A stretch of 50,624 bases of DNA from Hysterium pulicare CBS 123377 (lineage: Eukaryota; Ascomycota; Dothideomycetes; Hysteriales; Hysteriaceae): contig AJFK01000201.1 in the NCBI GenBank assembly GCA_000467715.1, positions 1 through 50,624 on the forward strand, written 5' to 3'. Both the position numbers and the translations under genes were made by a program. Position 1 is the stretch's first letter. Each line of letters opens with the position of its first letter. Under the pieces are notes generated by a model. It had not been told where the DNA came from and did not search any database. It was given only the letters and a program-made list of their open reading frames with translations. Shown in pieces: positions 1 through 50,624 of this stretch.

Positions 1-300
1 ATATATATATTATATAAATCTATATACTATAACTTTATTTTACTTATAAGCTTATTAAAAAACTATACAAAGGAATAGGATTAGATGAAGAAAATGGGTG
101 GTAGTTCTCATATCTTCAATTTTATTAAAGCGGCCGCGTTGCCGGGCGTTCCGTTTTACAGTGAGAGAAATCTAATGTTTCGCGTCACTCGCAAAGATAT
201 AAACCAATAATACATACATCAACAGTCTGTCATCAAAGAAACTACTAATACATAGGCAATGTGAATAAGAATCGAAGCGAGCGTATAGTATAAGGTCCAG
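1..300. other. AT-rich left edge, no gene
   Basis: The first 60-70 bases are almost pure A and T, with TA dinucleotide runs, and grade into ordinary sequence that forms the 3' flank of the minus-strand gene ending at 311. No coding potential is visible. It resembles the border of an AT-rich isochore, a common product of repeat-induced mutation in filamentous ascomycetes; that origin is inference. Confidence 0.6.
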
Positions 301-310
301 GCCAACCATC

Positions 311-1829
311 TCACTCCACCAATCCCAGCTCCATACTATCACATTCGCTATTGCTCATCCGCCTTGGGCTCTGGGGGCTCTTAAGAAACTTGCTGATCCC
401 ACGACTTCCACCGCTTCCCACGGTTAGCGTAGGTGAAGTAAGCGCAGGAGAAGGCATCGGTGTAGTCGAAGGGGTAGGCTTGAGCTTATCGGACTTCGGG
501 ATGCCGCCGCTCTCGAGGTCATTTGTATACGTAGTGCTGCCAGCGGTGTGAGAGCGCGAGCGCGACCAGCGGGATGAGCGGGATGAGCCGCTGATCTTGG
601 AGACTACGATGCGGTAGGAGGACTTGAGGCGGGGGAAGAGGATGAGGGCGACGACTTTCATGCTGGGTGCGCAGGCGACGAAGATGGCGATGTGGTTCTC
701 GACTGCGGACCAGATCATCGCTAAGGCGAACCACCCTGATTGCGTTGTCAGCATTTGAAGAGAATGAAGAGATGTGGATCCAATAGAGATCATCGCTACT
801 GGAGTGATACTCACATGGGAAGTCCGGTTTGGTGACAAAATCATTGACGGCTATCAAACGCGCTGCACTTGAGAGGAGGACACTGTGGGTACATATTAGT
901 CCGCTTTCTTTCAATGCCTGTTCATTGGAAGCTTACAGTCCCCCCAAGCTGAACAAGAAGACCAGCCCGAACCGTTGCGCTTTACGAAGTTGAAGGTTCC
1001 GGGTGAAGACAAGCGGCATGATATAGAGGAATATATCGGTAACCATCATGATCGAGGAGTTGAAGTAGAAGAAGGTATTCATGTTGACGCAGTGCCCCGG
1101 CAAGTTCGAGTTCCACGCCTTTTGGACCGGTATGCATTGAAAAATATCAACGAGGATGTTGCTGGCTCCGAACCCGAACGCGACAAAGTGCATGAAGTAT
1201 ATGCTCCACTGGTATGTCTTATCTCGGACTATGTCGGAGTAGAAGATGAGAAGCGCGTGTTTGACGGCCCAATTACATCCGAAGTAGAAAACTGGTGCCC
1301 CATTTAGTGGGTTTACTGGCCGTGCATAAAGGCACACATACCGTTAGAAACCAGCATGAGCTAAAAACTCCAACGTTAGCGAAAGTGCGAAAGCTCTTTG
1401 GGACTGGCAGCAAACCTTCAACAAGTCCTCTAGCTGACCGTCCTTTAGTTGCGAGGCATGCAGACCTAGGTTGTAGTGGGTGCCTGTATGCCACGAGATA
1501 AGCATATTCCGATGAGTGATCTGTTGGACACTTCACACTTACCAACGCAGAGGAAGATGGAGAAAATAAAAGCAGAGATCTATACAAGATCGGTTAGGAA
1601 AGAAAGATGACAAGTATCACGTAGCCCGCTTACGCCAGCGATTACTATCAACGCTAAATCTATGTCAGTTTCAGCTCTCAGAATGCAATGCGGAGGGCTA
1701 ACCATCTTGCCATGTCCAGTTGCCGACGATGACCACTCTTCGACCAACGCGTGAAGAAATCGCCGCGGTGGTAAGGACTATCAAACCAACGTTGACACCG
1801 ATAATAATAGGTCTTTGGTCAGTGACCAT
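311..1829 (-). CDS. SAT4/rhodopsin-domain fungal integral membrane protein
   Basis: The gene is assembled from eight exons: 1829-1703, 1659-1634, 1579-1543, 1483-1416, 1360-1342, 1291-937, 882-815 and 735-311. Every junction is GT-AG and keeps frame, giving about 374 residues. The joined protein has the family pattern of fungal rhodopsin-domain (SAT4/PTH11-related) proteins: an N-terminal helix, a WTWQDD motif joined across intron 1, a cytosolic HYNLGLH-type stretch, the helix with FYFGCNWAVKHALL, a Cys-containing loop (QCIPV, GHCVN), further helices, and AIWSAVE-like membrane sequence before a Ser/Pro-rich cytosolic tail of about 90 residues. Seven membrane segments are expected. The family sits in the plasma membrane and some members (Pth11) sense surfaces; the role of this one is unknown. 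The start at 1829 gives MVTDQRP directly before the first helix. No CFEM domain is present. Confidence 0.85.
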
Positions 1830-3394
1830 GGTGGAAATCTCGTATTGCCTGAGCTCTTCTAATAGAGAGAGGGGAGGATATGATTGAGATGTGTAAAGCC
1901 TCGCTCCTTGGAGTTTGGGTCCAGTGCCGTGGATTGCGAGCTCGCTCACAAAGGATTTGAACCTGAATTGATATAGATGCCTTGGTGAACAGACCAAAAG
2001 GGAGACCCTCTCGAAACTAAAATATTAGCTATGATGCTGGGATCCCAGAGCCATGAAGTGCAATAAGCAAACACTTCTAGGCTAGGCAGATCGTTGAAAT
2101 GCCGTTCACCTGGCTGCAGCTTACGTGCCACAACAGGCGCATATATTAGAGTGAGCCTTATGGTAAGCGCCAAAGGAAACATCTGCAGGTTGAGAGCCAA
2201 TCGTAGACGCCTTGAAACATCTGCAAGCTATCAGCGAATGGTAGACGCCATAGGGCCAGGGGATGTGCTGACGAGTTAAGCCTAGCTTGGCTCCATTTAA
2301 AGAACTACTTTGGGGTGACTCCACTCCCTTAATGTTTTCACACACCTTAAACAACGGGGCCCTTTGGAGGGGAATCGAGTGGTTGTTGTGCCCATGATAG
2401 CCGGATGCAAAAAAGAACAAATGCGGCCAGATGATGCGCACGACAGCAGGGTGCCGAACGGTGTGACCCATTCAGGACGTGGCGTCGTGGAGGAGCTAAG
2501 GAATAGCCCGTCGCAGCGGCCCGCCCCTCGCCGTCTCTCCTAAGCGATGCACTCCAAGGCTGAATTTCTCCAAAGCCAAAAGCCGTCGTTCAATGTGGCC
2601 ATCCTCGTGGCAGCGCAAAGAACGTGCGTCCAGAGAGAGAGGGGGGTCTTCTAGGATTATCGCAACCCCGCTACGGACGTTTCTTCAAGGGTATATTAAT
2701 TGGGACAGCAAGTGGAGCCGTGACAGCGCAGATCCGTTCTCTGGGCTTCCTTAGCGTAAGCTCACGTTAGCTGGTGGTGGTGTACAACATAACCCTCTTT
2801 TTAACGTCCGATGGAGTCCCTGTCGCGGCCCAATGGCTTGTTGAAGTTAAGTAGATCACTCGTTGCCAATCCGCTTCCCCCCCACTCACACCTGATATAC
2901 AGAAAACGGCCATGGGCATTGCGTGATTTAGTGAGTTGATTGACAGAAAAGTCGAGGCCGTTGCCCTTACCAATTGTCGCGCTATACTGACAAAAGCGAT
3001 CTGCAAATTAAGAGTGCATTTGGCTTCATGCGATTCATCACTGGCCGCACAACGACCGTTTTTGTGACACAAAATAGGGAGATCCTTATGCGCCGAGTCT
3101 CCGTTGATCCGAATTGGGGTCTCCTGGGCGCATTAAGGCTGACAGTGTTTGAGAAGTAGTCTCTATTTTGAGGAATCGATCTTCTCCACTTGGTAATATG
3201 GCTGCTGTTCTCCACAAGCATTCCGAGGTTTGTTGATCGCTCTTTTGAGATTTATAGAAGCCCTGGCACATTTATAATCCTTTCAAAAGCCAAGACGACT
3301 GACAGCTTTCTCTTAGTTTTCATTTCGAAAGCGCCGATCAAGGGGTCGTCATATGGCGAATTGCTTATTAGCATCCAAACAACGAGGCTTTATT
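1830..3394. other. Intergenic, no recognisable gene
   Basis: Only short, overlapping, unrecognisable ORFs lie here on both strands. The one visible structure is a small imperfect tandem repeat at 2160-2251. The right part may be the 3' flank of the decayed tannase gene. Confidence 0.5.
2160..2251. repeat. Imperfect 38-bp tandem repeat, two copies plus a partial one
   Basis: The motif GAAACATCTGCA starts at 2176 and again at 2214, each followed after about 15 bases by GTAGACGCC. A partial copy with GTAAGCGCC precedes them at 2160. The spacing is 38 bp. The repeat is non-coding as far as can be seen. Confidence 0.6.
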
Positions 3395-4192
3395 GATATC
3401 GCCCCCGGAGTATATGAGTCTCTTCGGGTAAGCGCACAGACCGGCCTACCTTACCGGCCCCGAAGATCCATCAGTGGCCGCGGGAACCGTCTCTAGCGCG
3501 GTGTCGTCCTCGACCTATGCGACCAATGAGTCCAAAGAACCGCCGGGAAACCAGCCCAAACTTCTACTGCAGTGCTTTGTCCAGGGCGCAGCAAAGAATC
3601 GATAATAGTCCGCAACAGCTAAGTCCAGGGGCGTTACTCTTTCGTAGTTTTTGTGGGTACTGTCGGGGAAAATGAACTGGTCCGCTAATCCATGCTACAC
3701 AATCATCTTTTCTCCCTAATCTTTGAAGTCCATTAGGTCTGGGTCATTCATTCTTGTGATAGAAGCGTATTGGTCATTTGGCGCTCGCGAGATTGTATCG
3801 TGCTGCTAGCCGGTGCACCATTTTCGAGACCAAACGGCTTTCAAGACTGAACAAGTAAACGCACTTATACGCTATCAAAATAGTGCGCCTGTGGTGTCGT
3901 TAGCGAAGCACGTTGTGTTGACGAGTCTAGATAAAGGGGCACCCCTATTGAAGCCATACTATTCGAACTTTCCAACAACAGTTGGGGGCCCTGTCCACAA
4001 AGCCTGTGCAACTGCAGCCCCTTCTTCAAAGATCGTGCTGTCACTCCCACTGTCCGTGCAGTAGAAGGACTGATCGACAATGCTGTCAGGATCACACTTG
4101 CAGAGATACGAATCAGCAATCATTCCGTCCTTTACACCGTCTAAGCTGTCGCACACTTTGATCGCCGCTCTGTGAAAGCTTTTAGCTCGCAT
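3395..4192 (-). pseudogene. Tannase / feruloyl esterase pseudogene (C-terminal half)
   Basis: One minus-strand frame reads through the C-terminal half of a tannase/feruloyl esterase family protein (Pfam tannase). In order it shows CDSLDGVKDGMIAD, GPPTVVGKFE, YGFNRGAPLSRL, MNDPDL, HGLADQFIFP, YYRFFAAPWTKHC and a final LCAYPKR. The Asp of HGLADQ and the His of TKHC fit the family's catalytic Asp and His. About eight in-frame stops break it, for example at 3959-3961 and 3716-3718, with no frameshift between these blocks. Two stops replace tryptophans the family normally has (before YGF and before HGLADQ), as TGG to TAG would. The N-terminal half with the nucleophile serine is not recognisable upstream, so the gene is truncated or more eroded there. 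Family members are secreted and hydrolyse gallic or ferulic esters of plant material. This copy cannot make a full product. Confidence 0.85.
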
Positions 4193-4707
4193 TATAGGGA
4201 AAAGTCCTGCGTAAAGTCAGCATTCCCCTGTTCGGAAGTCTCTATTGACCGACAGGTTCAACGTGCAGGCCCACGAAGAGTTAAGGCAATACTCCGCGAC
4301 GATAATGGATAAGGAATTGAAGGCTACTTCTCCAGTAAGGATCCTATCATTCGCATCCCAATGCCTTCAATCTGGCATGTAGCCTTGCTCTTCGCCGACT
4401 GAACACCGAGAGTTCGAATGGGCCTACTTCCTGGATGAGTCTAGAAGATGGTTAGGAAATTCATGTGTCTTACATATTCAACTCTAATTCTGAACTGATT
4501 AGACGCATCTCCTCAATGATCCTCCGCGACTTAGTAAATAGTATTTCTATGATTTAATACAAGTACTGAATCAAGATTAAGATAATAAAGACTATAATTT
4601 GCTATATAAGTAGTGAAGAAAAACAAAAGTAACGTATGGCCCCATGCATCTCTTTACTCCGCGAAGATTGGTAAGAAAATAGTCGTGGAGAACAGAAAAC
4701 ATTCGCT
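4193..4707. other. Intergenic, AT-rich in part
   Basis: This stretch may hold the eroded 5' half of the tannase pseudogene, but I could not match it to the family. From about 4490 to 4640 the sequence is AT-rich and forms the 3' flank of the methyltransferase gene ending at 4708. No gene is supported. Confidence 0.45.
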
Positions 4708-5670
4708 TTATCGTATGAATGGTATCCAAACTCTGGTGCGCGCCTTGTACGCCATGTAATCGTCGCCAAAGAAATCAACGAGGTGTTTTTCCTCGTCTGT
4801 ACAAAGTTTTAGTACAATTATATGTCGCAGGGTAGTGTCAAGACAAGAAAACTTACGTCGTATTCTAGTTAAAAAGAAACCCCACAAGATAAGCGCATAG
4901 CCCGCAAGACTTACGGAATTTCCCAGGACGACTTGAGTGCCTAATCCCCACCAAAAGAATCCAAAGTACGCAGGGTGTCGAAGATAGCCGTAAAGACCTG
5001 AAGTCACCAGAACATGGCCCTCATTTCGCTGCGATTGGACTTGGTGATTGAAGTTTGTGCCAGCCTGTTTCATAGCTATGCTACGTACGCTTTGGCCGAT
5101 TATGATCATCGCAAGACCAGCAACTATCACTGCCGGCGGATTGATGCGTGATTGCCACTGCGGAAAGAAGTACGAGGTGATGACGGCCTCGAGCAAAGCT
5201 ACGGTATGCGCTTGGCGATATCGTTGGCCATTGGTAAGAAGGTAGGATGATACAGTGGCGAGAGGTGTGTTGTATTCTGCTGTCATCCAAAATTCGAGAA
5301 AATGGAATACGCATAGCGTCGCTACGAAGAACGACGCGCGCCAGAGGTGGCTTTGATAGTACAGAAAGACAATCGTGACGAAGATACTTAGGCCTAAAGA
5401 GAGACCCAGGAGAAATGCACGTATGGCGATTCCGGAAAGAGATCGATTTCCATTTGCGTAGAATTCCCTCGCTATGATGTTGGGAGTGTTTTGCTGGATG
5501 GTCTCAGCTTCACGTGCCCGGAGTTCGGCATCCAGACGGGGGTTCCATGGGCCTTGCTCGGAAGGGCGGTTAACAGGCCATGATATTTCTGGGTGCGGAG
5601 ATGAAGGCGTAGAAGTCGAGGGAGTCTTGAGTCCGCCGTTGCCCTGAGAGGCTTCGGAAGTTTCGGACAT
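4708..5670 (-). CDS. ste14: Protein-S-isoprenylcysteine O-methyltransferase (Ste14/ICMT family)
   Basis: Two exons, 5670-4857 and 4796-4708, flank a 60-bp GT-AG intron and give 300 residues. The enzyme carboxyl-methylates the C-terminal prenylated cysteine of CaaX proteins (Ras, Rho, a-type pheromone) in the ER membrane, using S-adenosylmethionine. Visible family marks are the RHPAYFG motif (about residue 231), an NxxHxVQ stretch before it, and after splicing RHEEKHLV..FFGDDY..Y..R, the C-terminal EE-x-FG-Y signature ending in WIPFI. Several hydrophobic segments precede the catalytic part. I chose the ATG at 5670 (MSETSEAS) because a hydrophilic N-terminus is usual. An in-frame ATG at 5790 would add a hydrophobic leader and is less likely. 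It is divergent from the acetyltransferase gene starting at 6033. Confidence 0.9.
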   Translation of the reverse strand: MSETSEASQGNGGLKTPSTSTPSSPHPEISWPVNRPSEQGPWNPRLDAELRAREAETIQQNTPNIIAREFYANGNRSLSGIAIRAFLLGLSLGLSIFVTIVFLYYQSHLWRASFFVATLCVFHFLEFWMTAEYNTPLATVSSYLLTNGQRYRQAHTVALLEAVITSYFFPQWQSRINPPAVIVAGLAMIIIGQSVRSIAMKQAGTNFNHQVQSQRNEGHVLVTSGLYGYLRHPAYFGFFWWGLGTQVVLGNSVSLAGYALILWGFFLTRIRRKFSCLDTTLRHIIVLKLCTDEEKHLVDFFGDDYMAYKARTRVWIPFIR

Positions 5671-6032
5671 GTTTATTGTCGCTGGTTGACTGGCGGGACT
5701 GAGATGACAAGCAATCAGGAAAAGACACAAGAGACCGTAGACATGGGTGAGCAGCGAGACTGCATGATAAGAAGAAAAGGAGTACGCCAAAATACAAAAG
5801 CGGAATGCAGGTGCTGGAGAACAATACTAAGCTTCGCTGCCAGAGGTCGTTCTTTGATGCTGTGACGGAATGAGTCGGCGTGGAACATCTTGTAGCGCCG
5901 ATGGGCAGCCACGTGGCAGCCTATTCGAGGACACCGCCGCACCTCAACCCCATGTCTCTATCACGAACTCAGTTGAGTTTCCTGAGCTTGTCAAAAATAT
6001 TTGTATACCTGCAGTGAATCAGTGGTATCACT
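5671..6032. promoter_or_regulatory. Shared divergent promoter region
   Basis: These 362 bp separate the starts of the minus-strand ICMT gene and the plus-strand acetyltransferase gene, so both promoters lie here. No particular binding site stands out. Confidence 0.4.
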
Positions 6033-6814
6033 ATGGCGTCCGAAACTTTGTCTGAGAACAAGCGAAAGATGCTCCGCGGCGAGCTCTACCATGCCTTCTC
6101 CCCCGAGCTAGTTGCTGAGCGAGCTCGCTGCAAACACGCCTGTCATCGCTACAATAATGCTGGAGATGTCTCGCGTAGACGGCTAACAGAACTTTGGAGA
6201 GAGTAAGTGCGTCCAACTTAACCCTCGCCAACCAATGGCCGCAACTCATCGATTCCAACAGTATTATAGATGATAAGAGTCCCCTCCCTGCTCAGGCCTC
6301 GACTCCCGAGGAGGATGACAAGCTTTTTGAAAATGACCCGTGGGTTGAGCCCCCTGTAAATATCGACTACGGCTTCAATGTTCGCCTTGGCCACAATGTA
6401 TTCATAAACTTCCACGCCGTCTTTCTGGACACCTGTCTGATCACCATCGGCTCCCGCACTCTCGTCGGGCCTAACGTTGCCTTCTTTTCCGGCACACACC
6501 CTCTAGATCCCACAATTCGCAAAGGTACACAAGGCCCTGAGCTCGGAAAAGAAATTCACATTGGCAATGACTGTTGGATTGGCGGGAACGTCGTAATCTT
6601 ACCAGGTGTCACAATAGGTAAAGGATGCACGGTCGGTGCGGGGAGTGTAGTCACAAAAGATGTTCCTGATTTCACGGTTGTTGCCGGAAATCCAGCAAAA
6701 GTGCTTCGAAAGATTGAAACGAAAATGGATCCAGCGCAGAGTGGAAAGGAATGGGAGTGGCCGGAGGATCATTCTGAAGGTGCGGAGAAGCCAATGGCAG
6801 AAATGGCAGACTAG
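6033..6814 (+). CDS. Maltose/galactoside O-acetyltransferase-like (NodL/LacA family)
   Basis: Exons 6033-6202 and 6262-6814 are joined over a 59-bp intron (GTAAGT..CAG) and encode 240 residues. Residues about 1-60 form the maltose-acetyltransferase N-terminal domain (KRKMLRGELYHAF...RYN). The rest is a left-handed parallel beta-helix of hexapeptide repeats (NVRLGHNVFIN, ITIGSRTLVGPNV, IHIGNDCWIGGNVVILPGVTIGKG, VGAGSVVTKDVP, VVAGNPAKVLR). The His in SGTHPLDP is the family's catalytic base. Such enzymes transfer acetyl from acetyl-CoA to a sugar hydroxyl, probably in the cytosol. The in-vivo substrate in fungi is not known from sequence. The tail after about residue 215 is charged and variable. 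Confidence 0.92.
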
Positions 6815-8044
6815 GAGCAAGCTACTAGGACCGGTCGACACAATGTGTAGGCATGCCCTTTGGTTTGGGGAGTGCTTATAGCTATGACACTGACTGGTGA
6901 GACTTGCAAATATGTGAGTCTACTAACCAATTCCTCTTCCTAAGAACAACAAACTGAAGATACTAGAAGGGATTTTTTCGGCTGCGAAAAACTTTAACCC
7001 TCGCATTCAAGGATACAGACAAACAATCATTGCAGCTTTTGCTAACTATTGCTGACTAAGCGAAAACAGCTTGAATTCTACGCACTAATCGTACCGCCTA
7101 GCAGGATTGGCATTTGTCAAAGCTCATTTTCCAGACCGGAATTGCTTAGTTGTGATTCACTTCATGTTTGTCTCATCCTTCCACCTTTGCATGGATGAAC
7201 CTTACATCTTATGACACTGCCCAACCTGAAAGCAGTGCATCGAACGTCTAAGTGATCGAGGAAATGGGTATTTCTACTCTCTTTGTTCGACTGATCATGT
7301 ATAAGACTACTATCCACGATTGGGCGAGCCGTTCCTTATGTATCAAGCCACCATGTAATATCTTGATCAAAGGATAAACCGATTCAACTTCGCATCCAAA
7401 GTTGATCAAAATGATCATATCGTTCGACTGCGCAAAGCCAGTGACGCTCTTTTAGAGATCCACGGTCCGAATATCGAAACAACACCGATTGACCTCAGAC
7501 GCCAGTCCGGAAAATAAACTTTCTTTTCTCCGCATACGGCAGTACTAAAGCAAGGTTATGAGAGCTAAGACCGAAAAAGCTCCAGAGATTTCTCTGAATC
7601 GTCTGGGTGCCAAGAAGGTGAAACGTCTTTCAGACGAGAACGAAACAACCACGCCCCAATCCCCAAACACCCCACCAAATGTTAACCTCCGCAATCGATA
7701 AGAACCTCGAGCGAAACATGCAAGGAGGCCAACTGTATGTGCGTTGCATACAGCGCCCAGCATGCGGTCCGTGCGACTTTACCATACTTCTCCGTTTCGA
7801 GGCGTAGGTCACAAACATGGGACAGATTTCTCGCAAAGCCAAGAGCTCCGCCATAACGACTGTAAAACTGCCAAGTGAGTCCCAGAAGTCTGAGGTCTGG
7901 AGGGAACTGCACCTTTTTGACCTCTTTCTCGGATTCAAAAAGGTCAGTCCTCCGGAACTATCATCTAAGCTGGTCTTCACTTCACTTCTTTTCTAAACTA
8001 GGGTTCTCCATATTATCGATTCTAATGGTCATCTCATTCGCAAT
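6815..8044. other. Intergenic, no recognisable gene
   Basis: About 1.2 kb without a convincing ORF. Short reading frames exist on both strands, but none shows a domain, a good splice structure or a plausible start context. The last part is the promoter and leader of the secreted protein at 8045. Confidence 0.5.
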
Positions 8045-8677
8045 ATGAAGTTCATCTTCGTCATCTCTGTATTCATTTCTCTCCTTCCTGGCCTTGCTAT
8101 TTCGGCCCCCGTGCCTATCTTCGGCTTGAACAATCCCTTCTTCAAAGGCAACGGGAACAACGCAAATTCGAAGGGCAATACTAACGCGAACACCAACTCG
8201 AATGTGAATACTGGTACTACAGGCACCAAAGGCACAGCTGGCACACCCACCCAAGCCCAAATCTCTAATGCCGTCTCCGCCTGGCAAGCCGACACCTCGA
8301 CCGTCTCCAACTTTCTAAACACCGCCTCCACCCTCAGCGGCCAACAATTCACGCGTGCCGCTACCGTCGCCCTAAATGCCGAAAAGGACGAACTAACGCA
8401 CAAAGCGGTGCTCGACCAAGCATTCCCTAACGTCGCCTCCATTACCGCTGCCAACAGGGTCCTGGATACTCAAGGCACGTTCCAAGATGTCGTGGATAAT
8501 TTGCAGGAGATGAGCACGAAGGGAGCTAGAGCTGTTGGGGATGTCGATGTTATCAACACGAATCGATGCAAGAACGTCTTGCCGGCTATTGATCAGTATT
8601 TTGCGGCGGCGGGGACGAATTCGCAGGCTGTTAGACCCACGGCATGTGATGACACTGGTGTCATTAATGGGAACTAA
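8045..8677 (+). CDS. Small secreted protein, unknown function
   Basis: An uninterrupted 210-residue ORF begins with a clear signal peptide (about residues 1-21: hydrophobic core, then AISA before Pro). A low-complexity linker rich in Asn, Gly, Thr and Lys follows (about 35-75). After it comes a helical, Ala/Thr/Asn-rich domain (SAWQADTSTVSNFLN, LNAEKDELTHKAVLDQAFPN) resembling conserved secreted hypothetical proteins of ascomycetes. Only two cysteines remain in the mature part (RCKN and TACDD), near the end, and could form one disulfide. No enzyme motif is visible. The ORF is Cys-poor, which argues against a typical Cys-rich effector. A cell-wall or extracellular role is inference from the signal peptide only. 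Confidence 0.8.
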   Translation: MKFIFVISVFISLLPGLAISAPVPIFGLNNPFFKGNGNNANSKGNTNANTNSNVNTGTTGTKGTAGTPTQAQISNAVSAWQADTSTVSNFLNTASTLSGQQFTRAATVALNAEKDELTHKAVLDQAFPNVASITAANRVLDTQGTFQDVVDNLQEMSTKGARAVGDVDVINTNRCKNVLPAIDQYFAAAGTNSQAVRPTACDDTGVINGN

Positions 8678-9184
8678 GAGGCTTGGAGGTTGGGAAGGGA
8701 GCTCTGTGTCCATGATTCTTCGGCAGCTTGCTAGGGTCTGGCGTAAATTTAGTATTTGGCGTCAGAAAGGGTTTTGGGATCTGGACTAGGATTGTGATTG
8801 ATTTCAGTCGTTTCCAAGTATACCGCGATTACGCCCTCGTCAATTCAGCATATGATCGCATGTAGTTTGCCCCATTAATGTACAGACGATGTGACTGCGG
8901 ACTTTCGCCCCTTCTCAGACATATCTATTATCAATTTAGTAAACGTTGCGTCGCAGATCACCTTTAGAAATAGACCATTGCTATTGTTATCACTCATTAG
9001 TGAAGAAGCACATTGTAGAAGAAACAGTGTGGTTTCTATTCATAATATAATTAGGAGCAGCAAAGCCTCCACTGACCTTCCTTTATGAACAACTACTTGC
9101 GAACAGTGCAAGATGTAAGCAGGGAGAATTCAAACTTCAAATTAAAGATCCTCTTGCTGCCAATGATGTTGTCCGCGTCCGCAT
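8678..9184. other. Intergenic between convergent genes
   Basis: The 3' flanks of the plus-strand secreted protein and the minus-strand RING gene meet here. Nothing else is recognisable. Confidence 0.5.
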
Positions 9185-9787
9185 TTATAGCGACGCGGGA
9201 AGATTATCGTCATTGAGGTCATCTCCATCATTGCCATCACCGTCATTGGCTTCTCCACCGTTGACTTCGCCATCCTTTATTTCGGCGTTCAACGCGACAG
9301 AGTTCGGCAGAATACCAAGAGGGAAACCAAAAAGCGAATTATACTCATGTAAAGTAAAATACTGTGGTTTTGGTTTTGGTTTTGGTACCAGCATCGGTAT
9401 GGCGAACATTGGAGGTCCGGGGTCCAGACCCTGCATGGCACTCTCCAGAATCAACAGGTCGTATTCTTCGGGTTCTTCGATAAGCAACGTCCTACACACG
9501 GGACAGCGTGGATCATACTCCAAGATATCTAGGAGGCATGACTTCCCGAATAGATGTCCACAAGGTGTCTTGACAGGGTCGTTGCTCCGATACTCCATAA
9601 AGGGCAATGCTTCGAAAAGGGCACACGTTTCCGCTTCCTCGGGGGATAAATCGTTGTCGACTTGGCCGAAGTCAGCCCAGCAGAATGGACAGCGTATATC
9701 TTCAAAGTCGATGGTGTTGATGTCGATATGTGGTAGTGATTCCACGAAGAGCTTGGAAGCGTGTGGTTGAGGCTTGTAAAGTGCCAT
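9185..9787 (-). CDS. RING-type zinc-finger protein (copy 1 of a local paralogous pair)
   Basis: Single exon, 200 residues. The RING-like ligands are C33-x2-C36, C76-x-H78, C84 and C95-x2-C98 (CPFCWADFG, TPCGHLFGKSC, RCPVC). At the place where a classical RING has the fifth ligand this protein has Gly (G81 in HLFGKSC), a variant frequent in fungal RING proteins; C55 might substitute. RING domains bring an E2 to a substrate in ubiquitin transfer, but activity here is unproven. The C-terminus holds a PKPKPKP run and an acidic Asp/Gly/Asn tail. The N-terminal block FVESLPHIDINTIDFEDIRCPFCWADFG matches the protein at 29866 almost position for position, so the two are paralogs. No introns are needed. 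Confidence 0.8.
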   Translation of the reverse strand: MALYKPQPHASKLFVESLPHIDINTIDFEDIRCPFCWADFGQVDNDLSPEEAETCALFEALPFMEYRSNDPVKTPCGHLFGKSCLLDILEYDPRCPVCRTLLIEEPEEYDLLILESAMQGLDPGPPMFAIPMLVPKPKPKPQYFTLHEYNSLFGFPLGILPNSVALNAEIKDGEVNGGEANDGDGNDGDDLNDDNLPASL

Positions 9788-11208
9788 GGCAAAAAGAGGT
9801 GGTGCGATTCGCTAATGAGGTTTTGAGGAGATGGGTTGGAATTTGTACAAGGTATTTCCGGGCGAGGAATTTGTGCTTTGAAGAATATACAGATATAAGG
9901 ACTCATATATTGAATACTGTGTAATAGTATTCCACGGCATTGTGAGAATACGTTGGAGGTGAACAGGGTGAAGCTGGACCGGAACTTGACGAGAGTTTCC
10001 ATGTATCTCGGGAAATTCAACTCTTGTGCCTTTGTTGTTGGAGATGCCATAGTGTGGTGAGAAATTTCTTGTGACTTCGCTAGATAATGATTGGAGGTGA
10101 TGAATGTAGCAAACAGCTCCAAGACTCTAGCGGCCAAACTAGTTCACAGTTGTGTATGGGTTTCAATGACTTCCTAAGGTGAGCGTGTTGAAGTGCTCAA
10201 TCAATCGTACTGTAAGATGTTAGTGTATGCACAATGTAAATGAACTACGTGACCAATTCTGGACAAGAAAATTGCGTGCTGTCTTACATCTCTTTATCAA
10301 ATTAGAATCGCATTATCTGAAAATGGATGAAATAAAAAAAGGCAGGTGCTAGGATCTTGATATAGGAAGATTGTTGATGTACAAAGAAGAAACAGGGGCA
10401 CGTGATACTATGAATTACTCAATTCGCTGCTGTTCTCCGTGACTCTTAGGGAATTTCGTAACACCTGGCTAGGTGTAGTCAAGAAATAGTTTAACGTGGG
10501 AGTAGAAATGGGATTGAGAGCAGTAATAGGAGCTGACGATGGGTGTTGTACATCAGACCGGTGGTCTTTCGCAGTGAAAGCAAAGAACATCTTGGCGAAA
10601 AGAACTAAAGCCTCTCTCATTCCACAAAAGTATGGCTCTGAAGAAGTCAACAGGCGAAGTCCGTACCCAGAACTTGTGTCCCCAGATTTGCAAGCCTTGC
10701 AAGCTGCGACTGGTAAGTTGCGCCGAGTAGAAGCTCCATAGAATAGTGCGGTCAGAGACCTCGAGAGAGAAGATTCAAAGGGGAAATGTATTAGATTCGC
10801 AACAACCGATCTGAAGTAACGCCTTTACGAACTTGAAAAAATGGTGCACAAGTAGATCAAATAAGGTCACGAATAGACTCGAAGGTGGAAGGATCAAAAT
10901 TACTTAACCACGGCGAAGGTAACACAAGGGAACGGGTGCCTTTTCCTCACCACCCTTACGCATATCTAGGACCGCCCTACACATGCTGGACACTGAAAGT
11001 CAGTCTACATCCAATCCTCGCCATTAGGTGGCGATCGTCGTATTTGTTGGCGATGGTGGCCTTTCTGCACACCGCATGCCACCGCCCAATCGCCAAGCTG
11101 AATGACGCTGAGTGGCCGAGCGCGTTGCTGGCGACCTCAAGGGACCGACTCTCAGCCGACAAGTTTATTCCGGTGCTGCGAACGAACTGTTGCTGAGCGA
11201 GCATCGCA
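9788..11208. other. Intergenic, no recognisable gene
   Basis: About 1.4 kb upstream of two divergently transcribed RING genes. Several ORFs of 60-200 codons cross it, one overlapping the RING gene in another frame, but none has domain content. It probably holds both promoters. A possible tiny exon at 10631 with a GTAAGT donor was noted but has no partner exon. Confidence 0.45.
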
Positions 11209-14200
11209 ATGGCAGAGAGCTACTTGGAGAAGGAGTTGACTTGCTCGGTGAGTGGTGTGTTTCCTCCATCTTCGGAGATGGATGTGGGGTCCAACGGTGA
11301 AGGTCACTTCAACAATTCTACCACGCAAGAAGAGCTCACATGTCCTGGGAGGATACGGAGGAGTGTTTTCAAGAGCTTCATTCTGTATAGCAGCTAAAGT
11401 TGTCTACGTTTACGACTTACACCTGCTGACTTCCACAAGATCTGCACAGACGTCCTCTATCAGCCTCTCACCCTCCTCGACTGCCTCCATACCTTTTGCG
11501 GCGCCTGTCTGAAAGAGTGGTTCCAATTCCAAGCCTCTACCGCGACATCTTTACACCCATATACATGTCCATCATGCCGGGCATCAGTGCGGGGCACAAA
11601 ACCAAATGCTACAGTTACTACCCTTCTAGACATGTTTCTGCAGGCAAATCCAGGCCGAGGAAAGTCACAGGAAGACAAGGAATCTGATAGCAAGAAGTAC
11701 AAGCCAGGAGACAATGTACTACCAAAGCTGCGGCGCAGACAGGACCCTGGTGATGAGGACGACCGGCGTTTAATGGATGAGGTACAGCAAATGAGCCTGA
11801 GAGAAGTTGGCATAAGCGGGGCAAATAGCAGTGGGAATCTGGAGCCCCCGAGAGAGCGTAGAAGAAGAGATAGGAGTAGAGATCGAAGTCGAGAGTCTGG
11901 GCACAGGGACGCGAGACAGCCAAGGGAATCCAGCAGGACCTCGCCGGAAGCTTTAACATCTGCAAGGAGAGACGTGCCCGCGAGGTCAGTGGGGCATCAG
12001 TCAAGCCTGAGATCACTTCTTAGTGCTTCGGAGCTGGATTCTACAGAGATGGAAGAGGAGATTATGCGGCAAATCATGGAAGAGGGTCTCCTAGACGGCA
12101 TTGATCTGAACAACATCGACGTAACTCAAGAGGACGAGATTAGCGAAAGAATAGCAGATGCGTATAGGAGGCGGCAACGGGAAAAGCAGCGTGAAAGGCA
12201 AGAGAGGCGCGAACGGCAGGCGAGAGAAAGTCGAGCAGAACCAGACCTTTCGTCGCCTCCAGCAACCCGCGAAGCCCGCAGTGAGTCGAGGACTGGTACC
12301 CCTCGGAATGAAGAGCAGCCACGGAGGCGACCACATGGCCGATCCGAGAGTGGGACATCGACTCCGCAAACCCAGCAATCTACTCATCCTCCGGTGTCTC
12401 GACCGGGCCTCATTGATGCTGCGAATCAAGGCACACGAGCACATCAACGGAGACCCTCGAGTCAAGGCAGTTCGAGGTCTGGCCGCCGTGCGGATCGTCC
12501 TACGAGCTTAAATGTCACTTCTTCGCGACAGGGCGCTCGTTCTGCCAATGATTTGACTGATCGGCCAGGTACTTCAGAAAGCGGAGATGGCAGGCGAAGG
12601 CGATTGTCTGATAACCAGCGAACTCATACTGATGCTGAGAGGCAGCAATTCCGGAGCAGTCTTAGCTCACATCCTTCATCGAATCCGAACTCTCCTAGGA
12701 GAGCAGTCTTCCAGGTGAATTCCGAAAGCCCCTCAAGCACGCCTACAGGAGCATCGACACCGACTGCAGTACTCCCACCATCCAATTTTCGCCGAACTAC
12801 TGATCCGACCCATATAAGGCAAGCTCGTCAAGCGAGTAATGGCTCTCAACCACCTGGATCCCCTTCGTTGGGTGTTCCACGTTGTACCACAGAGCCCCCA
12901 GCGAACAGAGCACGATCATCCTCTACTGCTGCTGCACCTCCTCATACACTTTACGCAGAACCTGAGGTATCATGTATGAGGTGCGGAAGAGAACAAATTG
13001 AATACGAGCTTCATTATAACTGCTCGCGGTGTCAGAGTGGCAGCTATAATATCTGCCTAAGCTGTTACCGTGAACGTAGAGGTTGTAAGCACTGGTTTGG
13101 TTTCGGATGGGAAGCGTGGCGGCAATATGAAAGACAAGCACCTCCAGGAGGCTATCAACCCAACCACGAACACCCACACATACTCGTAGGTCACAGGTAC
13201 CAACGGCCTACAAGACCTCCACAACCAGATTCGTCATCCCAACCGTCGTCGACCGCCCCTCGACGACAAATGACAGATGAGGATCCTGCCAAACGCCTTG
13301 AATCCGGCGTCTTTTGCGACATGTGCCACGCTTTCGCAAACTCCTGCTACTGGAAATGCGATATCTGTAACGAAGGCGCTTGGGGCTTCTGCAACGACTG
13401 TGTGAATCAAAGTCGTCATTGCACTCATCCGCTCTTACCAATCGCACACCGACCATCCAATTCTTCCAAACCAACACACACTCTCGAAAACAACCACGAA
13501 GGCACCACCACATCCGTTCCTTCAAGTCCTCGCCCAGAGACCTCCCACCGCGCCGCACCACTTTCTCCCGGCCTCTTGCCTCCCGAGCAAGAAATGCATC
13601 CCACAACACCGCCCTTAACCCCCAAATCCGCCTCACTAATCCTTGGTCCAGGCGTCATAACGATCGCAAATTCCATCTTCCGCCCTCTAACCTTCACAAC
13701 CGTCTGCAACATCTGCACATATCCCATCCCACCCTCGCACACCCGCTTCCACTGTCCAAAATGCAACGCCGGCGACTACGACATCTGTACGCCATGCTAT
13801 CACAAACTCGTCTCCTCGGGACGCATCAACTCCGACAACGGCGCGAATGGGTGGAGAAGGTGTTTACGCGGGCATAGGATGGTGATTGTAGGGTTCGAGG
13901 ATAGAGACGGAGGTCAACGACGCGTTGTGACCAGAGACTTGGTAGGTGGATTGAGGCTGCGCGATCAAGACATCACCGCAACCACCGCCGCCCCCTCCAA
14001 CCCTCCCACATCCCCCACACATGCACCAGACTGGTCCTGGAATGAAGCAACCGGCGTTCGAAAGACGCGCACGCCGATGGGCGAACCAGTCTTCAGCCCC
14101 TCGCGCTTCCCGCCTGATGGAGGAATCGGACTGAGGATCACGGCCGCTTGGGGCTATTTCCCGGCGAAGGGAGTCAAGGATGAGTTGATGTTTCCAAAAT

Positions 14201-14319
14201 ATGCGGAGATTCGAGAGGCGGAAGATATCAATGGGGATTGGTTCTGGGGCGTATATGCTGGGGGAAAAGGATTGTTTCCGGGGAATTATGGGAAGGTTGT
14301 TGGGGAGATGGGTCGGTGA
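11209..14319 (+). CDS. Large RING-finger protein with ZZ-like zinc fingers and SH3-like tail
   Basis: Exon 1 is 11209-11247 (13 codons). A 192-bp intron (GTGAGT..AAG) follows, then exon 2 at 11440-14319; total 972 residues. Splicing completes a textbook C3HC4 RING: C12, C15, C28, H30, C33, C36, C56, C59. The intron falls between C12 and C15. Next comes a long disordered, Arg/Ser/Glu-rich region with a charged coiled-coil-like stretch (about 190-225), then Ser/Pro/Thr-rich sequence. Three Cys-rich ZZ-like modules follow at about 525-590 (CMRCG..CSRCQ..CLSCY..HWF), 638-680 (CDMCHAF..CDIC..CNDC..HCTH) and 768-835 (CNICTYPI..CPKC..CTPCY..GH). The last 60 residues look like an SH3 fold (AWGYFPAKG.DEL.FPKYAEI..GDWFWGVYAGGKGLFPGNYGKVV). 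I infer an E3 ubiquitin ligase or scaffold; no substrate can be named. Confidence 0.88.
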
Positions 14320-15140
14320 TTGTCTTCAGCTTGGGTCTAAAACATAGAAACTGAAAGGTTATCTTAATTCTGGGGGAGGATTTTTCGTCTTATTCGTGGG
14401 AGGGCGCATTTCGGAGGGGTAATACGCATTTTTTGGCATTTGATATGACGATCATGATATATGAAGATAGGGAGGCATTAGTTTTTATAAAAGAGTCTTG
14501 GTGGGAAGAGATAGGTATATATCCTGTTGGCTATTAGATAAAACTCTATACGTTCCACAATCTGACATTCGACGTAAAAGGTTATTGGCGTTTCCATAGC
14601 AAACGAGGGGGTATATAAAGAACTCCAGTAGTACTAGAATGAAGTAGAAACGCATCCAATGCAATCGATTCTTGTCCCGTCTCCTCCTGCCATAGATAGA
14701 CATCTGTATCGTCCGCCGTTCATCCATCGATCTGAAAGAGCTTCAATGACATATACAATCCAGACATCTGTGGAAGCAAAGGTAGATTCTCTCTCATGTC
14801 TTGCTCTTGCTAAACTTCGACTAGACCTTCCTCCACCATCTCCGCCCTAAGAATCTTGATTACGGAGATTCTTGATAGCCTTTTCTGATAGATTTTTTTC
14901 GACAGATTTTTTTCGACAGATGTTTTGGATAACTTTTTCTGACAGCCTTTTCTGAGAGCTTTTTTCGATAGCTTTTTCAGATATTTTTTTTGATAGCAGT
15001 TTGATAGCAGTTTTCGCTAGCAGTTTTCGATAGATTCTTTCAAAAATTCTACCATGATCTCCAGCATCTACATGACCTCAATCTCGCCTTTCCGCATCCA
15101 CTTCCTTCTCCCATCTTCGTTCCCAGTACCCCTCACGGAC
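14320..15140. other. Convergent 3' intergenic region
   Basis: The RING/ZZ gene and the EBP gene converge here. The only structure is the T-rich degenerate tandem repeat at 14868-15040. Confidence 0.5.
14868..15040. repeat. T-rich degenerate short tandem repeat
   Basis: About 13 variants of an 11-15 bp unit, roughly TTTTTCGATAGC, follow each other without gaps. The GATAG/GACAG core and the T-run length vary. The array sits in the 3'-3' intergenic space, within 130 bp of the EBP stop codon. Confidence 0.75.
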
Positions 15141-16487
15141 CTAATCATCCTTCTTGCCTAGATAATTGACCAACTCGACCATTTCGGCTTGTGAAAGGGC
15201 GGAACTGATGGCTTTGTAGGATTCGTAGAGGATCCAGAGAGGGAAGAACACCCAGAGCATGTTGAAGAAGGTCAAGTAGACCCATCTGTTTGTGTCAGTC
15301 AGTGTGACGTTTCATTGGGAGTGAGGGTGCATGGAGATGGAGGCGGAGTACGGAGAGAAGGAGAGTTGTATAGTAGACGGCAGAAGTTCAGGGGTGTAGG
15401 GACGTAAACCAAGACGTCCAAAAAAAGATATCCAAGGGATTTTGAGGGTCCTTTCACAGCATCGATCGTGCCTACGGAGTTTGGCTGAGGGGCCAATTTC
15501 AGAGAAAATGAGAAGATGAGGAGGCTTGGGATAGCGGAAGGATATTGAAAAGTCTTTTTAACCCGAAAAGCTTATTCCGGCATCGTGGGGAAGGGACAAA
15601 GAAAGCTGGAGGACTCACAAGTACATCCAGTTTGAGGTATCCAGATTGGTGGAGCCACTCAACCATTCAGGAGCGAAGGTCATGAAGCCTGTTAGCATGG
15701 AGAACAAGTTAGCATCATGTCTTTTCAATGTTACAACAGTCCAAGTCCCGATCTTGTACTCCAGAACGTTTCTTCCCGAGCAGGTCGACATCCTCAAGGT
15801 ATGCTTTTCTGCATCCCCTTCAATCCATTCCCTATAATTGCAGACAGAGCATCACTCACCTCCATATAACTCCCCAGTAGCAAGAACACACATCCAGAAC
15901 CACTTCCTATTCACTCCCTTTCCCCTCCCCTCTTCCCTCCTAAGTAACTCACAAATCCAAAGCGCAAGCGGCGCCCCAATGCAAACCGTCAAAAGCTCTA
16001 GACTCACCACCGTCAAGTCCGCCCCACCCCACCTCCTATCCGCCTTCGCATATTCCTGCCAGAGCTTACTGAACGGGCCCGTGCCATAGTTCGCACCGTA
16101 AAGCCTGTCCTCGACGCCGAGGAAGTATACATCTGGTGGTGTGAGCAGAAGGAGGTGTTGGGGATGGCCGCGGACTGTAGCGGAGAAAGACGTTGGTAGC
16201 GAATAGGAGACGAAGAAGCAGTTGTAGAGGAAGGAGCCTTCGAAGAGGAGGTGGATGAGGGCGTCGAACAGATGCCAGACGAACAGGATTCGGGTCTTTA
16301 TAGTGGCGGACGTGGGTAGAAGACGGACGGAGAGGGCATAGGCAGCTATGAGAACGGAGAGGGCAGCGAAAAGGGAGAGGATAGTTGTTGCGTCGATGTC
16401 TGGCGTTCCAGTCGGAAGTGTTGGAGGCGGTGAGAAGGTATGTTTACGGGGGAGGACGGATGGCTTCGAGGAAGACCAGAGACCCAT
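15141..16487 (-). CDS. EBP-family sterol isomerase (emopamil-binding / EXPERA domain)
   Basis: Three exons, 16487-15860, 15688-15619 and 15285-15141, joined over introns of 171 and 333 bp, encode 280 residues. The family (EBP, EXPERA domain) moves the sterol B-ring double bond from C8 to C7 in the ER membrane. Family marks are WHLFDALIHLLFEGSFLYNCF (the His and Glu face the sterol pocket in EBP), LWQEYAKADRRWGGADLTVVSLELLTV, a following helix with an ATGELYGG turn, and, after splicing, NWMYLWVYLTFFNMLWVFFPLWILYESY. Five or so membrane helices are visible. The start at 16487 (MGLWSSSK) precedes a short polar N-terminus. Ascomycetes usually perform this ergosterol step with the unrelated Erg2, so this protein may serve another sterol or stress role. 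Confidence 0.88.
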
Positions 16488-17488
16488 TTGTGAAGAGCGC
16501 TGATGTTGAAGCGAGCTGCAATGGGTGGGGCGCGTACGTCGCGTGTCTGCGTGCTGTTGGAGATGCTGTCTGCGTGGACATGGACGAGTCCAATGGCCGT
16601 TGCAGGCGTGGAGAGCGGATGCGGCAGATGTGGCACATCGTGAGCCCCAGCCCAAAGGTCACACGTCGACGCTTCTCGTACGCTCTCGACCATCAGCGTA
16701 GACACGTTATAAGTCACCTGCGTTGGCACATGTCTTGTCACACAATTGTTATTCAATGTTTTTGACATTTCTTAGCTTTGTCCGTCGGCTTGCTTGCCTC
16801 GCCGCCCCCCCTTCTAAACAGACGCAAGTTGAACGCGAGCAAACTGAAACGACGCAACAGCCGGCCAGCGATGATCAAAATCAATTTGAAAATCTCTAGC
16901 AAGAGCCCGAGGACGCACTGTCGCGAAGGCTAACTCTACTCCTCCCTGTTCGAAATCTCGCTGGCCAACGCTCTGGTCAGCGAGGGGAAAAAATCGCAAA
17001 ACTAAGGATGCACACAAAACCAAACACTTTTCCTTCCCTAAGCGATTGAGAACGCTACACACCCGGAGAGGGGAGCCTCGGAGAACGACGAACAATTACA
17101 GCCAGTCTATAGACCAGGAAAGCAGGATAACAGGGCCCCTAGGAAGCCGCCCAAACGCCATCATAGAACAACATGCAAGAACCGCCCAGGAAAATGTATC
17201 AGAGCAAGCCATCCCGGAAAAATATGCACCCAGGAAAATTCAAAGCCACACCCGCAACAGGATTGAGCGTCGCTGAGAAATCGAAAAAATCACTTAGTCT
17301 CGAGGCCTCATTGAAGAAGACTCGCGAGCTCTCGAGCAACAATACTGACAAGGTATCGCGTCTCGAAGCTCCACGTCGTCGAAATCAAGTCAGGTCGTAA
17401 CAGCGTAATCGTGACTAGAAAAATTCGTAATATCGTCCAGGCTCCGTCTAGGCACGATCGAATCCGTCACTATCCTTCACCATCCTCA
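16488..17488. other. Intergenic, no recognisable gene
   Basis: This holds the promoter of the EBP gene on its left side and the 3' end of the minus-strand PP1 subunit gene on its right. Small ORFs around 17046-17400 are Lys/Arg-rich but unrecognised. Confidence 0.45.
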
Positions 17489-19791
17489 CTACACACAAGC
17501 CGTCGGAGTGTGTGAGGGTTCTGGGAAAATACCACCATGCATACCGTAGCCATACTGGAATGGAGATGGAATCCTGTCAACGGGATCAGCTCCCGTCATA
17601 CGCCCCGGGGAGGTCGATCGGGACAGAAAATGATTTTGGCTTCTGGAAGAGTATCTGGAATCACTGGCACCATCGACAAGCTGAGACAACTCCTTGAGTG
17701 GTGAGGGTGGACTGTTTGAGCCGGACGATTTGTTACTTCCGGAGTCGTTGGCCGAAACATAATCGCCAGACCCATCAGTTGAAGCGTCCTTGACAATGGC
17801 AGAGGTGGTTAATTGAGGGGAGCCCTTTCCGTTGGGAGTGCCAAACTGGTTTCAGCGTTAGTATCGGAGGGAGAGGCCAGCCCGGGACGCGGAGGAGCAC
17901 GTACGAAACAAAACTTCTGAATCAACTCATTGTATTCCGCCGACTGCAAATCCGGTTTTTCCAACGAGAGGGCATCCGGTCGAGTGCCTGGAATAGGGGC
18001 GGTGAGATGACCAGTAGTCTTCGTATTGGTACTGGCACTCTTGTTGCTCTTGTCAAAGTAATCGTTAGCTTCGGTTGACTTTGACACCTTGATTCCGCTG
18101 CGATCTCCCATAGCAGTCTGGGCATTGGAAAGAGCGGCAGTCAGAGAGGCGCCAAAGTCGTATCGAGTCGAGAAATGTTGTCCCGCGGGGTTCCGACGAG
18201 GTGCTTGATCTGGAAAGAAGTTGCCCCGATTCTTGGATTTAGGTTTGAGGCGGATAGTAGAATTAGGGGAATCGCCAATAATCCCCCGAGTAGAGCCAAA
18301 CTCAAACTTATTGTCAAGGCTATGGCCAAAGTCATCATCGAATGAGCCGACCGGCATGGAGCGAGGTCGTGGTCCTGTTGGGGAATGTCTGCTGCGTGGA
18401 ATGGCGCCCAAAGTACCGGAGGTATGATGTGCTTGCGCGCCACCCCTGACCTTGGGCTTTGTCTTCTTAACAAAATCCACCTGGAAGTTCATCGATGCGT
18501 TGTTATCCCAGAACTCCTGTCCGTTGACATTGTATCGCACACAAAGCAACAGGGTCTTCGACTCCAAGTTTGCTTGGTCGGTCAACTTGATGTTGAAATT
18601 AAAACGGTCGTACCCATCATTACTTTGCTTCTTACGGACGTCATTGTTGTACTCTGCGACAACCTCCGATGTAGTCTTCCAATAGTCCAATGTGAAACGG
18701 GCTACGACGAATTTATGAAACGCGATATTGGCGACTGCTACGCTTCCAACCAAAGTCTTATTGTCGGATGACAGAAAAACTCTTTCCACTCGCACAGGCA
18801 TTGTCTTTCGTTCGTACGTCTCTCGGGGGAAATTGGCCAATTTAATTTCCCATTCGACTGCTTTGGATTTATACCCGTCATCGTACCCAAATGGATACTC
18901 ACTCTCGCTATCGTAGGTTTCAACAGGAGAAGAACCCGCACTGACAGCGATAGGGCGGTCAACCTGGAGAAAGTGACGGACATGTTCAAGTTCTTCGTTG
19001 AAATGGACAGCTTTGGAGAAGGTTGGTGTGCCTGGCATGCTCGAGGGTCTTCGACGGGATGGGGGTCGAAGGGCGGGCTTCACCAACTCGCCGGACTTCT
19101 TACGGAGTAGAGGCGGTTTTATCCGCAACTCGTCATCCTCGACATCGCTGTCTTCTGAAGAACTTATGACTGGGTTGGTGTTAAGGCCTGGAACATGCTG
19201 CGACAGCGTTATCTCACTCGAAGATCTGGAATGAGATATTTTCCGTGCTTCCGGGGTAAGGGCCGGCCGGATCGGCGGGGTGGTTGCAGCTGTGGTTGCC
19301 GCTGTGTTCACTGGTGTATCCGTGGCACCATCCTCGCCTCGATTGGGTGAGTATTCTCTTTTTAAGTCGATTTGCTGCAGTGCTTGTTGAAGCTCCTTCA
19401 GATTATTCAAATCGCGGCCTCGCTCTTCATCGTCGGAGGAATCAGGAGGAGTCGTTATCGCACCTGACGGAATCAGAAGATCGTTTACAGGAGAGGGAGA
19501 TTGTCGGAGGCTACCATTTACAGAGGGTCCCTGGCTTTTCTCGGATTCCGAAGCAACGTTTACGTTACCATTTTCCACCTGACCATTGTTGGTTTGGTTG
19601 GAGATGGAGGGTGATCGTCGGTGTTTGTTTAGGTAGGATGTCGAGGAGACTGAACGGGGAAGGGCAGGTCTTTGGTGAGTAACGGGCAACCCGGCTATTC
19701 CCTGTTCACTATAGGAATGATTGCGGCTCAAGACAGGAGTATTTGATGTTGAGGTTGCAGGTGACCGCTGGGTTGGCGGAGTGTAAGGCAT
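17489..19791 (-). CDS. gac1: PP1 regulatory subunit with CBM21 domain (Gac1-like)
   Basis: Exons 19791-17905 and 17845-17489 around a 59-bp intron (GTACGT, CTAAC, CAG) give 747 residues. Gac1-type subunits bring type-1 protein phosphatase to glycogen and activate glycogen synthase. The RVxF-type docking motif KAVHF is at residues 260-264. The CBM21 carbohydrate-binding domain follows at about 305-440 (VRVERVFLSSDNKTLVGSVAVANIAFHK, VARFTLDYWKT, YDRFNFNIKL, LLCVRYNVNGQEFWDNNASMNFQVDF). The N-terminus is Ser/Pro-rich with many possible phosphosites, and the C-terminal half is disordered. The short C-terminal exon (119 codons with stop) continues the Ser/Pro-rich tail and ends in TACV. The MPYTPPTQRS start is the usual one for fungal orthologs. 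Confidence 0.92.
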
Positions 19792-22700
19792 CCGGTCGAC
19801 TTCGCAGGTACCGAAGAAGTTGATCGAATGGTGGTGATAGGAATTACGGGCTTCGGGGCATTACAAAAGAAGGTATTAAAACAAATCGGCTAGGATCTAA
19901 GATGTTGTATTAGTAGAAGAATTGGGCCCAGATAAGAACAGCGTAGTGAAATACGGAAGGCGATAACGAAATCATCGAGTGATTTGATGAAAGCTTTTTG
20001 AGGGAATTTGTGTTTGAGTCTATACTCACAGAAAATAACGTGAGAGGGTCCACGAACGTAGCAAACGCTCAGATACGGCTCTCGTAGGTGAAGGTCGCGA
20101 CAGTCGAAGTACTCACAGCTAGTGAAAGCTGTAAGGTCGAGTATACAACGACTCACGAGGGAGGGAGGATGAGGTGGAGAAGTCCTATCGACAGTTGCTA
20201 AAATTGTCGACGAAGGAAAGCAGGAAAGCGTAGCCGGTGGGTTCCGGTGAGCTGTGGCACACTGCCTTTTCACCTACAAGGTGTGTCGAGGAGGAACGAT
20301 GGTGTGATAGAGGCTGCCGAGCCTTTGTTTGATAAGCCCACCACCAATCTGGTCAAAGAACCTTGATGTCAAAGGCAAACAAGGAGACGATGACGCCCGA
20401 TAATAAAGAGAAGACAGGCTGGCAATGGCCTAGAGAATGTTGAAGAGAAGAAGGAGGTGAGGAGAAGGTGTTGAGAGTGGTGGTGCAGCAAAGGCCTGCG
20501 ACTATTGGCACGGGCGAGCAACGAAATCGGATGCTCAGCGGGCCAGGATGCTCGATAACCTCGATGGGCAAGCAGCGCGCACGGAGTGCAGCTGGGCTCG
20601 TCCCCCACTTACTAGGGAGCACCGTTCGTATGCTGCGCCAATGCAGAAATGCAGAAGCGAATGAATGGCTTGAGCCGGCTGCAGCACTGCTCCACCCCAA
20701 CAAACTGGGATAACGGCCCAGGGTTGCGCCCACAACAGTCTGCACCCCGAGGCCGCCACGGCCACTCTGCGAGCGAAATCGTCAACGACCTGTGGCTGAG
20801 GTAGACGCCGGCCGGCAAGAAACAATGGGGACGGTGGGACAATTCTTGGGACCGGACAGGATGGGTGGCGAGCGGAGATGGGCGGGTGGGCTGCGAATCG
20901 ACTCAGTAGTCATCAACAGTGCCGTCGAGTACATCGGAGAACCTTCTAATACTTTGCCTACCGAAGAGGACACGCTATCCGGGCTCTGAGGCTACACACT
21001 ACTCTGCTTTTATCTCGGATTCGCGGCCGCAGCAGCAAAGCAGGACTTCGCGATGCTCGACCAACAACCTGGCCGAAACATCTGCTGGGCCACCGTCACG
21101 GCCTCCGCCATGGCATAGGTAACATCGGTAACATCAGTATCACGTCTCCGTCACCGCATCATGATGTGCTGACAAGGCGAGTCGCGGTTCCCTCGGTGGG
21201 GAGAGAGTGCTATGCTTCATATGGCAGTCATCTTGGTAACTTCCAAGGTTTGCCAGCGGTTCTCGTGTGGAAATCTGCGTCTGCCATGCTTTTTCCTCAC
21301 GCTTCTTCCTACAGTAATAACATGGGGGCCTCCCAATTTGCTTTCAAGCCACCCACGCGCTGAGGCGTTCGGCATGAAATTTTTTACGCTCAGACAGCCC
21401 ACTCCTGCAAACGTCGCATGATGTCATTCATTGCTCCACATCCACCACCACCATTGACTCAATTCATCCTGAGGAGCCAGTTCGAAAATAGTTCATCTCT
21501 GCTGAGTAGTATGGTGGCCTCAGTACGAAGCTGTGTAGAGGGTTTGGGTGCGAAACTCGAGGCACAGCGTCTGAAAAATCCTCTCCATCCGCCGATGCTA
21601 AACTTGGCGAGCCCCTCCGAACCCATGTCGCAAAGAGGCAGCGATCAACGAGCAATTCGATGCGGGCAAAAAGGCGGTGGGGCCAATGCCCAATCAATCT
21701 CGTTTACAGCATCAGCTAAGCCACATCCTTGTCAGACTCAATGCGGCTGACTTGTCCGTAAGAGATGGCCCTAAGCGAGCCGTCGTGTTGTTGAGAGCGC
21801 TATCTGGCATCAACAACGAAATGCTGATACGCCTTTCCCGATCAGAAAACTCCATACATGTCACTGCGAGGCCTGAATATGCACTCCACTCGCCTTCTTT
21901 CCGCATGCTTTCCGGATCCACAGATACTTGATGCATGTATCTCTTGCGCGGAGGAGCTTGTATCCCCAGACTCCCTTTGCGCCGCACACGCAGCCTCAAA
22001 TGAGCCTCCTTTGCACGTTCCAATGATGTGAAACCTCGTTCCCAGACCTCTGGGTCCATGCCACCGCTGTTACACTTACGCCATCTTCATCTTGTTCGCC
22101 TGCCTCCAGAACTTCTTCAATTGGCCACAGCTGACCGCCGCAGCACAAGGGCGAGGGGCTTCAGATTTCCCCGCATTATAATCGAAAGAGCCGTGCTTGG
22201 GCATGCTTCAAGAGCCCAATGAATCTCGAGACAGTCAATAGCACGGAGAGTTATGACTCGGCATATGAAGACAAGGAGCAAATTACGAAACCGAGATGGA
22301 GAAGAAGTTTGATGAAAGCGTGACCTGCTGCTAACTCTGACCGTACAGTTGTTGCGCGCGGTTATCCTTCCTCCATAATCTCTGATTCTGGCGTGCGGCA
22401 TGTTTCGAACTCAGACAACGCCTTGGGTGCAGCTCAACCTAAATTTATTCCCGACAACATGGGATGAGCTGACTGCAAAGCCCACCATTCGAACGATTCT
22501 TGTAGACACATTTTCATAAGATCACCTTTTCATAAGATCACCTTCTTTTAGCCAAGGAAAGATCCAAACATGAGTCCTTCTCGACGGGCCCATCCTTGAA
22601 ACAAGTTAGGAATACGAAATTGACCCTCTTCTAACCCAAGCACTTAGCACTGCAATTTTCAAATCCCATGACCGAAAACGGACTCTTCAACATGTCCCAT

Positions 22701-25700
22701 AAGTCATGCACCGCCGGATAAAGTCGAAACGCGTCGAGGAAAAACGCGGTGTACAGAGCACGAGCTTCTAACGAGCTTGGTGGGCCTCGCCGAGTGCACC
22801 GGAGTACGACTTCATGCAAGACGAAGCTAGGGTGTTCTGTACAAATCCACAAGCGTGGTTAACTATCTCCACTTCCTCCGCCGTCAAACTTTTGGCCGGC
22901 AAAATTTCTTAGGGGTTTGGCGCTTGTTCCAACTAGTGAAGTGACATAGTGATCTAACGGCGCGCCATGGGGGTCAAAACTGCCATGGAGCGGCTCAAAT
23001 AAACACCACGGCGATACGATGTTGATCAAACCATATCAGCAGCAGGTCAGCGTTTATGTATAAGAGTGTTATCAAGCAATCCCACTCGACAAACCTTTTG
23101 CAATTTGCAATTAAACCTCCATTGTCGCTGCAGCCACTGGTCCGGTCTTATCTGGGCAACACGAATCCTCAGCTACACCGAGCTGAACCAGAGCAAGGAA
23201 AGCACAGCCGAGCTCTAGATTAATGCAAAACCAGAGTCCGTCTTCCATCCAGCATACTCGCAACTCGCATTTGCAACTGATCAATCACCCCCATGATTGA
23301 CTTGCAAATTATCTATTGGCGGACTTTCAGCGCCACGATGAAGTCATGATAGCTTGCTTGCAGCCGACAGTTTAGGTCATCTGTTCTTAGGAATCTTCTT
23401 AACTGACATGTTTGCTGACTTCCAAGGTCCACAGACAACGAGGACAGAAACGCGCCCAGGACAAGTCAACGCTTCATCTATTTTTCTCGTCGTGTCCGTC
23501 CCGCGACCACTCCGTATCCCATCACGAACTGTTGAGGCCGCATACACCACCGTGCGTCTTTGCGGCGAGAGTTGGACTTCGTCTGTCGTCGAATCGCAAC
23601 CTTTGACGAAACGATCCCCACGCGAAAGCTGATCGCATATCGATTCGTCAAACTTGCGCAGAGGCCATGGTTCGCCAATGCCAATCTTTGCGGGGAAGGC
23701 TGAGGCCAGTGACAACCGTATTTCTGACCCGTATAATAATAACAAGTCTCAACAACGATAGCTTCGAACAATGACTCCTCGTTCCTGTCAGCCCTCCTGC
23801 AACTGCTCACGCGGAAGCTGTCAATCCCGCAGCTACGACGGCACGGCCGGCAAGGCCAGCCGAATCCTGCAACATCAAAAGCGCATCTCGAAAACCTGAT
23901 TTAGATCAGCTATCCCCATCACCGTAAGCGCCCCAGCTTTCAACCCGGGAATGGGCTCACTATGGACGACAAGCTTTCTAATTCACAAAGAACCGGAAGC
24001 GTCGGAGTGCCTCTCAATGTTGAAATTCTGAAGCCCGTAACCTTCTGAGGTGGGCGATTTGACTGCCTGTTATAGGCTTCTCCGGGATTTGCTATATTGT
24101 TTGCTAAAGCTTAATTGCTTAGAGCTTGATATTTCCAACACTCAGCCTGCAGATACACAACATTCGTGATTTGAACGTATCAACGTAAGTGATAGGGCGT
24201 GGGTGTAAAGACGTTCCAAGGTCAGAATTGCTTCTTATACAAATTGCTATGTATTGAGGTTACAGCGAGCAGGTCACGCTGGCCTCAGTGCACTCCGCCT
24301 AATTTCCCGGCCTCGATACACAGTAAATTGATCACGCTCCAACATTCACCTTGCATCAAACTCGGAGACTGCCTTCATCAACTAGCAAATTGCGAATCGT
24401 TCCACCAGATGGCAAATGGATGATGTCAGCAAGATGAGATTTTGATCTGGGAAGGAAAAGCATGCCTCCTCCGTATCTCAGCCTTAGCAAGCTTTTGATA
24501 GGTACCTGCAAAGTGCTTTGCACCGTTGATACATACGCCCACTCGCGTTCGCTGCTGACGATAGTGCGGGGAGTTCCCATGTCCAGTGCGACACCGGACT
24601 CAGCTCTCAACGATTATCCCAGCTCTCGCTACCACTGTCACACCGCTCTCTCAACACCATCACGATTATTTATCACATCTCACAACAGAAAATGTCCCAA
24701 TCAAAGTTTTGAAACATACCGAAAGAACATCAGCAGAGATTCTCACCGAGCCCATTCGGGAATGAACTAGCGACTGCGCCGGCTTCGGACCGGCAGCAAC
24801 GTAACAACGCGGATGTAAAATCTGGTCCCACGTATCTGGTTGATGTGCTTAGAATCAAGCCTTCTAAGTCTGTTGAGCCATGGGTGCTTATGCTTAAGAT
24901 TCAAAACTCTGTTTCGCAGTTGCTTGTACCGAATTTCTGGCCTCCCAACAAACAGGCTCAATTCTTTTTTGGTTGTATTTTCAACCTTTAACGCCAACGC
25001 GATCTCATCCTATCTTTCTTCTCCCTCATTGGAAAACTAGACAAACATTGCAACCTTCAGAGCCACGGTACAACTGGGACTAGCATCGTTAATCATGGAA
25101 ATCCAATACCATGTCTCTAAGCTCGCCGGTGGGGATTCTTCGACTTCTAGGTAGTTGACTTAGAACGCTTTGGTTGGAAGTTGGGGATCGAGGTTTCCAC
25201 CTAGTGCATCATTACAGACAATCTACTTTCCAATCAGGCCTCGAATTCGCAGAGTTTCTCACTATCATAAGTGCGGTGCGGTTGTGTTGTATGGACACAT
25301 CCGCAGTTCCTCCTACCACAGTTGCAGATAGAAGTACCATTCATTCTTGCCAATCAAATCTTATTTTACATACACTCCACAAGTGCACAAATCCACTTAT
25401 ATCTCCAATCCCCACTTTTCCCCAGTCTCCACCTCCAGAACAACACACTCCGCTCATACGTTGCAATTCAAATCAAATCGAGTAGTCCACCACCCTCTTC
25501 GTACGGAGAACCTCCACCTGCGAACGGCAACCTCCTGATTGCACACCCAACCCAACCATCCTGGCTCATCATACTTATCTCACATTGAAGCAAAGCCACC
25601 CTAATGCACTTTCACTCGGATAGTTCCGAGGCTGCATCCGCTATTGCATACACACGCTCCAACTCCAACGCCCACGCCCACGCTTCAAATCTATCACCAC

Positions 25701-28673
25701 AAACCGCATTATTAATATAAGCTTCACAATTCATCTATCATGCATCATGAGATATAGTGGTACACCCTCGCCTCCCAAACACGCCCCCAAACATGATCCC
25801 AATCAAACCTCTTGCTCGCCCTCCTCCCTCATGCATCATCGGAAAGGCCCGGATCCTCATCTCAGTCGAAGACAGTAAAATCGTTGCAGCAGATCACTAT
25901 CGAGTTGCAGGACCACGATCAATTTTTAGAAAGTTATCTACCCATCTGTGACTACGGACCTTGCTATTATGTATACTCTGCGTTATCTTGCTCGTCAAGT
26001 TTCGGACTTTATACGGAGCGTGTGTGAGAGCTCGTCCCTTGATAAGAAAGGGTCGTCGGTTGTTGATCGTTTACCTACAACATCCCCGCCGACTACATGT
26101 TAAACCATCTCGTTAGTTTGGCTCCGTACTTGGGAGTCTCCGTGGTGATCATCATGTTGAGGATTATCAGTAAGCGACCGAAAATCGGTCTGGCAACGAT
26201 CGTGATGAGTATTGAAATGGCACTCACGGCTCCGAAAGCAGCAAGATTGCATTTGTCTCTAGCAGTAGTGGCACCTGTCAAAAACGTTCAGGTTGCATAC
26301 ATAATAGTCTACGTGTGCTGTCTAAGGCAACCAGCGTCAAATAATGTGTTTACGCCTCACCTCAATCGTTTACAACACGAACATACAGAGGTATCGCAAT
26401 ATGCGCGCCGTACCGTAACTCAATGCTGTGCAACAAAGAACATGCAGACTTGGCGATCAAATGCCCCAAGTGGTTCGGTCGACTACGCCTATCAACCACC
26501 AAGCGAAGAAAAAAGTTAATCAGCAACATAAACACGAATACCCCGAGACGTTGCCGAAAATTGAAGCGGTTCGGGATTTCGACATATTCAAAAAGAACAT
26601 TTCAGATTCTCGGGACCCAAGCGCTTGTCTAGAAGGAGGAGGCCTTAGGAATGCTCGGAATCTCAGGATCCTCGGCGGCCGGGAGAATACAAACTCTGTC
26701 CTGGATTTAGGGAAGCTAAGGTCCCGTAGTTGCCGCTGGGATGATCGCGGATTGATACGGTACCTTTTTAGTAGCGGCACACACCTTTTTTTTTGTTGGT
26801 GTTGCAGTACCCGGATTGGGATTTTTTCTTTGAATGACCGGGCGCTTGTTCTCGGTTTGCCGCTTTGGGTTTGCGAGCCTGCTCCGTAGTTATGTCCAGG
26901 GCAGGGAGAGGCGAAAGTGCTGATAAATAATGCCTGCAGAGATCAAGCAGATAGTTTGCGTACTCCTTGCATACTCAATCATTTGATACGTCAGCACTGC
27001 AGCGGTGCCGTTATCCGCCTCCCTTCATACATCAGGAATAGAATTACGGTTTAGTGTAGAAAGCAAGAATTCAAACCAGTGGTGTTGTTGTCATGTCGGA
27101 GTTGTGTGAGTGTGGCAACCATAAAAGGCCCTTTTCGATTGGAAATGGGTTTGATTGGGTGCTATCGCCTGCGCATATCTTGTCATACCCTGGTAGATAT
27201 CAAAGCCTACTTGCGACATGGGCGGGGAGATAGAAGCGCATGAGATAACGTGCTACGTGCCATGCATGGAGTCTGGTGTGGGCCCATTGAGGCAGAGCGT
27301 TGCTAAACAGCAAATTCCTGCATAGTAAGAAAAGTAGAATCTGCATCGTTTCGCATTTGACCAATAGACCAATAATCTTGCTGTAGATGCTAGAGATGTA
27401 GAGAACCTCCACCGGTCAAGAACTGGAGATACCTCGGAGAACCTTCCTGCTTTGTTTAACTAAGTCTTGTCGGAGTGGAGACGAGTCTGGAGAAAGTGGA
27501 GTATCAGTCGAATTATTCTGGAGAAAGGGTCTCATGAGGGGAGAGGCTGCAGGACCAAATGCACTCCCTACGCGCCATGGCTGCAATCATGATCCACAGT
27601 GGGTCTATGAGACCCTTAAAATGCTCGGTTGGATAGCTTTGCAGCGGCTCCTGCTAGGATTGGTGCTTGAGGCAAGACTGTATTCATCAACTCGCACCAC
27701 CGCTTGCGAATATATCTTAAAGAGGGATACCCCTCCGTGTCGGCTTCCCTTAACCGCGATCTTGCGATCCATGGTGAGCGGCCCGCGAGTTCTTGGACCC
27801 TGGAGGAGATGCAGCGTGGCGTTCGTCCGCAAACAACGGTCAACTTGGCTTACGAAGGGTGTTGGTGAGGAACTCGCATGATCGGCGACTTTCGTTACGG
27901 AACAGAGGAAAACGCCATGTAAGCTTGAGCTGGCAGAACCACCAAGCCTCTTGATGGTCCCGTCGCAGGGTCCTCGAGTGAGTCTGGGCATGGAGGGGCA
28001 ATGAGGGGCTCCGGGTCTGAACCACACCATCAAAGAGAAGATGCATCAGCTCGTCCGACGTCGACCACATTGTGACGGAGCGTAAGGTCGAGAGGCAGAA
28101 TGAGAGCTTCTGGTTTCTGGGGTCGTATCTAGAACGTTTGTTGGGAGCGATTGGCGTGTACTGAACCGTGTATAGCACGTTTGGAAGGGTTGGGTGGATT
28201 CTTGGAGGTACTTGTAGGTACATGCACATACCTAGGGCATCTGCCGCTCCGAGACCCTTTCCCCGGACTATGCTAACAAGTATGGCAGTAGCGGAGCCTG
28301 TTAGTTCTGGCACTAGTTCGTCCAAGGTGCGATTCTAGACGTTCTGTGGAGGTCTCAGGCTGCGCTTGTAGTCTAGCCATGAGAATTCCCGAAGCGTGAA
28401 AAGCATACCGAAGCACAGCAGCCGGGCGGAAGAGTTTTGCGGGAAGTTTGAAGGCGCTGACTAACCAGATGACTAACTCAGCATTTGATTGGCTCAGATC
28501 CACGATCCCGAGTGCACGGATCCTATGATGTCTTTCGACATGGAGAGCTTCAAGGCTCTATTCAAACTTCAACACAGCACCATTGTGCATCCGCTTGTAA
28601 GTCAACTTGTTACTGCTCGCAATGCCATGCAAAGCCTGATATCCAGCATGAAGTTTGTCACCACATTTCCTAC
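19792..28673. other. Long gene-poor interval (about 8.9 kb)
   Basis: No ORF here has a recognisable domain, and none combines into a convincing spliced gene. The left part is the promoter and leader of gac1, and the right end the promoter of the BolA gene. ORFs at 22631-22852, 24767-24997, 25757-26027, 26428-26889 and 27840-28325 were read and not recognised. Base composition is ordinary, so it is not a RIP-type AT block. Some parts (25400-25800) are C/T-rich as in fungal leaders, so unrecognised multi-exon or non-coding genes cannot be excluded. Confidence 0.45.
22511..22542. repeat. Perfect 16-bp tandem duplication
   Basis: TTTTCATAAGATCACC occurs twice in direct succession. It is too small to interpret. 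Confidence 0.9.
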
Positions 28674-29248
28674 ATGGCACCCTCAAGAGCGCTCCCTCGC
28701 TGCGCAGCCTCCTTGAGACTAATTCAAACGACCCGCGTCTTCACAGCTGCAAGTCGCCTACAATGCCATCCAAGTTCTGCCACAGCGAGTCGACCTGTCT
28801 CTTTCACGAATGCATTCTGCCGTGTGTCACGTTTCCCCACGGCTCACACGAGGATGTACTCCCAAGCCACCGGCTCTCCCGAACCACCAGATTACCTATC
28901 TGAAGGCGAACTGCATGTTTTCAATAAAATTAAGGCCGAGTTGGATCCCATCAGTTTGGAGGTATGTGGACCATTATCGCATGCTGAACAATATGATGCA
29001 CGAACCACACATCAAAATGCGGATCTTGTGTTCGTCTTGTATCGTAGCTGGCGCAAAGCTAATGCGAGTTTCTTCCGCAGGTTCAGGATATCAGCGGCGG
29101 CTGCGGATCGATGTATGCATTGGATATAGAGTCTGCGAAGTTCAAGGGGTTGCCGGTCATCAAACAACATAAGCTTGTAAATAAGATTCTGGCGGAGGAA
29201 ATCAAGAATTGGCATGGTGTACAATTAAAGACAAGAGCTGCTGCATGA
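28674..29248 (+). CDS. Mitochondrial BolA-family protein (Bol3/Aim1-like)
   Basis: Exons 28674-28961 and 29081-29248 around a 119-bp intron (GTATGT..GCAG) give 151 residues. BolA proteins of this class work late in mitochondrial iron-sulfur cluster delivery together with a monothiol glutaredoxin or Nfu1. The N-terminal 70 residues are rich in Arg, Ser and Ala and lack acidic residues at first, as in a matrix targeting sequence. The BolA fold follows: LSEGELHVFNKIKAELDPISLE, VQDISGGCGSMYALDIESAKFKGLPVIKQHKLVNKIL and EIKNWHGVQLKT. The Cys in GGCGSMY and the His in IKQHK match the usual cluster-ligand positions of the family. I chose the ATG at 28674 because it starts the presequence; longer frames upstream have no family similarity. 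Confidence 0.9.
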
Positions 29249-29865
29249 TTATTGCATAATCTCCCTATTGGTGACTTACTGGTATACGGAAGGCGTTCAT
29301 CTAACCATATTCAACTGCAGTCTTCTGGCTACCAGGACCATGAAGACCGTTCAAGAAACGCTTTTCGACCTCTTGCGTCATTTCTAAACACAATATCGAG
29401 ATGCTTGTTTGGCCTGCTCTTCCCTTTTGAGTCACATATTTGCGGGAATGCGGGAGACTCCGGACAGATAGGACAAGACAGAAAAACTTAGCTCGAATTA
29501 TTACCTTCCCAATCTCAGAGTTAAGAAGCCTGAAGATGCAACAAAAGGGTGAAGTTGAGCTTCCGTGGATGACCCAGGAAACGGACTCTGATCTATATGC
29601 ACCCGAAATACTGCTGAGTGAAATAAACAATTCTTACAGTCACCGTCAAACTTCCATTCACCGTCGTAAGTTACGGCTTTCACCATATCAGCGAGTGAAC
29701 CACATTCCCCGCATCCGCTGTAATGAACGTGTGTGTTGTTCTCCTTGAAAAGCCACCGAAACCCTACAAACACTTGAGGTTCTCTTACCGCACAACGACC
29801 TTCCGACATAACAATCAGGACTTTCGCAATCTCTCAGCGCCAAACGATTTGAAGCGGCGTCGAAC
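29249..29865. other. Intergenic, no recognisable gene
   Basis: About 0.6 kb between the BolA gene and the second RING gene. Only short unrecognised ORFs occur, and it probably contains the RING gene promoter. Confidence 0.45.
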
Positions 29866-30387
29866 ATGTCACAGCCACAACGAAAGAGAATTAAGAAGAT
29901 AACTCCAACTGGTATTGCCAAAATCTTCGTAGATTCCTTGGCCGAAGTCGACATTTCAACGCTCACCGTAGATGAGCTTCGGTGTCCCTTTTGCTGGGCT
30001 AATTTTGGCGAAATCGACACCGACTGTGGAACCGTACCGTCTGTAGAACATGTTCCGGTCCGAACACCCTGTGGTCACCGATATGGGAAACAATGCTTGA
30101 TCGAAAGCATCGTCAAAACGAAGCCAGAATGTCCTCTTTGTAGAGGAAAGCTCAAGCAACTCGACCCGAAGTCTGAAGATGCGAAAGTGGCCGCACACCG
30201 ATTATTCTATAATGGCCTTACCACCCAGAACATTCGAGATATGGATCTGACCTCCTGGAGCAGAGACCCGGAGTACAAATTCGGAATGGCGATCTTTCCG
30301 GGCGTCATGATAGATGCTCTGCCCGGCATTTTCGAAACCGAACTCAGGGACATGCCCGCAAAATGGCGAAATATTGTCCAGCCGTGA
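29866..30387 (+). CDS. RING-type zinc-finger protein (copy 2 of the paralogous pair)
   Basis: The uninterrupted ORF has 173 residues. RING-like ligands are C40, C43, C69, H71, C77, C89 and C92 (RCPFCWANFG, TPCGHRYGKQC, ECPLC), with Gly (G74) at the fifth-ligand place as in copy 1 at 9185-9787. The block FVDSLAEVDISTLTVDELRCPFCWANFGEIDTD lines up with copy 1. The region after the RING is longer and has no low-complexity tail. The ORF stops with TGA at 30385-30387, but the same frame reopens at once and runs to 30966. The true product may therefore be a longer protein cut by a nonsense mutation or by an intron with a poor donor. As a RING protein it may act as a ubiquitin ligase; no partner can be named. 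Confidence 0.75.
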   Translation: MSQPQRKRIKKITPTGIAKIFVDSLAEVDISTLTVDELRCPFCWANFGEIDTDCGTVPSVEHVPVRTPCGHRYGKQCLIESIVKTKPECPLCRGKLKQLDPKSEDAKVAAHRLFYNGLTTQNIRDMDLTSWSRDPEYKFGMAIFPGVMIDALPGIFETELRDMPAKWRNIVQP

Positions 30388-30408
30388 ACTAACGAATCTA
30401 TCAAAGCG

Positions 30409-30966
30409 ATGGCCATGGCGCTTCAGAAACTCGCATTCTGTGAACGAAAGGATCCTGACCGCCTCTGTTCCGACCTCCAAGCCCATGCTAAAGATAATCT
30501 GTGGTCGATTCTCTGCAATAAAGCGTACGAGCTTGAACTGAGTAGCACGGTCGAAGATGTACTATCGTTCCTCATTAAAGATTTTGGACTCCGACAGAGG
30601 TTCACGACTACACTTAGTCAGTTAACCGAGATGGAAGAAAAGTCCGAAAACAAGTTCTTTCAATTTTCTGGATGGGTCGAGGTCGAAAAAAGTCGACGGT
30701 GGAAGATGAGGACATTGTATATCTTGGACTGTAAAATGGCGAAGGTAAAGGGCTTGCGCAGTGATTGGGATCAATTGGGAGATCTCGTTTTTCCTCCTGG
30801 GTATACGTGGGACGTTGAAGAAGGTTTCGAGGGGGATGATGAGCCCAGATCAGAACCTGCGGAGGATTACTATATGGAAGATGAGCCCGAGCTTGACGAT
30901 TGGTCTAATGTGGACAACGATTTCGATGTGCCTGCTGAAGGTGTAGGAGAGTTGGAGGCAGGATGA
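30409..30966 (+). CDS. ORF continuing in frame behind the RING gene; hypothetical
   Basis: This 185-codon ORF has the same frame as the RING ORF, and only the TGA and seven codons separate them. The sequence around the break reads smoothly (AKWRNIVQP, stop, TNESIKAMAMALQKL). It therefore looks more like the second half of one protein than an independent gene. It has no recognised domain: a helical part (LCSDLQAHAKDNLWSILCNKAYELE), a middle with SGWVEVEKSRRWKMRTLYILD, and a very acidic C-terminus (about residues 140-180). A CTAAC box (30388-30392) and an AAG (30403-30405) after the stop could be the end of an intron, but the only upstream donors are weak (GTCATG at 30304, GTCCAG at 30375). If translated alone it would start at 30409. 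Confidence 0.5.
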   Translation: MAMALQKLAFCERKDPDRLCSDLQAHAKDNLWSILCNKAYELELSSTVEDVLSFLIKDFGLRQRFTTTLSQLTEMEEKSENKFFQFSGWVEVEKSRRWKMRTLYILDCKMAKVKGLRSDWDQLGDLVFPPGYTWDVEEGFEGDDEPRSEPAEDYYMEDEPELDDWSNVDNDFDVPAEGVGELEAG

Positions 30967-31748
30967 CCAAGATTTACCACATTCTCCCAGGGGATATCGG
31001 TTCTATTTTGACCATCCTCTTCCGATACCAAGGCCTTGTTCTGGGCATTGAATGGTAATAGTGAGCGGTTGATCGTGGTATAGCTACCGTACACGTTCAT
31101 CATGATTAGCGAGCAGATAGAGGAACGAATCTGTTTTGGTCCGCTTCTGAATTCAACCTGAGCGTGCGCTTCACGGCACTGTCATGAATTTCAGGCCACC
31201 TAGATGAGATCTTTTCGGATCGCATGATAAGTAATGCCTAGCATTGCTATGTATGTATATCCTCAGTGTCACGATCGCGCTCATCCACTAAGGTTTTTGC
31301 ACAGGTGTGAGTGTTTGCGACAAGTTATGATTGGTATCCTATTACTCACTTTCTCGTGATGATGTGATGTCTGTGGGTAAGTATTCCCATGTGTTTGTCT
31401 GCACGCTTGACCGACAGGATGCGTGTGACCTTGGGACTCGAGCAAACAACTAGGATCAAGAGATGGGGTACAGTACTGTACAAACACACATCTAACTCAC
31501 CTCCTCATTTCCAGGTTCTGATTTTTGCTTTTTCGCTATTTTCCATTGATTTGTTCCGTTTTCGTTTTTGCTTCTCTTGATGCTTACATTTGCGAGTTGC
31601 CGACAATCTATTCATTCTTTGCTCAACTATCCATCTACAATCTGCGAATTAGCAAAGCCAATACAAACCCAACCCAGTACCCACAAACCCTTTCCCCGTC
31701 TCCGAATATCATAAACACACTCCTCCTCCCAAATCAAACCCAAAAGCA
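30967..31748. other. Intergenic; promoter and leader of the next gene
   Basis: The right half from about 31490 is rich in C/T and A with few G, as in long fungal 5' leaders, and leads directly to the ATG at 31749. No other gene is visible. Confidence 0.5.
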
Positions 31749-33452
31749 ATGGGCGTAGCCTGCTCATCCCAACCCCCCGCCCCTCTCATTGCCGTGAACA
31801 CTCCCCGATCCAAAATCCTCATCCCCGCAGACCAACTCTCCATACGCACTGACCGCCGTCACGGCTATCGCTCTCGCTCTCCTAGCCCTCCGCCTTACAA
31901 AGATCATATCCGAACGCCATATTACACACCCATGTCCTCACCGATATCTCCAATGGGGGGCAGACAGTATGATGCGCCGAGATACGATGCGGGAAGATAT
32001 AATGCTCCAAGATACGATGCAGGGGCGTACGATGGTGGAGTTGATCCGAGACTTGCGAGTCGGACGAACTTGGGGGGCGTTGGTGCTGGGATGGGGGGGA
32101 ATGGAGGACCAGGTGCGGGATATGCATACGATCCGAGAGTCAGACCCACGTATGGAGGTGGCATGCCGGGTGGGTACGTCCGACCTACTATGGATCGAAC
32201 GGTGAATTTTGATCCAGCGCCTATCCCTGGAGTAGGAGCGTTTCCGAATATGGGGACAGGGAGTCCTCTTCATGCTACTCAGACGTCGAATCTGAGATCT
32301 CCAAGGATGGGAATGGGAGCGGGTATGGCTATGGGTATGGGGGCAGCGCCGCCAACATACAACGTACCACAGGAGAAGGGTTACGAATATTTCCCGGGCG
32401 ATCCGTACCTTGACGCTTGCGCTTGTAAGACTGAGTGTGGGTGTCGCACTGGGCACAAGGTTACGTATCGGCAGAGAAGAGAGGATGGGACGACGGCGGG
32501 AGGGACGATAAGGTATAATGTTACGGATGAACTTGGTAAGGATTGTGGACATGGATGTAGTCGACGCGGAAGGGGTGGAAGGCGTGGCAGAGAACCCAGT
32601 CCCGAGGATGAGTGTCGAGAGGCGAAAGAGGAAGTCCACGGCATAAAATACAACTTAGCAGGCATGCAAGCAGGGATGGATCGATTGGCAAAGGAGATGA
32701 AGAAGATGAATAGGAACGTAGATCCCGGAATGGCAGGCCAAAGTCCTGCAAGGCCACAACATTTCGGAGTGCCGTACGGAGGCATGCAGCAATTTCCTCC
32801 ACCTGGCTACGAGATGGGCGCGTACGGGGAAAATGGTCTCGATGAGATGGGTGGATTTGGTAGAGGGGTGCGCGCTCCGCCCCAAAGAGGAGGGATGTTT
32901 TCGGGGCGAATGGGCTCCCGGCTAATCGGTCATCCGCCAATGTATGGACATGAACCTGATGAGGATGAGATGAGAGCTATGCCCGGGAGGCAGTTCGCTG
33001 AGCCGGGCTATATGGGCCAAAAAATGGAGGACCGACGGAGAGGAAGACGCGGTAGAGGCCGCTCCCGACCTTTGTTTGATAGGGAAGATATGATGTCCGG
33101 CGCTTTGAATGGAGCACCACCGGGAGCTCGAGTCAGCCCATACGGTCCAGATGCAGAAGACGAAGCGGCAGGCTGGGAGGACGCAGGTACTTATCCGCCT
33201 TCCTATTTCCCCCCAAGTCATAACTAACAATCTTCTCCAGCAGACGCTACTCCCGACGAGTCCGACATATTCCCCAGAGATCGCTCGAGACCACAACGTG
33301 AAAGTCCCCCTAGCGGTGGTCGTGGAAGAGGCAACAAGGGCCGGAAGCAAGGAAGACCAAAAATGCAACAGCAGTACAGCTCGTTGAGTCAGAGGGGGCA
33401 AGGACAGGTGGGGACTCGGCAGGCGTATGCGGAAGAAGCACTGGAAGAATAA
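31749..33452 (+). CDS. Low-complexity protein with N-terminal lipid-anchor signal
   Basis: Exons 31749-33186 and 33241-33452 (54-bp intron with CATAACTAAC) encode 549 residues. The N-terminus MGVACSSQ fits an N-myristoylation signal (Gly2, Ser6) with Cys5 open to palmitoylation, so membrane anchoring is likely. Next come Ser/Pro-rich sequence, YDAPRYDAGRYNAPRYDAG repeats (about 75-95) and Gly/Met-rich low complexity to about 210. A Cys cluster CACKTECGCR lies at about 224-233, followed by DCGHGCSRRGRGGRRGR. A short helical segment and a long Gly/Arg/Met-rich disordered C-terminus complete it. The acceptor is a tandem CAGCAG, so two products differing by one residue are possible. No catalytic domain is recognised. 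It may be a disordered membrane-associated scaffold; this is inference. Confidence 0.8.
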
Positions 33453-33927
33453 AGGTGGCCGGTTGAGATGGTTGAAATAGGATAAAGAGAGCATACATAC
33501 CATATCGGCGTTTTGTAGACTGAGCGGGAGGCTTTTTGTATCAGTCTATTAGTGTTTTCAATGCGTACTTGCAGAATGTCCGGATATCCTGGACTATTGG
33601 AATAGTTTGTCCGTTGATTGAGTACTGGAACGCAACTCTGTTCCAAATAGCATCTAAAAATACAAGTGTGATAAGATGTCGATGCATCCCATGTCCTTCA
33701 GGAACGCCACGCAATGTAAGACCGACGTGAAAGCGAAGCAGAACTCCGCCGGTAGATAAGAAGCTGTGTTGGCGAAGAGATAAAACGCCTCGACATCCAC
33801 CCCGACATGCATGACCCGTGAGATGCGGAAGCAAAAGGAGATAGATACCTCATCAGTAAATCTCCATAACAGTACTCTGAAATACTCATCCCCTAAACTC
33901 CGAAGATATGGCATCTCCCATAACTCA
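33453..33927. other. Convergent 3' intergenic region
   Basis: The 3' flank between the plus-strand lipid-anchored protein and minus-strand Set9. Short ORFs on both strands are unrecognised. Confidence 0.5.
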
Positions 33928-35977
33928 TCACATCGTCTTCCTAGTTCTCTTCGTGCCCCTAGCCCGCATACTTTCCACCTCCAAACTCCCTGTCCTCTCC
34001 CTCTCTATCTCTTCCGTCTCTTGCCTGATGAATAGCTGACCCTTGAGGTTCCTCCTCCCCTTCTTGATCGTGCGCTCCTCGTCAGGCTCGATGAATCGAT
34101 GGATAGTCCTATGATCAAGCACCCGTTCTTCCCTATCATTCTTGCCTTCTCTATCCGTCTTCGGCCAAGCATACCCGTAGAGTTTCGAGTGTCGCTCGCA
34201 GCGAGGACATTCGGCTCGGGTAAGGTATGCGTCCTCTTGCACGAAATCAGCCTCACAAGTACGGCATTGGACCCAGCGGCTGAATTTCGCGCACAGGAGA
34301 AGCGGAGTCAAGGTATAATCACCTGGTCGGCGACGGTCGCTAGTCAAGCTTTCCTCGATGCTATCAAGAGTAATTGGGGTTGCATTACGGCGAGTTTCCG
34401 ACCTTCGGGATTGCGAGCGTGTCGTACGCGGGACTGGAGGTATCTTCGGGCGCTTACGTTTTACGATTTGCTGGAGAACGTCGTCGAGTTCCATGCTTGA
34501 ATCTAGTTCAGTGAGGTCGGATGCTGCATCATCATCCCAAACAGACCAAGATTCTTTGATGGTTGAAATCTGAAGGGAAGGCAAAGATCTTTCTTTTTCA
34601 GCCCCGGTTGTCTTCTCCTGCTTGGATACTACTACAATGGTGTCGTCATCCACAGAAGTTGCTTCAGTGGACTGGCTTGATTTGGGTGAAGCCGCAGTTT
34701 CAGATGACTGAGGAGAAATAGATCGAGAAGTACTCGCGTCATCCAAAGTCACTGTTAGTAAACCATCTCGTTGCTGGTTGCGAATCGAGCGGGATAGCCG
34801 CGTAGAAACGGAAAGACCGGCCGACGATTTTTCAATACTGTCGATAGCCATTTCTTGTCTGAGCGAAGAAGAGCTGTGCGCCTTTTTAAGGGTCGCTTCT
34901 CGCAATGGTTGTGCGATACGGCGGTTCACGCCAGAGCGTGAAGGTGAAGATGGAGACTCAGGAACTTCGAGCCGCTGCTTCTTGCGACTCCCAGGTGAAG
35001 CTGGAGATTGATCTCGTGACACGTCTTCGCTCTCTAACCCATACTTCCGTTTCTGTCTGAACGAATATGGATCTGGTGATAGTTCTTCTGGAACCGGTGT
35101 TCCTTCTTCGCTTTCGGCTGTTTCTTTCACTGGACCCCACCCATTGATTTGCCTCATCTCGCAAGAAAAGCAAAGACATTCCTCATTATCATCGCCAAAA
35201 TAATCGTCACCGTAGGAAACGGTGATTTCGTCACCGGGCTCAATGGATTTGACTGAAACGATTTGCATGCCGTGAGCGCCTTTAGTTGTCAGTCTCGCAT
35301 TAGCATCGCAATCATGATTTGCAAAACGTGCCGGTCCTAAGAACAGCGAGCGAGTCTTCTTGCGGCTTGAGATGACGATACTGAAGTCCTTTCTGGATAA
35401 ATCTAAGTTTTCTTCCTGCTCTTTTGTCATGGCAACTTGAACTCCGGTCAGATACTTGATCTCTTCGCCCTTATTGATCACTTTTCGCGCCGTAATCGAA
35501 GCCTCGTGCGTGGAGATCATGTATCGGTTGGTGGTCGTGACTTCGAACGGACAATCCGGCATGTAAATGTTCACATACTTGCGAAGGTGACGTCGGAAGT
35601 GCTCCCTTTCATCGGTGGTCGATAGGCGCTGTGAGAAGTTGCGGAGACCTGGCAGGTCCAATAGTTCTGCAACTGCCCTCGCCGGATCTTTTTCGAGAAC
35701 GACTGATTTACGGAGAATATCTGTGATGGCATCCTCTTGAATGCCTCGTGAAGCCGAGAAGCGTGCGCGATTCTTACGGATGGTAGTCCAGAAGTAGACC
35801 TGCAGGGTTGAAGAGTAAGCATACTTGTCCCCATAATGTCTCCCGCGAGTCGCGAGCGATGAGGCTTTGCGATTGACCTACTCTATCGACCAGCGCATCA
35901 GTTACCACGTCGTCATACGAAGCCAGTTGCGCCAGAGTGAGCCCACCCTTTTTCGCAAGGGCTTCTTGTAGAGCCAT
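33928..35977 (-). CDS. set9: Histone H4-K20 N-methyltransferase, Suv4-20/Set9 type
   Basis: Exons 35977-35882 and 35799-33928, with an 82-bp intron in phase 0, give 655 residues. Set9 methylates lysine 20 of histone H4 in the nucleus. An N-terminal helical region (MALQEALAKKGGLTLAQLASYDDVVTDALVDR, then VYFWTTIRKNRARF) precedes the SET domain at about 130-245. SET motifs are GARFANHDCDAN (Asn193, His194 region), ITVSYGDDYF and the post-SET zinc cysteines CLCFSCE. The middle is disordered and Ser-rich. A C-terminal Cys module (CAKFSRWVQCRTCEADFV, AECPRCERHSKLYGYAWPK) is as in fungal Set9. The length fits the family. The gene is divergent from mitochondrial uL14. Confidence 0.93.
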
Positions 35978-36525
35978 GATGACTCCTTAACTCCCCAAAT
36001 GAACGCGCAAACAATAAGAGAAAGATCTCAACAAGGTAGACTGGGCGATGAAGGGCAATTAGAGGGTTGCGACGCAAAAGGGGGTGGTTGGGGTGACGTC
36101 GTAGGAGTCGCGAAACAAGATTGCTGGGGCTGTGGAAGGAAAGGAAACGCCATGCAGAGCGCGGCGAGAAAGCAGATGAAAGGAAAGCACAACAACAAGG
36201 ACCAGAAAGAGACGAAAGAGCGGCGCCGCCTTTTAGACAGCTGAGAAGGGGCTTTAGACGGCGAGAAAGGCAAATGTGGTGAGATGGCAGGCTGAGTGAT
36301 GATCTAGTGCAGGGCTGGCAGTGGTGTCGAGATACCCCTGCTTGCATATCGGGCTGGCAGGCTGGGCGAGGCGCGGAGGTGAGGCGGCTTTCTTGTCGGA
36401 GGTGCCGTGCCGGATCGCTCCGCAAAACTTCCATTCACCCCAAAGAGCAACCAGCGACGACACCACTGCGAGCGGCCTGGAGTTAGACGGGCTGCCTTTA
36501 CTTCAAGACCTGGCAGGCCAACAGC
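35978..36525. promoter_or_regulatory. Divergent promoter region of set9 and mitochondrial uL14
   Basis: These 548 bp lie between the two starts. ORFs crossing it are not recognised. Confidence 0.4.
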
Positions 36526-37125
36526 ATGATCCAGCTCAAGGTAAGCGGTCAATCTGAGGGCTTTCGATGCCACGCAATGCTATCTGTCAAATTAGCCCAC
36601 TAATGCATCGACTCTAGACCCTCGTCAATTGCATCGACAACTCTGGCGCCGCTATCGTCGAATGCGTTAATGTTTTGCGATCGAAGAGACCAGCTAAAGT
36701 TGGTATGTAACGACGTGTTCTAGATGCGACTATGCGAATACCAAACTCTCTTCCCTCAAACCTAATTCATCCCGAGTCTATCTTGTGGCCTTCCCCGACC
36801 ATCTACTAATCCCCCTTCCATAGGCGATCGCATAGTAGTCGTCGTCCAGAAGCAACGAGGATTCGGTCCTGAGTCCGGCGGGGGTGTGACCGTCAGCGCA
36901 GCGAACAAAGTCCGACGAGGAGACGTACGGCATGCGGTAGTCGTTCGAACGGCGAAAAAATGGCAGAGGCCGGATGGAAGCGTGGTCAAATTCGATGACA
37001 ATGCCTGCGTATTGATCAATAAGGCTGGAGAACCTATCGGAACGAGGTTAAACGGAATAGTCGCTGCAGAGTTGAGGGATAAGCAGTGGTCGAAGATTCT
37101 GTCACTGGCACCGATGCATTTGTAG
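36526..37125 (+). CDS. mrpl38: Mitochondrial large-subunit ribosomal protein uL14m
   Basis: Three exons, 36526-36540 (five codons), 36618-36702 and 36824-37125, give 133 residues. uL14 binds 23S-like rRNA in the mitochondrial large subunit near the elongation-factor and bL19 contacts. The joined protein is a complete bacterial-type L14: [79 protein letters not shown] and [25 protein letters not shown]. The cytosolic L14-type paralog (uL14/Rpl23) differs clearly, and this form matches yeast Mrpl38. Introns are 77 and 121 bp. The protein starts directly with the L14 fold, without an added presequence, which is common in fungal uL14m. Confidence 0.93.
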
Positions 37126-37318
37126 GAGCCACAATTGGTGAAGATTGGTCTATGTGGCATTGTAAAATATGTAGAATCATCTGTATATCCATGGGTATCC
37201 GAACCCAAATCCGTCATAACGCCCCCAAAAGCAATAAATCAAAGCAACACCAGAGCTCCGTTCTGATGCCAGGTTCCCTTTTGAGCGCCGAAGCTGAATG
37301 GTAGATACGAATGCAGGT

Positions 37319-38134
37319 CTATTGCCACACGTTACCACAGTGGCAGCATACGAAGTAGAGTTTCTGATCAAAAAGTGAGCGAACCCAGCCGTAGATAAGA
37401 AGAGCCAATAATTCTTACCATTCCTGTTTCGGCAGTTCGCTGTTGCGACTGAAAGAATACCGCCTCATTCTCGCCGCAAGATGGACAGGCTTGCTGGATT
37501 CGGGGCAGCTATTCGCGGGAAGACAATCAAGTTAGCCAAGCAGGCTCAAAGAAGAGCGAAACAAGCGACGAACAACGTGCAAGTGTGCTCATGACTTTGA
37601 AGAGTGCTTGCCAACTCCATTTTGAAGCGAAGCATCCCCTTCCGAATTGGAGTTCTGCGAGGTTGAGCCAAAAGAGAAGTCCATGTCCTCAGCTTCTATG
37701 TAGAAACCATTGTCGGTCTCTTGGCCGCAGACCTCGCAGAATATCTCCTGACCACACATGGTGCAAAAGCTTGGAAGGGAATCGGAAAGGGAGGTGTCGG
37801 AAAGAGACTGCAAAAGACCAACCGTTGGATCTTGGCCGACATCCTGAGTGATACCGGCTGTGTCTCCGACGGTCGACGCTATTTCATGACGCATAACGCA
37901 TGCTGAGGGAGCGGGTTCGGTGAAGGAGCATGTGCGACAGGCGAAGAGGAGTCGATTGTTTTCCTTGTCTTCCTTGGGGAAGAGGAGATTCGAGCTGAGC
38001 AGGGAGATATTAGTTAGCTGTAACCCAAGAAAGAGGACTTGAAAGGTCTTCACGCACCATTCCGAACAGAAGCGGAACAAGATCTTCTTGGACTGTTCCT
38101 TGTTTTCCTCGTAAGCTCCTGGGGAGGCAGACAT
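37319..38134 (-). CDS. rpb9: RNA polymerase II subunit Rpb9
   Basis: Exons 38134-38058, 37994-37823, 37508-37419 and 37363-37319 give 127 residues, the usual size. Rpb9 sits at the jaw of RNA polymerase II and affects start-site choice, fidelity and TFIIS-stimulated cleavage. Both zinc ribbons are complete: N-terminal (FRFCSEC..LLFPKEDKENNRLLFACRTC) and C-terminal (ACPSCGENEAVFFQSQQRTAETGM, KLYFVCCHCGNVWQ). The TQDVGQDPT|LPR junction restores the family linker. Introns are 63, 314 and 55 bp. The second is unusually long and remains open in the upstream frame for 78 codons, encoding CTMCGQEIFCEVC. Its main donor (GTTGGT) is weak, and a similar GTTGGC occurs 200 bp further on (37615) in the same phase, so a longer isoform with an added linker is possible. 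It is divergent from ess1. Confidence 0.92.
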
Positions 38135-38650
38135 TCTGGGTTTGAGTTGGTTCGTAGTAGGGGCTATGTTTTTTGATGGGGAGTCGCGGTGGATTAGAAA
38201 GTGGTAGTCAGAGTTTTAGAAGGCTAGTCGAGAGTGGCGTGTGTGTGCGTGTTAGAGTCTCGGGTTGTCCAGATTGTTAAAGAAGCAGAGTGAAAGTGGT
38301 GCTGGAGTGACACCTTTGAAGGGCGGCGAATGAAGGAAGCCAGTGCGTGAGGGTCACGGGGTGCTCGTAACCGCTTGCGGCGTTCATTACAGCGTCTGAG
38401 TCATTAATTTCCGACCCGTATCACCTAGTCACCTAGGTAGGTACCTAGGTAATCAATGTCCTGCAACTCCCCGCCGCCTTGTGTGCATTGTAGATCAAAA
38501 CACTAAGATAACCAACCTCACTTACTCCGCTTGCTTGCCAGCTCGCCATCCTCAACAATCTTCCATTGCGATCGCATATTCGGAATACAATCGAGCTTCC
38601 TCGTTTGTCCTCAAACCTTGCTTCGTCCAAAACTCACCATCCAACACAAA
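38135..38650. promoter_or_regulatory. Divergent promoter of rpb9 and ess1
   Basis: These 516 bp hold both promoters. At 38424-38452 there is a dense run of CCTAGGTA/ACCTAGGT units forming near-palindromes (CACCTAGTCACCTAGGTAGG, then TACCTAGGTAA). Similar words at 28206-28234 make it a recurrent intergenic motif in this window. No factor can be named. Confidence 0.5.
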
Positions 38651-39394
38651 ATGGTAAGCGTGCGGGTGTGTCCCAAACATAGCACTGCCACTCCGTTCCA
38701 GTCATTCGACGTCGACTCACACATGTGGCATAGGACGAATCAGGACTCCCGTCTGGATGGGAGGTTCGCCGCTCGAATACTAAGAACTTGCCGTACTATT
38801 TCTCCCCCGACACGAAAGAATCCAGATGGGAGCCCCCATCTGGCACAGACCCCGAGAAGCTCAAAGTGTTTATGGCGAAGTTCCATAGCTCCAAGGGCCT
38901 GAATGCGGAGTCTAACGGGAATCGTGACGGAAAGATTCGCTGTGCACATCTTCTGATCAAACACTTTGGCAGTCGTCGGCCCGCTAGTTGGCGCGAGGCG
39001 AAGATTACCCGCTCGAAAGATGATGCGATGAGCATTATACTGGCACACGAGGCTCGCATCCGAGCAGGAACTTCGAGTTTAGGCGATATTGCGACTACTG
39101 AGTCCGATTGCAGTAGTGCGCGGAAGAGAGGTGATCTGTGAGTTGCGCCCAAAGAAGGGAGGACCACAAGGATGGTGGGCAGCACTCCGCTAACGCAGGG
39201 ACAATAGGGGCTTCTTTGGCAAAGGCGACATGCAAAAAGAGTTCGAAGATGCGGCTTTTGCACTCAAGCCAGGTGAAGTTAGCCACGTCGTTGAGACTGC
39301 GTCCGGACTACATTTGATTGAGAGGTATGAGCTTCCCATTAACAAACTGGGGCATACGTTGACAAGGGTCCCTTTCTATGACAGACTAGAGTAG
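38651..39394 (+). CDS. ess1: Peptidyl-prolyl cis-trans isomerase, Pin1/Ess1 type
   Basis: Exons 38651-38653 (the ATG alone), 38734-39137, 39208-39324 and 39385-39394 encode 177 residues. Introns are 80, 70 and 60 bp, all GT-AG. The enzyme isomerises pSer/pThr-Pro bonds, above all in the C-terminal repeat domain of RNA polymerase II. The WW domain is residues about 5-38 ([26 protein letters not shown]). The parvulin domain begins at about 65: [17 protein letters not shown] holds the basic phosphate-binding loop, [15 protein letters not shown] the active-site Cys, and [25 protein letters not shown] the C-terminal strands. All key residues are present. The start codon forms an exon of its own; reading through the first intron leaves the family frame, so splicing is needed. 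It is divergent from rpb9. Confidence 0.93.
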
Positions 39395-40199
39395 CGTTCA
39401 TATTGGTTTCTTCGGTATTTGGATTATGTCAAACTCTAATCCAAATGGATGCATGATAAAAGCGATGATGGCGTAACGGCACACCTACCTTCGGTATGAA
39501 TCTCAAGGGTAGTTGATTGTACTCAAACGAACTAAGCAATCTATGCGAAATGATTGAGCAACTGTAGTAGCTTTGCTCACGGGTTTTGAGGTCAAGTAAC
39601 AATAGGCTGCTTCAGAATCAACATTCCAAAACAACAATTGGCAATTCTATACCTCACATGTTGTCACATTCTAATCAGGGCTCCGCCGATTAGCAAAATT
39701 TCTTTTTCTTCTGGAGACCAAGTAGCACAACCACGGTCAATATGATCCAGGTGTTTTCGTGATGTCACAACCTGCAAAGATCCATGGGACAGTCCAAAGG
39801 CACAGCCTCATCAACACCATCCATCACGCGAGCCACAGGGAAATCGAGACGTGGAGGGAGTTGATCTGCCGGCCTTCGCATGTATTAATAAAGGTGATGG
39901 CTCCCACATTTTACTTTTCACTCCTCAAGTCCAAGTTCCAAAATCACAACTATTCGGACCAAGAGCAGTCACCAATATGCAGCACGTACGCACCGACTCA
40001 GAACTCCGGTTCCCCCACATCTCAACCTGGGAACACTCACACTCTTAAAGAATAGTCGCTTCAACACGGCAGTCTTGAGTAAATCTCAGACATTTGACAA
40101 TTTACTACACTTTACTACACGTATCCACCGGTTGCTAAGACTATTGAATCTCCACCATCAGATTACCGTCAGAGATCTTCACGCAGAATAAATACGACT
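39395..40199. other. Intergenic, no recognisable gene
   Basis: Downstream flank of ess1 and promoter of the gene at 40200. Two overlapping ORFs near 39759-40055 carry no recognisable feature. Confidence 0.5.
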
Positions 40200-41042
40200 A
40201 TGGAAATGGCTTCTCTCTGCAGGTATGAGAGATACGATGGCGAAGCTTTCAGCTACGATCCCAAACACATGGAAGCTTGGTACATGCCTCAGGAAGTATG
40301 GAGGCGTCTCCCCAATGATCTCCGCGATACGGTTTACCCCCTACTATGCTCAGCCGCCGCTGTCTCGAGTGGACTCGAACGACTTAAGGGACACGAGGAT
40401 CTCAACCATCTTTTTGAGGACGACGATGACGTAATTGCGAATGTACCCCAGGAGAAGCAACTCAAGTTAGAAATCAACATCCCCCTCGTGCAAATCGAGT
40501 CGGTCTCCCCCTCTGGCATCTCGACAACTCCCTCCTTGTCGACGATTTCCCCTTGCCACCTGTCGCCGGCGTCTTGCGAATCTTCTGTGTCTTCCTTAGA
40601 GCTATCTCCGCCCACCACGACTCACATCGATATGAGTCACGCCAATAACGGTCTTTCCTCCGATTTGATCATCGCAAACATTTCCCTTGCCGAGTTTGCC
40701 GCTCTCACTGTGACAGCTCCCGTGGAATCGGTTCCTGGCCTATCTAAGCAAAAATCGAAACCGGCCTTCCGCGCTCCAAACTTCGGACCTAAGCCGAGTC
40801 GCTACACAGCAGAGGTCTCCTCTCTCCGCACCGAAGGCCTCCCTCGACTCCGCCACGCCGCTCGTCGCGTGAGAAATAAATGGGCCTCTCTCCACTTCGA
40901 CCTTGACACCAAGAGCGACGCTTATGCCTTCACGCTATGGTGGGACGACAAACAAGACCGCATCGAGAGGCTCCATGCCAAAATCGAGCATCTGGCCTAT
41001 GTCGTGGACGTCCCCAGTACCGGCCTTGGCTGGAAGGCTTAG
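40200..41042 (+). CDS. Hypothetical protein, 280 residues, no known domain
   Basis: A long single ORF with C-rich third positions, typical of coding DNA here. The N-terminal part is compact and aromatic (RYERYDGEAFSYDPKHMEAWYMPQEVWRRLPNDLRDTVYPLLCSAAA). An acidic DDDD stretch follows, then a Ser/Thr/Pro-rich middle (about 100-145). A basic C-terminal part (PRLRHAARRVRNKWASLHFDLD, FTLWWDDKQDRIERLHAKIEHLAYVVDV) is probably helical. There is no signal peptide, membrane segment or zinc motif. I do not recognise the family; it looks like a lineage-restricted intracellular protein. In-frame ATGs at codons 1 and 3 are both possible starts. Confidence 0.7.
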   Translation: MEMASLCRYERYDGEAFSYDPKHMEAWYMPQEVWRRLPNDLRDTVYPLLCSAAAVSSGLERLKGHEDLNHLFEDDDDVIANVPQEKQLKLEINIPLVQIESVSPSGISTTPSLSTISPCHLSPASCESSVSSLELSPPTTTHIDMSHANNGLSSDLIIANISLAEFAALTVTAPVESVPGLSKQKSKPAFRAPNFGPKPSRYTAEVSSLRTEGLPRLRHAARRVRNKWASLHFDLDTKSDAYAFTLWWDDKQDRIERLHAKIEHLAYVVDVPSTGLGWKA

Positions 41043-42166
41043 GCGTTAGTAAGGAGCGACTTGTTACATCTCGCTCGAAGCTTAGGGTTGGGGTATCATC
41101 GGGGTTTTTCTTGTGGGATAGGCTGGCGAGAACGGGTTGTTGGGAGGATATGTTAGTGAGGTGATATGGGTTCTATCTCTTCTTTTACTCTCTTTACTTT
41201 TCTTATTATTTGTGGAACTGGGATGGGATTTATCGTCCAGCGAGGAGTCTGGTGTTTTCTTTTGAGGTGGCCATAGGATATTCCGTCAATGCAGAATTTG
41301 AACATGAGTCATTGGACCCGGTTCTTAAAGCTCTTTCATGTTTGTTTAGCTGCGAGTTTTAACTTGCAACTTTGCTGAAAAATTGTGGTGCTCCGAATAG
41401 CTTTTCCCTACGACTCGAAATCAGAGGTATGTAAGTACATGGTAGTAAACGGGGGGACTCCCGCAGTGAGAACACCCATTTAGAAACTCATCGCAGAGCT
41501 TGATATATGGCAGCAAACTCCTCCGACATTCTGTCCAGGGCAAACAAAATTCTATCTTTCAACATATTGTCAATGGATAGAAAAAAATCTATCCTTCAAC
41601 ACTTTGTCAATGGATAGACAATAATCTATGCTTACCATTTTGTAAACGGGAAGCTGTCAACTCAAGAAGGCAGCGTTGGATTTCTAAAACCACTAAGATG
41701 ACCGAGACAGCTGTCCCCACACATGACCATTGGGTATGCTGAATTGCATAGTCTGGTTTGACCGTTCAATCATTCATTCATTCATAAATACAAAATTGAA
41801 TCATGATTCTGTTACTCATTCATAATCTTATAAATGCAGCAATAATTGTTTCCACCCCGACTAGTGTCCTATTCAAACATCTTCGGACCTTGCCCAACAC
41901 CATGGATTTCAATACTGATGGTTTCCTTCTCACTTCGGCCATGATCCGCACTCACGCAACCCCTCCCGCGGGACCAGCCTCGGACCGGCGAGGGGGAGAT
42001 AAGAATCCGAGCGCTGTGTCGAATATCCTCTGCAATTAATCTCTCCCTTTGCGTTCCATCGGAAATCCTCCCGATGCCATTCTCTTCAACTTCTACGTCC
42101 TCTGACTTTCTTGGTGTCCAATATCAGGTATTGCCAATTTTCAATTCCTCGACTTTTCCCTCCCAC
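41043..42166. other. Intergenic, holds a 37-bp tandem repeat
   Basis: No gene is recognised. A small ORF at 41803-42039 has no features. The repeat at 41551-41652 is the only visible structure. Confidence 0.5.
41551..41652. repeat. 37-bp tandem repeat, three diverging copies
   Basis: Copies start at 41551, 41588 and 41625 with an exact 37-bp period. The first two read TCTATC(C/T)TTCAACA then TTGTCAATGGATAGA; the third is worn. Each unit begins with TCTATC and ends with GATAGA, so every unit can fold on itself as a short hairpin. Confidence 0.85.
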
Positions 42167-42505
42167 TCACTGAACTTCATAAACCTCCATCGCCTTTTGC
42201 AAGCTCTCCATAGAATGCCCATCTCCATACGCCTCCATCATAGCCATCTGCCTCAACCGCTCAGCCTGTCGTCTCTCCTCCTGCCTCTTGTTTTCTGCCA
42301 TGCGCTCGGTCGTGTAGTTTGCCGCAGCGTAGCCAGCTACGATTAGACACATGGAGGGGAGGTATAATTTCCCGAGACGGCCGACTTTGGGGGCAGTTGG
42401 GGGTTGGTAGGAGTGGAAGTGGGTTGAGGGCATTGCTGCCGTGGCGATGCGGGCGGTTTGGGGGGTGGAGAGGGGTTGGCGTTGAGGAGTATTGTGGAGT
42501 TGCAT
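42167..42505 (-). CDS. Small single-pass membrane protein, hypothetical
   Basis: An uninterrupted ORF of 112 residues. The N-terminus (about 1-40) is rich in Gln, Pro, Thr and Arg and lacks acidic residues, as in a mitochondrial targeting sequence. One membrane helix lies at about 46-65 (KLYLPSMCLIVAGYAAANYT). A charged, probably coiled-coil helix follows (MAENKRQEERRQAERLRQMAMM), then a short acidic end. The arrangement resembles small inner-mitochondrial-membrane assembly or subunit proteins, but I do not recognise a named family. The opposite strand also has a short ORF, which lacks such organisation. Confidence 0.6.
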   Translation of the reverse strand: MQLHNTPQRQPLSTPQTARIATAAMPSTHFHSYQPPTAPKVGRLGKLYLPSMCLIVAGYAAANYTTERMAENKRQEERRQAERLRQMAMMEAYGDGHSMESLQKAMEVYEVQ

Positions 42506-43454
42506 TATGGGGTTTGATGTTTAGTGTTGTTAGGTGGCTCTTAGATGGGTTTTTGTAGATATGTGGTTTTGGATAACGTAGCCGTATGCAAAGGAAGAGA
42601 GTACGTGTTTGTTGTATCGAGGCGCAGTATCAACGTATGTGGCCTTTGACAAGTTTCGATGAACTTTGGATTGAATAGGTATACTTCAAGCTTGGTTTCT
42701 CGATGAAAGCTTTGATGGACTGAATTGAAGAAAGGAGAAGGATATATCGTGACATTAAAGGAAGTAAATACCTCACCGTCTCCCCACCTCCCACCTACCG
42801 TCATCTGCCCAAGGTAGTGGTAACCAAGGTGCCGGTCTGGAGTAACAGACAAATATCATCCAAGCCTCACTCCACCATACTCTTCTCCGCATAGTGCACA
42901 GGTGATACCCGTCCCATCTAGCCCCTTCGGTCCTCCGTCCGGCGAATTATCGTGCGCAGCCAGTCTCACATGCCCATGTCTGCCGCCTAATGACGCACCC
43001 GGCTTGCTTCTCGGCCGCGGGGTTTGGGGAATTGTATAGGCTGATGCGGAGATTATTGCGGCTCGAAATTCACATCAGGTGTTACTGCATGAGGGTTGGG
43101 TTGGCGGGTTGGGTGATGATCGGGTGAGAGGAACGGGGGCCGAGGTTTACCGCGGCATTCAGACTCCGGGGTGTATGTAGGATGTGGAGGGCACGTGAGA
43201 CATGCGGATGCGCCTTTCGATTTTGATATTCAAAAAATGGTCAGTTTTTTGGAGTTTCATTGTTTTTCTGAAAAGGGGTAAGGGGGGTCGTATAAGTTGT
43301 GTTCTTGAGAATGAGAGTTTTCGTCTTTCGGACTGGTTTCCCTACAGCTACGGAGGCGCCACACGGGTCTAAGATACAGAGAACACGCCCTGAATGTTTT
43401 AGTATCAGTAGAATAGCACAAAAAATTAGTGGAAGACTATCAAGAAGGCAAAAA
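42506..43454. other. Intergenic, no recognisable gene
   Basis: Upstream flank of the small membrane protein gene on the left and the downstream flank of the tRNA gene on the right. A 103-codon minus-strand ORF at 42541-42852 shows no recognisable feature. Confidence 0.5.
43450..43454 (-). terminator. RNA polymerase III T5 terminator of the tRNA gene
   Basis: Five T residues on the minus strand follow the discriminator base of the tRNA (43455) without a gap, as expected for a Pol III termination signal. Confidence 0.8.
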
Positions 43455-43517
43455 TAGTCCCACTGGGGATCGAACCCAGGACCTTTCGCGCAGTTTAATC
43501 ACGATGTGAAGCGAACG

Positions 43518-43574
43518 CTGATGCCGATGTTAGTGCTGCATAGAGAAAGCACATGAGACATTGATTAAACTTAC
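43518..43574 (-). other. Spliceosomal-type intron inside the tRNA D-stem (57 nt, after nucleotide 24)
   Basis: The segment begins GTAAGTTTA, has CACTAAC and ends GGCATCAG. Its donor is identical over eight bases to that of the 51-nt segment. Its removal joins GGTATGA to CGTTCGC and restores C25 opposite G10. An internal GCAG at 43536-43539 could be an earlier acceptor but would leave 18 extra bases in the tRNA. Confidence 0.75.
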
Positions 43575-43586
43575 TCATACCACTAG

Positions 43587-43637
43587 CTACAAATTGTTAG
43601 CTTTCTGTTGCAGAGAACTCTAAAAGTTCAAACTTAC
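43587..43637 (-). other. Spliceosomal-type intron inside the tRNA D-stem (51 nt, after nucleotide 11)
   Basis: The segment begins GTAAGTTTG, has a branch-site box GCTAAC near its end and finishes TTTGTAG, nine bases after the presumed branch A. All three signals match the introns of the protein genes in this window. Its removal joins ATGGT to CTAGTGG and restores the D-stem base C12 opposite G23. Confidence 0.75.
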
Positions 43638-43674
43638 ACCATGAGACTTTGAGAAGAATTTCGAAAAAAGCTCG

Positions 43675-43688
43675 TAAATATAGTTATA
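43675..43688 (-). promoter_or_regulatory. TATA-like element upstream of the tRNA gene
   Basis: TATAACTATATTTA on the minus strand ends 27 bp before nucleotide 1 of the tRNA. Upstream TATA elements near -30 drive Pol III tRNA genes in some fungi, such as fission yeast. Here one would be useful because the internal A box is cut by the first D-stem insert. Confidence 0.45.
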
Positions 43689-44696
43689 GTAGCATGCTGG
43701 TGCAGAAAAGTGGCGGTAAAATGCAACGGTTCAGGGGCAAGTTAGGGAGTTTTCGCCCATCTGCCCCTCAGCACCAAAAATTTCCGCGAGATTTAGGTAA
43801 CGTATTCATACACACTGCTTCTCAGGTTGTGTTGAAACTGCCTGCTACAAAAATACATTACGCGTCAATCATCAGTTCAGTATTGAGATTGATGTCATCG
43901 ATTTAATGGGCAAGTAATTACATTATTTGTTCATTTGTCTCCTGTCAGTTGTTTGCTTCCCTTCTGCTTCGGTCACTAAGCTACCCTCTTTACATTATTT
44001 CCGAGACCTTGATCGAAAAAGAGCGAATAAATTTGTCCGATGATGCTAGCTTGCTTCAATTTGGTATGTTTCACACAGCATCTTCTACCATTATCGAGTC
44101 GGACGTCGGCCGGATTATCCCTCCAGCCGCACTCTACTTCAACGTCGTTCTCCAAATTTGTACAGTAGAAGAATTGGTAACGTTCTCATCGTGCATTATC
44201 TGTCTTTGATCTCGGTCGTCGCCGATCCAAGGATGTTCTTTTCTATCACTCACGAAGCCAAACAGCGAGGACACTGATAAACCCCAAATCCGTTAGAAAC
44301 TGTGGAGTATCAGCTTGATTCAAGTAGAGGGTTTTGGCAACATGCACGACCGAGTATCTGATTACAACAACAGCTCTCAGAGGCACCTTTCTGTCGTTCG
44401 TCTTCCCGAACCAGGCCAATAAATTCACGCTGGTTAGTTGGCCCACAGTCGTCTCCATCGCTGGCGTTTTTTCGTTCCGGCTTCCGGGCTTTCGTCCGCA
44501 CGATCGGCAGCTTGATTCAAGCTTCATTTCGCGAGATTTCTAAGCAGCTCTGTTTGAGTTTATAGCAGTTGTTTCTGAAGTGGCTCATTATTTCCTACCT
44601 ACATGTCCACTCTCCAGTTTCAATCACTACTTCTCATTTTCGTCTCTAGTTCCAACTCTTAATTGAAGACTCCCTTAATCCTGAGCATTCATCATC
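43689..44696. other. Intergenic, no recognisable gene
   Basis: About 1 kb with short unrecognised ORFs on both strands. The right end is the former promoter of the decayed epimerase gene. Confidence 0.5.
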
Positions 44697-45700
44697 ATGG
44701 CAACCCCCAGATCCATCTTTCTCCTCGGCGCAGGATACGTTGGACAACATGTCATCGACGCCCTCGTCGCTGCTGGACACCCAGTGACAACGCTTGTCTG
44801 AAAACCAGAGCTGGCCGCCGCGTTCAAAAAAGTTAGCATCAAAGCCATCCTCGGCACTCTTAACAATGCCGACTTGATAACAGCACAAGCCGAGCAACAC
44901 GAGGTGACCATTGACACGGCCTTGTGCGATCACCTACCAAGTGTAGAAGCTGTGCTTGCAGGCATGCAGCAGCGCATTCGCGTCGGCCAGCCGAGTATCT
45001 ACATACACATGAGCGGTGCATTTCTGCTAGCCAGCAGCGCAAAGGGCGCCTACAAGAGCGACAAGATCTACCGCGACGATGTACCAGCAGACATCGACGC
45101 CTTGCCACTCACGGCGCCGCATCGCCACGTTAACCTCCCCATCGTCCAGGCAGTGCGCGAGTTTGGCGACAAGGCTAAGATCGCTGTTGTAATACCGCCT
45201 ATCGTCTATAGACTCAACCCCAACCACAAGCGCCTCTCAATAGCTCTCCCGGCCTCAGTGCGCTTTGCGCTCAAGCACGGCTTCTCGGGCTATGTGGGTG
45301 AGGGCCGCAGCGTGTGGGATGGGACCCATGCCGCTGATCTGGCATGCGCGTATATGACGCTGCTGTCTTATATGGAGAGACTGCGGAGGCGCCGTCAGCT
45401 CTGCTCGAGAATCCTTATTTCTTCACTGGCGACGGTCGTGAATTTTCCTAGCGCGAGGTGGCGGAGCATATTGGCTGGATTCTGTATATGATGGGGAGGA
45501 ATCTAAGTCCTGAACCTAAGGCATTTGTCGAGTCCGACTTTGTGGACGTCTTTAGACCTATAACCGAGGCGGCTGGTGGCTGTAATGCGAGAACTCGTGC
45601 GGTCAGATTATTGCAACTCGGTTGGGAGCCTAAGGAGAAGGACGTCTGGTCCAGCTTGGAGGAGGATGAAATCCCTTTTACCATGGCGACGCAAAGTTGA
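44697..45700 (+). pseudogene. NAD-dependent epimerase/dehydratase family pseudogene
   Basis: The reading starts MATPRSIFLLGAGYVGQHV with a Rossmann GxGxxGxx motif. It is cut by TGA at 44799-44801 (codon 35, where an Arg codon CGA is expected), then continues in frame through SIYIHMSGAFLL, GAYKSDKIYRDDVPADIDALPLTAPHRHVNLPIVQA and a domain around DGTHAADLACAYMTLL. Near 45375-45395 the frame shifts. The family sequence resumes as SALLENPYFFTGDGREFS, is cut by TAG at 45449-45451 (a Trp position) and ends PKEKDVWSSLEEDEIPFTMATQS. Two nonsense changes plus one frameshift make it non-functional. Both stops fit C-to-T decay. Intact relatives are extended short-chain dehydrogenase-like, uncharacterised NAD-binding enzymes of fungi. 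Confidence 0.85.
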
Positions 45701-47250
45701 GTGAGATAGATATGCTGGACTAGCTTAGGAGGCTTTGTTTTCTCCAATTCAGGGTTTGCCCTTTCCTTTGAAGAAGTCATCATTGTGGCGCCTATGTGGA
45801 CTTTGCAAGTCGTCAAAGGCCATTTGAATACTTTCTGTTCAATGGAGACTACCCGGTCTATTCAAGGAGTTGTTCGAGCTCGGAACAAGGGGCTGCCGAT
45901 GGGCCATTGCGCTCGTGAAATGTGTGTTGCAAGCTTGGATGAGATGCAGCGCCTCTGAGTCTGCTGTGTTTGCCATCTGTATACGTCCTACATCAGAATA
46001 CCGAGGACAGCGCATTTCATTAACTGTACTAATTTGCTCCAGGACGATTTCTGTTCTCCGGGTTCATAGTGGGTGTCATTATTCGTCGTACTGCGGACTT
46101 CCATGGCCCGTAGAAGTCTGCTTAGATCCTATTCCATATGCTACTTTCCGGCTAGGCATAAGGACGGCAACTTGCTTTTGTGCCTAGCCTACTGTAAACC
46201 GGCTTCGTAGGCTGGTGGTTACGACGATGGTTTCCCCTAACTAGTGAAACCTTCCTAAATACTTAGCATCTAGGAAGTCTTCCTTTTCTTTTCTTATCTT
46301 CTCGGTACTTCTCAAATTCTATGCCAGAAGCAATGCTTCCCAGAAAAACACCTTCTTGCTTTAACTTCCAGATGAATGACATTCTTGCCAAGAGCATGGC
46401 TTCCCGAATCGAATGGGTGTGAGTGGAATCTTTATTGCAGCGTAAATCTACTGCTGCTTGCTTTATATAAGAATATTAGAATTCCAAATCTTAGACGGTG
46501 AAGGAGAGCTTCTGCAAAGAAACCGAATTTCTCGGATTGAAGGGTTCTTGATTTCGTTTCGGAAGCAACGCTCCTGAGAGGGAAAAGTCCTTTTCTTGAA
46601 ATGGGAAAATCTAGAGTTTTATCTCAGAAGCAACGTTTCTAGGAAGGAAAAGTTTTTTCTTAAAATGGGAAAATATTGATTTTCGTCTCAGAAGCATTCC
46701 TTCCAAGAAGCTTAGCTTTTCTTAAGAAATTGCAAACTCTTCACTTCCATCCTAGAAGCTTAGCTTCTCAAAAGCTGAGGTTCTCTTAGAAAATAGTAAG
46801 CTTCTAAGTTTTATTGTAGAAAGATATTTCCAGGAAGTCAATGCTTTTCTTTCGTCGAATTGGATTTTCATGTTCCCTTTCGGAAGGTCTGCTCTTCAGA
46901 GGAAAATCGCTAGGTGGTGAAGAACCTTTCGCTCTTTCTTATGCTATATTCTACTTTTTGATCAAAATGATGGGGGTATCGTCCTTTTTCCTTTCCATGA
47001 ATAAACCCCTTTCGATGAACCCTTCTTTTATCCTGTAGCCCGTAGGCTAATGCTAGAGAGTGCTAAAGAAAACCGAAAAAAAGAATGAAAGGCATGAGAA
47101 TTTCCCATCTGCTTCCTCGACGGTATCGCGAAGCACTTTTTAGAACGCCCCCTTGTCCAATTACCGATGGTGACAATGAAGAGTACCGATCCCATTCCAT
47201 TACGCCAGCCCATCCCATACCCGCAGCTCAAATCAAGAGCATTTCTAGTC
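45701..47250. other. Intergenic, mostly a degenerate tandem array
   Basis: Downstream of the pseudogene there is no recognisable gene. From about 46258 to 46910 the sequence is organised as a worn tandem array (listed separately). The right part is the 3' flank of the minus-strand gene ending at 47251. Confidence 0.5.
46258..46910. repeat. Degenerate tandem array, unit about 64-66 bp, about ten copies
   Basis: The theme is CCAGAAGCAA(C/T)G(C/T)TTC followed by AGGAAGG and AAAG..TTTTCTT. It recurs near 46258, 46322, 46386, 46493, 46558, 46622, 46686, 46751, 46815 and 46880. Neighbouring copies at 46558 and 46622 are the most alike (both carry AAATGGGAAAAT). Some units contain palindromes such as AGAAGCTTAGCTTCT (46751). 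The strong TTC/GAA bias leaves no stable reading frame. Confidence 0.7.
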
Positions 47251-48027
47251 TTAGAGCTGTCCCAGCGGTGCTCCAAAATTCATGCTAGGCTTCTTGAGCA
47301 AAACACCATCCACAAAAGCGAATTCCGAAGCCCTCCTCTCACTACCCCCACTCGTGGTCCTGCTCATTCTCTCGCCTATGGCTGTTTCCAGAGGCAGAGG
47401 CGGCACCTCATCCCTCTCCCTCTGGTCCTCCTCTTCTACGTCCTCAACACCACTGCCCTGCTCCGCTGCCACCTTCTCCAAAACAGCATCCAACACCTTC
47501 AACTCGATACGATCGGCTGCCCCATCCGTCGGTAAACTTGGCAAAGCCAAAGGCCCATTCAACACAGCCTCGACCACCTCCTCCGGACTCATACTCTCCA
47601 TCTCCGGCTCAGGCCCACCGACCATTTCTACGGGCGTCAACTCCCCACTCGGTCCCTCGTGCTTTGGCGAAAGCGCCATGGGGATCAGAGGCGTATGTCC
47701 CGCATGCAGTCTGTTTGCTTCGGGCAAGGGACTAAGGAGCGCTTGGGTGGGTGGTGGAGAGAAGGGATCGTCGTCGCGTTCTTGTCTGAGTTCGGAGGTG
47801 GGGAGGGAGATGCGGGCTTTTAGCCTTGGGCGGGCGGGTTTGGTGGTCGGTTTGGAGGTCGTGGTTGGAGAGAGCTTTGTGGCACTGGGCGGCTTGTGGG
47901 GAGTTTTCGAAGGCATGTCGTCGGGCGGTGTAGTTGTGTTTGTGGGAATCAAGGCCGGTGGGAGTTTAGAGGGGTGTTTTGTTAGGCCTGCTATTATGGT
48001 TTGGGAGGAGGCGTCTGTGTAGGGCAT
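47251..48027 (-). CDS. Hypothetical Pro/Ser/Thr-rich protein
   Basis: An open frame of 258 residues without introns. The N-terminal half is disordered and rich in Pro, Thr, Ser and Lys (PSKTPHKPPSATKLSPTTTSKPTTKPARPRLKARISLP). The middle holds SPPPTQALLSPLPEANRL, and the C-terminal part is acidic with a likely helix (IELKVLDAVLEKVAAEQGSGVEDVEEEDQRE). It ends SEFAFVDGVLLKKPSMNFGAPLGQL. I do not recognise a domain. The plus strand also has a long frame here (47282-48022), but it is Ser/Gly/Leu low complexity mirroring this one. The Pro-rich charged composition favours the minus strand. Moderate certainty only. Confidence 0.55.
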   Translation of the reverse strand: MPYTDASSQTIIAGLTKHPSKLPPALIPTNTTTPPDDMPSKTPHKPPSATKLSPTTTSKPTTKPARPRLKARISLPTSELRQERDDDPFSPPPTQALLSPLPEANRLHAGHTPLIPMALSPKHEGPSGELTPVEMVGGPEPEMESMSPEEVVEAVLNGPLALPSLPTDGAADRIELKVLDAVLEKVAAEQGSGVEDVEEEDQRERDEVPPLPLETAIGERMSRTTSGGSERRASEFAFVDGVLLKKPSMNFGAPLGQL

Positions 48028-49028
48028 GGTTAAGACGGGTGGCTGGCAGGGTTGGAATGTTGAGGCTTGTACTGGGTGGTCGCGTGAGCGCCGTGGACAG
48101 GATACTGGGAACGGCAGTCAGGCGTGGTGGGTAATGAAATGCAAAGCGATGAAGCTGTGTGACGAAACCGAAGTCGTCTGGATGAGGTGGATATGCTGAT
48201 GCTGATGTTGGAATGTATGAGTCGGCTGGAAGGTGACAGCAGAGCTCGGTATGGGTCAAGCAGTGATGGAAGGGTCGAGTCGAGTGCTCGTAGCAGATAC
48301 TGTGTACTGAAAAGCTGGGTATGGTATGCAGACTCCTAGATGGATTGGCTACGTGGTGTTGGGTTTGTGGAAGAGGAACGAGGGACGATGGACGATGGAA
48401 GATTTGGGTTTGTTGGTTGCTGTAAACGTCACACCGGCACCGACAAGCTCCAGACCAGCTCGGGTCCTTGCACTAGGCGGCTTCCCATGAGATGGACCCC
48501 ACCAGTTGCCCTGCCTGCCAACACGAAAGCTATGCAGCCCTGCATGTCCGCTATCGAATTCAGCCCAATGCATTTCATATACATCAGTCGCGATACGACC
48601 GCCTAGAAAGTGGCATGCGAAGGTCGAGCAGACCAATCTTCCTACCCAGGTTTTCCCTCCAGCGGTCAGCAATGACCTCATTGCCCGCCGAGAATCCCCA
48701 GATAACCCTTCCTTTTTCCATCAAAGTAGTCAGCTTAGGGCACTGAGGCGTCAACCTGAACAATCCAGTGACTGCTCACATCGTCAATCCGCCCAGCACT
48801 GTGCAATCCGCCCCCAACAGACGTCCAGAACGGAGGCAATGGGCTTCCGATTCCAGCATCTTCTCAAAGCCAGCTGCGTAATTGGGCACTAAAGCGCGGC
48901 GGATGTCCTGAAAGAGCAGTATTGATATATAAAGAGTATCCAGACTCTCCTGACGACCCGAGAAAAACCACTTTGCTTTCCGCACTTCCCGAACCCTGCA
49001 ACCCAATTCAAGTTTCACCTTTCTCAAG
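48028..49028. other. Divergent intergenic region
   Basis: The upstream flanks of the minus-strand hypothetical gene and of the plus-strand hydrolase meet here. A TATATAAAG box at 48925-48933 lies about 100 bp before the hydrolase ATG. No other gene is visible. Confidence 0.45.
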
Positions 49029-50167
49029 ATGGCCCACGGTCACGGCCACAGCCTGAGCCCTATGGCCGATATCTCACCCGCCGACGCCCCCGAAATCGCA
49101 CGCTCTACGATCCAACTAGAAGGCAAAGCCGGATCTTCCCTCCATTACACCTACGTACCTACCTCCTCCGAGCACTCCCCCTTCTCAACGACTCTCCTGG
49201 TCTTCCTCAATGGCCTTATGTCTACCCGCACAGGTTGGGATGCCACCATCGACAGCGTGCTATCCAAACGGCGAGGCACCGGCCTCTCATACCCATCTCT
49301 CCTGGCATACGATCGATATGGACAAGGGGAGTCCGACCGCGACCCTGCCGACAAGGAAGAACCACCTTGCCATGGCCACGACGTCCAGTCTGCCGTGCAC
49401 GACTTACGACAGTTCCTCCTTCAGATATGGAAGGAGCACCTATCCATCTCCACGCCACGAAACTTTCCCCATCTCATCTTCGTTTGCAATTCTATTGGCT
49501 GCGCCATAGCTCGTCTTTTCGCGCAGACTTACCCCGGGACTGTGACTGGTCTTATTTTCCTAGACTCCATTATGGCGAACTCGGATTTCGTGTCCTTTTG
49601 GCCTGATCCCGATGATCCGAATTTCGATCCTAAGACATTGCCGGAGGGTGTGAGCGCGGATGAGGTAAGGACGACCAGGGATGGGTATAGAAAGATGTTT
49701 CATCCGAACGTGCCGAATATGGAGGGCTTGAGTAGACGCAATCTAGCACAACTATTACCAGCGGCGGATAAACCGAGACTGGAGGGGACAGGAGGCGAAG
49801 GACCTCTGATGACGGTGGTGGGACATGATTGGGAGACGTTCGCGCAACAGAGCTTCGAGGTAAGTCTTATATCTTTCTTTTTCTGTAACTTTGAAGCTGG
49901 AATTACGTTTTCTGATGCCAATTCTAGGGTTCCCTGAAGACTCCCCAGGTACTTACAATGACCTACGCCAATCCAACATGGCAACGCTACAACGAAGGTC
50001 TCACGAACCTGACATCCCACGACCGCTGTATAGGTCCCATTGTTGCGGTGGGCTGTGGTCATTTCATTCAAAAGGATGACCCTGATTTCGTAGCTGAAGA
50101 AATCATAGCGTTGTTAGACAGGATCACCAATCGGAGTGAGCAGTTGAAAGAGAAAGAGAGTCCTTAG
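49029..50167 (+). CDS. Alpha/beta-hydrolase fold protein
   Basis: Exons 49029-49859 and 49928-50167, with a 68-bp intron (GTAAGT..TAG), give 356 residues. The fold is clear: strand and oxyanion turn LVFLNGLMS (about 58-66), then SLLAYDRYGQGESDRDPAD. The nucleophile elbow is FVCNSIGCAIARLFAQTYP (Ser about 155; a Cys takes the usual first Gly position of GxSxG). LIFLDSIMA comes next, with a lid-like insert. The C-terminal His is in IVAVGCGHFIQKDDPDFVAEEI. The acid residue is probably an Asp in the lid-to-His part. No signal peptide is present, and the His-rich start (MAHGHGHS) is unusual but short. It probably acts as an intracellular serine hydrolase (esterase, lipase or epoxide-hydrolase-like); the substrate is not predictable. 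Confidence 0.88.
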
Positions 50168-50624
50168 TTCCCTTGGAGTTTATATGTTTTATAAAAGTAT
50201 GCTCCGAATGAAAGTTAGCGAGAGTCAAAAGTAAAGTTCCCATTTTAACGAGAGGAGGCGCTCATAATGCTTCAGAGAAGCGTGCTTGATACTATAATTT
50301 CGATTTCAACCGAGAGAATATCCTGTCCTTACTGGTAAAATTCTATATTTCCCCTCCCCCACTACTCCTTATTGATATGATAACGATAGCAAAGACTTCT
50401 GTACTTCAAAAATTCACAATCTGCCACATAAAAGTTATCTCAATATTCTTTACACTTATCTATAACTAATTCCGCAATATAGAAATTTTACAATAAACAC
50501 TTTATACTTCTAAAATCTATATCTATTTTCTACAATTATATATTTCTATTATTATATATTTCTATTATTGTATATTTCTATATTTCTATAATTCTATATT
50601 TCTATAATTTTATATTTCTATAAT
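50168..50624. other. AT-rich right edge
   Basis: From about 50400 the sequence becomes strongly AT-rich and ends in a short tandem repeat (listed separately). No gene is visible. It mirrors the AT-rich left edge. Confidence 0.6.
50531..50624. repeat. AT-rich short tandem repeat at the window end
   Basis: Variants of TATATTTCTAT(T/A)AT with a period of about 13-17 bp run to the end of the window and probably continue beyond it. Confidence 0.85.

Follow-up and report, generated by a model that had tools for sequence, protein, structure and literature searches.

At least six nuclear tRNA genes of one fungal genome carry inserts that look like the introns of messenger RNA genes. We regard it as very likely that a nuclear tRNA-Val(CAC) gene is functional, that its two such inserts are U2-type spliceosomal introns, and that at least five other tRNA genes are interrupted in the same way. 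The Val gene lies in the window, the whole 50,624-nucleotide stretch that was analysed, which is an entire contig (C160) of the 37.2-Mb, 596-contig assembly that we searched. An earlier note on the window had described this one gene, and the finding is confirmed as wider than first noted, comprising a set of tRNA genes with introns of spliceosomal type. The anatomy of the six genes, the borders of their inserts, the signature that these share and the Pol III-type signals around them can be read from the sequence. On a larger scale, spliceosomal introns have probably spread through the nuclear tRNA genes of this lineage, mostly sparing the promoter boxes, and have reached genes for Trp, Ile(AAT) and Arg(ACG) of which no other copy was found; translation of the whole proteome would then require spliceosomal processing of Pol III transcripts, and four of the tRNAs would need two unrelated splicing machines, one after the other.

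Anatomy of the tRNA-Val(CAC) locus

The entire tRNA-Val(CAC) gene, with its three inserts, occupies positions 43455..43648 of the minus strand (locus L009), to which all features of the locus given here belong. It was delimited by direct reading and in-silico cutting, and its acceptor stem pairs at 7/7 and its T-stem at 5/5 positions, G-T pairs counted. Cutting yields an exon 1 of nucleotides 1-11 (43638..43648); a spliceosomal-type intron 1 of 51 nt behind nucleotide 11 (43587..43637), with the make-up GTAAGT..CTAAC..TAG; an exon 2 of 12 nt, covering nucleotides 12-24 (43575..43586); a spliceosomal-type intron 2 of 57 nt behind nucleotide 24 (43518..43574), with the make-up GTAAGT..CTAAC..CAG; and the rest of the gene (43455..43517). 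Both introns were also put to the motif and placement tests. The CTAAC of intron 1 (43596..43600) and that of intron 2 (43529..43533) are branch-site candidates, with 10 and 12 nt, respectively, from the branch A to the last G. Inside the rest of the gene lies an ordinary anticodon-loop intron of endonuclease type, 14 nt long (43491..43504), which ARAGORN places behind nucleotide 37 (i(37,14)), where the earlier note had put it. The gene further has a B box, GGTTCGATCCC (43466..43476), a TTTTT adjoining the 3' side of the tRNA (43450..43454), which is a candidate Pol III terminator, and a TATA-like box at about -40 to -30 (43678..43688).

The earlier note had held that the tRNA is complete only without the 51 and 57 nt, and this is borne out: at the unspliced locus no tRNA is reported by ARAGORN, and none by Rfam at the gathering score, and once the two inserts are taken out ARAGORN returns tRNA-Val(cac) with a 14-nt intron. 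The GTAAGT, CTAAC and TAG or CAG that it had named in both inserts are directly legible in the sequence. Removal rebuilds the D-arm, as it had proposed, with GTC and GAC of the D-stem paired again, and its view that the joins are exact is upheld by the placement test, in which each Val insert has a single placement that yields the spliced product, namely GT..AG. Lying behind nucleotides 11 and 24, the 51- and 57-nt inserts depart from the canonical position of endonuclease introns, after nucleotide 37. The Val tRNA would depend on both the spliceosome and the endonuclease, if the inserts are what they appear to be.

Only in part can we follow the statement that the inserts are exactly like the mRNA introns around them. 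It holds for the one intron checked, of 59 nt (17846..17904, minus strand; GTACGT..ACTAAC..CAG), in a gene for a CBM21/phosphatase regulator; its break was found by tblastn, its 5' border was taken from the motif, and it has the same make-up as the tRNA inserts. A second likely mRNA intron, in a SET9-like gene near 35.9 kb, is absent from the strict-motif matches. The top named matches of three proteins encoded in the window are all from Dothideomycetes: Zopfia rhizophila (76%) and Lindgomyces ingoldianus (74%) for the CBM21/phosphatase regulator, Zopfia (64%) and Lepidopterella (67%) for the SET9-like protein, and Lophium (75%) and Mytilinidion (72%) for an epimerase.

Five further split genes and the gene count

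Five more split tRNA genes were recognized in the same genome by a tRNA model or by T-arm/acceptor pairing. They are Ala(CGC) (C386:34277-34419), with an insert of 52 nt behind nucleotide 25; Arg(ACG) (L092, C478:22469-22587), with 47 nt behind nucleotide 31; Ile(AAT) (L093, C478:63562-63438), with 52 nt behind nucleotide 21; Trp(CCA) (L095, C536:49830-49689), with 52 nt behind nucleotide 20, in the D-loop; and Gly(TCC) (C578:32457-32601), with 48 nt in the variable loop. Together with the Val gene, the sites of the extra inserts are 11/12, 20/21, 21/22, 24/25, 25/26, 31/32 and the variable loop, in tRNA numbering counted by hand from alignments. Discovery relied on the tRNA-model search and on T-arm patterns, followed by a test of T-stem and acceptor pairing at sites that were fetched in part, and made no use of the splice motif.

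Among the well-formed tRNA genes that were read from end to end, 26 in all, 6 are split and 20 unsplit, which is not a count of every tRNA gene; the split ones hold seven extra inserts of 47-57 nt. Set apart from the 26 are L027, L028 and the best match of L029, which are odd or badly paired although they score 42.9, 42.7 and 32.8 bits, at or above the Rfam cut-off; adding them gives 6 of 29. Also set apart are two tRNA-like copies on L029 and L094, the sites of the AGTTCGA T-arm pattern, which occurs 67 times in the assembly, and the T-arm sites C233:42638 and C244:984. At the last two (C233:42638-42662 and C244:984-1008), T-arm/acceptor strings have paired T-stems and mark possible tRNA genes, split or not. 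The odd or badly paired tRNA-like sequences are found on L029 (C493:31300-33300), L094 (C493:13600-15200) and L028 (C129) and at C387:74178; three of these are near neighbours on C493, and the group is perhaps a tRNA-derived repeat.

The available tools differ in what they recover. Searching the whole assembly with the Rfam tRNA model gave 20 matches and missed Glu(CTC) twice, Gln(TTG), Glu(TTC), others, and all split genes except Gly; because it misses real genes, it is unusable as a census. A broad B-box pattern proved too loose (566 matches versus 532 in the control), and a tighter T-arm pattern gave 100 matches versus 58. Once spliced, five of the six split genes (Val, Ala, Arg, Ile and Gly) receive the right isotype from ARAGORN; the spliced Trp gene, with its ordinary intron still in, is called Leu(cag), and we name it Trp from our own inspection of its D-arm and anticodon. 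In the unspliced state, Ala, Arg and Gly still receive the right isotype, with odd long introns, and Ile is called Glu; overall, two of the six unspliced genes are missed and a third is misnamed. The Trp(CCA) gene, the only one found, has an A31-C39 mismatch, and directly behind it GGTTCAAATCC imitates a T-arm, which is the false T-arm that the pattern search matched.

Hand-cutting revealed an ordinary anticodon-loop intron in four of the split genes (Val, Ala(CGC), Gly(TCC) and Trp). Of the 26 genes, 13 or more contain such an intron, the longest measuring 36 nt by hand-cutting, in Thr(CGT) (L022), where ARAGORN gives 16. Isotypes follow our own reading, in which L021 is Lys(CTT), L024 is Tyr(GTA) and the first gene of L025 is Gln(CTG); the names from ARAGORN differ, being Ser(cga), Phe(gaa) and Ile(gat), respectively.

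Transcription signals and gene integrity

In all six split genes the acceptor stem is paired at 7/7 and the T-stem at 5/5 positions, again with G-T counted, and signals of the Pol III type surround them. A TATA-like box between -55 and -21 is present in 6/6 split genes, 13/20 unsplit genes and 6.4% of 3552 background stretches, with the proviso that the sequences flanking the split genes had been seen before the TATA expression was chosen, and that Arg and Trp qualify only via TATTTA; the boxes of the split genes start at -46 to -29. A T-run of at least five begins no more than 20 nt downstream in 6/6. The B box (nucleotides 52-62) is present in all six, and the A box (nucleotides 8-19) is intact in five, being interrupted by Val intron 1. 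Six of the seven inserts leave both boxes untouched, which a Pol III gene could tolerate, and introns that mostly spare the A and B boxes are what a constraint from the Pol III promoter predicts.

The consensus of the A box is TRGYNNARNNG, and no match to it is present in the unspliced Val gene. The start of Val intron 1 creates TGGTGTAAGTT, which by eye fits the consensus except at the last base. Given this near-match, the donor site of Val intron 1 may take over the role of the A box, along with the TATA-like box.

The same signals bear on a rival in which the tRNAs are borne in spliced Pol II transcripts and processed out of them, instead of being encoded by intron-bearing Pol III genes. 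Spliceosomal introns usually reside in capped Pol II RNA, a point in its favour, as is the A box broken in the Val gene. We nevertheless hold it to be improbable, as all six genes have a B box, a TATA-like box and a T-run, and five of them an intact A box. U6 also argues against it, being a Pol III RNA according to PMC10484740, with a spliced intron in the fission yeast gene according to titles cited in PMC5832005.

Transcription of the split genes by Pol III is what we favour. These genes could be dead copies, the intact genes having been missed by the searches or being absent from an assembly in 596 contigs. According to a review (PMC4090602), a eukaryotic tRNA gene with an insertion in the D- or T-arm mostly has many synonymous genes beside it and is regarded as a pseudogene. 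The earlier note had named a pseudogene as the alternative for Val and a count of other Val(CAC) genes as a check. With the spliced Val query, two matches came from the whole assembly, the gene itself and, at 82%, a gene for Ala(AGC); no intact copy was seen among the best candidates that such a search scores. With Trp, Ile(AAT) and Arg(ACG) as spliced queries, the best candidates were likewise confined to the split loci, each exon matching separately. These four genes are the ones that the DNA searches for copies covered, Ala(CGC) and Gly(TCC) lying outside them, which leaves the rival some room. Each T-arm/acceptor string occurs once, among 40 pattern places for Val, Arg, Ile and Gly, and among 53 for Ala(CGC).

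For Val itself, a Val(TAC) gene exists in the genome, whose tRNA could decode GTG through wobble pairing, so Val(CAC) is perhaps dispensable. Trp has a single anticodon, and a fungus with such a gene set would have to splice its Trp gene. Five further genes with the same kind of insert also make a lone pseudogene an insufficient explanation. With intact copies absent for the four genes searched, and with stems, TATA-like boxes and T-runs retained in all six, we give the dead-copy reading only a slight chance, and working genes remain our preferred interpretation.

The splice signature and its counterparts

All seven inserts of the six split genes combine a GTRNGT donor, a yTrAy branch site and a YAG acceptor, in a motif that was drawn up after seeing the inserts. 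An outside yardstick comes from a survey of fungal U3 introns (PMC5832005), in which GTRWGT makes up almost two thirds of the donors and nearly all others are one change off, branch sites are RCTRAC in most, and acceptors are YAG. Under a stricter consensus of this kind, the donor is GTRWGT in four of the seven inserts and one change away in the other three, the branch site is RCTRAY in five and one base off in two (the Ala and Trp introns), and the acceptor is YAG in all. From the nearest branch A to the last G there are 9-18 nt in 7/7 inserts, inside the fungal range of 6-36 nt given in the same source.

The borders agree with the motif. Five of the seven inserts have a single placement that gives the tRNA product, and it is GT..AG; Ile and Gly have two placements each, one of which is GT..AG. 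For the 47-nt intron of Arg(ACG), ARAGORN unaided arrives at precisely the GT..AG borders, and as the program is blind to splice sites, these were found independently of the splice motif. Agreement in all seven inserts exceeds chance: in the background, 46 of 3,386,290 segments of the same five insert lengths, taken from the DNA stretches read, fit the full motif, true introns included; the 46 reduce to 30 distinct segments because loci overlap. A scan of the window with the strict motif is not enriched, giving 4 matches versus 5 in the reversed sequence; 30 Markov controls average 1.2 and reach 4 at most. The four matches in the window comprise the two Val inserts, one mRNA intron and one site at 28214. 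The weight of the evidence hence lies in the motif falling exactly on borders fixed by tRNA structure, and not in enrichment by scanning. Two of the inserts, the Trp intron and the first Val intron, contain TTTT, at which Pol III might weakly stop, and none has a longer T-run.

Inserts at such positions are also known from systems with another splicing mechanism, and it is conceivable that the tRNA splicing endonuclease removes those described here, the GT..AG being coincidental. According to the review PMC4090602, eukaryotic non-canonical tRNA introns are supposedly rare, with nucleomorphs and Cyanidioschyzon merolae named as exceptions, and archaea, C. merolae and nucleomorphs have inserts in the D-arm, anticodon stem and variable region, sometimes more than one per gene, as here. 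The many ordinary anticodon-loop introns of the genome suggest that the endonuclease pathway is presumably present. However, the archaeal and red-algal introns are linked to a bulge-helix-bulge in that source, whereas its full 4-bp core is found at none of our seven inserts (0-3 of 4 pairs, in a test of the full core that leaves the relaxed forms hBH and HBh' outside), and the inserts of the Guillardia nucleomorph measure 3-24 nt (PMC4090602) as against 47-57 nt here. Moreover, donor, branch and acceptor occur in 7/7 inserts versus GT..AG in 0/13 hand-cut anticodon-loop introns, a set without the Ser genes and Gln(TTG), whose ARAGORN-placed introns are not GT..AG either; GT..AG is likewise seen in 0/12 introns that ARAGORN places in unsplit genes. 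Removal by the endonuclease is therefore very unlikely. More doubtful still is that the inserts are recently transposed introner-like elements imitating introns, for although the introns of Arg(ACG) and Ile(AAT), which lie about 41 kb apart on one contig, have an identical 9-nt start (GTAGGTCTC), no other similarity among the seven appears at E 0.1, and Val intron 2, the only insert searched, has one match in the assembly.

The closest counterparts of what we take to be spliceosomal introns are found in other non-coding RNA genes. According to PMC5832005, frequent interruption by introns has to date been known, among small structured RNAs, from U3 and U6 alone, and fungal genes for these nuclear RNAs carry mRNA-type introns with comparable donor, branch, acceptor and branch distance, but the hosts here are six tRNA genes. 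In this genome five U6 matches of 97-107 nt (C383:19419, C300:150420, C342:19370, C6:142985 and C411:61680) span the whole model with no insert and so are intronless. Fungal nuclear rRNA genes, for example of Mycoarachis inversa (listed in PMC11782384), likewise hold mRNA-type introns in a non-coding RNA, the host being rRNA instead of tRNA. Canonical nuclear tRNA introns are present as well, in the anticodon loops of Val, Ala(CGC), Gly(TCC) and Trp, but the new inserts lie elsewhere in the tRNA and are GT..AG with branch sites. The claim in the earlier note that no fungal tRNA with mRNA-type introns is known agrees with the open-licence PMC literature, where none of the matches listed reports tRNA genes with spliceosomal introns; in the main text of PMC4090602, no word starts with 'spliceosom'.

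From these features we infer transcription by Pol III, spliceosomal removal of the inserts, an order of steps and a functional product. Pol III, aided by the upstream TATA-like box and the B box, would make one precursor, from which the spliceosome would take out the GT..AG introns as lariats, uniting the D-arm with the remaining cloverleaf; the tRNA endonuclease would then cut out the 14-nt anticodon-loop intron, and tRNA ligase would join the halves. Maturation of tRNAs finishes by RNase P, 3' processing, endonuclease and ligase.

The introns of nuclear tRNAs and those of mRNAs are usually taught as separate splicing worlds. If our interpretation is right, tRNA genes that combine both intron types would demonstrate that tRNA precursors can be substrates of the spliceosome, and the supply of essential tRNAs in this fungus would be tied to spliceosome activity. 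The genes would also offer a natural test of intron entry into Pol III genes, in which most introns sit where the promoter boxes permit. Finally, tRNA finders could miss or misread genes in such genomes, and as ARAGORN does so for three of the six, apparent gaps in fungal tRNA sets may conceal further split genes.
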